Source: Siphonodentalium dalli (taxonomy: Eukaryota; Mollusca; Scaphopoda; Gadilida; Siphonodentaliidae). Taken from it: DNA of 64,000 nucleotides. This document shows positions 1-64,000 of this stretch, piece by piece (positions within the stretch are counted from its first letter, which is position 1; every line of letters starts with the position of its first letter). The stretch is from contig CP136061.1 of assembly GCA_032622095.1 (NCBI GenBank), forward strand, positions 66,963,127 through 67,027,126, in the 5' to 3' direction. The notes under the pieces are model-generated. The model saw only the letters and a list, made by a program, of their open reading frames with translations. It ran no database searches and was not told the origin of the DNA. A program made the translations under genes and the position numbers.

Positions 1-315
1 GCCAACAACAACGACCCGAAGCCCTGAATGCCAACAACAACGACATCATCGGGTCAGTTTTTTAAGTGACTTCCACTGCCCCAAACCGTGAACGCCAACG
101 ACATTGTTGGCGAGAAAATAGCCCCCAAGCCGTAAATATCAACAACAACGACATTGTTGGCGAGAAAATAATTAGTTAAAATTACTAAATACACGCAATC
201 CTATTTTCCCTATACGGCAATGTGATATTTTTCGGCTAGCCCCGAGCCGTGATGCCAACAACAACGACCCGAAGCCCTGAATTCCAACAACAACGACATC
301 ATCGGGTCAGTTTTT
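1..315. repeat. Short direct repeats rich in CAACAACAACGAC
   Basis: Bases 1-63 and 252-315 are nearly the same sequence: a CAACAACAACGAC block, then a CATCATCGGGTCAG block and a T run. Between them, two related blocks share CGACATTGTTGGCGAG. The block at 93-112 also folds on itself, CGCCAAC against GTTGGCG. No coding potential is evident. This is probably internal sequence of the Helitron-like family that follows, because the same CGGGTCAGTTTTTTCCGCCC motif recurs at the start of both copies downstream. Confidence 0.6.
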
Positions 316-458
316 TCCGCCCGATGTACCTTAAATCATATATACCTCTTTTAGGGAGGGTACAATACTTTCTCTTAAAAAGGCACGATTAACTCATTGA
401 AAAGCGAACAAAATGTCATGTTTCGGACCAACGCCGCCAGTGGCGGGCTAACCTGCTA

Positions 459-459
<1 letters not shown>
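300..459 (+). mobile_element. Helitron-like 3' end, copy 1
   Basis: The segment ends in a GC-rich hairpin (CCGCC-AGT-GGCGG at about 434-446), nine bases of spacer, then CTAG at 456-459 followed by T. A short hairpin just before a terminal CTRR, with insertion before T, is the standard 3' signature of Helitrons. The same sequence order (CGGGTCAG motif, AACTCATTGAAAA, TGTCATGTTTC, ACCTGCTAG) is found in the next copy at 826-1170, which supports the boundary. No Rep/helicase gene is visible, so it is non-autonomous. The 5' end is not resolved. Confidence 0.5.

Positions 460-507
<48 letters not shown>
460..507. repeat. (TA)n microsatellite
   Basis: About 24 TA dinucleotides begin directly after the CTAG end of the preceding element. 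Similar TA runs abut the equivalent CTAG end at 60530. Confidence 0.95.
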
Positions 508-508
<1 letters not shown>

Positions 509-722
509 TTTTAGAATCGAAAACGGCTGCACCGATCGAGACCAAACTTCCCTTCTAAGGGTAAAATGCCACGGGAATGGTCGTCGCGCCGTTTTGGAGA
601 AGCTCCGAGCACCCGTTCTCCAACCCCAGTCACAAAAAACGGCACTGTGGGGTTAATCGCGTTGATAGTTAAAGAGCGTTCGTACCCGCAGTGTCGTTGA
701 TAAAGAGCGTATGCGTGTAATG
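508..722 (+). repeat. Interspersed repeat family B, copy 1
   Basis: This stretch matches, in inverted orientation, the sequence at about 61400-61660. Shared landmarks in order are CCAAACTTCC, CTAAGGG, GTTAATCGCG, GATAGTTAAAGAGCGTTCGT and GTGTCGTTGATAAAGAGCG. The open frame across it on the minus strand is a by-product of the repeat. The family is unnamed here; similar sequence with a (GTCT)n head continues at 1180-1300. Confidence 0.6.
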
Positions 723-825
723 TGATTCTTACGTCTGGGTCCACACGTGAGTGTGACTGTATCCAGACAGGAGCGTGTTGTGTGATTCTTACGTACTTAG
801 GGCTTCCTAGGAACGAGGGAGATTT

Positions 826-1170
826 TAATCGGGTCAGTTTTTCCGCCCGAGGTGATCTTCACCTTGAAACGCGGACCCACAAAAGATATATATGTGTGTG
901 TCCTTTATAGACTCGAACCGATTGAGCTCAAACTTGCCACCTACGGGAAGTGTCATGGACGGGTTAAATTGTGACCCCGACCTGAACTTGACCTTGAAAA
1001 TGATCAATTCAAGGTCAAATCGGGTAAAATTGAAAAACAAAAAAAATTAAAAAAATTAAAAAGGAACAATTAACTCATTGAAAAACAAAAAATTAAATTA
1101 AAACATTAATTAAACAAATTAATTTAAAAAATTAAAAATTGTCATGTTTCTGACGATTGCCACCTGCTAG
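826..1170 (+). mobile_element. Helitron-like 3' end, copy 2
   Basis: This segment is related to copy 1: the CGGGTCAGTTTTTCCGCCC start, AACTCATTGAAAA, TGTCATGTTTC and a terminal ACCTGCTAG at 1162-1170. It also carries a unit of the GACCTTGAA/CAAGGTCAA dyad found tandemly at 26500 and 60560. An A-rich stretch (1028-1140) replaces the middle. After CTAG the next bases are TC, the usual Helitron 5' dinucleotide, so this may be a head-to-tail junction with another copy. Confidence 0.45.
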
Positions 1171-1660
1171 TCTATCTCATATATATTTTGAAGACCTCTG
1201 TCTGTCTGTCTGTCTGTTTGTCTGTTTGTCTGTCATTAATACAAATCTACGATTCTCGACCGATCGGGACGAAACTTGGTACGTGTGTGTAGTTTGACCA
1301 GGCGGTGGACGTTGTCGTATTGGTGAGCCCGTGCGACGCCCGTGCAGCGCATGCGCAGACGAGGTCTCGGAAACGGGTGGAGCTATCGACTTGAAATTTG
1401 GTATGTGAATGTATCTTGCCCCAAATACGAATTTTATCGGGTCGCCGAGCCCGTGCGACGCCAGCTTCGCGCATGCGCAGACGAGATCTCGGAAACGGGT
1501 GGAGCTATCGACTTGAAATTCGGTATGTGAATGTATCTTGCCCCGGATACGAATTTTATCGGGTCGCCGAGCCCGTGCGACGCCAGCTTCGCGAATACAC
1601 AGACCAGATCTCGGAAACGGGTGGAGCTATCTGCGATATAGGCTCCGACATACACCCACT
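1171..1660 (+). repeat. (GTCT)n run and 122-bp tandem repeat, three copies
   Basis: A GTCT/GTTT run (about 1198-1232) is followed by CGACCGATCGGGACGAAACT and then three tandem units with a spacing of 122 bp. The marker CTCGGAAACGGGTGG occurs at about 1366, 1488 and 1610. The open frames on both strands here come from the tandem copies. The array ends about 100 bp upstream of the first receptor exon, so it lies in the intron before it. Confidence 0.75.
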
Positions 1661-1755
1661 ACCAGAACCTTTCAAGACATGTATCCTCCTCCCCTGACTT
1701 AAACCTTGAATTTACTCAGATGCTTCCATATTTGTTTTCTTTATTCTGTTTACAG

Positions 1756-1865
1756 TGGTGGAGTGACAGTCGGCTGGCATGGTATCCAGAAGACTACGAT
1801 GACATAGATGAAGTATTCTTGGACGATAGCACAATATGGCGACCAACCGTGTCTAATGTGAACGA
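1756..1865 (+). CDS. Nicotinic acetylcholine receptor-like subunit, extracellular-domain exon (partial gene)
   Basis: The exon encodes about 36 residues beginning WWSDSRLAWYPEDY and ending TIWRPTVSNVNE. This is the conserved stretch of the ligand-binding domain around loops D and A in Cys-loop receptors (W-x-D-x-RL-x-W-x-P ... iW-rP). It starts after the acceptor TTTACAG and ends at the donor GA|GTATGT. It leaves two bases of a codon that are completed by the first base of the next exon (GA+G, Glu). Signal peptide and N-terminal exons are not in the window, since everything upstream is repeats, so the gene is cut by the window edge. The family assignment is firm; the exact subunit type is not. 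Confidence 0.85.
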
Positions 1866-3025
1866 GTATGTTATACAAGTGTTGTAGTCCGCTTCGGTTG
1901 TTTCCACACATGCAGGGATGTGGCGACAATGAGACCCGACACCGCCACATGTAGTCAACAAGCTCAACCATGTTGAATAAATGTAAAGGCCACGAACGAA
2001 AGGGATATATATGAGGAAATATTTATGAACTGCCAACTAATCTTTGCGCTATCAAATATCAAAAGTGCTTTTAAAGATTTGTTAGTAACTGTTTCTATCG
2101 ACTGTGGCCTTCTAAAAGTTCATACCTGCCATTTTGGCGCGAAACTTTTTATTGCATTTTCGGAATCTATGGGTTCGATTTCCTCAGATAATTTGCCAAT
2201 AGTTCAGGTATAAATGCCATTTTTCGATGTTTATCAGGGAAATTCGTGTCCTAAAATGTCGTATCTGGGTTCACCGCGAATATTTTTTTCTTTAATTCTG
2301 AATTGTCGTATTTTTTATTTTCGAAACCTTTCCTGATAGGATAATATTCTGATTATAATGTTTTGAAGAATGGTCGGAGGGCGTATCCTCCTTATCCTGA
2401 TTGACAGAGACTAACAAAGCCGCGGGAATGGTCAAAACTAAAATGTCATGTAGACAAGATTTCGATTTTTTACTTCTAAAATGTCGCATAACACAAACAA
2501 ATCATGTTTTCTCATCAACTAGAAGATACTTGAATATGAAAGTGTATCTATTATAACAACTGTGATATACAGTATTGTGAAAAGCTATTTGCAGATACCA
2601 ATTCTAGTTCCAGAGATAAATAGCTGTTTGTGTCTCCTGAACAATTTGATTTTTCTGAAGTACTATCTTTTAGAAGCCCACCGACGATATGTGTAAATAA
2701 AGTATCAGCCGATATATGTCGGCAATTAGCAGTTGATTAGTATGTATAGTGTTTTATCGATTTATTGATTTGAAAAAATACAGTCTTGAGAGTCAATATT
2801 TGGAGTATAAAAATTAATCAAATACTATGGATATAAACGAACTGATGGGCGTTGATGATATTATTTTAAAGAAACAATGTTCGTCCATCAACCCGTGTCG
2901 ATATCGGTACCATTGATCGGATAAATTAACTAAATTTGGTACTTTTCCCAGAGATGGGAATATTATGCGGATTCATAATTATGGAATGTAGTTCGGGTGT
3001 TTGTTTAATCAAAAATGTTTTACAG
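1866..3025 (+). other. Receptor intron 1
   Basis: The intron begins GTATGT and ends TTTTACAG, about 1.16 kb long. No transposon, RNA gene or conserved motif was recognised inside it. Short open frames here have no family resemblance. Confidence 0.75.
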
Positions 3026-3558
3026 GGTACATCTTCTGAATATCCTACACAATCAATACGTGCCGATATTATGTGATTCTGATGGCTACTGTTTATGGGA
3101 TCCACCGCAGGTCACTAATACAGCGTGCGACCTTGATGTGACCTTTTACCCTTGCGATCAACAGACATGTTCAATTGACCTCATGGTATGGCAATACAGT
3201 ATTCACGAAGTGGACTTATTTCCAAGTGATGATGGGATTCACCTCACCTACTTCTCAGAAAATGTCGAGTGGCAAATCTTAAGCCACAAATTGATACAAG
3301 AAAAAGCAGAAAAGAAAGGAAAAGAATATTCCCAAGTCAAAGCTATATTCACAATACAAAGGAGACCCATCTATCATATTTTCAGCGTTGTCATCCCGAC
3401 CGTTGTCATGGCGTTCATGAGTCCATTTGTGTTTCTTCTGCCAGCTGATTCCGGTGAGAAAATTGGATACATCATCACAATGTTTCTTGCATACGCTGTT
3501 CTGCTAACTTTAGTGCAAGATCAACTACCCTCTGCGGCAAAAAGTCCGTCGATTATAA
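3026..3558 (+). CDS. Nicotinic acetylcholine receptor-like subunit, Cys-loop to M2 exon
   Basis: This 533-bp exon encodes about 178 residues. In order it shows the rest of the ligand-binding domain; the Cys-loop CDLDVTFYPCDQQTC with the expected 13 residues between cysteines; M1 (HIFSVVIPTVVMAFMSPFVF); and M2 within GEKIGYIITMFLAYAVLLTL. In M2 the glutamate before the helix, Thr at 6', the gate Leu at 9' and an acidic residue at 20' are present, as in cation-selective nicotinic channels. The loop C region (about SENVEWQILSHKL) has no adjacent cysteine pair, so it looks like a non-alpha subunit. The usual FPFD in the Cys-loop reads FYPCD, giving an extra cysteine. It is bounded by TTTTACAG and by A|GTAAGT. 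Confidence 0.92.
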
Positions 3559-4394
3559 GTAAGTTCATTCTTGATAAAGCTATAATATGCAAGGGTCAGA
3601 TATATTAGTGTAGACACAATGTATCCACAAATTATTTTGTCGCTACAACAATGCATGGCCATGCAACCTCAAGTTCAGTGATTTTTCGCTGGATCCTTCA
3701 ATTTATTCACATCAATTAGATGTATTCAGTGACGGTAGCAACTTCTGTGTTGTTCCTGAACCTGGTTCTCCGTCATGGTCCATGGTAAACAACAACGGAC
3801 AGAGAGCAGTAGCTTGTAATATGGCAATTAAACCTCTCCAAGACGGCAAGCGAAATTATTAGCTTTTCTGCAGAATGTCACCTAAATTCTAAAATGCTTG
3901 TGAGAACAGACAATTTTCTCGGAAGAAAATCCGAGACAGATTTAGTCCCTAATCAAACCCCCCATAATTTCTCGGAATGTAAATGAGCTATAAGAGCTCA
4001 TGTGATAGATCATTCACATGACGTTAAATTAATCCGGCCTTTTATGGGACTATCTCCAATTATAGTCAACAGAATATATGCAACAAATGAATGAATTTGA
4101 GCCATGAATTAGTGCAAAATACACTCGTGTGCTCTGTGAATGATACAATTACAAACAACATGGTAATTAATGAAAATGAGTTTATGATTTGTTGCATATA
4201 TTCTGTTGAGTATAAAAGGAGACGGTCACATAAATGGCCAGATGTTGTGTACAGTCCCTCTTTAACTAGTTTCGCGTTCTTGCTTTGAATATTACTATTT
4301 AATGCAAGATGCAACTTCATTTATGGAAGATACAATGATTGTTTTTCAATTCACAATGACGTTGAATGTTGAAATAAACAATATCCTGAAACGG

Positions 4395-4520
4395 GTGCAG
4401 GACGTTGCGGCACCTGGACGTTTCGGCACCTGGTTTTCTGGACGTTTCTGCACCTGGATTTTCGGCACTTGTTTGTGTTGGCCCAGGTGCTTGGACGTTT
4501 CGGCACTTCATCGAAGACGT
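4395..4520. repeat. Short degenerate repeat of GACGTTTCGGCACCTGG
   Basis: Five imperfect copies of a roughly 17-25 bp unit (GGACGTT-CGGCACCTGG) occur within 130 bp. The long open frames on both strands here are a by-product of the repeat. Confidence 0.6.
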
Positions 4521-5938
4521 TTTGACACTTATTTCTTTTTTCTTTTCTTTTCATATATAATATTTGTTTTAAAGGAACTCGAGGCCTTTTCAAGTGGGTT
4601 CATGCGTAACAGCATGACATCTATATATAAAACATTCTGTCAAACAACTGTCTTCAACAACTACATATAAAATGGATTGACTTTGTTCTTATTTTCATTA
4701 TTAATAACTCTCCAATAACGGTACTTCATATATTGAAACCATTGTTATGTAATCATTACTGTTACAGTGGCATTACCGATCAAAATCCAATTAGATACCA
4801 AAGTTTAATTAAAACTTGACGTTACACATTAGAAAAGGTCACAGCATATTGAAAAATATTGTGAAAGTTATATTTTTGCTCAAATATTTGAACTTTGTAC
4901 GCGATCAGCGATTTTTGTTGACAAATCACTGGAATAGTTATGTTTACTTAACGATCGTTTCAAAACGCAAAAATTCGTTATAGGAGAGCCATCAATAATT
5001 AATATTAAAAAATGTATTTATTTCTCCCTGTTATGTTATGCTGATGTGTTTACAGACTTTTTTAACTTTTGCACATTTACCCACGGCGAGTGCCCTGGGT
5101 CCCATTAAAGGCACGGGCGGCGTTCGTTGCAGAAATATTTATATTTATTCAAATCGCCATCAACATAAGGAATATTAAAATATATATCGTTTTGTTCATA
5201 TGCCAAACATAATGAGCGCGTAATTAATATATTGTCGTCAAGACGAACGATTATGTACGTAAACAAGAACCTGCTCGTGTTACAGAAGTTTTGCTTCTGT
5301 TTACATAATACAGCGCAATTCTATTGGTTAATCACACATAAATGATATAAACGCTCTTTATTATTTCCATATCAGGAAACAGTAACAAATAACGCTCTTT
5401 ATGTTTACCATATCCGGATCTAAACAAAAGCCAGGTTCTGTAACGTTTTTTTGCTTTTGTTTACATAACAAAGGAAAACATTTGACAATAACATACTGTT
5501 TATGCCATATTTCTTATTGGGATAAGAACAAAGTATGTCTATATTTTACTATTCTTTCTCTTTATGCGGGTTTTTGACGGAGCTGAATATTTTAACAGCA
5601 TACCCACAGCCAATTAACACCGCTCGTATCTTTAATGAGATTCTGGCGTTCAAATTTCACAACCTCGAAAAAATAGTGACCGATGTCACGTCACCACAAT
5701 ATTGAACACTAAACCTATACATAACTTTCCGCTTATTGATGGATTCCAACCATTGTTGGTATGTGAGTTTATTGTCACGTGCGACAGAAAATCGGGCCCG
5801 CCCCAACTTCTAACCAGTGTTATGGCACTTGATTATATTTATAGCAATGTTATATCCGTTAGCGCGATAACATCAACCGATTCCATTCATATTTGGTATA
5901 AATATATATCTTGCTCAACACTATAAGCAATCAAAGCT

Positions 5939-6142
5939 ATGTATTTTTTAACAAATTCAATAAAGTCACGGATAAACTTAACTCTAAGTACAAAATGTAA
6001 GTTATTCGATAAACTTATTAAACCCATTCTGTTATATTGTTGTGAAGTTTGGTCAACCGATCTAATTTTTCGTTGTACTGATAATAATCCATGTGAACAA
6101 GCACACCTGAAATTATGTAAACGGATATTAGGTATAAACTAG
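5939..6142 (+). pseudogene. LINE ORF2 C-terminal fragment, part 1
   Basis: This open segment encodes 67 residues with the KLFDKLIKPILLYCCEVW and HLKLCKRILGIN motifs seen just downstream of the RT core in many LINE polyproteins. The frame stops at 6140-6142, but similarity continues degenerately to about 6456 (an ELGRFPI-like motif and a hydrophobic stretch). It joins part 2 when the foldback insertion is removed. Confidence 0.65.
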
Positions 6143-6461
6143 AAAGCATCTAACCATGCTTCTTGAGCCGAGCTTGGTCGGTTCCCAATAACCAATGACT
6201 CGATTGTTCAGCTTTTCAAATATGTGAGTAGAATTTCGCAAATAAAAGATACAGGTATACTTTCTGATTCATTCTCTGAATCACTAAAGTGTTCATTACC
6301 AAACACTTGGATGCAAATTTTAGCAATATGTAACATAAAAGTTAATGACATTGGAAAACAAATTGCAAATGACAAAATATATAGCGAATGATTTGAAATC
6401 GAGACATATCGAAACATTTATACACGATATATACGATGAATAAAAATCGTCTGGAGCAAAT

Positions 6462-6919
6462 GTGACCCGCCATATCAAATCCAGTCGTAAGTCGGGATTT
6501 TTTTTACCTTGTGCCAATGCATTCTCTTATATATGCGAGTCGACCATAGGTCGCCTCGCATATATAAGAGAATGCATTGGCCTAACAATTTTTTACAATT
6601 TTAATAATATTTTCTTGTATTCTTTAACAATTTTATAATTTCACCCATACAGAGCCCCAGACAAACATGAGCAGACGACACTCTTCTATATGCTTCTATA
6701 TATGTGTGGGGCTCCATGCAGGGTAATGGATGTTTTTTATTTTATGTCCTAAAAATTGTAAAAAACATTTATTTAAAAAAAATGATAACAAATTGTTAGG
6801 CCAATGCATTCTCTTATATATGCGAGGCGACCTATGGTCGACTCGCATATATAAGAGAATGCATTGGCACAGGGTAAAACAAATCCCGACTTACGACTGG
6901 ATTTGATATGGCGGGTCAC
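6462..6919. mobile_element. Foldback insertion with two internal cruciform palindromes
   Basis: The outer arms are GTGACCCGCCATATC and GATATGGCGGGTCAC, and the inverted match continues inward past CCAGTCGTAAGTCGGGA. Inside each arm sits a near-perfect 67-bp hairpin (6514-6580 and 6801-6867) with arms CCAATGCATTCTCTTATA and complement, then another short inverted pair CCTAACAA/TTGTTAGG. AAAT (or CAAAT) flanks both sides (6457-6461 and 6919-6923), consistent with a target duplication. Removing the insert and one flank joins the LINE frame as GCA AAT AAG CTC, supporting insertion into an older LINE. No transposase is encoded. Confidence 0.75.
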
Positions 6920-6923
6920 AAAT

Positions 6924-7343
6924 AAGCTCCGTACGTATAGATCCTTTAAGGATCATAAGTATATAATGGAGCCTTTCCTCGAACATACACGATGCCACGA
7001 AGCGCGAGAAATGCTTACAAAACTTCGTATTAGTAATCACAATTTGGAAATAGAGAAAGGTAGACATAAACAACCGAAAACTCCAGTTAAAAATAGATTG
7101 TGTACAATTTGCGAACAGGCACGTGTTGAAACTGAATATCATTTTGTTATCGAGTGTAGTGCATACTCTGATTTCAGTGCAAGACTATTTCGAGATATTC
7201 AAGAAAATAAGGGTGAATTTTCAAAAATGAGCGATAGTGAACAATTTCAAACGATTATGAGAAATGATGATGCAAAGATTATAAATACCGTATGCAGCAT
7301 GACCCGGTTGCTCTTTCTCAGAAGGGGGTCTTTGAAAGTTTAG
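6924..7343 (+). pseudogene. LINE ORF2 C-terminal fragment, part 2
   Basis: The frame is open for about 140 residues from KLRTYRSFK to the stop. It contains the cysteine/histidine cluster CTICEQARVETEYHFVIEC near its middle. Such a C-terminal cluster is common in CR1-, Jockey- and related LINE ORF2 proteins. The ATG-initiated version starting at 6864 is artificial, because its first residues come from the foldback insertion. Confidence 0.7.
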
Positions 7344-7856
7344 TATATTATATAGATAAACCTTAGAAGTTATTGGTTATCAAACAGTTATATTGAACAC
7401 AATTTATGTTCGTTTGTATTTACATGTTTTAAGTTTTAACTCATTATGTAACTTGAAACATATATATCTGGTGTGTTGCAACAAATATTCTATTCTATTC
7501 TATTCTGTATCTCTGTAGATTTTACCTGAGTTATGTTTCCTTATAGTGTGTCCATTTGACAGATTCTCGGTCGGACAGATTCACCCTATTGGGAAACAAA
7601 ATTAACTCGTTGTTGGCTTTCCACATGTCTGGCACACAAAGGTAAAATAATCACCTACTATGCTATACAGCGTATACACATTTTGTCGCCTAAAAGTTAA
7701 TTATACAAGCGTGAATACGTGAATACGTATTCACTTTGCAACTTTTTCGCGCTGCTTGTGGGTTGGTGAGTTGAAAGTCGACTTTTTTGTACTACTTTTA
7801 ATACATTTATATTCTTTTATAATAATGGTTGTACATCAGATATTGCCTTTTTGCAG

Positions 7857-8236
7857 GCATATACTTGACCACCAATACTGTTCTGGCGGCAACGTGCGTG
7901 ACAGTGACAGTACTGATCATCAGACTTCACCACATGGATGAGGATGAACCGCCAAAAGGAGCAATCAGAAAGCTCGCTCTCTTCATGGAAAAAATAATGT
8001 GTCGAAAATTGTCTGCTCAGAAAAACACCAAGTGCAGATATGTTGTTGATGGCGACAAGAATCCTACGATCCAAGAAAATGTCGAGACCGTGCCTCTTCT
8101 AACGTGGAAAGAAATCGCTTCCATAATGGACATGTTTTGTTTCCGGGTTTTAACCGTTGTGACATTCATATGTACTGCTTCATTTATTGCATTACTTCTG
8201 GTCGGTTGGTTCTTACATCCTAAGTGGGTTGATTAG
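7857..8236 (+). CDS. Nicotinic acetylcholine receptor-like subunit, M3 to stop (last exon)
   Basis: After the acceptor TTTTTGCAG the exon supplies GC, completing the A left by the previous exon to AGC (Ser). It then reads IYLTTNTVLAATCVTVTVLI (M3), RLHHMDEDEPP, an intracellular loop of about 70 residues, and the C-terminal M4 helix FRVLTVVTFICTASFIALLL before the stop TAG at 8234-8236. The LHH-type motif right after M3 is typical of nicotinic subunits. The large loop is short compared with vertebrate subunits. The three exons give about 340 residues in one frame with no damage, so the gene looks functional. Confidence 0.9.
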
Positions 8237-8370
8237 ATGGTATAATGCTTAGACAAAATGTTGCAAAGTGTCCATGAATTGAATCGATAATATTCTGCTA
8301 AAAAAATTCAAACATGTCATAGATTATTCATTATTGAAATGTGATGTCATGGCATTTGATGCATAGATAT

Positions 8371-8532
8371 TATCACAACAGTGTATTGATCCGTGTCATA
8401 TTATCATGTCGAGTTGAGGTGGGCAGATTGTCGGATCAAACGAGCTTCCCACAGGCAGAGAGTTTAATCCGGAAATCTACCCACCTCAACGAGACGTGAT
8501 GCGACGGTATGGATCAACTCACTGCTGTGATA
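8371..8532. repeat. Hairpin repeat (about 160 bp)
   Basis: Left arm landmarks TATCACAACAGTG, TTGATCC and GTTGAGGTGGGCAGATT pair with right arm landmarks CACTGCTGTGATA, GGATCAA and AATCTACCCACCTCAAC. The two arms span nearly the whole element, like a small foldback MITE. It falls about 135 bp after the receptor stop codon and may be transcribed as part of its 3' UTR. Confidence 0.6.
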
Positions 8533-8793
8533 AAAGGTTTATTATATGACGCCCAGTTTACAATACTAACAATTTAATCTTATTTAATTACCGATTGTTT
8601 TCACTTCAGCAGTTTAATGTTCTTATTTTCAACGGGTAAATAGTCCATCGTGATTAATCGGCGCACTCGGCAATTTCCCCAGGAGTGTGATCTGATTTGA
8701 TCCGGGGAAACCTCACTCAGCGTGATCCGACGATTTGGATAGATCGTCAAACAAGAGTGGTATTAATTTAGGGAAGAATATTCATAGTCATAT

Positions 8794-8799
8794 AATAAA
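8794..8799 (+). promoter_or_regulatory. Candidate poly(A) signal AATAAA
   Basis: The hexamer lies about 560 bp after the receptor stop codon and is the first clear AATAAA on that strand. AT-rich sequence makes chance occurrence likely. Confidence 0.25.
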
Positions 8800-8999
8800 T
8801 ATCATTATAGCAATATATGGCAATTTTACAGGAAACTCGTTCAGAGAGTTGTAGTGTGCCAAAATTTGAACGGCACAACACTTATAAAATGCACATACCT
8901 CACATATATACGCAGTGTGATTTGTGTAATTGCATAAGTTATTATACAAATTACATTTGACGAAATTAGCCTTCACATATATATTGCAAGAATAACTCG

Positions 9000-10100
9000 T
9001 GGTATTTCACTCAATAATCAATAAAATAATCGAATATACATATTCTGTCATTCCGGAATGTATCGATCAATCGAAAATGTGCAATAGATAGCCAGCTAAG
9101 AATTTCATGAAAGTTTGCCAAGAAATTTTGCCTGCTGTCTGAACGTACACTATACGGTGAGAAAACTGTAGCTAAAATTGCAATGGCGGTTTTTAAAAAA
9201 TATATTAAGAGGGGAACAAAGTACATGTAGTTTAGAATAAAGGCCCACGACACACCCATTTCATGGCGACGAGCATATATATGACCATCCATATACCAAA
9301 CCAGGTGATATCCCAGTTGTGCTGATATAGTCGGTAGTTTTCTCAAACATTTTACCGAAGTTAGAGAAGGGGGTTAATTGTATGATATTGCTAATATTCA
9401 AAGTTTATGTCCAGATGCATGAGCAAGAGGACAGGTTACTACGAATGTGGGGGCTGATTCAATTGGGGCAAGGACCAGTATTGTCTAAGATTATACTTCA
9501 TGGAAGAAAAGGGACATTTAATAACATAATTTCGTCTCAAACTTGGTATAATTGCTTGGTAAATAAAAATTGCTATCTAGCTGTCGTCTGTCATTATTTC
9601 TGTGACTCTCGTGTCTGTTTCTTTGAGCGGACTCAATGTCTCTTGATGAATAGACTGGTTCCTGGTCCAAAACTGCAAATATCTGAAAACGTGGTAACCT
9701 TTCCAGCAGCAATAGTGGGGGCTATGTAACGTATACAACGATAATAGGAGACACACAGACCCACTCTTAAGAAGAAGGGGGTGCAAATTGGCTATCTGAC
9801 TAACAACTTCCTCATTCTGAAGAGTGTTATTTGATAAATAATTATACAATTCAATGCTGGGACCAGGCTAGATGTTGAAAGGTATCTTCTTCCTATGTGT
9901 TTATTGGGGAAAACTGGACTATTATGACCACACGCTAAGCGAAACAATCGACCGCAGGTAAAATATGGATAAAAATTGTTACAAAATCTTATCATTATCA
10001 GTTAATAAATATATATTAGATAATCAATCTTTTAAATAACACCACGACCACATACGCTAGGGTAATCATTACTGATAAACGACGAGTCCTCATAATATGG
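9000..10100. other. No feature recognised
   Basis: Open frames of 60-115 codons occur on both strands, but none has a recognisable motif, splice context or repeat structure. Confidence 0.5.
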
Positions 10101-10101
10101 T

Positions 10102-10194
10102 GCAGAATGAGGTCCCCAGAGGGTGAGTTTAGTGACGCTAACTCGTACAGCGGGCTATCGTCAGCTAATTCATCCTCTGGTGACCTCATTCTCC
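10102..10194. repeat. Small hairpin MITE, AGAATGAGGTC family, copy 1
   Basis: GCAGAATGAGGTCCCCAGAG at the left pairs with CTCTGGTGACCTCATTCT at the right, about 93 bp in all. Related copies are at 17371-17408 (partial), 40265-40357 and 40559-40647. Confidence 0.65.
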
Positions 10195-10565
10195 ATGCCT
10201 CATCTGTTATGGGAGACATAGACACAGCTTTAAGTTCCCATATGGCGAAGATTGTGACAGCTAGACCGCACCACTAACGAAACTACAACTTGTTAATTTG
10301 ATAATAAGGTAGCAATACACGTTTCTTACCATTTTCTCCATTTTTGTGGGGGGGGGGAGGTACTGTACTACAACCTTCAGATGCGCCTTGGTCATTGATA
10401 AACAGCACGTGGATGCTTGGTTACAGGATACAGAGAAATGGTCGGGGTATATATATATGTGTCTGTTTGTTGACCGAATTGTCACATCACAAGTTGAATT
10501 GTCTCCCTTGGACTGACAGAGCGCATCTCAGTCCATAACCACCTAATGTGCTTATAGAACCCAGG

Positions 10566-13500
10566 GCCCAGTTTCATGAAGCAAGGTCTTATGCTGATCT
10601 TAAGATGGACTTAATCTAAGATGTAAGGTGGATCTTATGATGTTACTTTTCCGTTTCACGAACACGTTTCATAAAACAATCTTAAGTTACCCTCACACCA
10701 TAGCGATCACCAGTTGCGTATGGTTGCGAATAAAAAATAGTGGTCATAAGTTCCGAACGCAACTCACACGCAACTAATAAGTCTTATAGGCTTGAAGTAC
10801 GCAACAAGCACGCAGGTCATCGCAGACACACGCAGACACACGCAGACACACGCAGAGTAAGTTCGGAAATTTTGATCATGTTCAATAATTCTCTGCGAAA
10901 GCCTGCGATCAATTTATACGCAACAGGGACGCAACAGGTATACGATACGCACGCAACACGATCGCAACAGGTACGCAACTCATAAGTTATAAACGCAGGT
11001 GATCGCAGGTCCAAATTTGATGTATCTGGCCAGGTTTTGGTACCGTACATGTTGCGAATGAGTTGCGTACCTGTTGCGATCATTTTGCGATCGTGTTGCG
11101 TGCCTGTTGCGATCATGTTGCGTGTATAGCGTACCCCATGCAACCTATTGTGCTTATTCCCAGCATATCCCCAACCTATGCCCTGCGTATCCAACATATT
11201 AGTTGCGTGTGAGTTGCGTGTTAGTTGCGTACTACATGCGTGTTGAGAAATGGTATAAATAAACTTTTGGGGTCACTTTTATCTGATTTCTTGGTAGCTT
11301 TCCACATGTTGACTCTTCGATGACCAAATCAGTACTGAAGAAAATAATGAATCGGCAATTTTTATAGGTTTTTATCACGTGACAGATATTCGCAAATACC
11401 ACGCAACTAGCACGCAGGTCAAACGCAACTTGTAAGTTTTGAACGCAACTCAAACGCAACTCGTAAGTTCTGCACGCAACTCACACGCAACTCGCACACA
11501 ACCCACACGCAACCCACATGCAACCCACACGCAACTCACACGCAACCCATAGGTCGAATAGGTAACAAATTGACAAAATCGTTGATTTCGCTTGCGTTTG
11601 GTGCGTATACAAATATTTTTTACACGCAACTCATAGGTTTCAGCACACGCTATGGTGTGAGGGTACCTTAAGGTCCATCTTAAGTAGAAAGTTAAGTTCC
11701 CGCGGTTTTATACCGGGTATCGACCATTTATTACAGCTATGCGCAGAAAAAATTGGTTCTGTATATTCTATATGCCTAGGTACATTGCCTGGTGATGGAT
11801 AATAGGGCGTGTCTAGGCACAATCGTGATATTGTACTGAAAGGGCGATAATCAGAATAGTGACTGCTGCATATACTGCATGGGCACGCCTTTTAACTATG
11901 TTTTCGTATCAGATTCCATGCACATATAACTGTATGCTTCCAATTCCTATCATATACAAACAGAACGAGCCCCAATGTATTATTTAAGTTATTAAAGGGA
12001 CTTATACATCACAACTATATAGCCAGGGCAGGGCATATGTTAGCCCCTTTTGGGTTGCTGGTATTAGTTTATAATACATTATACGTCTTTGAAGCATCTA
12101 TAATACTAGGAAACCGAATATTTCCCCACAATGGCATGCACACGCAATACACCACGACGGAAGCACCATCAGTGTCTCCATTAATATGTTGTATACACAA
12201 TGTACAATTGCTGTACAATAGCTTCGACCGTGATAACACAGAGTGAATTTTTCCAGAACCTAAATCACCATCGCCGCTTTCATTGACTATATTAGTGTCC
12301 ATTAACGCAAAGATTAAATTCAGAAAAAGATAGCGCTCGTCGTACAAAATTAGTTCAGATTTTGCATCTTCCGAAAAATTATCTGATCAGTGATAAACAT
12401 AAGAATAGTCATGTCCAGAATGAGAATCCCTCCTGTGTGTCTAACTTAATTATGCAGCTTCTGTTGAACAAGATCGTCATGAAGGACCGCTTTGTTTACA
12501 ATATATGAACGCGATAACCTTCAGAAATATCAAATGCTGTTTCCAACTTGGTGGAAAAGTAAACTTGTCTACGTTATGTTACATCTGAACGGGTCATATT
12601 CAGACCAGGATACTTGCTGCTTTTGCAAGTACCATTGGTGTTTGAAACGTAAAACACATGTCATTAATATATCAATCGGGCTGTATTCACTATTCGTATT
12701 TACAGGCAACACCGCCGGAAAACAATATGGCGAATAATTTCTCGTCCCCAGATCGTCCCGATTGTACAAAGACATATGCATGTATTCCCCACACGCTTTT
12801 CAGTAAATACAAAAAACTAAAATACGGCATTCGTGTCCATGCAGTTACTGATTTCGCTCAGCACATTCGGAGTTGTTGCTATATGTCATTTCTGAGATGG
12901 GGCCACAAACTACACCAAGACTCGTGATGCCATTTTGTGTTACCCATTTGCACATCAAACACAACCACAATATAATATCAGGATACGCACTATACACGGT
13001 CCTCTCACGCCGCGCATAGTGGGTTAACTATAGATACATTTGAATTTAACTGTAACACATCTGGCGTTAGATATGACGGGTGGGTGGAATTAAAATGCTT
13101 TAGCCATGAACGGCCATAATACAAATATGGTATGTTTTCAGACATCCGACCTGCTGGCACCAGCAGGTCCCTAACCGCATTATTGTTGGGCTTATCTAGA
13201 AAGTTATTATACGCTTCCTGGTATCAACCTGTGCATGGCATGTATACAAATAATTGCAATTGTCGTCCTTTTCATTTTGTTGTCATAATGAGCTAAAACT
13301 TACACCGGGATACCAAAAGTCCATAATGTATCAGTCTACATGATAAAACTCCATGCCAAAACTCCGATCTATATGCTGTATTCTGAATGTACAGCCTTCC
13401 AGAAGTGATCCTACCTACTCGTCAGCATATAAAGATATGGGTAACATGACTGCCCATCCAGCATCGGATAACTGTCCATATTTGGGGTACCTCGTCTTAT

Positions 13501-13575
13501 AAGCAATTGTTCAGTCACTTCTGGAAATCACGAGTGCACATGGGGTGATACGGGACTTCAATACCATACTATACA
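10566..13575 (+). repeat. Segmental duplication, copy A (partner at 61979-64000)
   Basis: Excluding the insertion at 10687-11666, this segment is collinear and almost identical by eye with 61979 to the end of the window. It begins at CCCAGTTTCATGAAGCAAGG. Small indels and scattered substitutions separate the copies. Frames of 60-90 codons in this segment are shared only because the DNA is shared, and none resembles a known protein. The start region, with several CTTAAG/CATCTTAAG dyads, looks like a terminal-repeat element, so the whole unit could be a large transposon. Confidence 0.85.
10687..11666. mobile_element. 980-bp terminal-inverted-repeat insertion with GCAACTCACAC tandem core
   Basis: The ends are TTACCCTCACACCATAGCG and CGCTATGGTGTGAGGGTAC, an inverted repeat of about 18 bp. 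CTTAAG flanks both sides (10681-10686 and 11667-11672), and the duplicated segment at 62093-62098 has a single CTTAGG and no insert, so it is effectively an empty site. The interior is short units of (C)ACGCAACTC(A), reversing to TGTTGCGAT/GAGTTGCGT in the middle. No transposase is seen. The 6-bp flank does not point clearly to one superfamily. Confidence 0.85.
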
Positions 13576-14425
13576 GAGTAGCATACAATCGAAATATATA
13601 GGAACATAGTTTGACAGTTTCATGTGATTTGCCACATCGCTGGTATTTTCGTTGTTGGAAATGTCGCTTAGAGCCTTGACTTTGCTTTGTAACTTGTTAG
13701 TACAAGAAAATACCCCCCACTCGTTAAGCAGGTGACAAACTACAAGAGGTAAATCAACCAGGTTTCCATGTCCTTGTGTGCGCAATATGTGTCATGGAAA
13801 ATAATCCGGTAAATGTTAGAATACAAAATTCAACGAGTCTATTGGGTGATGATGAAACTGAACGAACCTGTATGATGTGACGGTTTGATAATTTGCTGGA
13901 TATGTCCTCTTGCGGACTGGGCAGCAATTGCTATTGGTCAATGAGAGCCATTTATACTTACTTTTAGAACGGTATACATGAGACCCAATGTATCAGTAGC
14001 TCCGTTGTTGTAACCACGTCTCGTTGATAAAGGGTAACTAACGTTCGTATCAACATGAGTTAATTGATGAGATATATATCCGAATTGGTTAATAGGTTAA
14101 TTATGTTATTCGCGGTCGCATTTTGTTACAAATAGCCATAGAGAGTGCCAAGTATGCTAAGATGTCGTGTTAGATTTAATATAACATTATTCCCTTATTC
14201 TTTTCGCAAAGATAGTCAGACAGCCATCTGACTTAAATCAATCATGTTTATTGTGAAATAGTTTGCACGACATGCCAACGATTTCGAAGAACAAATCTTA
14301 CTTGAGCGCGAATGAATGCAAAATTTGTCGATCCTCTCACTCATGGGTACCAATCTGGTTGTCATTTTAATATAACTAGCCACTGTTACGTTATAGTATT
14401 GCAAAAATTATATGAATATAATAAT
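13576..14425. other. No feature recognised
   Basis: Unique-looking AT-rich sequence. No splice-bounded coding segment, RNA gene or repeat was recognised. Confidence 0.45.
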
Positions 14426-14578
14426 ATTAATAATAATAATAATAATAATAATATTTGTATAGCGCTTATCCCCAATAAGCGGGCCCTAAGCGCTTGACAT
14501 AAACATAAACAAGAAATATAAATATACACAATATCAAAGTCACTTTCTGAAACGCCGCGCAAACAAGTAAGTTTTCAA

Positions 14579-14977
14579 TTACTTTTTAAAGTCGTCAAGA
14601 GATGGTGACTCTTTTATGTTCAATGGCAGAGGATTCCATGCATTTGCGCATGTTACTTTGAAAGATCGGTAGCCAATCGTGATCAAATTAGCACCAGATG
14701 GTGTCAAAAGAAGTTTGTCCTCTGAACGAAGTGATCGGAGTGGGACATACGGAACAAGGATATCACTGAAGTATGCTGGAAGAGATTTTGGGTCATGGGT
14801 TGCTTGATATGCATATGTAACAAGTTTATAAATAATCCTATCTGTCACAGGTAGCCAATGTAGTTCTTGCAACATTTCATCTGTGTCGTCAGATCTTTTA
14901 CGACACAGAACTATCCTTGCAGCAGTGTGTTGCAGACGCTGAAGCCTGGTAATTTGGATAGATGGTATACCAGCCAA
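14579..14977 (-). pseudogene. LINE ORF2 C-terminus (downstream of frameshift)
   Basis: The 132 residues begin MAGIPSIQITRLQRLQHTAA and include the ARIVL and LHWLPVTDRI motifs that follow the RT domain in CR1/L2-type elements. In the other frame just upstream, SRLDYCNSLL immediately precedes this start, so it is a continuation of the RT ORF and not a separate gene. Confidence 0.85.
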
Positions 14978-15009
14978 AAGAGAGTTGCAATAGTCAAGTC
15001 GACTGAGAA

Positions 15010-16560
15010 TCAGAGATGAAGCAAGTTTTTTTTAGCTGAGTCAGTGTTTATGTATTTCCTCATTTGACCCAGTTTTCGAAGTTCAATGTATATTGTCTTG
15101 CATATCTGGCTAATATGTGATGTCATAGAGAGTGACCTATCCAAAAATACACCAAGGTTCTTCGCGCTATCTGAGAAATAAACTTGGTTACCATCAATAA
15201 TCATAACATCTATGCCCACCTTTTCTATGTATGACGGCTTAGACACCCACATTACTTCAGTTTTGTCACTATTTAATTTTAGTTTATTAGCCAACATCCA
15301 CGATTTCACAGAACCGATGCAGTTTTCCATTACAGTGAGAAGAAAATAGGGGTTATCACCAGAAATGTAAAGCTGTGTATCATCAGCATACATGTGCGCA
15401 GAGACACTGTGTCGCCTGATGATCTCACCAAGTGGTTTGGTGTAGATTAAGTACAAGACAGGCCCCAGGACATATCCCTGAGGGACTCCATATTGCAGAT
15501 GAAAGGTTTTGGAAAACGCACTGCCAATTTGAATCCTCTGAACACGATTAGAGAGATATGAACCGAACCACTTGAGTGCGCTGTCAGATATCCCAAAAGA
15601 AATTTCCAATCGCTTCAACAGTATTTCGTGATCAAGAGTATCGAAAGCTGCGCTCATGTCAAGCAGGGATACTAGTGAAAACTTGTTATCATCACTGGCA
15701 AGAAGAAGGTCTGAAGTGATACACAACAATGCAGTTTCAGTACTGTGCCCATGTTTGTACGCTGACTGAATTTTTTCCAGAAGCAAATGTTTCTCCATAT
15801 GATCTCTCAGTTGTTTGAGGACAGCTTTTTCTAACAGCTTCGAGACGAATTGAAGGTTTGAGATGGGCCTATAGTTCTTTAGCAAGTCGGCATCCAGAGA
15901 ATTATTTTTAATCAGGGGAATCACAACGGCCTCCTTAAAACAGTCAGGAACAACACCTTCAGACAAAGACCAATTTATGAGCTTTGTGATTGGTTCTAAT
16001 ATAAAATCGATATGTTCCACCAGTAAAGAAGTTGGAATGGGATCCAAAACACATGTTTTTGAAGTGAATGATAAAATAAGTTCCTTGACCTCATCACATG
16101 TAAGCTTGCAGAACGAACTAAGACTGTCACCAACGAACGGTTTGAACTCTGCTTCAGTATTTGATACATCTAGCTGGTAACGCAGGTTTGCAATTTTGTC
16201 ACGGAAATATTCACCAAAAGCATCCGGTAATTCACTTTCTTTAACATTAGTAGGAAGAATTGGTATTTTTTTCTTACCACTTAGTTCGTTGGTTATGGAA
16301 TAGATGACTTTTGTTGACTTAGCATTCGCGATTTTAGAGTTATAGTATTCCGAACGGGCAGATCTAGTCATTTGATTCATACGGTTGTTCTTTTCAACAT
16401 AGATTTGACGATCAACTGTTAGACCGGATTTTCGCCATCTCCTCTCAGCATGCCGCTTATCAGCTTTGGCACTCTTTATTTCATCATTGAACCACGGGGT
16501 AGATGGACGACATCGAATTTTGCGTGTGACTAAAGGTGCATTGGTGTTAGTTCTTGTCAT
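15010..16560 (-). pseudogene. LINE reverse transcriptase (truncated, frameshifted)
   Basis: This 516-residue frame holds the RT domain: NYRPISN (229-235), the acidic motif DMSAAFDTLDH (301-311), GVPQGYVLGP (358-367; the usual Ser is Tyr) and the catalytic YADD (391-394). It ends at a run of eight A residues (minus strand). Reading on in the next frame gives KLASSLILSRLDYCNSLL, the expected continuation, so the run has most likely gained two bases. The N-terminal endonuclease is missing. All catalytic aspartates are intact, so decay is modest. Confidence 0.9.
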
Positions 16561-16570
16561 GACATATCAG

Positions 16571-17370
16571 TAGAAATACATAAGTATAGTGTATCATATA
16601 AGGTAGCAATACACAGTTGTTTATTGTGATAGCTATGAAGTAGGATTGTACTTCTCAGCTATACCATGAATCTTGGCAAGCAAGAAACAGAACGTTGTTT
16701 ATCAACACAAACAATAGTAAAATTAATTATTTGGCTGTCACTTGGCCTGCTTGTCTCACGGTTCTTTGCGCTGTAACCTTTAATTAAATTTTCATGTTAA
16801 CGTCATTTGAACCTTGTTTAGCTGAAGTTAGCAGGCTTGAATCGTATTGATGTCTACGGGAGATAAAAATAGAATAGACCCCATAGGTGGATAATATATC
16901 CGTATATGGAGTAGCGTCCCGAATGAAGCTTAAAGTGATAAATTGTGAATACCAGGTTCTGAAATATGGATGAAGTTATTCAACAAATATAGCATATGTG
17001 GAGTTTTTTGTCTATATATAGGTTATTGACCTCCCAGGACATATTCATTCAGCTGAAATGAACATCATCATACACCAGGCACGATCCCCGGAAATATTTG
17101 AAGTATACTATTATATAGATATATATATCAATGCGTCGAATCATGAATTTGACAATAGATAAGTTTGGTGAAATTAAAACATTGAATAATAAATTGTGAT
17201 AAATTAAAGTTGTATATCTGCTTCCTGGTGGAGCGATATCGTTAGGTGTCTCATCGACGTATCAGGATGACAGGAATGATAACCAAATTATAGATCAGTT
17301 CATGGATCTCTAATCTGGCTATATTCTCAGGTAATTAAACTTGTTTGATAATAAAGATAATGTGTGGAGT
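16571..17370. other. No feature recognised
   Basis: AT-rich sequence between the LINE and the next repeat. Nothing recognisable was seen on either strand. Confidence 0.45.
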
Positions 17371-17408
17371 ATCATCACTAAATTCATCGTCTGGAGACCT
17401 CATTCTGC
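17371..17408. repeat. Hairpin MITE, AGAATGAGGTC family, partial copy
   Basis: This stretch matches only the right arm of the family at 40559-40647: TCACTAAATTCATCGTCTGG then GACCTCATTCTGC. Confidence 0.55.
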
Positions 17409-17784
17409 AAATGTCCAAAACGCAATAATTTGAGACCTGTATGTTTACCCAGTTTACTAATCATTCTTCACTTTTATCCATTGATCTCAGCTATTATCAG
17501 ATTATAGAAACAATGAAAATTAACAATGTGAAAAATTACGGCAGCTCTATTCCTTTTATTTTGTATATTGATTCCATGCTATACAATAGTTTGAAACGAT
17601 TAATCGACTAGATTTTCAGCCAAAATCAACTACAAAACCGGCAGTCGACTAACTGCCCTTTTTACCAAGGATGATAACACTCTAGTTATAACTTATTCAT
17701 GAATGCATGTATTATAAGGACATAATTTGCATCATCCATGTGAAAGCACAGACAGGAGTTTTAGAAGGTGTAAATAGAAATTCA

Positions 17785-18295
17785 GATTTATGGAGGCACG
17801 ACTCAGTATTAGTATCCATTTCTTCAAATGTGCTTGACTCAATGTCGTAAAGGCCACGTATCGATCGGAATGGCACTTAGAGATGTCCCTCAACTCAGAT
17901 CAAGCTTGACATCCGATCCCGATTTTCGCTCATGTCGGGGGTCGCAGCCGTGCCAAACTCATCTAGCCCAGACTATGATGATCTTTTCCGTGACCTGACC
18001 ACCTCGGTTAAGAGGACACCATTAAAAATTAAGCCCGTTCAACGAGAGCGTATCAGTCTGAACATGGGTTAGAATATTGAAACACAATGGATCTACCATT
18101 ATATTGGAACAGCACAATGCACTTCATCCGAAAGTGTATATGTGACGCTACGGTTACAGGTACCGGTGTATATGAGATTTATAGAGGCATCGACTCAGTA
18201 TGAGTTTTCATTGCTTAAAATGTGCTTGCTTCAATAATCGTGAACAAATTCTTATATTTTATCGAAATGGCCATGTATCGATCGGAATGGCGTCT
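17785..18295 (+). repeat. Diverged direct repeat pair (17785-17885 and 18176-18295)
   Basis: Shared landmarks are GATTTAT(A/G)GAGGCA, ACTCAGTAT, TTCAAATGTGCTTG-like sequence and TATCGATCGGAATGGC. The second copy lies just upstream of the candidate first exon at 18426. Confidence 0.55.
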
Positions 18296-18425
18296 ATGTC
18301 GGGATTCGAATACATGCCATCCTCGTCCAATCCAGACTGCGATTATCGTTTAGTTATAGTTCATTGTCTGTTCGTTCGATACATGGTTCACGTTGTTCGT
18401 CTGCCATACACGAAAACATACTTCG

Positions 18426-18480
18426 ATGGAGTTCAGGATGGTGCTGTTAAGTGTGTTTACGATCTTGATTCTAGTAGGAG
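18426..18480 (+). CDS. Candidate first exon encoding a signal peptide
   Basis: The 55-bp segment reads MEFRMVLLSVFTILILVG and ends at G|GTATGT, a strong donor. A short start, a basic residue, then a run of about 12 hydrophobic residues and a small-residue end is a good secretion signal, and a signal-peptide exon followed by a phase-1 intron is common in receptor genes. No downstream exon was found before the repeats at 18.8 kb and beyond, so the gene is incomplete or the call is wrong. It has no similarity I can name. Confidence 0.3.
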
Positions 18481-18789
18481 GTATGTATACCTGTATATGC
18501 TATCTATATATGTCACGAAACGTTAACGGCACAAACAAGGGCATGCAGAGAGTCGCGGAAAATACAGAATATTGGTCCAGTTTCCAATCAGTCTGATAAA
18601 TATCCAGACTCCGTCTCATTACATTCAACTACGTAAGTTGATTGAAATGAAACACGGTCTAATTTATTTAGACTGGTTTCCAATACGATATAATTTTTCC
18701 ACGTCCATTTAAAATAGTATACATATGGCAACCAAAGTGATAATAAATGTCCATGCTCGTGAACTGAACCAGAACAGAACATTTATCAA

Positions 18790-19412
18790 AATATGGAGCT
18801 ACGCTGAAATTTCAATTTAACCCATCTTGTAATGGGTTTTCCAAATTTAAAGAGCGTTTCCTGATTATATAATTTATTAAATGTCGCAATTAATCTTACC
18901 ATGAAATATGCGATTTAAAATGCGGCGTATACAATAAGTATGATTCTGTGAGACATAATGCCAAATTTGGATGGCAAAATTGGAAGTCTCGTACAAGATG
19001 GCGTCAAAATGGCAGCCGTAAGTGGAAAATTTGACTTTTTTCACTAATATCCTCTAGATCAGTGTCTGCTGTATGGAAATGGTTCTGAATGGTGACTTTA
19101 TTTTTGCATTATTCATATTAACTGATCATTGGAGCAATGAAATATGCAATGTTTAAGGTCCTGGCCCCTTCCGATTCATCAAAAATTAGATTTTACAGAT
19201 CTCGGTATGAAATTTCACCAAAAACACCTTTAGGATTCTAGTCATATTTTAACAAGAAACGGTCAGAATTGTGCAAACTAAGTGAGTAACTTCTGAATAT
19301 TTCAACTCAATGGAACCAAACATGTCACTTGGTCTGAAAATGGCTGCTGAAATGGCGACCAAAACCTGGGAAAGTGTAACTATTGGCCCAGCATGCCATT
19401 TAATCGCTTACA
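18790..19412 (+). repeat. Interspersed repeat family D, copy 1 (inverted partner at 29960-30575)
   Basis: Shared with the reverse strand of 29960-30575: TACGCTGAAATTTCA, TTAAAGAGCGTTTC, TTAATCTTACCATG, ATTTGACTTTTTTCACTAAT, TTGTGCAAACTAAGTGAG-like and TTCAACTCAATGGAACCAAA. The copies are clearly diverged. A weaker relative (AAGATGGCTTCCAAAATAGT) lies at about 28130. Confidence 0.7.
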
Positions 19413-19445
19413 AGTCGCGACCTGATTTCCAGGTTGTCCTAAGTG
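19413..19445 (-). repeat. Terminal motif of repeat family C, inverted
   Basis: TCGCGACCTGATTTCCAGG followed by TTGTCCTAAGTG is the reverse complement of the end shared by the two direct copies at 23715-24095 and 27557-27937. Confidence 0.6.
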
Positions 19446-21120
19446 ACCTTTTTTGGTGAAAATGAGATATTGGTATCGTTGAACGCAGAATTCCATAGCG
19501 CTTCCAATGGTGGAAACGGGAAGTTCGTATTTTCACTTCTCGCGAAGATATCAGGCATTCTTTTCTGTCCGTTGTTCCTGAAATACAATGTATTTAACTT
19601 CCAGGTTGTCACATCTCATTTTAAGCATTATAGCCTTTAGCCTTACTTCCACTTTGAACTGGAATTAATTGAATATTATTTTAGCGACATAGGACATTGT
19701 GGAATTGAAGATCTGCTTGGAACAAAATAGAATTGTCACAATTGCATGTGATGGGTAAGCACATTATTGCATAATTATAGGACAACATGGAATTGAATTT
19801 GGTTGTTATTACTGACGTATATATTTATATAATATCAGAATATACATGTAGTATGATTAACATCTGCATAATTATAAATTATCCGTACGTGCCATGGGCT
19901 GGGATGACTGTAGCCCTCCCAAGACATTTTGCAAGTTTGAAATTTGGGCGTTTTCGGGAAAAAGTCGGGCAATTTGTATGGTGATTCGGCGGGGAAATTG
20001 TTTCTCATACTTCCGGCCGAAATATACACAATTATGCATGTATTTTAATATATGTAACAATTATAGGATACATACCACACAGTTAATCGATCTACATAAT
20101 AGCGGACCCATATACTACAACTTAGTTTGTCGACAGGGGTGTGGCGAAGGTGTCATGAATTTGGAGGGAATTCCCAACTTCCCACTTAAGAAATTCCTAT
20201 TGAACCACCAGTCATAGCTGCCCAATGTGTACCCCTCTCATGTCCCCATTTTTTATAAGTATTGAAATTATAATGATATTGATATTTGGTAGCGTTGTAT
20301 ATACTTGTCTCCGAGACTTGTCGAGCGTTGCCCTTTGTGTATACCTGGGACTTAAACAAATATCCGGGATAAATTGCTCTTTGTAGATACCTGGGACTAA
20401 AAAGATGAATCTATACTATGGCTAACGCCCGTAGATATCATATTCCACCAGTACAAAACCTGGGAACGTTTTGATGTTCTGACGTGGAACTTTATAACAT
20501 TGAATAAACATGACGGGAAACATATTCTTTGTCAATACATGTTCCTCAATAATCTACTTCACATTAGGGGGTGGTCCCTGCTCGAGATTGCATGCATTTT
20601 TTTACTTTACTTGTGTGAGTCAATATCGTAATAAACATTGCAAATAATAATCCGTGAGAAATTATGTACTATTTTATGCGATGCAAAGCAAAATCGGTCA
20701 CAAAGTCACTTACAACGTGTAATTTGGAGTTAAAACCTTCACCTACAGTGAAATACATTATTAAGGAACAGGTAATAACTAAGAAATATATTATTTGCCT
20801 GAAAACTGCACCAAAATATCTCGATGACGGCCCTACTATTTTTTTAATTCCGGCTTATCGGCCATCTGTAACATTATACTTCGCACCATCAGATAGTCAA
20901 ATAATGGAATTCGGGTAACCTTATTCTACGAAATCGAGAATATAGAAATCAACAACAATATTTGAGTGCGGTGTATGTGTACCCAAGTGTTTTCAATGCT
21001 ATACACTTCCCTGTCACAACATCAAAAAATGCCCGGGTTTTTTACTTGTGGAATATGATCTCTACGCGGGTGCTAAACAGAGTATAAATTCATAGCATGA
21101 TCAAGTTTCGTCTAATCAGG
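19446..21120. other. No feature recognised
   Basis: Short open frames only. No motif, splice-bounded exon or repeat partner was recognised. Confidence 0.4.
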
Positions 21121-21124
21121 CTAA

Positions 21125-22510
21125 CGGGTGTCAAAAACATTTCTTAATAATATACCAAACCAACCGACGAGTGTCCCAGTCCATAGAACCGGCATCCCAA
21201 AATCAGCCAAATTGTGTCGCAAACCACCTAACAGGTATCCCTATCAACCCAACTGGGGTCCCAAACCATTCAACTCCTGTCAAAGCCCGCCAAATGTGTG
21301 TTCCAAACCATGGTGTCCCAACCCATGCACCCTCTGAGTGTCTCAAACCATCCTTCAATTGAGTACCCCAACGTACCACCCAATGGGTGTCCCAAACCAA
21401 TCAATGAGTGTCCATAATCATCCAGTAAGTGCCCCAAGCCACATGACGATTGCCTCAAATCAACAGGAGTGTCTAAAAATATTCAACTAGTGTCTCAAAC
21501 CACTCCTGAATGTCCCGTTCCATACAATGAGTGTCACAAACAAGTGTAGAAAACTACCCATCGAATATATCAAACCATCCAGCGAGTGTCCCATGGTTTG
21601 GTAAACTCATTGGATGATTTGGAAGACTCATTCGATGGAGGGTGTGTACACTATATATGACAGTTAGTAGATGTCTTGTGACGCCTGTTGGACGGGTTGG
21701 GAACTCATGTGATGGTTTGTGATACTAGTTTTATAGTGTGTGTCACCAACTGGGTGGTTTGTGACACCCATTGGGTAGTTTGGGACACCAATTGGTTGAT
21801 TTGGGACACTTCTTTTGTCATTGATTGTGCCATTTGGGACACAAGTTTTGATCGATTGAGACGAAAGAGTCGTTTTGGACACCTGTTGTGTGACAGGGCA
21901 CTACCCAGATGGCTTGGGACACTAGATGTGTGGCATGAAGTACATCATGGATGCCTATTTGTCATTCGTTCTGTGGTTTCTGACATCCAGACCCACTGTG
22001 TGATTTGTGATACCTTTGTGTGGTTTTTGGGCGTTCATTGAATGGTTTGGCAGACTCGTTGTGTGTACTTTGTATGATTTGGAGCACTAATTGGATGGTT
22101 AGGAACACACATTTGGGTACTTTGAGATACCGGTGGGGTGGTTTGGGACACAACCTGTGTGGTTTGGAACACCAGTTGTATAGTTTGTGGCACTACCAGT
22201 GTGGTTTGGGACATTCACTGAATTGTTTGTGGCACTATAATCGGATGGATTGAGACATCATTTGGTGTTTGGTAAGCATGGTCTGGGGTACTATATGTGT
22301 GAGCTGGATACTATTTGAATATGGTTGTAGGCACTATACCTGGCTGGTTAATGGAACGCTATGTGTGGGTTACATAGGACACTCTGTCGGAAGTTTGGGA
22401 CAATATTTGGATTTGGGGTACTCGTCGTTTGGATTAGCAAGTTGGTTTTGCATACCAGGTGTGTGGTTTGTAACTCTGTATATGGTTTGATATATTCGTT
22501 ATCTGGTTCG
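21125..22510. repeat. Degenerate 21-bp tandem array that reverses orientation at about 21597
   Basis: From 21125 to 21596 the + strand repeats GTGTCCCAAACCAATCAATGA-like units. From 21597 to about 22510 it repeats the reverse complement, GGTTTGGGACACCCATTGG. Well-preserved neighbours are exactly 21 bp apart, and others vary. Because 21 is a multiple of 3, runs of open frame occur in several frames (for example a WDTNW-type heptad pattern at 21740-21850); these are properties of the repeat. Sixty or so units can be discerned. No flanking transposon ends were recognised. Confidence 0.8.
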
Positions 22511-23714
22511 GGACACTCATTTGATAGTTAGTGGTTTTGGAAATTACATTATGATGGCATATATCATTACTGTTCGGCTATCAATTTATTCGATATGTGA
22601 AGATTTAGTGATAAATCATCAAACACACTTCAATTGTTGACTTCCAATCGCAATTTTGTCGCCGTCAGTTTTTAAACATTTTAAAACACTGAATTGACAA
22701 ATCGTCGGGCTATGACTTAATATTATCGGATTAGGATTGTACATTGTGTATGATGGCACAACTATAACCATATACGCCTACTGTTTTCATATAAATGAAA
22801 AATATATCATGTTACTATACTTCCGTTTGCCATTTTGCCCGCCATTTTGGATTTTTCAGTTAAATTTTGCATTAACTGACAGGCATAATTATGCCATGGC
22901 AACAAGAATAATGCGTTTCTGATGCATTTTTCTGTCACATTTACAACATTGCAGTGAGCGGGTATATACCCCCGAAAAATGATCTAGGCTATCTTGACTA
23001 CCATAATACATTTTACATATATATGCACGGACATCTTTCAAAGTCTAAATAGTTTGAGCAAACGTCATAACGAACAAAACAAATATGAATTAAATGTAAT
23101 CCCGAGGGACCTTGTTCCCGGACTAAAAATCCAATTTTGACCATGTTTTCTTTTTGCATTTGTTTACCTAAATATAATGACTTTCCGTCAATCAAACAAA
23201 TCAAAATTTAGGATAAGTTATTTTGCGGTCATATTTAGCAGTCAGGAAACTCAACTCGGCGTTTGTTGTCGGCAGATTTGTTGACTAACAAGATTCCAAT
23301 TTCACCATTTTGTTTTTACATATTCTTGTCTTTTGACAAAAAAAAAACAATATTATCACAAAATCCATAAATAGTACTTAATTCAAAGAGCTATCGAAAA
23401 TGTTCCCCAAGGCGTTTCTCATGTCGAAAACAGCTTATTACCTATTTGTTCTGGGATCACTTCAAAATGGAGTCTAAACAACGACTAGAAGATATCGTGG
23501 CCTCCGTTTCGGAGCGAGTGTCAAGTTAGTCGGTTTTAGATGTATAGGGGGTGACATGGTGTCAATGTCAACGCTATAGTTGATCAAATTCCGACATACA
23601 TACCAAATTTAAACAATACCATTGTTGAAATAAAAAAATATCATCTGGGTTAGCGTATACATAGAACACTTATATGTAATATAATATATGAATTCCAAGA
23701 TGTCCTGTTAAGAT
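22511..23714. other. No feature recognised
   Basis: AT-rich sequence with no recognisable coding or repeat structure. Confidence 0.4.
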
Positions 23715-24095
23715 TCAGACCTGTGATATTATATTGTTTGTTCTAAGTGTTAATTCTCCTAATATTTCTGACACATAGAACAAGGTGGCCATTCTAACGA
23801 ATTTTAGTTCAATGGTGTCATTTGAACTATTCATAGTGTAATTAAGTTCCAGTATGTCCTAAGTGCCTAAATATACACCCTACCTGCAGTATTCTTAAAA
23901 AAACAGGATTACATTCAATTTATGAATTGTGATGCTTATTTATTCTATTAAAGGAATGATTTTCCAATCGAACAGTGTTAGAAGTATAGCCATAGTCTTA
24001 ATAGTTGACCCGCATCGGAGATTCAAACTTTAAAAATCGATTATCTCAAAAACATAAAAAGTGCACTTAGGACCACCTGGAAATCAGGTCGCGAT
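23715..24095 (+). repeat. Interspersed repeat family C, copy 1
   Basis: This stretch is almost identical to 27557-27937, starting GACCTGTGATATTATATTG and ending CCTGGAAATCAGGTCGCGA. Internal landmarks include ACACATAGAACAAGGTGGCC and AATCGATTATCTCAAAAAC. Confidence 0.8.
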
Positions 24096-25143
24096 ATTTT
24101 ATAAACAGGTTTTGGTATGACGGGCATGATGTGTCAAATGTGTATACTAGATCGAACCAGGTTAAGTATGATTTTCGTAAGAGAATCGAAGAACGATGAC
24201 GGGTTTTTTTTTATACATATTAGGGAATATTTGGACGGGGCATGACTATAGGAGTGTTATTATATATAAATTAGGGGTGTTGTCACGCTGGGAGGACAAC
24301 TATATAGGGGAGGGGTCGATCGGGATAGGGTAGCGATGGTGTATGCGAGCTTGGCCCTCTACCCGAATTGTTTGAGCCATCTCTCAGGTCAGACAAACAA
24401 AGAGCCAACAAGTTGCTGGAAATATGTTTGACGAAGTAAGATGTTCTGAATCTAATCCCAAACATCCAATGCATTTCTACTCATTTTGTGATTTCATGTG
24501 AAACACTCCGGTAGGGTGATCAAATAGAAATTTAGAATAATCTGCTCAAAGTAGTTATTTTTACGAATAGAAATCCAAATTTGCAACACACACCGTCAGT
24601 ATTATATATTTATTAAATGCAATGAGTATCGATGGCGAAATCATTTGCGAAAGTTTATCGGCGATTGTTGCGTCCCGAATCGAGATGTAAATATTTACAT
24701 TTGAGCGTAGTTCAGACGGTGTTTTCTATGGAGTTGTATGGTCGATTTCTTTGAGGTTCTGGGCGATGTTAGTAGAATGCTACAGTCTCCCAGTTGGTAT
24801 AGCACCTGAGTGCTAATTTATCAGTTTCACGCACCCGAACAAGTCCATAATATGTCTTTAAGTTGTAATTTTCTCAACTGTCAACAGATATGACGCGTGG
24901 CTATTCCGCCCGTACTCGTATTGCCTTCAGCAGAATCGTCCACCATGAACTCTTAATCTGCCACATATTCGTATTTGTACCCCTGAGAGTAGGGTCATAA
25001 AATATACAATGCCTGCTTTTTTTTATACAATTAGAACAAAGTCTGTTTGGATGAGTGTTTCGATTGTGGTTGTAGAAATCCATTAACAAAATTGAGCACC
25101 CACAATGTGATTTTTGATATTGATGATTCTAATGAATCAATAA
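24096..25143. other. No feature recognised
   Basis: No coding segment with splice context and no repeat partner were seen. Confidence 0.4.
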
Positions 25144-25338
25144 TTCCATCCTATGTTCAGTGACCGGAATCCATCCTATCTTCAGTGACCGCAATCCATT
25201 GTATGTTCAGTGACCGCAATCCATTGTATGTTCAGTGACCGCAATCCATTGTATGTTCAGTGACCGCAATCCATTGTATGTTCAGTGACCGGAATCCATC
25301 ATATGTTCAGTGACCGGAATCCATTGTATGGTCAGTGA
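25144..25338. repeat. 25-bp tandem repeat, about 8 copies
   Basis: The unit is TGACCGCAATCCATTGTATG plus TTCAG. The four central copies are identical; the edge copies differ at a few positions. Confidence 0.95.
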
Positions 25339-25592
25339 TCCATGTTTATTTATTTTATGATGCGGCTACTTTAATCTGTTTAATTATAGTGTTCACTACA
25401 AAGGGTGGTACCAATGCTATGATCGAAAATGCATTCAGTTCTGAAAAAGTAGATAATAAGTGTGACTCCGAACAGATAAAAAAACAAACATAGTCCATGG
25501 ACCAGGACCACACAAATCGAAAATCCATCTCAAATTAGGGACAAAGTTTCAGATTTGTTTCTTAAAAATATTAAGCCCACTGATCAATTTAA

Positions 25593-26044
25593 AGGTGCTC
25601 AATCCGATCAGAGGGTCCCCAAGATACATAATCCGAATTAACGCTCCTAAATTACTATTTCTTTGGCATCGGGGGAAATATTTGATTCGAGTCGAGGAAC
25701 CTACACATCAATGCTAAGAGTGATCAGATATTGATTTTTTAAGTTTGCTATTTCTATTGTTTGTGGCCCAGAATCACGCCGTCAAAAGGATGGTCTCGTT
25801 CAAAATTGCAGATGAAGATGGGTAACTCTAAAATCAAGTGGTTATTATTATCCGCAATTTGTCCGTTTGACCACGTGTTTCTGGGCCAATTGTTAGTACA
25901 CATCTCGAGAATAACAAACTTCAAAAATCAAAATCTGATCACTCTGAGCTTTGATGAGTGGGTTCCTCAACTCGAATCAAATAGCTTTTACCCCCGAAGT
26001 CAAAGAAATAGTAATTTAGGGGCGTCTGATCGGATTGAGTACCT
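25593..26044. mobile_element. TTAA-flanked inverted-repeat MITE, copy 1
   Basis: The ends are AGGTGCTCAATCCGATCAG and the complement of AGGTACTCAATCCGATCAG, and the inverted match continues for roughly 150 bp in each arm (CTAAATTACTATTTCTTTG, TATTTGATTCGAGT, AGTGATCAGAT). TTAA flanks both ends (25589-25592, 26045-26048). TTAA targeting is the piggyBac pattern, but the end sequence alone does not prove the superfamily. It is non-autonomous. Confidence 0.8.
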
Positions 26045-26240
26045 TTAAGTTATGACAGACATTTTTTAAATGAAGCTTTCTGGAAAAAAATTATGACTTT
26101 GAAGATGGGTACCGACCAGTTCTGCGTAAACCCGACTCGAATAGCGACACAATACTTGGTCTGTAGAGAATGCCCGTGTCTCCTGTTACCAAATAGCTCT
26201 GTGTCGATATAAATAACATCTCATGCGACACATTCAGTAC

Positions 26241-26324
26241 AAGAAAACCATCGTCAGAAATGGTAACGCCACCAAGATCATATTATTAGCCATAAATATA
26301 AATTATAATATAATTATAATATAA
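26241..26324 (+). repeat. 84-bp sequence shared with 42534-42617
   Basis: The two copies differ at one visible position (CCATCGTCAG against CCATAGTCAG). Both run through GGTAACGCCACCAAGATCAT into the same AT-rich end (ATAATATAATTATAATATAA). Confidence 0.85.
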
Positions 26325-26436
26325 ACTAGCTTTCAAATTTCATGTGGGAAATTTTGATACTTCCATATATCAAGTTTTCCCGTTTCTCGTGTTATACATT
26401 ACATTGTTCAATTAAGCTGTCTCGCTTTTTATTACA

Positions 26437-26780
26437 CTAGCTGGTGGGTACCGACTTCGTCCAGGCTGTTTCCCATCTCCTTTCCGGCGAAAGGCGAGAT
26501 TTGACCTTGAATTGACTATTTTGAAAGTCAAGGTCAGGTCAGGGTCATGATTTGACCCGTCCAAAGCACTCCCCGGAGAAAAGTACCCATAGGTATCAAA
26601 TTTCGTCAAAATCCGTCCGTTTTACCCGATTTGACCTTGAATTGACCATTTTTAAGGTCAAGGTCAGGTCAGGGTCACGATTTGACCCGTCCAAATTTAT
26701 TTTCGTCCGCCCGTTGGCATACGATGCCAAAAATAGGTTAGTGATGCAGCACTCAAATACAGCTATTTACGTTTAAAAGC
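26437..26780 (-). mobile_element. Helitron-like 3' end, copy 3
   Basis: On the minus strand the element ends GGACGAAGTCGG...CCAGCTAG followed by T, a hairpin plus CTAG end like the other copies. Internally it carries two units of TTTGACCTTGAATTGACC with GGTCAAGGTCAGGTCAGGG and GATTTGACCCGTCCAAA, the same unit as at 60530-60895. The 5' limit is unclear. Confidence 0.5.
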
Positions 26781-27556
26781 CACGCCACGGCTAAACCGTG
26801 CGCTCGAGAGCAATTGAAAGAGACGCGAAATAGATGCGCCTGGATGCCATTCATAGGATGCACCGGTCGACAATGTTTAATATCGATATTTCATTTGCAC
26901 TAAATCAGTCCCCCCTTGTGTTTCAGTGGAATTTTCCAAAAGTCTGAACCCACCCCCACGCTATCTCTCCGTTGACCGGGTTACTTTGAGAGTACATTAG
27001 TCGCAAATTATTATTAATATCACTGTAAAAAGATTACCTGCGGTTGCCACAATCATGTCAACCACTTGCCCGTGGTTTAACGGCGGTATGGTATAACCGG
27101 TGTCATTAACGCCCTACAACCTTGTTAAAGGGGACGATTAATTAGAGCATAGCTGTTGTACGTTACTAAAAGTTTGTGATTGATTCAGTGATAATGTGTG
27201 TCCCAGAATTGGATCCGTATCTCCGAGATTATCCGTCATTCCATTAATATATCACAACAATATCACAGCGTCACCGGCGTTTCGATCAAAAGAATAGCAG
27301 ACTCCGTAACTGGGCGATATGTCATGGCGACATGGTTCACAAATCAAGCTTCGATGAACATTGAAGAATATGATCCATCGTCCTTTGTATAGGTACTTGT
27401 ACGTTGTAGCCAACAACGTCCGCAATCATTTTTCACATGGCCACCTTACACCCAGTCCAGCTTTTCGTGAGCACCATGCACGGTGCTAACTATACACAAA
27501 ACAATATTTTAATTAATAATTTGTTTACGGTTTAATCAACATTCGAAGTTGGTCAC
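26781..27556. other. No feature recognised
   Basis: No feature could be assigned. Confidence 0.4.
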
Positions 27557-27937
27557 TGACCTGTGATATTATATTGTTTGTTCTAAATGCTAATTCTCCT
27601 AATATTTCTGACACATAGAACAAGGTGGCCATTCTAACGAATTTTAGTTCAATGGTGTCATTTGAACTATTCATAGTGTAATTAAGTTCCAGTATGTCCT
27701 AAGTGCCAAAATATGCACCCTACCTGCAGTATTCTTTAAAAAAAACAGGATTACATTTATTTATGAATTGTGATGCTTATTTATTCTATTAAAGGGATGA
27801 TTTTCCAATCGAACAGTGTTAGAAGTATAGCCATAGTCTTAATAGTTGACCTGCATCGGAGATTCAAACTTTAAAAATCGATTATCTCAAAAACATAAAA
27901 AGTGCACTTATGACAACCTGGAAATCAGGTCGCGAAG
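27557..27937 (+). repeat. Interspersed repeat family C, copy 2
   Basis: Direct repeat of 23715-24095 with few differences. It ends in CCTGGAAATCAGGTCGCGA. Confidence 0.8.
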
Positions 27938-28500
27938 TTGTGGTCGATGAATAAAATTGACTGTTCTGTCTTATTTACGTTAAATTCTAACATTTCTGAT
28001 GCACATTGGTTAAGTGTTACTAATGTAACCACTGATATTGCCAGAAATATTGGATGTTTCTGGTAATGTCAAAGATGTTTTTTTTTATCTGTCTTAAGCG
28101 TCACACTATTGTGTTTTAGACAAAATAACTCAAGATGGCTTCCAAAATAGTAAGAAATTTAGTAAAAAAAGTTGATTTTTTTTACATATATCCCGAACAT
28201 TATTCTCTGTTCCCAAGAGTTAGAAATTGCAACTCACTTGGTTATTAAACATGCTAGTTAATCCACTGACTACTACATGTTTCATCCTCGTTGTCCTTGT
28301 ATCTTCTGAGGCATGACAAATTCATTTTAAATGATGTACTGCATTGTGGAATTTTGTTAAAAATGTGTTTTGGGACTCATCCCATATTTTTGAACGGAAA
28401 TGGGCACAACGTCTGAACGGAACTGAGTGAAACCATATTATGTGGCTGCTCTTGGCCATTAGCATACAAGTCAACTTAATATATGATGTATGTCAAAAAG
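27938..28500. repeat. Diverged family D-like sequence
   Basis: AAGATGGCTTCCAAAATAGT, a T-rich stretch and CATATATCCCGAACATTAT near 28130-28205 echo the family D copy at 18995-19050 (CAAGATGGCGTCAAAATGG). The rest is unassigned. Confidence 0.35.
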
Positions 28501-29470
28501 GCAGCCAGGGGGTGAATGTGTGGTCATAGATGAGGTGAATAATTATACAGGGAGTAATTGTATGGGTATGAATGGTGCGAAGGAGTGGCTATATGGTGAT
28601 GGGGTGTTGTGTCTATGGTGAGGGGTGACTGTATGGTCATGTGTGAGGTGAACAGACAAGGATTGTTTGTATGGCTATTGAAGATATGAGTATAATGGTA
28701 GTAGCTGCATGTTAATTTGGGTGATGTTTGTGTATATAGAGTGACTGTATGGTCATATGTTGGATATACGTGCGTTATATATATATGTGTGTGTGTACAT
28801 GGAATGACTGTACGGTCACGATTGTTGAAGAGTATATGCATACGTAGTATAGCTGGATGGTCAGCGGCGGCTTGTGGGTGTATATGAAGTGCCCTTGTGG
28901 TCATGGTTGTATATGTGATGTGTATGCATCTCTATCGTGGCTGTATTGGCATTGGTTGATGTATAGGTATACAGAGAGTAGATGTCTGGTCATGTATGTG
29001 GTGTGCGAGTATACATCGATTGGCTGAATTGTCACGGGCGAGGTATATATGCAAATCTGGTGTGTACGAATGGTCGTGCAGGGTATTGGTATATTGGTAT
29101 ATCCATTGGTGAGGTGTATATGTATACCTGGATTGACTCTATGGTCATGAGTGGGTGTATATGTATATCTTGAGTCGGTATATGGTCATCTGTGTGAAGA
29201 AAAGGTATACAGGGAGTGACTGTATGGCCAATGTAAGGTGGTGAGTATTGCTTAATCTAGAAGGTCTGTATGGTCAACGATGGGGTGTCGATGTATACCT
29301 GGAGTGATTATATAATAGGCATTGGTGGGAAGTGTATGTACATTGTATGTATTTATTGGCCATATGGTCATGGGTATTGTCAATATGTATACACGGAGTG
29401 AGCGTATGGCCAATGGTGAGGTGAATTGGTAATCAAGACGAGGTCGTGACTGTATGACCACGAAACATGT
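28500..29470 (+). repeat. Degenerate tandem array with GTGACTGTATGGTCAT units
   Basis: Units built around GGAGTGACTGTATGGTCATG and GAGGTGTATATGTATAC recur at roughly 60-75 bp across about 1 kb. Unit length varies. Open frames here follow the repeat. The segment 28776-28886 reappears inverted at 29690-29800. Confidence 0.7.
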
Positions 29471-29689
29471 TTATTAACCAAGTGAATCACAATGTGCTAC
29501 CTTTACAGAAGAGCAGAGAATAATGTCCGGGATATATTTGAAAATATCAAGTTTTCTACCAAATTTTTTGGACATTTTGCAAACCAGTTTGAGTATTTTT
29601 TTTTCTAAAAACACACACATCAGTGTGATGCATTTAAAACGGATCAAAACGATAAACACCATAGATATTTCCATTTCACTTGAAAAAAT

Positions 29690-29870
29690 TGTCCACAAGC
29701 CGCCGCTGACCATCCAGCTATACTACGTATGCATATACTCTTCAACAATCGTGACCGTACAGTCATTCCATGTACACATATATATATATATATATTACAC
29801 ATAAGCATACAACCACATACATATTCATACACTCACAGTCCCACACATGATCATACAGCCATCATATGTA
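29690..29870 (-). repeat. Inverted portion of the GTATGGTCAT array
   Basis: GCCGCCGCTGACCATCCAGC, then ATACTACGTATGCATATACT, CTTCAACAATCGTGACCGTA and CAGTCATTCCATGTACAC, is the exact reverse complement of 28788-28880 as far as read. A TA run separates it from further inverted units (ACTCACAGTCCCACACATGA). Confidence 0.85.
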
Positions 29871-29959
29871 TACATATGGACCCAAACCTGAACAGTGTGT
29901 ACTAGTAAAACTTATCCAAGATGCATCATAAATGTTAGTATTCAATGTAGATATATGAC

Positions 29960-30575
29960 AGAACACAACTTTGTGCAATATTTACCATTTTCCATATTTT
30001 GGCAGCCATTTTGACAGCCATTTTTAGCCAAAGTGACTATTTTGGTTCCATTGAGTTGAAATATTCATTAATAATGGTATGGCTCACTTACTTTGCACAG
30101 TTCTGTTCATTTCTTGTTGAAATATGAGTAGAATCCAAATGATGATTTTTTGGTGAAATTTCATACTGCGTCCTGTAAAATCAAATTATTGAGGTATCGG
30201 AAGGGGCTGGCACCCCAAGAATGGATTTCATTACACCAGTGATCGGTTAAGGTGAACATTACAAAATAAAGTCACATTTCCAAACCAGTTACATACAGAA
30301 GAAGCTGGTCTAGAAGATATTAGTGAAAAAACGTCAAATTTTCCACTTAAGGCTGCCATTTTTATGGTCATCTTGAAACGAGGACAATTTCGCCCTAGAA
30401 ATGTGCCGTTATATCTCGCATAGTCATACTTACTGTATATGCCTAATTTACATCGCAGATTCCATGGTAAGATTAATTGTGAAATTTAATTAATTATATC
30501 ATCACGAAACGCTCTTTAAATTCGGAAAACACTTAAGAGGGGTGAAAGTGAAATTTCAGCGTGGCTCCAAATCTA
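29960..30575 (-). repeat. Interspersed repeat family D, copy 2
   Basis: Reverse-complement partner of 18790-19412 (GAAACGCTCTTTAA, CATGGTAAGATTAATTG, TGGTTCCATTGAGTTGAAAT). The two copies bracket 18.8-30.6 kb in opposite orientation. Confidence 0.7.
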
Positions 30576-30889
30576 ATATCAATTAGTATGTGAATATGTA
30601 CATGTGCAAAATGTTCAAGCTTTAGTCACGAAGTGAGCAATTCTTTTACTAATCTACTCCACTAATTATTGAAAATGGTGTTGATTCGTGAGTATGACAT
30701 TTGTGAGACCTATATACTGATGATAGCCACATGGCAGTTTGCAGAGGCAGACTGGGCCAAAAAACCGGCCCGGGGAATGAATATAATACCGGCCCATCTG
30801 CCAAAGGCAGTTGCAGAGGTGCAGAGCGCCGAGTGGGGGGAGGGTCTCTGTTCGGTGGTGTCCACCTTGGAAAATTCCAACTGCACCCC

Positions 30890-31340
30890 CTTTTGAATCA
30901 GAATCAGACCAAATACATGTTTTTGCATAATTCCATTTGCACCCCTCCCCCTTTAATCAGAATCAGACCAAATACATGTTTTTGCATAATTACATTTGCA
31001 CACCCCTTGCTCCTCAGTGCTCTGGCCTAATATCCTATATATTCCTAAACCATGGTTCTATATATTCCCGGTATGAGACCATTCAGATATTTTTACCTGA
31101 AAAATTGCATAAATTCTAACATCTGGCGGTCTAACTCCAGACAAATGCACACGGCTATGGACAAGAGACCAGGACACACCGGGCTATTCGGCCCGGGTTG
31201 AGAAAATTTTGAAAACTATACAAGAAAATCGCTAATCCTAGCATCTAGACTGGCCTCAACTGAAGCGCCCTATTGTGTTGGAAATTTCAATTGGGGGAGG
31301 ATCCGGGAGGGGTGAGTGAGATTTTTTTTGGGATTTACAG
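30890..31340. repeat. Internal fragment of the TAA-flanked (Harbinger-like) repeat family
   Basis: ACAAGAAAATCGCTAA...CATCTAGACTGGCCTCAA at 31220-31260 matches 52585-52620, and CCTAATAT...ACCATGGTTC matches near 52520. CAGAATCAGACCAAATACATG with TTTTTGCATAATT occurs twice (about 30898 and 30956). Its terminal repeats are missing. Confidence 0.5.
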
Positions 31341-31493
31341 CTGGGAGTTACCGTTAAAATCTCGAGATTAACGGGGTCTTTACATAGTGTTATATGATGC
31401 TGACATGTTCATTTAATGACCAAATTACGATTAGCCAATTAGGCTGGTTAAACAACACATGAGGCGGCCCACGTCAGGCCTCCGGCCCATCGG

Positions 31494-31641
31494 GAATTTC
31501 CCCGGTCTCCCGATCGGCCAGTCAGCCTCTGAATTTCCCCGGTCTCCCGATCGGCCAGTCGGCCTCTGAATTTCCCCGGTCTCCCGATCGGCCAGTCAGC
31601 CTCTGAATTTCCCCGGTCTCCCGATCGGACAGTCAGCCTCT
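31494..31641. repeat. 37-bp tandem repeat, four copies
   Basis: The unit GAATTTCCCCGGTCTCCCGA plus TCGGCCAGTCAGCCTCT starts at 31494, 31531, 31568 and 31605, almost without change. Confidence 0.97.
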
Positions 31642-31739
31642 GGCAGTTTGCGCTCCAAAATATACACCTAATTATATTCACTTTTGAATTTAATTTCCCG
31701 GAATCGAAATAGGTCGTTAAATACCAGAAATATACTTAA

Positions 31740-32319
31740 AGGGATACTGTACCCAAAATGTTGTTGTTGGTTTCTATAGTCTGCGAGTCGGAGAATAAGG
31801 TAACACTTTTTCCATTATTTGAAAGTCTGTTGAGTACGAAGTAGTGTTACGGATGGCAAATTTACCGGAATGCAAAAATACAAATTGTCGTTGTCGAGTA
31901 ATTTTTGTACAGTTTTCAACCAAATGTATCAAATAAAAGTTATATTATATGCATACTAGTCCCATATACTCATTTAAGTTATTGTATCGTCACTAGTGAG
32001 TGAGTGGCTTGAGTTTTCTCCCCGTATCATCATAATGTTTTAAACGATCGTGTGTGCGATCGGTTTACCAATCCAGTATCCCTCAATTAATTTGATTACG
32101 TTTTGTACACGGAAATTCGTAATTTAATTGACGCCATTTTATGGCTCCAGTCATAAATTCAATTTATATCAAATTATTAACTTTGATTTTAAGATAGCCT
32201 ATTAACCTGAGCGTTTACAGAATACATCTTCGACTCAAATTACTTATGTTTCTATATATTATCGATATTAGATCGTTGTTATCACCGGAAATTTATTGAA
32301 AATGGCGTACAGTACCCCT
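31740..32319. mobile_element. TTAA-flanked inverted-repeat MITE, second family
   Basis: The ends are AGGGATACTGTACCC and the complement of AGGGGTACTGTACGC. TTAA is at 31736-31739 and 32320-32323. It is about 580 bp with no transposase. Unlike 25593-26044, the inverted match is confined to the ends. Confidence 0.8.
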
Positions 32320-32492
32320 TTAAGCATTATATGTCGCAGAAAGGCGGATTGAAGTCATAACAAATACAACTTCGAACATAATTTAATGTACAGCCGGGCC
32401 CCGCACAGAAAACTGTGTCATTTGCATTCATTGCAATTCTGGAATCGGAAACGGAATGTTCGGAATATGCAGAGTAACGCTTGAAAAAATAC

Positions 32493-32554
32493 AGTATTCC
32501 CAATTCTCTCATAATAAAAAACACACTCGTTGCAAACGAGCCGCACCGTTACCG
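32493..32554 (-). repeat. Split direct repeat B2
   Basis: 62 bp identical to 33123-33184, from AGTATTCCCAATTCTC to CCGCACCGTTACCG (+ strand). It forms the presumed 3' end of the element. Confidence 0.9.
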
Positions 32555-32907
32555 GACTGGCGTTTATTGTAAACATGAAAACTGCATACCAGTGGGCACA
32601 TGTCACATTTACATGGAGTACAATTTTACCATCTACCTGGTCTGCGACGACGGTCAGGAAAACCCTCCTTTTATTTAGGAGGAAACCTGTTTTCCGAAAC
32701 CCAATCAAAGCCGCAGCTCAAATGTTCGGAAATTCATCTGTACAAATAATATCCTATGCTATATGAGTATAAATACATATTGTTATGACTTTACATGCAA
32801 AATCAATAGCCGTGCAACTTTCTTATATTGCATGTTATAAGCATAGTCTACTCTTTTACACATATGTCTCTGCATTGAATTTTTAATGAACTATCTTCAA
32901 TGTAATT

Positions 32908-33123
32908 ATAAGTTTGAGATCTAAATCCGGCGAAGGTTAAGACTAGAATGATACTACACTATCACTGTGTTATTGACCACCACTCATAACACAGCTCAGA
33001 ATACACTCACATTGGCCACTGCCTTAACGCTTATCGCTCATGTCTAATTGTTCACTACTAATTATGACCCGCACTGTGAATACAAACTTTTTTCGCTAAT
33101 CAAGCAAACGCGGAAAAGTACTA
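32908..33123 (-). repeat. Split direct repeat A2
   Basis: 216 bp, matching 35046-35268 except for one substitution and a missing 7-bp CTTATCG duplication. It directly abuts B1. Confidence 0.95.
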
Positions 33124-33184
33124 GTATTCCCAATTCTCTCATAATAAAAAACACACTCGTTGCAAACGAGCCGCACCGTTACCG
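33123..33184 (-). repeat. Split direct repeat B1
   Basis: 62 bp identical to B2. The B1/A2 junction is what would form if the element ends were joined in a circle. Confidence 0.9.
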
Positions 33185-33358
33185 AGCTAGAAATTTACAA
33201 AGACGACGGCTATCGAAAATGCATCGATCCATTCCACAGAATGGTTAGATAATATCGTATTCTGATATCAAACAATCATAACTGTAGTAAGTTGTACATC
33301 AATCACAATGTATATAACAATTGTTACAAACAAACATATATATATATATATTACGATC

Positions 33359-34255
33359 CTAAGCCGTGGCCCCTCCGGCCCTGAGACTATGAAGTCCCAG
33401 ATTCAAACCACTGCTGACCAAACGTAGCTTGGTGATCAATCTGTCACGAACTGTAGTATAACTCAGTTTCTTATTGATCGCTCTAAATTTAAAGAATCCT
33501 TTACAATAAAAACCTGATGTAAACAAATAATCATCTTTATCTAATTCATTCGCAAACTTTAAATATTTAATGTACATGTTGTAAGGACATGCCTTGCTGT
33601 TACCTTTAGAAATGAGAATACTGTCACCTTGCCTGTATCTATCTGTTTTGCTACCACGAATATTAAGTTTCAAAAAATCATCATGAATTTCAACATCACT
33701 CTTCTTTAGAGAAGATACTTCATCAAATCTTTAAAATCCACTAAATGAAAATAACAGCATTGCCAAATCACGTGTGTTAAAGAAATCATTTGAATTTTCA
33801 AATTTATCACACAATTGAATAAGCATTTCTACTGTAACCGGATCTTTCCGCTGTACAGGCTTGTAACAATTTCTTTTGGCTGACTGGACTAAATTTGTTA
33901 CATAACCGTTATCAGTTGGATTAGCAAGATTATTTATTTCATGTGCCCACTGAATAGAATACTTAGCAGATACAACAGTATTATATGAAGCACCGTTTTT
34001 TAACAGATGAGTTATGTACAGAGCAATGTGGATAGGCATTGCTGGTAGTGAGTCATAGTTCTTCTCACCGGCAAACTTTTCCCATCGCTTGAATCCAGCG
34101 AAATAAGTCTTTGTCGTAGCGTCACTCTTTGCTCCAATAAGAAAACTTCCCATCGAGCTGATCAAGGAATTTTCCGCATCCGTACAATCACGTGCACTAT
34201 CCGACTCACATTTTATTCGAATACCAGACTCAATGTTCAGACCTGCAAGAAACAT
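33359..34255 (-). pseudogene. Tyrosine recombinase (broken)
   Basis: One frame runs from 34255 to 33359 with a single TAA at 33731-33729. Residues 36-130 form the helical core-binding domain (TKTYFAGFKRWEKFAGEK, MPIHIALYITHL, SAKYSIQWAHEI). The catalytic domain has the first arginine just after the stop (FSGF-stop-RFDEV, where most relatives have Leu), the lysine in SKTDRYRQGD, and the second catalytic box HSLR in LGLHSLRAGG. The frame then ends within four residues of that box, so the tyrosine nucleophile region is missing. A TTTCTTGCAG acceptor-like sequence sits near the start, so an intron may join it to the upstream ORF. Inactive as it stands. Confidence 0.85.
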
Positions 34256-34457
34256 ATAAAATAGTTCAAACTGTACACAGCTATTTATTTATTGAATCTT
34301 ATTCTCAATGCTAACATTTTGAAAGGCAGTTCCCTCTTTCCAAATACACCGTTATTCCCTCTACCTGCCATAACCACGTTTTTACAATAAACATGGTGGT
34401 CCTTCACAAAATATTTGAAATTCCCATCTCTGTTTACTAATAGAGGCCGACTTCCAC

Positions 34458-35024
34458 TCAGGAATAATCTTTTCTGTTGGCTACGTTGATTGCTCTGCTG
34501 ATCTTCTTTTCATCCTCAGAGTCTTCAGCTAGAGGATTAGACATGTATTCATGAACAACAGCCCAACCATTTTCATTAGAATCAGCTATTTTAATACATT
34601 TATTTCTAAAGTTTAAAATATCAATATCGTCTTTTATCTTCTCTCCTGCTTTAGCAACGTCTGTCAAATTTACAACGTCTTTACTGAGTGCCGATTCTGC
34701 GGCTGATATTGAAGATAATACTTTAGAGTTCGTGACATACTGGTCTTCGTTACTTTTTCTTTTGAAAACATATTGACTTTCTTTTAAACTGTCAATTTTA
34801 TTCATTTGCTCTGTTGATATTTCCATCTGAGTGGTACTTATCTTATTTTGTAGAGATGACATCTCTGCGTTCAACAAGCTCTTCATATCGGTCAACAGGG
34901 AATTCTGCGAGCTCTTTACTGCTTCGTTAACTGCCGTCTGTATGTAGCTTTGAATATGACTTGGTTCCATCGCTGAGCTTTGAGTGATTCCTATATCTGG
35001 CGGTACAGACGACTGGCTATCCAT
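34458..35024 (-). CDS. Coiled-coil gag-like ORF of the recombinase element
   Basis: 188 residues starting just inside repeat A1. The N-terminal third is polar, then a long heptad-rich stretch (about 45-90) suggests a coiled coil, then KRKSNEDQYVTNSKVL and a C-terminal NGWAVVHEYMSNPLAEDSED followed by a basic tail. Proteins of this layout accompany recombinase-only ORFs in many invertebrate repeat copies, and a structural (gag-like) or DNA-binding role is inferred. The next frame continues open beyond the stop at 34458, so a frameshift or splice may have trimmed the C-terminus. No zinc knuckle is visible. Confidence 0.65.
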   Translation of the reverse strand: MDSQSSVPPDIGITQSSAMEPSHIQSYIQTAVNEAVKSSQNSLLTDMKSLLNAEMSSLQNKISTTQMEISTEQMNKIDSLKESQYVFKRKSNEDQYVTNSKVLSSISAAESALSKDVVNLTDVAKAGEKIKDDIDILNFRNKCIKIADSNENGWAVVHEYMSNPLAEDSEDEKKISRAINVANRKDYS

Positions 35025-35045
35025 GAGCGTAATATGACGAGCAAA

Positions 35046-35268
35046 ATAAGTTTGAGATCTAAATCCGGCGAAGGTTAAGACTAGATTGATACTACACTAT
35101 CACTGTGTTATTGACCACCACTCATAACACAGCTCAGAATACACTCACATTGGCCACTGCCTTAACGCTTATCGCTTATCGCTCATGTCTAATTGTTCAC
35201 TACTAATTATGACCCGCACTGTGAATACAAACTTTTTTCGCTAATCAAGCAAACGCGGAAAAGTACTA
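35046..35268 (-). repeat. Split direct repeat A1
   Basis: 223 bp partner of 32908-33123; the presumed 5' end of the element on the minus strand. Its outer edge adjoins the LINE fragment. Confidence 0.95.
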
Positions 35269-35269
35269 T

Positions 35270-36069
35270 TACATAGTTATCTGACCAATACTGGAATATG
35301 CATCCCCTGGGTGGGATAACTGCCCTGATTATCTTAGTGTTGACATTGAAAAGGTTAAGTACGAAATGGCCTGAATAGTTATAGGTGCAACCATCAGTAC
35401 GAGTAATGCGCGTCTTTTATCAGAAACTGGCTGGGAACTCCTCTCCTCACGTCGTAGAAAACACAAGCTACGCCAATTTTTTTTTAAATAATACGTAGAA
35501 CTGCTCCATCAATTTTAATTTTAAGAAATTATGTACGACCAATACAGGCAAACAATTCCAGATATAACTTCATATTTGAACACATAAGACTGCCCCCGAA
35601 TATTAACTATGACTATTATATGGATTCTTTCTTGCCAGCTGCACTTACCGAATGGAACAAACTGCCAGAAGCTACAAAGGGCAGCAGTACAATCAAAGAC
35701 TTAAAAAAGGAACTCAACAGTGACAATATACGTCCACCTGTCTATTTTTATCATAGTAAATACCGTAAATCTCATATCCTTCATACCCGGTTAAGACTGA
35801 ACTGCAGCCACATGAGTTGTGACATGACAGATAATCGTGTAAAAAAATCCTCTTTCTGTTTATATGGGGAACTTGAGACATCTTGCTACTATCTCTTTGA
35901 ATGTACATTTTATCAAGAGCCCAGAAGAGAACTGTATGACTCCCTACCCAACGTTGCCATATCTGATAATACTCTATTGCGGGGATCAAGGGAGCTTAGC
36001 CTTCGCGAAAGTAAACAAATATTTAATGCAGTACAGGCATATATCATGAGAACAAAAAGATTCCCATGA
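35270..36069 (+). mobile_element. LINE ORF2 C-terminal fragment, degraded
   Basis: From 35275 the translation reads I-stop-PILEYASPGWDNCPDY, then DIEKVKYEMA-stop-IVIGAT and LLSETGWELLSSRRK. This is the post-RT region of another LINE type, with two CGA-to-TGA stops. The intact frame 35620-36069 (149 residues) begins DSFLPAALTEWNKLPE and includes HTRLRLNCSHM and a degenerate cysteine cluster CLYGELETSCYYLFEC. The RT domain is absent. The similarity begins exactly where the recombinase element ends. Confidence 0.75.
35620..36069 (+). pseudogene. Open part of the LINE C-terminal fragment
   Basis: This 149-residue frame is the best-preserved part of the fragment above. The ATG is accidental, because LINE similarity continues upstream in broken frames. 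It should not be annotated as an independent host gene. Confidence 0.7.
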
Positions 36070-36574
36070 TTCTATCACCTGTACGGGTAACGAATTGCTT
36101 TGGAATCCGGCCGCGTTATACGACAGCATGATATTTCCCACTATATATGTAGTACTAAATGCCTTCTGATAACGATGCTACTTACTTGTTATTATCCTGT
36201 ATATACGTAAAATGATTCCACATGGAGGATGCTGCGACATTCATAGTTAACACCCTTGAAATACATGTAGGAATTGTCCTGTTTCGTGTTAGTACTGCTG
36301 AATATGTTCTTATTCTCACGGAAGATATATAGTCCACGACATATTTTGATTATGAATACTCGTAGCTGTGTGTGTGTTTGTTTAATTACTTGTTGGCGGA
36401 TGTAACCAGTTAACAGTCATTGTGATTGACACCCTCCAATGGCGTCTGGCGCCTGAAGATTATTATAGACGAGCCTCAGTTTTATCACGCAGCAATCCAA
36501 GTATTGAAAACTCCCCACCACTGTCATCATTTCACGACTTCGTATGTTCCCCTCCTTTCTTCTAGTCGCTCACC

Positions 36575-36618
36575 CCCCTCTCTCTCTCTCTCTGTCTGTC
36601 AGTCTCTGTCTGTCTCTT

Positions 36619-36653
<35 letters not shown>

Positions 36654-36660
36654 TTTCATC
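36575..36660. repeat. (TCTC/TGTC)n microsatellite
   Basis: A pyrimidine-rich run of CTCT and CTGT units; the Leu/Ser-rich open frames over it are artefacts. Confidence 0.95.
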
Positions 36661-36838
36661 CCTAGCTCATGCAAATTCAGTTATATATCTCCATTTCTCC
36701 TAAAATCATTATTTCCAACCCTTATCGTCTGATCTATACCCTCCCTCACTTATCTGGAGACGGGGCATATCGCCAAAGAGGAGAAGACTCCATATAAGCC
36801 CTCGGGCTTAATGTCTGATCCTCATTCCCATACATTAA

Positions 36839-37801
36839 TGGTGCGTTCACATGACGGGCAAGAAAATATCAGGTATGCCCCATGTGACTTACTTGACCAA
36901 TGCAAAATATAATACAGGAAAATAACCGATGGAGGCAGTGCACTGATATGTTATCGCCTGTGGGTGATATGAGTTCACCATGATTGGTGGTTATCGGTAT
37001 CCGTTAAATAATCTCAAAGGGATACGATGGTAACCGTTCACGCACTCGAGTTATGATAAATCACATAGTATCGTCTGTTTCAACAACTCACTTGGTAATT
37101 CCATTTTTAGATGAGTTGACAGAATCGCTGAAGTATTATATGGATGTGTGTAGGGACGTATATCTATAGAGGATGTTCATGTTGGATTTCCAACTGCAAT
37201 CCCCCCTTGAACCAGGCCCAAATACCAAGATCACATAATTAAATTTGCAACCCTCCCCTCGGCTTTGAATTTCCCACCTGGTACCTCAGATGCCTTGTTT
37301 TTTAACGTGAAATTTTGACTGAACACCGGGGATGGAGGGACCTCCAAGATATTTCAAACCACTATTTTGACCAAAAGTAATAGAAATGTAAATTTTGGTC
37401 TAAAACAACAAATTCTACATGCATTACTGATTGGAAAATTAGACTATCAGAACAATCTCAACTCATTGTTGGTGTGAAATTTCCAACTAATATTTTGTCA
37501 GGTTTGAAATTTCCAACTAGTGAAAACTTTTACCATAGTGAGAGGGGGTCCCATTTCCACACATGCACCCCTGTATATTTGGTAATGTAATATACACCAC
37601 AACCCCACGAACCAAGCCAAAACTTCATATGGGTTCTCGGTGGGGATGGGGTCATCCGATTGCCACAAAACCATAATATTCTTTGTCATCCCACATATGC
37701 ATGTACTTTGAATTATAACAGGCGTGAACCTATTTCCAAATGACGTGACCATTTTATCATATATCGAAGATATTTTCTTGCAGCTTCATGTGAACGCACC
37801 A
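36839..37801. mobile_element. TAA-flanked Harbinger-like MITE, copy 1
   Basis: Terminal repeats TGGTGCGTTCACATG and CATGTGAACGCACCA, followed inward by GCAAGAAAATATC, flank 963 bp. TAA is at 36836-36838 and 37802-37804. A three-base TAA target duplication is the PIF/Harbinger pattern. The interior carries GAAATTTCCAACTAAT-type blocks shared with 44.4-45.2, 52.3-53.4 and 56.3-56.9 kb. No transposase or Myb-like ORF is present. Confidence 0.85.
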
Positions 37802-37804
37802 TAA

Positions 37805-38003
37805 TGGTGCGTTCACATGTACCTGCAAGAAAATATCTGCAAGGAAATATCAGGTACAATTGTACCCTGATATTTTCTTGCTGCAAATATTAAGCCCGTG
37901 AGAACACGGCGGTTTTGATGGCATTGATTGAGCTCAATCAGAAAAGTATTAGTCGTGCTGGTTCACTGGTGCTCAGCTGTTTCACAATAATCAATTCTAT
38001 CGC
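37805..38003 (+). mobile_element. Harbinger-like element, partial second copy
   Basis: This starts TGGTGCGTTCACATG directly after the TAA that ends copy 1, and it then follows the left end of the 52288 element through CAAGAAAATATCTGCAAG and GATTGAGCTCAAT. No right end was found. Confidence 0.65.
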
Positions 38004-39080
38004 CATTTCCGATCCGTCCCTATCGTCATTTTAATGATTTTTCCGCCATTTTAAAGCCATAAAATGTGACAGATAGCAACACCACGTAGGAAAGTGGTAA
38101 GTATAGAGTTATAAAATAATACCCCACGCATTCCCCAGCGGATTTAGATCCAGGACACGTTAATTTAATTGATGCAGATTGGAAACACTATATATTATCA
38201 CGCATGATGCTCGTTTTACGCGATGATCAGTTGGTTTTCAAGATAATTCTACAAATTTCCGACTTCACCTTCGGAATTGAAAGAGATACCAAATTATCTC
38301 GGCGGTTTCGATACAATATATGTAATCTGTTATCTCTCATGTTCAATCTTGGCACATCAAACTATTTGAAAATGTACGTAAATTTCAGTAAAATGCGTAA
38401 TTCTAAAGTTGCATGTGGGTTCCGACTCTATAATTTTTGGTTCCGTCTCTTTTTCGACCCAAAATGATAGGTTCCGGTTCAATCGGCAAGAAATGATTGT
38501 GATGTTGATACACGGTTATTGAAATATGAAGCGTTATGGAGCGTCAAACTACATTCTGAACCTCACGATAGCTTATATATGGCCTTATCACTTTGGAAAT
38601 ATATCTGATATTTATGCGTTCATTCTAATTAGAACATTAAATTTAGGATTATTCTTGCCAAGTCTTTGTTTTGTTCAACAAACGGTTACGTTTTATGATC
38701 GAACATATATACCATCACTGTTGAAGTTTAGTAAAATAATTGTGTATTGACTTTCTCATTAAAGGATTGAAATTGATACCCCGAAGGCTCCATTTCGAGA
38801 TTTAGCATGCTTCAGTCCCCGTTTCTAAATAGCACGTACAGCATTACTTTGCAATATTGTCGCGCTATTTAACCGGATTTGAGTCTGTGTAAAGTAAATG
38901 TTAATAGATCGATGGATGGTATTTAACAGGGAAACATTAAATGTGTATTGTTGTGAAATATGTTAGGCCTGCATTTATTTATTATATTCAAAACTAAACA
39001 ATGTATGTATTGTATGTTTGCATATTGTTTAAATAAAATATGTATACATTCTTATTTTTTGGCATTTGATACCCTTTTTA
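38004..39080. other. No feature recognised
   Basis: AT-rich sequence with short open frames lacking motifs. Confidence 0.4.
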
Positions 39081-39930
39081 TTAGCTCACCTTAGACGAAG
39101 CTATAGTCCGTCCGTCCGTCCGTCCGTCTGTCGAGCCGTCCGTCAACTTTTGTTTTAAACATCTTCTCCTCTGAAACCATCATACCGAATTGGTTCATAT
39201 TTGGTGTGGATGTTCCCTAGGTGACTCTCATTCAGATTTGTTCAAATGAGGTCACTGGGTTAAATAGTTGCGAAACCAGGGCCATAACTCTATTCCTCCA
39301 TAGTAATTCTTACAACAACTTCTTGTCCATAACCATTGTGCCGATTTAGCTAATATTTGGTATGGAGGTTCCTTGGGTGACTGGTGTTCAGATTTGTTCA
39401 AATGAGGTCACCCGGTCAATTAGTTGAGAAACCAGGGCCATAACTCATAGTAATTCTTACAATGACTTCTTCTAAAAAAATACTTACAACAACTTCTTGT
39501 CCATAACCATTGTGCCGATTTAGCTTATATTTGGTACTGAGGGACCTTGGGTGACTGGGAATAGGATTTGTTCAAATTGGATCACTGGGTCAAACAGGGG
39601 CAGAGCCAGGGACATAATTCTAAAAACAAAAAAATTACATTTTTGCATTTTGATCATATTTGGTGTGGATGTTCCCTAGGTGACTGTCATTCAGATTTGT
39701 TCAAATGAGGTCACTGTGTCAAATAGTTGCGAAACCAGGGCCATAACTATATTCCTCCTTGGTAATTCTTATAACGTCTATGTCTAGAACCATTATGCCG
39801 ATTTAGTTTATATTTGGTATGGGGGGTCATTGAATGACTGGGGTTCAGATTTGTTCAAATGGGGTCACTGGGTCAAATAGGGGTGGAGCCAGGGCCATAA
39901 TTCCAAAAAAAAATAAAAAATATTCAGGAA
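39081..39930 (+). repeat. Mollusc-type interspersed tandem repeat, block 1
   Basis: A head TTAGCTCACC...GAAGCTATAGTCCGTCC with (GTCC)n is followed by several diverged units of about 160 bp. Each contains CATATTTGGTGTGGATG or TTATATTTGGTATGG, AGATTTGTTCAAATGAGGTC and CCAGGGCCATAACTC. I associate this repeat type with bivalve and gastropod genomes. Confidence 0.8.
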
Positions 39931-40085
39931 CTCCTTGATCAATTTAACATACAAAAAACAAATATCACCCCCCCCCCACATGACCCAGAACCCCACCATG
40001 CCCCCAATCAACAGCATTCCACCCTATCTCATCTCCTAACTCACAGGATCTCTCCCACCAGCAGATCAGGTCAATTGTATAAGCT

Positions 40086-40110
40086 ACAGACAGAGAGAGA
40101 GAGAGAGAGT
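40086..40110. repeat. (GA)n microsatellite
   Basis: A short GA run (CAGACAGAGAGAGAGAGAGA) between repeat blocks. Confidence 0.85.
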
Positions 40111-40264
40111 TAATATAAATACACACATAGTCATCAATTGAGATGTTTATCAGGCTGACAGGTGTGAACTAATGCTTAGCTAGCACTCATGCCAGTGTTT
40201 GTTATTAAAATAAAATCAAAACAAATTATTGTTCTCTAACCTGAATTTAGTGTGTCTGGCATTT

Positions 40265-40357
40265 GCAGAATGAGGTCCCCAGAAGGTGAATTTAGTTATG
40301 CTACCCTGTACAGCAGTCTAGCATCACCAAATACACTAGCCAGGGTCCTCATTCTGC
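40265..40357. repeat. Hairpin MITE, AGAATGAGGTC family, copy 2
   Basis: GCAGAATGAGGTCCCCAGAA at the left and GGGTCCTCATTCTGC at the right, about 93 bp. Confidence 0.7.
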
Positions 40358-40558
40358 TTAGGCCTCATCTTCTGGGAAGTATATAGACACTTAAATTGAC
40401 ATTTTTACTTACTTTTTCCCTTCTGTTTAGTTTCTATATCCCCTAATTTGTGAATATAAAATGCATAATTGAGGTGCCCAATGGGTGCACATCACCAACT
40501 TTAACTGGAGAACTTCAATCTAATGCTATGTCTCCCATAGCAGTTGAGGCCTACACAT

Positions 40559-40647
40559 AATGAGGTCTCCAGAGGGTGAATTTGGTGACGATAGCCCGCA
40601 TTGCAGGATTGTGTCATTAAATTCACCCTTTGTGGACCTCATTCTGC
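40559..40647. repeat. Hairpin MITE, AGAATGAGGTC family, copy 3
   Basis: AATGAGGTCTCCAGAGGGTG at the left pairs with CACCCTTTGTGGACCTCATT at the right. Confidence 0.7.
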
Positions 40648-40854
40648 AAATGTCAGACACTATGTTCAGGCTTGTCTGTTCGAATATTATGTTCTTAACC
40701 ACCAGTATCCAGTTGAACTCATTATATCCTGATTTTGCAAAGAAAACTTGGGGGGTATATTGGATTGAATTTGTCAGTCTCTATGTCAGACTGTTCTCCC
40801 ATCCATCCATCTGTCATTCTGTCTCTATCCGTCCATCAATTGTTTTCTTCTCCA

Positions 40855-41110
40855 GATACATATTAAAGACCAAATGGGTTTATATATTTAGGTGTGGATG
40901 TCCCCCAGGTGACTCACATTCAGATTTGTTCAAATGAGTTCATCAGGCCAAATAGGTGAGAAGTCAGGGCCATAACTCTTTCCTTCCATAGTAATTCTTA
41001 AAACAATTTCTTCTCAAGAACCATCGGGACTATTTAGCTTATGTTTGGTATGGAGGGTCCTTCGGTGACTGGGGTTTAGATTTTTTCAGATTTGGGATCA
41101 TTTTAGGAAA
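40855..41110 (+). repeat. Mollusc-type interspersed repeat, block 2
   Basis: Units with GGTGTGGATGTCCCCCAGGT, AGATTTGTTCAAATGAG and AGGGCCATAACTCTT, related to block 1 and without the (GTCC)n head. Confidence 0.75.
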
Positions 41111-41231
41111 TCAGTTCAGTTCAACTCTTAAAATCTAATGTCTGATATTACCAAATGAATGGAACTCATAGATGGGGATTCACGTTTGTTCAAATAGGGG
41201 CGGAGATAAGAGATTTAATTATCAACCAGCC

Positions 41232-41760
41232 ACCCTATCTGTGCTCCGGCGGAGCTATAGTCATCACTCCTCGGCCGTCCATCGTCTGTCCGTCCATCCG
41301 TCCGACAACAGTTATTTGAACATCTTCTCCTCTGGAACCATAAGACCAAATGGGTTCATATTTGGTGTGGATGTTCCCTAGGTTATTCTCATTCAGATTT
41401 GCGGTCACTGGGTCAAATAGTTCCGAAGCCAGGGCCATAACTCTTTCCCACCATAGTAATTCTTTTAAACATCTTCTTCAGAACAATAAGACCGAATGGT
41501 TTCATATTTGGTGTGGATGTTGCCTAGTTGACTCACATTCAGATTTGTTCAAATGAGTTCACTTGAAATAGTTGCGAAGCCAGGGCCATAACTCTTTCCC
41601 TCCATAGTATTCTTAAAGTGACTTCTTCTCAAATACCATCAGGTTATATGGGTTCATATTTGGTATGAAGGATCCTTGGGTGACTGGGGTTCAGATTTGT
41701 TCAAATCAGGTCACTGGGTGAAATGTGGGCGGGGCCAGGGACATAACTCCAATTTTTTTT
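41232..41760 (+). repeat. Mollusc-type interspersed repeat, block 3
   Basis: A second head (GGAGCTATAGTC, then GTCCGTCCATCCG) precedes three diverged units like those in block 1. Open frames here on both strands are artefacts. Confidence 0.75.
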
Positions 41761-42533
41761 TTAGATTTAACTCTTTGGATATCTACTTCTTTTAAAGTGA
41801 TTATGAAAAGTTCTGACTGTTGTGGTCTCCAGAGTCCCAGTCTTATCAGTCTTTGCAGTCTGGTGAGCGACCCCACAGTCATTGACTTTCTTGTTCAACC
41901 CACAATTGCTTTTCAGATTGACATACTATTTTGTTTGTAGGTTCGGGGTTATGCCTATATAGAGAGGGACCATACTTTCATAATCTGCCATAACTTCAGT
42001 ATACCTATATGTATGTGGCATAATGGCCAAATTATTGGCAGTCGCTACATTTGTGTATCTGAACCGATTTGGCGGGCGTACTGGTGGCAACCGGTGTATC
42101 AAACGAGCCATCGCCGAGATCGCCGACATCCATAGCACCATCATCCACCGGTGGATTTGCTTCAGTTTGTGGCCCCAGCTCGACTGACAGGTCCAGGAGG
42201 AGCATGGAATCCTCCAATATTAACATAGATCCGCTAGTTCCTGGGTAAATTCTGGGGGGAAAATATAATATTTAGAGGCAGACTTTATAACCCTATATAT
42301 ACACTGTAATACGATATATGTATATATATTCCAACCTAAAGCGACCTCCACACAGCGTCCCATTATAACGCGAAGCACACGTGCGACGGTGGGAGATCAA
42401 TCGAAATATACACAGAGTCTAGAGCAAAGCGGTCTCCGACGAACGATAAAGCCGTGTCAGCATTGCCACCATGTCACAGTTATACCTATGCATTAGACTG
42501 AAAAGGGTCAATAAATGCGTCGCGATATACAAC
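41761..42533. other. No feature recognised
   Basis: No motif or repeat partner was seen. Confidence 0.4.
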
Positions 42534-42617
42534 AAGAAAACCATAGTCAGAAATGGTAACGCCACCAAGATCATATTATTAGCCATAAATATAAATTATA
42601 ATATAATTATAATATAA
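42534..42617 (+). repeat. 84-bp sequence shared with 26241-26324
   Basis: Near-identical partner; it runs directly into the perfect hairpin at 42618. Confidence 0.85.
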
Positions 42618-42669
42618 AATATTATTCATTAGTTAGCGCTAATATAGGCGCTAACTAATGAATAATATT
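42618..42669. repeat. Perfect 22-bp-arm hairpin
   Basis: Arms at 42618-42639 and 42648-42669 are exact reverse complements (AATATTATTCATTAGTTAGC...), with an 8-base loop TAATATAG. Confidence 0.95.
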
Positions 42670-43261
42670 ATTTGATTGACTTGTTAAATAACATATCTAA
42701 TAAATATTCATCTTATTTACAACTTTAAGGAGTCCTTCTGGCACACGAGAATATTTATCGCCGTTTGATTTGCACCAAGTGAACTCGGCGCATATATAAT
42801 TGATAGAACAGACCTCTATTATGACGATCGTGTCGTTATTTGTTTAAAATACGTATCAATTGACATATACGCACCCGTCCCCTCATTAAAATCTACATAT
42901 ATCGCCCATTTTAGGGGATCTCCGCGAATTCGGGGACTTCCGCAAAGTGACCTCCGCAAATAGGGCCCTACAGCAAATCGTCGCACCCAATGCAATTTGT
43001 AAACAAATACGATTGACATGCGTTTTATCGAGGTGAACTTTAATTAAAAGAAAGAAGCAATGCGACATAAACTATTTGCCAGTGTGCCATATATCTGTGT
43101 CAACTAAGGTCGCTTTGCGTGGTAAAAGTGAAAAGTGAAAGTGGAAATCCGGAAAATCCTATTGAAAATGAAAGTAGCCTGCAATTTTAGGAATTCCGCG
43201 GCAGATTAAGAGAATCTATACTATTAAAAGTGAATGTACGATTCCTGGAATTCTATCAGAT

Positions 43262-43339
43262 ATCGCGACTCTGCTCGTTTTCGTGATCATATGTTATATA
43301 TAGGGCCTAGATGACCACGAAAACGAGTCGAGTCACGAT
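43262..43339. repeat. Inverted repeat with 29-bp arms
   Basis: ATCGCGACTCTGCTCGTTTT at the left pairs with AAACGAGTCGAGTCACGAT at the right with a few mismatches; the spacer is 20 bases. Confidence 0.8.
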
Positions 43340-43522
43340 ACATCCATCGGTACAAACACATTGTGTATACGATACAATTTTGACTTGATGACCAGAAAAT
43401 AAAAGATAGCGGTTACTCCAACAGAACAGGCATGACACTCCAATTAAAATTACCCATAATTCACTTCACTACATCAGGGGCTCCAATGGGTTATACATTA
43501 TTTTCAGGCTATCAGATTATTT

Positions 43523-43688
43523 ATATTTTCAACAACATATTATTACACCGGCGACTTTAAGTTTACAATTTCAGCCTGTCCTGACTCTATCGATACGATT
43601 GAGTCATATTTTCAAAAACATATTATACACCGGTGGCGTTAACTTTACAATTTCAGCATCTACGAGATTCTATCGGTAAGATTAGAGT
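43523..43688. repeat. Two-copy tandem repeat, about 82 bp
   Basis: Both units start ATATTTTCAA and contain ACACCGG and TTTACAATTTCAGC, ending in CTATCG-TA-GATT. Confidence 0.8.
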
Positions 43689-44414
43689 AAGGTACCAAAA
43701 AAAATTATCCCACAATGCCTTCGCCCAGTCGACCACAGAATATCAAAATCTGCAAAACAACTTACACCACCTTGTGGCGTAATAAACATTGGTAGGCACT
43801 TATCGTGCCCGTTCAGACTGGTTCAGTGTTGTTATGTTAGGTCATATCTTACAGAATGAAGGCAAACAGCCTGAAACAACAAGTGTCGATCGAATAGAAC
43901 CGGGTCTTTAAAAGGGAGGGGCGATAGAATCGATTTGAAACATAAAATCACAAAGGAGACGGGTCATTTTTCACTATTTTTGACGGTTGATTTCTTTTGT
44001 TGTTATATTGTGAGAATGTCAAGAAATGGTTTCGTTATAATCTGCCAACACCCTAGTACACGTCACGATCATTTCCGACTGGATTTACATGCGAATAGAC
44101 ATATTTTTCAGTGTTGAGTAATTCAATGATTTACATAGGAAATGCACACCCCTGACGTGTATGATCTAAATGTGTAGATACATGCACGTAATATAACGTC
44201 GTTTGCGTTTTTACTATTATAGAAGTGTCATATATCAATACTAATACATTAAAACTTACCCCTCTGCCATATTTTTGATTAAATTGCGCGACAAACTTTA
44301 TAAAAAAATTAAAAAGTCGAAATGGAGCCGGATCTCAACGAGATAGAGACGGATCTCAACGGCGATGGAGACGGACCTAACACGCGATAGAATCGATTAT
44401 TGTGAAACAGCTGA
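43689..44414. other. No feature recognised
   Basis: Mixed unique sequence. GATAGAATCGATT occurs at about 43925 and again at 44388; no coding similarity was seen. Confidence 0.35.
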
Positions 44415-45210
44415 GCACCAGTGTGGTTCAAGTGAATTGCGTCCGGTAAACAACCTACATGTATAGTCCATATTGGCAATTCATAATATTATAGCATTTC
44501 CAACTGCTGGCGTGTATTACCGTAGAGTCGGTGGGATGAGGCACTCACCGACCTATAGCCACGTTGCTCTCATGCACAAAGACCTTGTATATAATGAGAA
44601 AGTGTTCACCATGCAGTTGGAAATTTCATATTTGACACAATATTACACCAAAAATTTCCAACCAGTAATGTATGTCGAATTTGTTGTTTAAGACCAACAT
44701 TTGCATCTCTTCCTACTTTTGGTTAAATATTGGTTTGAAATTTCCTCTATGTCCCTCCCTCCCTGGTGTCCAGTCAATTCAAGTTTAAAAACACAAGGCA
44801 TGTGAGGTACCAGGTCGGAAATTCAAAGGCGATGGGGAGGGGTGCAAATTGAATTATGTGATGTTGGGAGTTCGGTCTGGTTCAAGGGGGGGGGGGGGGG
44901 GTGCAGTTGAAAACCCCACATGGATTGACGGAAACCCTCCATAGATATACGCCTCTTTATATCCATATAATACTTCAGCGATTCTGTCAACCCATCTAAA
45001 ATGGAATTACGAGGTCAGTTGTTGAAACAGACGATACTATTGATGGATCATAACTCGAGTGCGTGAACGGATACCGATGACAACCAATCAAGATGAACAC
45101 ATATTACACACTGCCTCCATCGGATATTTTCCTGTATTATTTTTTTCGTTCGTCAAGTAAGTCACATGGGGCATGCCCGATATTTTCTTGCTCGTCATGT
45201 GTACGCGCCA
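44415..45210 (+). mobile_element. Harbinger-like element, right part
   Basis: The right end, CATGTGTACGCGCCA followed by TAA, and interior blocks (GAAATTTC, CAAGTAAGTCACATGGGGCA) match the 52288-53416 copy. The left terminal repeat is missing or rearranged. A G run (44887-44902) interrupts it. The right end lies 15 bp from the foldback element. Confidence 0.7.
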
Positions 45211-45225
45211 TAACTCTTCAATTTT

Positions 45226-45960
45226 GCGAACAGCGAAAGGTATAGTATAATTATATGCTTAGTCTGGGCGAAACATGGAGTTTGTAATGGCGTGTCTGCA
45301 TGCTGCATATGAGTCCCGGCCTGTGAATCAGTCGGTCATGTTCATAGCGCATTATTTATATCTTAATTATGTTTCGACGAGATATATAGCTGTACCTGGG
45401 TCTGTGGAGAACGCAAAAAACGGAGTTGGTAATGCCGTGTCTACAATGATGCCTATACGTCCCAATTGGTGAATCAGTCGGTCATATGCATAGCGCATTA
45501 TTGGTATCCTCTCTATATTTTGACGAGAAATATGTCTGGGTAAAAGGCGGACACGGAGTTGGTAATGGCATGGTTATACAGGGTGACCACGGGTCACGTC
45601 GGTGACACAGTCGGACAGGTGCATAGAGCATTATTGATCTTATCTATATTTCGAGAAATATAGCAGTGTCGGGGTCTGGGGAAAGGGCTAAACACAGTGT
45701 TATGGCACCTAGGAGTCTAGTCTGTGACTCAGTCGCTCAGGTGCATAGCACATTAGCGAAACCGAGAACCGCGAACGTGTATATAAACTTAGTCTATAAA
45801 ATCGACCTTCTAGAGCCCTCGTCGGCGCGAAGACGAACTCCACACCTGTGCATCGAGGCCACAGTGGGCCATTTATGTCGGTGTAGTTTGTCCAAGTCAG
45901 AGCACATAACTAGACAGCTGTCGTCAGAGCAGTTAACCGTCAGGGGACAATAGGAATTAA
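45226..45960 (+). repeat. Foldback left end: subterminal tandem units (~135 bp x 4)
   Basis: Units share GGAGTT-GTAATGGC, GAATCAGTCGGTCATG, CATAGCGCATTATT and CGA(C)GA-ATATAGCTGT. They are the reverse complement of 51000-51790. A 65-codon frame (45275-45472) recurs in the other two copies but has no recognisable motif. Confidence 0.75.
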
Positions 45961-46905
45961 ATCGGTTCAAATTTAGGTACTTGAACAGAATTATGACAAT
46001 GAATTATGAAACTGGATATATCTTACCAACAAATTGTGTACACGGTGCTAAGAGGGAGAAATTATGTATAAGAAAGGGCCGACAGCCCTCCATGAGTAAA
46101 AACTGTTTAACCTGAATTATGACAACCTGGCATTTACCCATAACTGATGATACGTCATGTGATAGGGTTCTATTATGTATACGAAAAGGAATAACAGCCC
46201 TCCACAGTTCCAGACCATATCGGTTTGCTATCGGTTAACCCTTGACGGTAAACAAAGATGTTACTTGAAATTGGTTAACAAAAATTAGAGTTTTACCTGA
46301 ATTACGGCCAGCTGGGTAGATTTTGCTCGCAAATGGTGGCACGTAATGTTATAGGATCCAATTATGTAAACAAAAAGGTACGACAGCCCTCCATGTGTAA
46401 TGACCATATCGGTTTACTTGCCGTTAACCCTTGGTGGGTGATGTAGATTTTACTCGAAATTGACCTGATTTATGGCCAACTGAGGAGATTCTACCCACAA
46501 ACGAAGGCGCGTCATGCTATTGGATCCCAGTATGTATACAAAAAGGAACGACAGCCCTCCGTGTGTAAAGACACTATCGGCTTGCTAGCGGTTAACCTGA
46601 AGCGATTTATTTTGATTTTATGCGAAATTGGTCCCACATTTATAGTTTTATCTGAATTATGGCCTTCTGGGAAGATTCTACCCATAACTGACGACAAGTC
46701 ATAGTATAGGATCCAATTATGTATACGAACAGGTACGACAACCATCCATGTGTAATGACAATATCGGTTTCCTATCGGTTAACCCTTGGCGGGTGATGTA
46801 GATATTATGCGAAATTGGTCCCACATTTGTAGTTTTATCAGAATTATGGCCATCTGTGCAGATTCTACCCATAACTTTTGACAAATCATAGTATAGGATC
46901 CAATT
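45961..46905 (-). repeat. Foldback left arm satellite, about 5 units
   Basis: Units carry GGTACGACAGCCCTCCATG (reverse orientation) with GGTTAACCCTTGG and GGATCCAATTATGTATAC. The outer ones are diverged; those nearest 46905 resemble the right-arm consensus. Confidence 0.85.
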
Positions 46906-49900
46906 AGCACAAAATCTACATCACCAAGGGTTAACTGATAGGAAACCGATATTGTCAGTACGCATGGATGGCTGTCGTACCTTTTCGTATACATAATTGC
47001 ATCCTGTATATACTATGACATGTCATCAGTTATGGGTTAAATTTGCACATATGGCCATAATTCAGATAAAACTATAAATGTGGGACCAATTTCGCATAAA
47101 ATCGACATCACCCGCCAAGGGTTAACTGATAGGAAACCGATATTGTCATTTCACAAGGATGGCTGTCGTACCTTTCCGTATACATAATTGCATCCTATAC
47201 TATGACTTGTCATCGGTTATGGGTTGAATTTGCACAGTTTGCCATAATTCAGAAAAAAACTATAAATGTGGGACCAATTTCGCATAAAATCGACATCACC
47301 CGCCAAGGGTTAACTGATAGGAAACCGATATTGTCATTGCACATGGATGGCTGTCGTACCCTTTTGTATACATAATTGAATCCTATACTATGACTTGTCA
47401 TCAGTTATGGGTTGAATTTGCACAGTTTGCCATAATTCAGAAAAAAACTATAAATGTGGGACCAATTTCGCATAAAATCGACATCACCCGCCAAGGGTTA
47501 ACTGATAGGAAACCGATATTGTCATTGCACATGGATGGCTGTCGTACCCTTTTGTATACATAATTGAATCCTATACTATGACTTGTTGTCAGTTATGGGT
47601 AGAAACTGCCCAGTTGGCCATAATTCATGTCAAATTCTCTAATTTGAACCAAATTCGCACAAAATCGACATCACCCGCCAAGGGTTAACTGATAGGAAAC
47701 CGATATTGTCATTACACATGGATGGCTGTCGTACCCTTTTGTATACATCATTGGATCCTATACTATGAATTGTCATCAGTTATGGGTAGAAACTGCCCAG
47801 TTGTCCATAATTCATGTCAAATTCTCTAATTTGAACCAATTTCGCATAAAATCGACATCAACCTCCAAGGGTTAACTGAGAGGAAACCGATAATGTCTTT
47901 ACAAATGGATGGCTGTCGTACCTTTTTGTCTACACAATTGGATCCTATACTATGACTTGTCGTCAGTTATGGGTATAATCTGCCCTTTTGGCCATAATTC
48001 ATGTCAAATTCTCTAATTTGAACCAATTTCTCATAAAATCGACAACACCAGCCTAGGGTTAACTGATAGGAAACCGATGCTGTCATTACACATGGATGGC
48101 TGTCGTACCTTTTCGAATACATAATTGGATACTATACCATTACTTGTCATCAGTTATGGGTTGAATCTGCACAGATGGCCATAATTCAGGTCAAATTCTC
48201 TAATTTGAACCAATTTCGCATAAAATCGACATCACCCACCAAGGTTTAACTGCTAGTAAACCGATATTGTCATTACACATGGATGGCTGTCGTACCTTTT
48301 GCATCCTATACTATGACATGTCATGAACTATAGGTAGAATCTGCCCAGATGGTCATAATTCAGAAAATACTATAAATGTGGGACCAATTTCGCATAAAAT
48401 CGACATCACCGGCCAAGGGTTAACTGATAGGAAACCGATATTGTCACTACACATGGATGGCTGTCGTACCTTTTCGTATACACAATTGGATCCTATACTA
48501 TGACTTGTCATCAGTTATGGGTAGAAACTGCCCAGTTGGCCATAATTCATGTCAAATTCTCTAATTTGAACCAATTTCGCATAAAATCGACATCACCGGC
48601 CTAGGGTTAACTGATAGGAAACCGATATTGTCATTACACATGGATGGCCGTCGTACCTTTTTGTATACATAATTGGATCCTATACTATGACTTGTCATCA
48701 GTTGTGGGTAGAAACTGCCCAGTTGTCCATAATTCATGTCAAATTCTCTAATTTGAACCAATTTCGCATAAAATCGACATCACCCTCTAAAGGTTAACTG
48801 ATAGGAAACCGATATTGTCTTTACAAATGGATGGCTGTCGTACCTTTTTGTATACACAATTGGATCCTATATATGACTTGTCGTCAGTTATGGGTATAAT
48901 CTGCCCTTTTTGCCATAATTCATGTCAAATTCTCTAATTTGAACCAATTTCGCATAAAATCGACATCACCCTCTAAGGGTTAACTGATAGGAAACCGATA
49001 TTGTCTTTACAAATGGATGGCTGTCGTACCTTTTTGTATACATCATTGGATCCTATACTATGACTTGCCATCAGTTATGGGTAGAAACTGCCCAGTTATC
49101 CATAATTCATGTCAAATTCTCTAATTTGAACCAATTTCGCATAAAATCGACATCACCCTCTAAGGGTTAACTGATAGGAAACCGATATTGTCTTTACAAA
49201 TGGATGGCTGTCGTACCTTTTTGTATACACAATTGGATCCTATATATGACTTGTCGTAAGTTATGGGTATAATCTGCCCTTTTTGCCATAATTCATGTCA
49301 AATTCTCTAATTTGAACCAATTTCGCATAAAATCGACAACACCCGCCAAGGGTTAACTGATAGGAAACCGATGTTGTCATTACACATGGATGGCTGTCGT
49401 ACCTTTTCGTATACATAATTGGATACTATACCATGACTTTTCATCAGTTATGGGTTGAATCTGCACAGATGGCCATAATTTTGAGGTCAAATTCTCTAAT
49501 TTGAACCAATTTCGCATAAAATCGACATCACCCGACAAGGTGTCGTACCCTTTTGCATCCTATACTATGACATGTCATGAATTATGGGTAGAATCTGCCC
49601 AGATGGTCATAATTCAGAAAATACTATAAATGTGGGACCAATTTCGCATAAAATCGACATCACCCGCCAAGGGTTAACTGATAGGAAACCGATATTGTCA
49701 CTACACATGGATGGCTGTCGTACCTTTTCGTATACACAAATGGATCCTATACTATGACTTGTCATCAGTTATGGGTAGAAATTGCCCGGTTGGCCATAAT
49801 TCATGACAAATTCTCTAATTTGAACCAATTTCGCATAAAATCGACATCACCTAGCTCCAAGGGTTAACTGTTAGGAAACCGATATTGTCTTTACAAATGG

Positions 49901-50999
49901 ATGGCTGTCGTACCTTTTTGTATGCACAATTGGATCCTATACTATGACTTGTCGTCAGTTATGGGTATAATCTGCCCTTTTGGCCGTAATTCATGTCAAA
50001 ATCGATTTTGTCTTTATACATGGAGGGTTGTCGTACCTTTTTGTATACATAATTCGATCCTAATGACTTGTCATGAGTTATGAGTTGAATCTGCACAGAT
50101 GCCATAATTTAGATAAAATTATAAATGTGGGACCAATTTCGCTTAAATTCGGCTTCGCCCGCCAAGGGTTAACTGATAGGAAACCGATATTGTCATTACA
50201 CATGGATGGCTGTCGTACCTTTTCGTATACATAATTGGATCCTATACTATGACTTGTCATCAGTTGTTGGTAGAATCTGCCCAGATGGACATAATTCAGA
50301 TAAAACTATAAATGTGGTACCAATTTCGCATAAAATCAAAATAAATCACCAATGGTTAACCGCTAGCAAACCGATAGTGTCTTTACACATGGAAGGCTGT
50401 CGTTCCTTTGTGTATACATAATGGGATCCAATAGCATGACGTGCCATCAGCTGTGGGTAGAATTGGCCATAAATCAGGTCAAGTTCTCAAATTTGGACCA
50501 ATTTCGATTAAAGTCTACATCACCCGCCAAGGGTTAACGGCTAATAAACCGATATGGTCATTACACATGGAGGGCTGTCGTACCTTTTTGTTTACATAAT
50601 TGGATCCTATAACAGTACTTGGCACCATTTGCGAGTACTATCTACACAGCTGGTCGTAATTCAGGTAATACTCTAATTTTTGTTAACCATGCAATTTCAA
50701 GTAACATCTTTGTTTACCGCCAAGGGTTAACCGATAGCAAACCCATATGGTTTGGAACTGTGGAGGGGTGTTTTTCCTTTTCGTATACATAATATAGGAC
50801 CCTATCACGTGACGTATCATCAGTTATGGGTAAATGCCAGGTTGTCATAATTCAGGTTAAACAGTTTTTACTCATGGAGGGCTGTCGGTCCTCTCTTATA
50901 CATAATTTCTCCCTCATAGCACCGTGTACACAATTTGTTGGTAAAATATATCCAGTTTCATAATTCATGATCATAATTCTGTTCCAGTACCTAAATTTG
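46906..50999 (+). repeat. ~185-bp satellite array, about 23 units
   Basis: The unit includes AAGGGTTAACTGATAGGAAA, CCGATATTGTCATTACACAT, GGATGGCTGTCGTACC, ATTGGATCCTATACTATGAC and CAGTTATGGGTAGAA. The marker GGCTGTCGTACC recurs about every 178-195 bp from 46973 to 50880. Central units are very alike, while outer units (after about 50400) are diverged and resemble the other arm. A truncated unit lies near 49540 and a shortened one near 50029. Open frames here are repeat artefacts. Confidence 0.92.
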
Positions 51000-51790
51000 A
51001 ACCGATTTAATTCCTATTGTCCTCTGACGGTTAACTGCTCTGTCGACAGCTGTCTAGTTTGCATTCCAATTGATGAGGGTTATGTGCTCTGACTTGAACA
51101 AACTACACCGACATAAATGGCCCACTGCCGCCTCGATGCACAAGTGTCGAGTTCGTCTTCGCGCCGGCGAGGGCTCAAGATGGTCGATTTTATAGACTAA
51201 GTTTATATACTAATACCGCTCACGTTCGCGGTTCTCGGTTTCGCTAATGCACTATGCACCTGACCGTCTGAGTCACCGACTGGACTTCTAGGTGCCATAA
51301 AACTGTGTTTAGCCCTTTCCCCAGACCCCGACACTGCTATATTTCTCGAAATATAGATAAGATCAATAATGCTCTATGTACCTGTTCGACTGTGTCACCG
51401 ATGGGACTCGTGGTCACCATGTATAGCCCTGCCATTACCAACTCCATGTCCGCCTTTTACCCAGACATATTTATCGTCGAAATATAGATAGATACCAATA
51501 ATGCGCTATGCATATGACCGACTGATTCACCAAGTGGGACTTATAGGAATCATTGTAGACACGGCATTACCATCTTCATTTTTCGCGTTCTCCTCAGACT
51601 CCGGTACAGCTATATATCTCGTCGAAACATAATTAAGATGTAAATAATGAGCTATGGACATGACCGACTGATTCACAGGCCGGGACTCATATGCAGCATG
51701 CAGACACGCCATTACAAACTCCATGTTTCGCCCAGACGAACCATATAATTATACTATACCGTTCGCGGTTCGCGGTTCGCGATTCGCGTT
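51000..51790 (-). repeat. Foldback right end: subterminal tandem units
   Basis: Inverted copy of 45226-45960. It ends in GGTTCGC repeats that the left end has only once. Confidence 0.8.
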
Positions 51791-52284
51791 CTTATATATA
51801 TGAACTAAGCGAATATAAATCAAAAAGTATGTTTTGAAAAACAATTGCGAAGAACACGGAATACATATTTAACACTTCTGTACTAATACTGAACATTCCG
51901 CCCTTCTCTGGACAGCTATATGTCAAACACAAACACAAGACTGCAATTAAATATTCATTACTGGAACTCGACATTATGGGCCACAAGTTGATCGAAACTG
52001 CGAGGGATACTGTAACTAGAGGAAAACTGCATTTTATATCACACCTGGTTGAGAGTTATTAAAAACTGCATTGTCAGTGAACACGATGTGTACACAATAA
52101 CAAAGAATACTGCTTTCATATTCATTACTCAGTTACTGCCAGTCGACATTATGGACCACAGGTTGATCGCACATTATGAGAACTACAATAACTTGCATTG
52201 TTAGTTATACAACGTTTTACGTCGCTAAAGCCGCGGGGGGTACTATAACAAGATGAAAACTGTGAATTATATATCACCCCTGAT
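51791..52284. other. No feature recognised
   Basis: Contains loosely repeated GAC/CGACATTATGG-CCACA-GTTGATCG at about 51969 and 52147 and nothing else. Confidence 0.4.
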
Positions 52285-52287
52285 TAA

Positions 52288-53416
52288 GGGCGCGTACACA
52301 TGAAGCTGCAAGAAAATATCTGCAAGAAAATATCAGGTACAATTGTACTCTGATATTTTCTTGCTGCAAAGATTACGCCCGTGAGAAAGCGGCGGGTTAG
52401 TTGACGTTGATTGAGCTCAATGTGACTAGTGTTAGTCGTGTTTGTTGAAGTGAATTACTGCGGACAAACAACCTATAGTCCATATCGAATATTCATAGAG
52501 TTATATCAGTGCTCTTAGGCCTAATATTAGACCATGGTTCGGCCCGGCCCGGTGTGCGAAAAGTTTGTAATCTGAACAAGAAAATCGCTAAATCCTACCA
52601 TCTAGACTAGCCTCAATCATTCCTAGAGTTGGAAATTTCAAACCTGACACCCCACTTAGGTTGGAAAATTTACATCTGATGACAATTCCAATGACAACCA
52701 AATGTATGACAATATTGTTTTCTTAAATTAACTAGCAGTTTTTGACTTTTGACTCAGGCTGGCCACGGGGGAGGGACCAGGACACAAGCTTTCAAAGTGT
52801 TGGAAATTTCCAACCTGTCACCCCACTGAGGTTGGTCAGTTTCCAACTGACGAACATTTCAGACCAAAATTTTTACCAAAAATAGGAAAATATGCAAATA
52901 TTGGTCCAAAAACAATTAATTCCCCCAAGAAATTTTTTGAAAATCAAACTACAAGAACATTTTCAACCTATTGTTGGTGTGAAATTTCCAACTAATGTTT
53001 TGGCAGGTATGAAATGTCCAACTGTTGAAATTATTGACCAAAGTTGGGGGTGATCGAGACACACCAAGCCCCCCACCCCCCTGTCGCCACGTCTCTGTAT
53101 ACACGTATACACATGTATATATAATACATCAGCGGTTCTGACAACCAATGTAAAATGGAAATACGTAGTATGTTGAAACAGACGATACTATTGATGGATC
53201 ATAACTCGAGTGCTTGAATTGTTACGATCATATCCCTGCGAGATTAGTTAACGGATACCGATGGCCACCTATCAAGGTGAACACATATCACCAATTGGCG
53301 ATAAAATTTCAGCGCGCTGCCTTCGTCGGATATTTTCCGGTATTATTTATTTCATTGGTCAAGTAAGTCACATGGGGCATACCTGATATTTTCTTGCTGG
53401 CCATGTGTACGCGCCC
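52288..53416. mobile_element. TAA-flanked Harbinger-like MITE, full copy
   Basis: Terminal repeats GGGCGCGTACACATG and CATGTGTACGCGCCC flank 1129 bp. TAA is at 52285-52287 and 53417-53419. Inside are a second dyad (GATATTTTCTTGC) near the left end and several GTTGGAAATTTCCAAC-type blocks. No ORF resembles a transposase. Confidence 0.85.
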
Positions 53417-53419
53417 TAA

Positions 53420-53750
53420 GTGTCCCTGCGAGGAGGAGATGGCTCCATATAAGCGCCTGGCGCTTGATGTCAATTCCTCTTCTCTCTCAGACTTACCATA
53501 CTTAATCATATATATGCACATCATTTTGTAAATTGTTGTATAAATCTGGGATACACAAAAATAAATAATGTTTACACCAAGTATCCCTGCTGAATTGCCA
53601 ACATATCCTCGTGCAAATAGTTCACATTGGACCTAAATATTCACAAATGTTCATATTTGACTTATTTTATTCTGAAATAAGCCCAACCTAGTGAGCTTAT
53701 ATGCGTTATTCCGTTGAATGGCTTGGATCTCATGGAAAACACATTAGCGA
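53420..53750. other. Repeat-like flank, otherwise unassigned
   Basis: GGAGA(T)GGCTCCATATAAGC with GGCGCTTGATGTC at about 53435 resembles 36770-36815 (GACTCCATATAAGCCCTCGG). Both stretches adjoin a Harbinger-like end, so this may be another repeat family used as target. The remainder shows nothing. Confidence 0.35.
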
Positions 53751-53825
53751 GTTTGCGATTTCAAACCGGTACGGGTACGGGTACTGGTAGCTACCCGTAC
53801 CGGTACACGTTTTGTAATCGCAAAC
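53751..53825. repeat. Hairpin of GTTTGCGATT and GGTACGGGTA
   Basis: GTTTGCGATT pairs exactly with AATCGCAAAC at the outside, and CCGGTACGGGTA pairs with TACCCGTACCGG inside. A similar motif pair occurs inverted at 57639-57679. Confidence 0.85.
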
Positions 53826-56280
53826 TGTTTTACGGGTAGAATCGACTGGTAAGGTATGTTGAGCCAACCGCAACAAAATTGATATATGATAAATTCTATG
53901 ATACAGAGAAATTATTATTCGCTTTATTGGCCGACGTTATACTTGCCGTTATGGTTATGTGATGGGCCTCTGGATAATGATTTGAATTCACCAGGGACGA
54001 GGCGACAATTGGAAGGGGCTGGTGTCTTTCTTTGACTCATTTTGGTAACATTTTCAAAAATTGGATTTAATAAATAATTTCACAGATCGTTCAAGTTTTG
54101 ACAAAAATGGAATTTTCAGACTGAAAACATTTGTTATGATAGCTCAAATATACAATTACGCCAGGGGGGGGGGCGAATTTATTTTACGAGACGTGAGGTG
54201 GAGGGGTGGGTGGGTACCCGAGGCCGGAAACAGTTTTTGACCACTTTTTTTGCATTTTTTTTTCATTGACATATTTTCAACTGTTTTAAACATATTTATT
54301 TATATGTTGTGGCTTGTTGCAATATGAGAAGCACTAATACATTCAATATTGTTATAATTACCCCCATAAGTTGATATAAAATGGAAAAATAGTAAATATT
54401 GTGGGGGTGGGTCCCAAAATTTTCATTGATTTGTTTTGCGCGCAAATTTTTTTTATTGTGTCTGTTTCAGCTTGCTTGGCAGTTTTTATATTGAAAATTG
54501 TTCACGGTGTAGTTCAATAAAAAAAATACTTCAGAGAGCTCTAGGGTAGTAGTGTGAACTTAATGCAGTCTGACAATATCAGCTAATCAGTGATACAATT
54601 ATGGCCATGTGACCCTCAACACGGGGCAACTCATTTTATATTTAACCCTTCGAACACTATGGCCCCAGAGCATTAGTAGCACCCTGGAGCGGGGCTCCCA
54701 CTCGTTCAAATAACCGCCGGTATTCTCATAATGTATCAGAATAATGTATAGTTAATAATATATTGTAGACACAGGTAGACATATAATAGTAAATCAAGAG
54801 TACAGCCGGTATACTGTAAACAGAAGACCAAATTGGAGTTATCTTCCCTACACCAACACAATGACGTTACGCTTACTGTGACCTCGTCTCCACGGTCACA
54901 TGTCACTAAAGTGCACATCCGTGTATATGGATTTGGCACTAAATTGACCATCCGCGTTCAAACTCAAAGGGTTAAACATTATTTTAGGCCTAGTCCTAAG
55001 TCGTAATGCGAGGTCGGGTCGGTGGTCATGCATGCATACATAAAAGCTAATTCGTACACTGGTTCATATGCACATTTTCCTTTTTGGTATTACTATAGGC
55101 TCTAGGTCTACTAGTTGATGCTGGCTGATGTCTGAAAAATAGATAAATTTAATTTTGTGTAATTTTTTATTCTATTATAGCCCTTAACACTGGCCCTAGT
55201 TATTTTTTGTTGTCATTCCAGGGGATTCAACATATTTTTCATCTATTCACACAGATGAATAGGCTGGGTTATAAATTCACCAATATAATCACATTATATT
55301 ATACCTTTGTTGATTGCTTAGAGTTCAATTTAGTTGAGATTATCGATGATTACTGCTGATTATCGCATAATTATCAGCCAAGAAAATATGTGTCTTGCAC
55401 ATGTTTGTAAACAGGAAGTAACATATAATTTGATCTTTCAAAGAAGGGATCAATATAGAGCGGTTGGTCGTTTTTACAGAGGGGACCAACATAAAGCTTT
55501 GGGGTTTTGGGTGGGTGTCTAAAATTGTATGAAAAAAAATGCAAGAAAGGGTGGGAGGGTGTAAAAAAAATGGCAATGTAAAAAAATCATCCCCACGTCT
55601 CGCAAATTTTTTTCGCCCCCCCCCCCGATTACGCTAATTAAATGTTCCAACCATTATTCGATGTACAGTGTGTTGTTTTTAAACCCAGGGTCCAAGAATG
55701 TCCTATATGTACCTTTAGTCAGATATAAGACCGATATTGCCTCTTATATTAGTTGGGAATATTTAGTTATATTAATTGAAAATGGGTTGGAATCTTTCAA
55801 CAGATCGAAGGGTCGGGGTAAGGGAATATTTATCCTAAGATTTGAGATATTTGTCTGGATCTAAACCCGGAGGTATGTAGAAAAGTTAAACTTGTTAAGG
55901 ATAAACGTTTAATGGTAGACTATTCATGATATGGTTTTAATAAAGAGCGTTTGCTTCACTTCTATAGGGAAAACAAGCTGAAAGTCGCTCTGACGATGGT
56001 AAGATTGTGCAGAGTATAAGGTATGTATATCGGTATTTCGTGTCATTGTCGTCCTATATATTACCACCACTATAATATTGAACAATCTTTAGGTTCAAAT
56101 GCGCCATGTCAGTTCAAATGCTAAATATCTAATCTATATTAAAATGAGAAATCAGTCACCACCCACATACGATAAAATAACTAAACGGTTAATTGTATTC
56201 AAAAGTGTAATACATTCGCGATATGCTTATGCTCATGTATACAAAGGGTCGATACAGAAGCGTACGTGATGAGAGGGGGT
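53826..56280. other. No gene recognised
   Basis: AT-rich sequence with G and C homopolymer runs (54168, 55617). No splice-bounded coding segment was seen. Confidence 0.4.
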
Positions 56281-56880
56281 TGGGGTGTTTCTTCCCAACT
56301 TTTGTCAAATTGTTCAACAGTTGGAAAATGCATATACCTAACACGTCAGTAGGAAATTTCACACCAAAACTAGGTTAAAATTATTCTGGCAGTTTGATTT
56401 TCCAAAACATTTATTAGCGGGGAATTTTAGGTTTGAAATATCCAACAAATGGAAAGCTTGGGGACAGTCTATATATGCTAGGATTATCAATTTTTATTTT
56501 CAGATTTCAAAACGTTCTCACACCGGACCGAACCATGGTCGACCCGGTTTATACCGGTCTCTCACCACGCAGTGGCCCGTCAAAACTGATCATTAATTTA
56601 AGGAAAACAAATCAGGGCGTGAATTTGCCTGGAATTTATTGATTAGACCACTATATGTTATGATTGTGCAATTTCCAGGTTCGGGATCTACAAATGTTCT
56701 CGTATTGGTCGGCCCGGTGCATGGACACCCCCCACAGGACTTCTGGTAACAAGACTACTGATCCATTTAGAACAGTTGGGGAAAAACAAGTGCACAATTG
56801 GAATTACGCAATGCTCAAGGGGTGTAAAGTTGGGAATTTGAAGCTGGACACCTCCTCTCAACGCGGAGACCATATATAAT
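56281..56880. repeat. Internal fragment of the Harbinger-like family
   Basis: GAAATTTCACACCAAAACTA, CCGGACCGAACCATGGTC and related blocks match the interiors of the 36.8- and 52.3-kb elements. Terminal repeats are absent. Confidence 0.45.
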
Positions 56881-56931
56881 CACGTCCCTGGATGGAGACT
56901 GCGTATAGCACGATCAACTCACTCTCGTGCA

Positions 56932-57305
56932 TAATCCGAATTAACGCTCGCAAATTACTATTTCCTTGGCTTGGGAGGGGGGGGGGGGGTAAAAATATTT
57001 GATTCGAATCGAAGAACCCACACATCAAAGCTCAGAGTGATCAGATATCGATTTTTGAAGTCTATTATTTTTCACCACCGATAATTTTTAGAGGCCCACT
57101 AAACAGTCGACGAGAAGACGGTCTCGGACCAAATCGCGGATGAAGATGGATAACTCTAAAATCAAGTGGCTTTTTTCGTTGAACAAAATGTTGATAAATA
57201 ACATCAGGTTTTGGGCAAATGTATACTATAGTTGACTGTGCATGGTTAGCATTATTTTTGTTGGAATCTGATGATATGGGGACCATCGAATCGGATTGAG
57301 TACCT
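56932..57305. mobile_element. TTAA-type MITE, copy 2 (left-truncated)
   Basis: The right end CGGATTGAGTACCT is followed by TTAA, and CATAATCCGAATTAACGCTC with CAAATTACTATTTCCTTGG matches the left arm of 25593-26044. The first 35 or so bases of the left arm are missing. Confidence 0.7.
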
Positions 57306-57679
57306 TTAATCATAACATGTCATGACTGGAATGAAGACAGTTGTTAGTAAACATATTGGCGTTCCGTAGTTATCCAAGTGCTAGAAGCCGCCTCGATACT
57401 TTTAACATAAAACATGGCTTAAATGACAAATTTATCAATGAGATTTGCCCATGAAATCTTGCAATAAATAGATTAATGCATAGCTGACTTCTATTTCATA
57501 GAATTCATGTACTTTTGAGTGAGAAAACTTTAGTGAAAGATTACCAGTCAATGGGATACATCTACCCGTTCTAAATCCCCATGGCTGTATGCGCTGCATT
57601 GAAAGTACGCAAGTGAGCGTGACGAATTTCACGGATTTACCGGTACCCGTACCCGTCGGACGGGTATCGCAAACTCGCT

Positions 57680-58763
57680 ATTATAAAGTGCGTGAATCTT
57701 CCAAGTCGTCTCGATGAATACCGGTTTAATAATGCCATTATGGGCTTAGTTTCGTATGAAAATAGTCCCACATTGGACTGTTTTAAAAACCGCGTGTTAT
57801 GTTCATTTAGACTCGAGCGTAATTCAGATTCAAATATTGCCGATATGGGCTTATTTGTCATGTTTTTTTTTAATAAGTTCAATATGAGCTTGTTTTTAGG
57901 AAAACAGACTGGAATTTTTATTCATGCTGGTGGACCAACACAACGCTGTTGAGAAACCGTAACGGCCGAATTCTGGTCTCTGGTCTGGTCCAGGTTTCGT
58001 GTAAATTATAGTCTAGACCAGGCCCAAACCACGGTGATCGCGATGTGTTACCTAGCTTCGAAGCGAGTGAGCTGGGATTATTGGTCCGCACTGGTCCGTA
58101 TTCTCGTCTTTTTGAAACTCAGGTTTACGTAAACCAAGGTTTGCCTTCTTATTGTCATTCAAGCCTGTGTCGGGTCTGTTCATAATTAGAACCATGTGGT
58201 AACGTACAAGTTCTGGTAACATAAAAATAAGTATTTTTTGGAAGCAGTTATCTTTATGTTAACAAAATAGGAATTGTGTTATATTGCTATGCCGTGTAGA
58301 GGATAGATTATAATTATATATGAACAGGACACAATTTAATATAATCGACAATTTTGTGTGTTATAGGTAATAATCTACAACTGAGACCTAGTACCCACCC
58401 CCTGGTCTGAGATTTTTGTACTTGAGACTTGATTGTAAAATAATGCGCCGATCCCAGCTTGGGATCAGGTGGTTTCGCAAGACCAAGTCCTGACTTGAAA
58501 CACCGTGATTATTATGGTGGTCCAGACCAGAGACCAGAATTCAGCTGTAAATGTCCTGATACAAACATTCGTTTTAATGAGCGAAATACGCTCGTATTTG
58601 AATTTTTTAACCTCAATATACGCTCTACATGTATATGGACGAAAACTCGTTTTTAAAACAGTCCAATATGGGACTATTTCTATACGAAATACGCCCATAT
58701 ATTGGCATTATTTTATCTACCTTTTTCATCAATACGACTTACCAGATGCACGCCCTTTATAAT
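57680..58763. mobile_element. 1.1-kb inverted-repeat element
   Basis: ATTATAAAGTGCGTGAATCT at the left pairs with the complement of ATTATAAAGGGCGTGCATCT at the right. Inverted similarity continues over about 90-100 bp (TAATGCCATTATGGGC, TTTCGTATGAAAATAGTCCC, TTGGACTGTTTTAAAAAC). A second inverted pair, GAATTCTGGTCTCTGGTCTG against its complement, lies inside at 57969 and 58518. No transposase was seen, and the target duplication is unclear. Confidence 0.65.
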
Positions 58764-59138
58764 GTGTTTTCACTGCGGCCCGCGCCATTCAACGATGTGA
58801 CGGGTATGCACTCACTGTGGGCCCATTTCAGAATCAAATCCGTTCAATGTGAACCTATGTGAATATTTACTTCCAATATGAACATAACTGCATGATATGT
58901 TGGTCCATGGTTCGTCAATTGGTATGATCTCTATCGGAGTCGCTATCCTCTCATTGATATTAAAGTTATTAAAGGACCATTTGTTACAAGATTCTTGTAC
59001 ATTCAAGGAAACGCTAGTGCAATACGATTTTTGACAGCATCAAAAATGCATGATCACGTTAATTAGTAATAACAGTGTGCTTATAACAGTCCGTAAGCAA
59101 TACAATATCCAAAATAAACAAGCGTGTAATACGTGTAA

Positions 59139-59165
59139 TATATATATATATATATATATATATAG

Positions 59166-59203
<38 letters not shown>
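59139..59203. repeat. (TA)n microsatellite
   Basis: About 30 TA units with one AGC interruption. The IYIYIY open frames on both strands are artefacts. Confidence 0.97.
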
Positions 59204-59206
<3 letters not shown>

Positions 59207-59261
59207 AAGGTATGTGGCACGGGCTCAGTGGAATACATCACTTCTTTCTTTCACTGTCCTT

Positions 59262-60495
59262 CAATGGGATCCTATAGCATGACGTGCCATCATCTGTGGG
59301 TAGAATTGGCCATAAATCAGGTCAAGTTCTCAAATTTGGACCAATTTCGAGTAAAATCTACATCACCCGCCAAAGGTTAACGGCTAGCATACCGATATGG
59401 TCATTACAAATGGAGGGCTGTCGTACCTTTTTGTTTACATAATTGGATCCTATAACATTATGTGGCACCATTTGCGAGTAGAATCTACCCAGCTGGCCGT
59501 AATTCAGGTAAAACTCTAATTTCAATTTCAAGTAACATCTTTGTTTACCGCCAAGGGTTAACCGATAGCAAACCCATATGGTTTGGAACTGTGGAGGGCT
59601 GTTGTTCCTTTTCGTATACTTAATAGGACCCTATCACATGACGTATCATCAGTTATGGGTAAAATCTTCCCAGGTGGTCATAATTCAGGTAAAACAGTTT
59701 TTACTCATGGAGGGCTGTCGGTCCTCTCTTATACATCATAATTTCTCCCTCTTAGCACCGTGAACACAATTTGTTGGTAAAATATATCCAGTTTCATAAT
59801 TCATTATCATAATTCTGTTCCAGTACCTAAATTTGAACCGATTTAATTCCTATTGTCCTCTGACGGTTAACTGCTCTGTCGACAGCTGTCTAGTTTGCAT
59901 TCCAATTGATGAGGGTTATGTGCTCTGACTTGAACAAACTACACCGACATAAATGACCCACTGCCGCCTCGATGCACAAGTGTGGAGTTCGTCTCCGCGC
60001 CGGCGGTGGCTCAAGATGGTCGATTTTATAGACTAAGTTTATATACTAATACCGCTCACGTTCGCGGTTCTCGGTTTCGCTAATGCTCTATGCACCTGTC
60101 CGACTGTGTCACCGACGGGACTCGTGGTCACCCTGTATAGCCCTGCTATTACCAACTCCGTGTCCGCCATTTACCCAGACATATTATAATAGATAGGATA
60201 CCAATAATGCGCTATGCATATGACCGACTGATTCACTAAGTGGGACTTATAGGCACCATTGTAGACACGGCATTACCAACTTCGTTTTTCGCGTTCTCAC
60301 CAGACTCCGGTACAGCTATATATCTCGTCGAAACATAATTAAGATATAAATAATGCGCTATGAACATGACCGACTGATTCACAGGCCGGGACTCATATGC
60401 AGCATGCAGACACATTACAAACTCCATGTTTCGCCCAGACGAAGCATATAATTATACTATACCGTTCGCGGTTCGCGGTTCGCGTTCGCTTTTGG
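59262..60495 (-). repeat. Foldback single-arm copy
   Basis: Collinear with 50425-51785: three or so diverged satellite units (GGAGGGCTGTCGTACC, GGAGGGCTGTTGTTCC, GGAGGGCTGTCGGTCC), then the subterminal tandem units and terminal GGTTCGC repeats. One subterminal unit is shorter than in the 51-kb copy. There is no inverted partner nearby, so it is an arm fragment. The Helitron-like end begins 35 bp further on. Confidence 0.85.
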
Positions 60496-60529
60496 CTGAC
60501 ACAATACACATACTCTATATATATATATA

Positions 60530-60895
60530 CTAGCAGGTGACCCGACTTCGTCCGGGCTTTGACCTTGAATTGACCATTTTGAAGGTCAAGGTCAGGTCGC
60601 GGTAACGATTTGACCCGTCCAAAACACTCCCCGGACAAAATTAGCCCTAGGTATAAAATTTCGTCGAAATCCGTCCGTTTTACCCGATTTGACCTTGAAT
60701 TGACCATTTTGAAGGTCAAGGTCTGGTCGGGATCACGATTTGACCCGTCGAAAACAGTTCCCGGAAAAAAAATACACCTAGGTATAAAATTTCATCGAAA
60801 TCCGTGCGTTTTACCCGATTTAACCTTGAATTGACCATTTTGAAGGTCAAGGTCAGGTCAGGGTAACGATTTGACGGTTTTGACCCGTCCAAAAA
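60530..60895 (-). mobile_element. Helitron-like 3' end, copy 4, with ~129-bp tandem units
   Basis: Minus strand end: a hairpin from GCCCGGACGAAGTCGGG, then TCACCTGCTAG and T, followed by TA repeats. Three tandem units contain TTTGACCTTGAATTGACC, AAGGTCAAGGTCAGGTC, GATTTGACCCGTCCAAAA and TTTCGTCGAAATCCGTCCG. Each unit holds a GACCTTGAA/TTCAAGGTC-type dyad. Confidence 0.55.
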
Positions 60896-61399
60896 CAAAG
60901 CAGCACCCTTATGATGTCATACAGATAAAGCCTCTCGGCGATGAGGCAAGAGGTACGATTTAGTGCAAGTACATTATTTACGCGATGCGTCGAAAACGGA
61001 AACATTAGACGATCGATGGAATCAACTAATAAGTATTGTTCGCGGGCAATAAAAAATATCTTATGACTTGCAATAAATCTCTCCTCATAGTCCACACCCT
61101 GGGGCATAACTGGGAAGTGAAGACATAATTTTAGAAGGCCTCACAAGGGATGAATTGACGCCGAAGTGATTTTGAGTGACAAAAATGACGATGTCGGAAA
61201 TAATAACATATCTCGAACCCGGTGGTCGTAGAATTCGATTTTTCATGGGGAAAATGGACAGACTCCACGCTTTAATTGTATTAGGCAATTATCGAAGAGA
61301 CATAAACGCAATTATTAACAATTTTGCCAGCCTTGGGAAGATTCGTAGAAGCGAGTTCTATGCAATGGAAATGCATGCATATTTCCTATGTAACGGTTT
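60896..61399. other. Possible interior of the Helitron-like element
   Basis: No motif was recognised; it links the minisatellite part to family B sequence. Confidence 0.3.
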
Positions 61400-61665
61400 A
61401 ACAGTGTCTAAACGCTCTTTATCAACGACACTATGGATACGAACGCTCTTTAACTATCACGCGATTAACCCATGAACTACACATTGCGGTGGCGGGTGAT
61501 TGGAGAATGAGTGTTCTGACGTTCTCAGAAGCGGTGCGATGACATTCCATCTGTGATTTTCCCCTTAGATAGGAAGTTTGGGCTAAATCCGCCCGGCAGT
61601 TTTCCCGGCCATAGCTAACAGACAAACAACAAACAAACAAACAAACAGAAGTCCCAAAATATATA
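61400..61665 (-). repeat. Interspersed repeat family B, copy 2
   Basis: Reverse-complement partner of 508-722. It ends in an (AAAC)n run (61622-61646), the counterpart of the (GTTT/GTCT)n head at 1198. Confidence 0.65.
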
Positions 61666-61735
61666 TTAGATATATATATAGCTATATATATATTATTTAT
61701 TTATTTATTTATATATCGTTATTCCCTCCAGCTGG
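61666..61735. repeat. AT-rich microsatellites
   Basis: TATA runs and a short (TTTA)n run next to family B copy 2. Confidence 0.85.
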
Positions 61736-61800
61736 GAGAATATATGGAAATATATTAGATCCCATCCACATTTCGAACCAAATGCGGATCATAATGTATG

Positions 61801-61978
61801 TCTTAACTTTAATATTATCTTAAGACACCTCACACCAGTCATAAAGTTAAGACCAAAGTTAAGACCATCTTAAGTTAAGACCTTGTTCGTGGAACGCACT
61901 TATGACTGGAGTTTGAACTTATGACCATCTTAAGTCCCAACTATGTCATAAGTTGCCTTCATGAAACTGAGCCCTGGG
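61801..61978. repeat. CTTAAG-dyad repeat, head-to-head with copy B
   Basis: Several TTAAGACC/GGTCTTAA-type dyads precede TTCATGAAACTGAGCCCTGG, whose end is the inverse of the start of the duplicated segment (GGGCCCAGTTTCACGAAGC). The two ends meet as a palindrome at about 61974. Confidence 0.6.
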
Positions 61979-64000
61979 CCCAGTTTCACGAAGCAAGGTC
62001 TTAAGATGATCTTAAGATGGACTTAATCTAAGATGTAAGGTGGATCTTATGATGTTACTTTTCCGTTTCACGAACGCGTTTCATAAAACAATCTTAGGTC
62101 CATCTTAAGTAGAAATTTAAGTTCCCGCGCTTTTAGACTGGCTATCGACCATTTATTACAGCTATGCGCAGAAAAAATTGGTTCTGTGTATTCTATATGC
62201 CTAGGTACATTGCCTGGTGATGGATAATAGGGCGTGTCTAGGCACAATTATGATATTGTAATGAAAGGGCGATAATCAGAATAGCACTGCATGGGCGCAC
62301 CTTTTAACTATGTTTTCGTGTCAGATTCCATGCACATATAACTGTATGCCTCCAATGCCTATCATATACAAACAAAACGAGCCCCAATGTATTATTTAAG
62401 TTATTAAAGGGACTTATATATCACAACTCTGGAGGTGAACCTTCACCTATAGCCATGGCAGGGCATATGTTAGCCCCTTTCGGGTTGCTGGTATTAGTTT
62501 ATAATCCATTATACGTCTTTGAAGCAGCTATAATACTAGGAAACCGAATATTTCCCCCACAATGGCATGCACACGCAATACACCACGACGGGAGCACCGT
62601 CAATGTCTCCATTAATCTGTTATATACACAATGTACAATTGCTGTACAATAGCTTAGACCGTGATAACACAGAGTGAATTTTTCCAGAACCTAAATCACC
62701 ATCGCCGCTTTCATTGACTAGTGTCCAATAACACAAAGATGAGATTCAGAATAAGATAGCGCTCGTCGTACAAAATTAGTTCAGATTTTGCATCTTCCGA
62801 AAAATTATCTGATCAGTGATAAACATAAGAATAGTCATGTCCAGAATGAGAATCCCTCCTGTGTATCTAACTTAATTATGCAGCTTCTGTTGAACAAGAT
62901 CGTCATGAAGGACCGCTTTATTTGCAATATATGAACGCGATAACCTTCAGAAATATCAAATGCTGTTTCCAACTTGATGGAAAAGTAAACTTGTCTACGT
63001 TATGTTACATCTGAACGGGTCATATTCAGACCAGGAGACCTACTGCTGTTGCAAGTACCATTGGTGTTTGAAACGTAAAACCCATGTCATTAATATATCA
63101 ATCGGGCTGTATTCAATATTCGTATTTACAGGCAACACCGGCGGAAAACAATATGGCGAATAATTTCTCGTCCCCAGATCGTCCCGATTGTACAAAGACA
63201 TATGCATGTATTCCCCACACGCTGTTCAGTAGATACAAAATGCTAAACTACGGCATTCGTGTCCAGTTACTGATTTCGCTCAGCACATTCGGAGTTGTTG
63301 CTATATGTCATTTCTGAGATGGAGCGACAAATTACACCAAGACTCGTGATCTCATTTTGTGTTACCCATTTGCACATCAAACACAACCACAATATAATAT
63401 CAGGATACGCACTATACACGGTCCTCTCACGTCGCGCATAGTGGAATAACTATAGATACATTTGGATTTAACTGTAACACATATGGCGTTAGATATGACG
63501 GGTGGTGGAATTAAACTGCTTTAGCCATGAACGGCCATAATCAAAATATGGTATGTTTTCAGACATCCGACCTGCTGGCACCAGCAGGTCCCTAACCGCA
63601 TTATTGTTGGACTTATCTCGAAAGTTATCACACGCTTCCTGGTATCAACCTGTATATGGCATGTATACAAATAATTGCAATTGTCGTCCTTTTCATTTTG
63701 TTGTCATAATGAGCTAAAATTTACACCGGGATACCAAAAGTCCAAAATGTATCAGTCTACATGATAAAACTCCATGCCAATACTCCGATCTATATGCTGT
63801 ATTCTGAATGTACAGCCTTCCAGAAGTAATCCTACCTACTCATCAGCATAGAAAGATATGGGTAATATGACTGCTCATCCAGCATGGGATAACTTTCCAT
63901 ATATATTTGGGGTACCTCGTCTTATAATCAATTGTTCAGTCACTTCTGGAAATCACGAGTGCACATGGGGTGACACGGGACTCCAATACCATACCATACA
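61979..64000 (+). repeat. Segmental duplication, copy B (runs off window)
   Basis: Collinear with 10566-10686 plus 11667-13575. It carries the uninterrupted site CTTAGG (62093-62098) in place of the 980-bp insertion. The short frames at 62455-62652 and 63084-63317 correspond to frames in copy A but do not look like genes. The far boundary lies outside the window. Confidence 0.85.

What the first reader, a model, noticed from the sequence alone, without database searches (positions are those of the whole stretch)
32493..35268. Recombinase element with split direct repeats but no reverse transcriptase
The layout A1-gag-like-recombinase-B1A2-B2 is that of Ngaro/PAT-type retroelements, and the B1/A2 junction equals joined ends, which implies a circular intermediate. 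Yet no RT/RNase H frame is visible. The repeats are almost identical, so this form moved recently. It could be an RT-less lineage or a non-autonomous derivative.
Basis: partly seen in the sequence, partly recalled or inferred. Interest (0 to 1): 0.75.

Follow-up and report, generated by a model that had tools for sequence, protein, structure and literature searches.

The report
Broken copy of a PAT-like retrotransposon
This is one damaged copy of a known kind of animal jumping gene (a PAT-like tyrosine-recombinase retrotransposon) that lost its reverse transcriptase through an ordinary deletion; close relatives that still have that enzyme sit elsewhere in the same genome, so it is not a new kind of element.

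Summary
Window 32494-35268 (coding strand minus) is one 2,775-bp insertion with the layout A1-gag-like-recombinase-B1A2-U-B2. The internal B1/A2 junction equals the joined ends to the base. Paralogous empty sites show a single precise insertion into a dispersed repeat without target duplication. Reverse transcriptase is absent because this copy lost 2,555 bp. Six of seven related copies that I compared, 0.65-2.3% diverged over shared parts, match that whole segment; in L013, the one scanned, it encodes a Pfam RT. A second deletion (121 bp) removes the recombinase C-terminus, and an in-frame stop breaks it earlier. Each deletion junction was found once by exact match in the 2.2-Gb genome, so nothing shows that the deleted form multiplied. 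Of four other gag-recombinase pairs with short spacing, three are different single deletions in other subfamilies; one is unresolved. The relatives combine split direct repeats with a weakly matched Dam-type methyltransferase, which fits PAT-like better than Ngaro. Solo A-U-B copies exist too; such solos are already described for Ngaro. Ordinary; low interest.

The parts
32494..35268 (-). whole element, 2,775 bp; the relatives L013, L014, L016 and L017 measure about 5.4-5.5 kb, L015 7.26 kb
   Evidence: ends shared by the 17 copies listed; paralogous empty sites; lengths from the coordinates
35046..35268 (-). A1 repeat (5' end on the coding strand)
34458..35024 (-). gag-like ORF from its first ATG, cut and frameshifted at the deletion junction; stop-to-stop frame 34458-35096. 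'Gag-like' rests on its place before RT in the relatives and on recall; no gag family matched (only weak hits below the cut-offs)
   Evidence: 98% identical over residues 1-209 to the start of the 1,125-aa frame of L013
34468..34469 (-). junction of deletion 1 (2,555 bp relative to L013, positions 1356-3910), one shared G, no GT-AG borders
   Evidence: one exact match in the genome
33359..34288 (-). tyrosine recombinase remnant: in-frame stop at 33731-33733, HxxR motif kept, C-terminus missing
33362..33363 (-). junction of deletion 2 (121 bp relative to L013; removes the recombinase C-terminus)
   Evidence: one exact match in the genome
33124..33184 (-). B1 repeat
32908..33123 (-). A2 repeat, directly joined to B1
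32555..32907 (-). spacer U (353 bp) between A2 and B2, kept in full-length and solo copies
32494..32554 (-). B2 repeat (3' end)
32466..32493 (.). left part of the target: a dispersed repeat that continues at 35269
   Evidence: 38 of 40 listed places span the join, the other 2 being the window's own flanks; 4 aligned
35269..35468. right part of the target, same dispersed repeat (probably a LINE, by recall of motifs in the ORF at 35488-36069; that ORF had no Pfam hit)

Best explanation
The locus is a defective, internally deleted copy of a PAT-like (DIRS-order) tyrosine-recombinase retrotransposon. Inferred working of the full-length relatives: a gag-like part, RT, RNase H and a methyltransferase-like part are made from one ORF and a tyrosine recombinase from the next ORF; RNA is copied into a circle whose joined B/A ends are templated by the internal B1A2 junction; the recombinase inserts the circle precisely, without target duplication. 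The window copy belonged to that family and lost RT, RNase H and the stretch that matches the methyltransferase by one 2,555-bp deletion, and the recombinase C-terminus by another. It has no complete enzyme left and could move at most in trans. Shown: layout, junction identity, precise single insertion, RT-bearing relatives, deletion endpoints. Inferred: the circle, the replication route, and when and how the deletions arose.
For: Of seven further copies of the closest subfamily that were compared, six (L013, L014, L015, L016, L017, L018) match the whole 2,555-bp segment; in L015 and L018 it comes in two main pieces that together cover it with one 69-bp repeat unit less. The segment has RVT_1 (E 2.1e-16) in L013, whose RT part also matches solved retroviral RTs by sequence (best E 1.6e-6). 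L013 has frames of 1,125 and 352 aa. The window differs from the six by 0.65-2.3% substitutions in shared parts. Deletion endpoints are clean. The deletion shifts the gag-like frame and the recombinase tail is gone, so the RT-less state is the derived one. Paralogous empty sites for the window copy and for L014 show one exact insertion each.
Against: No raw reads were available, so a misassembly of this one copy cannot be excluded. In this subfamily RT was confirmed by Pfam in L013 only, in the others by DNA match. Membership in PAT rests on a methyltransferase hit that is below Pfam's cut-off in L013 and L054 and just above it in L055, and the RNase H hits are all below cut-offs; no RT tree with reference elements was made.
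Confidence: 0.95

Rival explanations
1. A non-autonomous form that arrived here already deleted, mobilised in trans by full-length relatives that recognise its intact A/B repeats (for example after a template jump during reverse transcription).
For: A and B repeats and both ends are intact. Three RT-deleted copies in other subfamilies keep an A-type repeat pair at 99% identity (L050, L051, L052), L051 also a second pair; two of them keep an open recombinase frame of 342 and 352 aa (L050, L051).
Against: Each deletion junction of the window was found once by exact match. In-place deletion after insertion explains the same facts.
Confidence: 0.25
2. A true RT-less lineage: a gag-like plus recombinase element that moves as DNA, like a Crypton, or relies on RT from elsewhere.
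For: Of 86 recombinase places that have a gag-like match upstream among the listed best matches, 5 have spacing under 1.4 kb. L053, one of these 5, gave no RT match and no full-length partner in the one comparison made.
Against: 81 of the 86 have spacing of 2.1 kb or more (their RT content was not tested one by one). The window copy and three of the other four short ones are single deletions of full-length relatives, each with its own breakpoints; those relatives have RT. The window recombinase is broken.
Confidence: 0.02
3. The A and B repeats belong to two unrelated insertions.
For: None found.
Against: Paralogous empty sites continue uninterrupted across both outer ends, and the same layout recurs in related copies.
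Confidence: 0.01

Closest known systems
PAT-like (Pat1-like) tyrosine-recombinase retrotransposons; PMC4157794 and PMC3266345 (passages seen)
   Same: split direct repeats, RT/RNase H, Dam-type methyltransferase match, recombinase; PAT-like families are reported there from Lottia, Nematostella and S. kowalevskii, nematodes and green algae, and Pat1-like ones from Mollusca and Cnidaria. The internal repeat pair lies after the recombinase, so it is not the nematode form
   Different: the window copy lacks RT, RNase H and a complete recombinase because of deletions; the gag zinc finger is only weakly matched in the relative; no tree was made
Ngaro elements; PMC8547959 and PMC9210276 (passages seen)
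   Same: A1-ORFs-B1A2-B2 repeat order; isolated AB repeats compared with solo LTRs are described for Ngaro in Cafeteria (PMC8547959)
   Different: Ngaro lacks the methyltransferase domain, which is matched in the relatives here
Cryptons (YR DNA transposons without RT; PMC4157794, passages seen)
   Same: YR without RT, as the window copy looks at first sight
   Different: this family has RT in its full-length members and has split direct repeats

Membership tests
PAT-like retrotransposon | split direct repeats A1..B1A2..B2 | tested here: met
PAT-like retrotransposon | RT and RNase H in full-length members | tested here: met
   RVT_1 2.1e-16 in L013. RNase H only weak and below cut-offs, in L054 (Pfam) and L013 (NCBIfam). 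The window copy has neither
PAT-like retrotransposon | methyltransferase (Dam-type) domain | tested here: met
   PF05869: L055 28.2 bits against a cut-off of 28.1; L013 21.4 and L054 22.8, below it; so met in one relative of another subfamily and weak in two
PAT-like retrotransposon | tyrosine recombinase | tested here: met
   PF00589 27.1 bits at a cut-off of 27.1 and phrog_1 E 8.8e-13 in L013; no integrase hit in the window's two pieces, of which the first is 99% identical to that place of L013
PAT-like retrotransposon | zinc finger in Gag (Pat1-like) | tested here: inconclusive
   zf-CCHC_3 E 6.8e-4, 19.9 bits against a cut-off of 27, in L013
PAT-like retrotransposon | position in an RT or YR tree with reference PAT elements | not tested
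   no reference element sequences fetched
Ngaro | no methyltransferase domain | tested here: not met
   Dam-type matches in three relatives, one of them above the cut-off
Crypton / RT-less YR transposon | no RT in autonomous members | tested here: not met

The most novel reading that the evidence does not exclude
RT-deleted copies that keep their A repeat pair, two of which keep an open recombinase frame (L050, L051; in L051 a second repeat pair is intact too), arise repeatedly and may still excise or be mobilised in trans, or move as recombinase-driven circles without reverse transcription.
Probability: 0.04. Interest if true: 0.45.

Novelty: new member of a known kind. Interest (0 to 1): 0.12.

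Why it matters
It matters little for the question of RT-less elements: the gap is a deletion. The genome does hold a young PAT-like family with full-length, deleted and solo copies and with exact paralogous empty sites, which makes the insertion rule (joined ends TAGTAC...GGGAATAC, no target duplication) readable to the base.

Tried and rejected
Splicing as the origin of the RT-less forms: the deletion borders of the window, L050 and L051 show no GT...AG intron; those of L052 could not be fixed to the base, because its two alignments with L056 overlap, so its deletion is given as about 1.9 kb. Single mobile 'solo' lineage: at 23 informative columns the solo copies carry variants like those of several different longer copies (identical in L021/L020 and L025/L015, one or two columns apart in L024/window, L028/L016, L030/L017), so one solo master is unlikely. 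RT-less lineage: 5 of 86 recombinase places with a gag-like match upstream are closely spaced, and four of these five are separate deletions; the fifth, L053, aligned only partly with the one relative I compared (65% over 629 columns), gave no RT match, and was not resolved. Some of the 86 share one gag-like match, so 86 counts recombinase places, not elements. L020 was left out of the count of copies with the whole segment because 1,021 of the 2,555 bases matched in the stretch fetched. The Pfam hit NQRA_SLBB in L013 (29.0 bits against a cut-off of 27) was set aside as spurious: no single stretch passes, and it falls in the 23-aa tandem repeat. Rfam gave no match in the window. Reads and population data are not on hand.

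Full report
What is there. On the minus strand, window 32494-35268 holds A1 (35268-35046), a gag-like frame, a broken tyrosine recombinase, B1 (33184-33124) joined directly to A2 (33123-32908), a 353-bp spacer U, and B2 (32554-32494). The two B repeats are identical. The two A repeats differ by one base and a 7-bp length difference inside the element (the other mismatch column there is target flank). The coordinates of the finding are right to within a base. The name 'gag-like' rests on position in the relatives and on recall; no gag family matched.

The joined-ends claim. In the 17 copies listed with both ends (the window, L013-L017, L021-L031) the 5' end is constant from TAGTAC and the 3' end is constant up to GGGAATAC, with varying flanks. 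The internal junction, read in 8 copies (the window, L013-L018, L020), is GGGAATAC|TAGTAC in 7; L017 carries a short deletion just before it and keeps AATAC|TAGTAC. Thus the internal junction equals the joined ends exactly.

One insertion, no target duplication. A query made of the window's two flanks joined gave 40 listed matches (40 of 2,314 candidates scored): the window's own two flanks and 38 other places, all of which run across the join. Four were aligned and show no gap or extra base at the join. For L014 the joined flanks ran across the join in 40 of 43 listed matches, the other 3 being short inverted matches (40 of 4,208 candidates scored); four were aligned, again without a gap there. 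These are paralogous copies of the target repeats, not the same locus in another individual. They show that A and B belong to one precise insertion.

Where the RT went. The same genome holds close relatives. Of seven further copies of the closest subfamily that I fetched and compared, six (L013, L014, L015, L016, L017, L018) match the whole 2,555-bp segment that is missing here (in L014 from its third base). In L015 and L018 it comes in two main overlapping pieces with 69 bp less in all, and L015 has additional sequence; the seventh (L020) matched 1,021 of the 2,555 bases. In L013 the segment lies in a frame of 1,125 aa that runs from the gag-like part through RT (RVT_1, E 2.1e-16) to a weak Dam-type methyltransferase match; a recombinase frame of 352 aa follows. 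The RT part of L013 also matches solved retroviral RTs by sequence (best E 1.6e-6). The window copy has no match to the RT or RNase H/methyltransferase pieces of L013. The deletion removes L013 positions 1356-3910, with one shared base at the border, and the gag-like frame runs into a stop just after it. A second deletion of 121 bp removes the tail of the recombinase after the HxxR motif. That this tail holds the catalytic tyrosine is from recall of the family's motifs, not from a call. There is also an in-frame stop at 33731-33733, and 11 bp less than L013 in the stretch between the two deletions. Shared parts differ from L013, L014, L015, L016, L017 and L018 by 0.76, 0.87, 0.65, 1.26, 2.09 and 2.29% substitutions.

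Is there an RT-less lineage? Exact searches for the two deletion junctions found one place each, the window; a copy with a mismatch in those 28 or 24 bases, or in a gap of the assembly, would be missed. Among the best 150 recombinase and 150 gag-like matches, 86 recombinase places have a gag-like match upstream on the same strand within 12 kb; 5 have spacing under 1.4 kb and 81 have 2.1 kb or more. Both lists are capped, some gag-like matches serve two recombinase places, and RT was not tested in each of the 81. Of the four short pairs besides the window, three (L050, L051, L052) are 98-99.7% identical to a full-length relative apart from one deletion each (2,698, 2,609 and about 1,900 bp). 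The relatives (L054, L055, L056) match the RT of L013; L050, L051 and L052 do not, while L051 and L052 still match the RNase H/methyltransferase piece. The fourth (L053) has no RT match either, and I could not resolve it. RT loss therefore looks recurrent and sporadic, not the mark of a lineage. L050 and L051 keep recombinase frames of 342 and 352 aa, so a trans-mobilised or DNA-moving form is not excluded for them, but nothing here supports it.

Solo copies. Of the 19 loci fetched, ten (L021-L030), chosen because their A and B matches lie about 415-445 bp apart, have A-U-B only; L037 is an older one (84-87%) and L031 one with extra sequence inside U. Three of the ten (L021, L022, L027) share the same flanks over 1 kb, so the ten stand for eight sites. 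Their variants resemble those of several longer copies, as expected if recombination between A1 and A2 removed the interior. 'Isolated AB repeats' are already described and compared with solo LTRs for Ngaro elements in Cafeteria (PMC8547959, passages seen).

What it is. Split direct repeats plus a methyltransferase define PAT elements, and Ngaro lacks the methyltransferase (PMC4157794, PMC3266345, PMC9210276, passages seen). Here the repeats are split direct. The methyltransferase match is just above the Pfam cut-off in L055 (28.2 against 28.1) and below it in L013 and L054. The internal repeats lie after the recombinase; in the nematode form they lie between methyltransferase and recombinase. 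I file the family as PAT-like with good but not complete support; an RT tree was not made. PMC6681497 (passages seen) says of the proposed reverse transcription model that A1/A2 and B1/B2 should be nearly identical at insertion, as here.

Verdict. Good eye for structure; the absence of RT is a deletion in one broken copy. Paper searches run. I make no claim that this family is unreported.

Noticed in passing
L013:2921-3310: The full-length relative carries a 69-bp tandem repeat (5.7 copies; a 23-aa unit) inside the frame between RT and RNase H; L015 and L018 have 69 bp less there, which looks like one unit fewer.
   Followed up: partly
L021, L022, L027 (C3, about 257.8-258.3 Mb): Three solo copies share the same flanks, so they look like one insertion that was later duplicated, yet their A repeats differ (226-nt type in L021, 219-nt type with other variants in L022 and L027), as if solo formation or gene conversion happened after duplication.
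   Followed up: partly
window 3009-3608 (+): Exon-like frame of a Cys-loop neurotransmitter-gated ion channel (PF02931 E 8.6e-20, PF02932 E 4.9e-11).
   Followed up: no
window 15010-16566 (-): 518-aa open frame that reads like a LINE reverse transcriptase (by recall of motifs; not searched), a different element from the one studied.
   Followed up: no
window 31494-31642: Four copies of a 37-bp tandem repeat, 97% matches, about 850 bp from the element.
   Followed up: no
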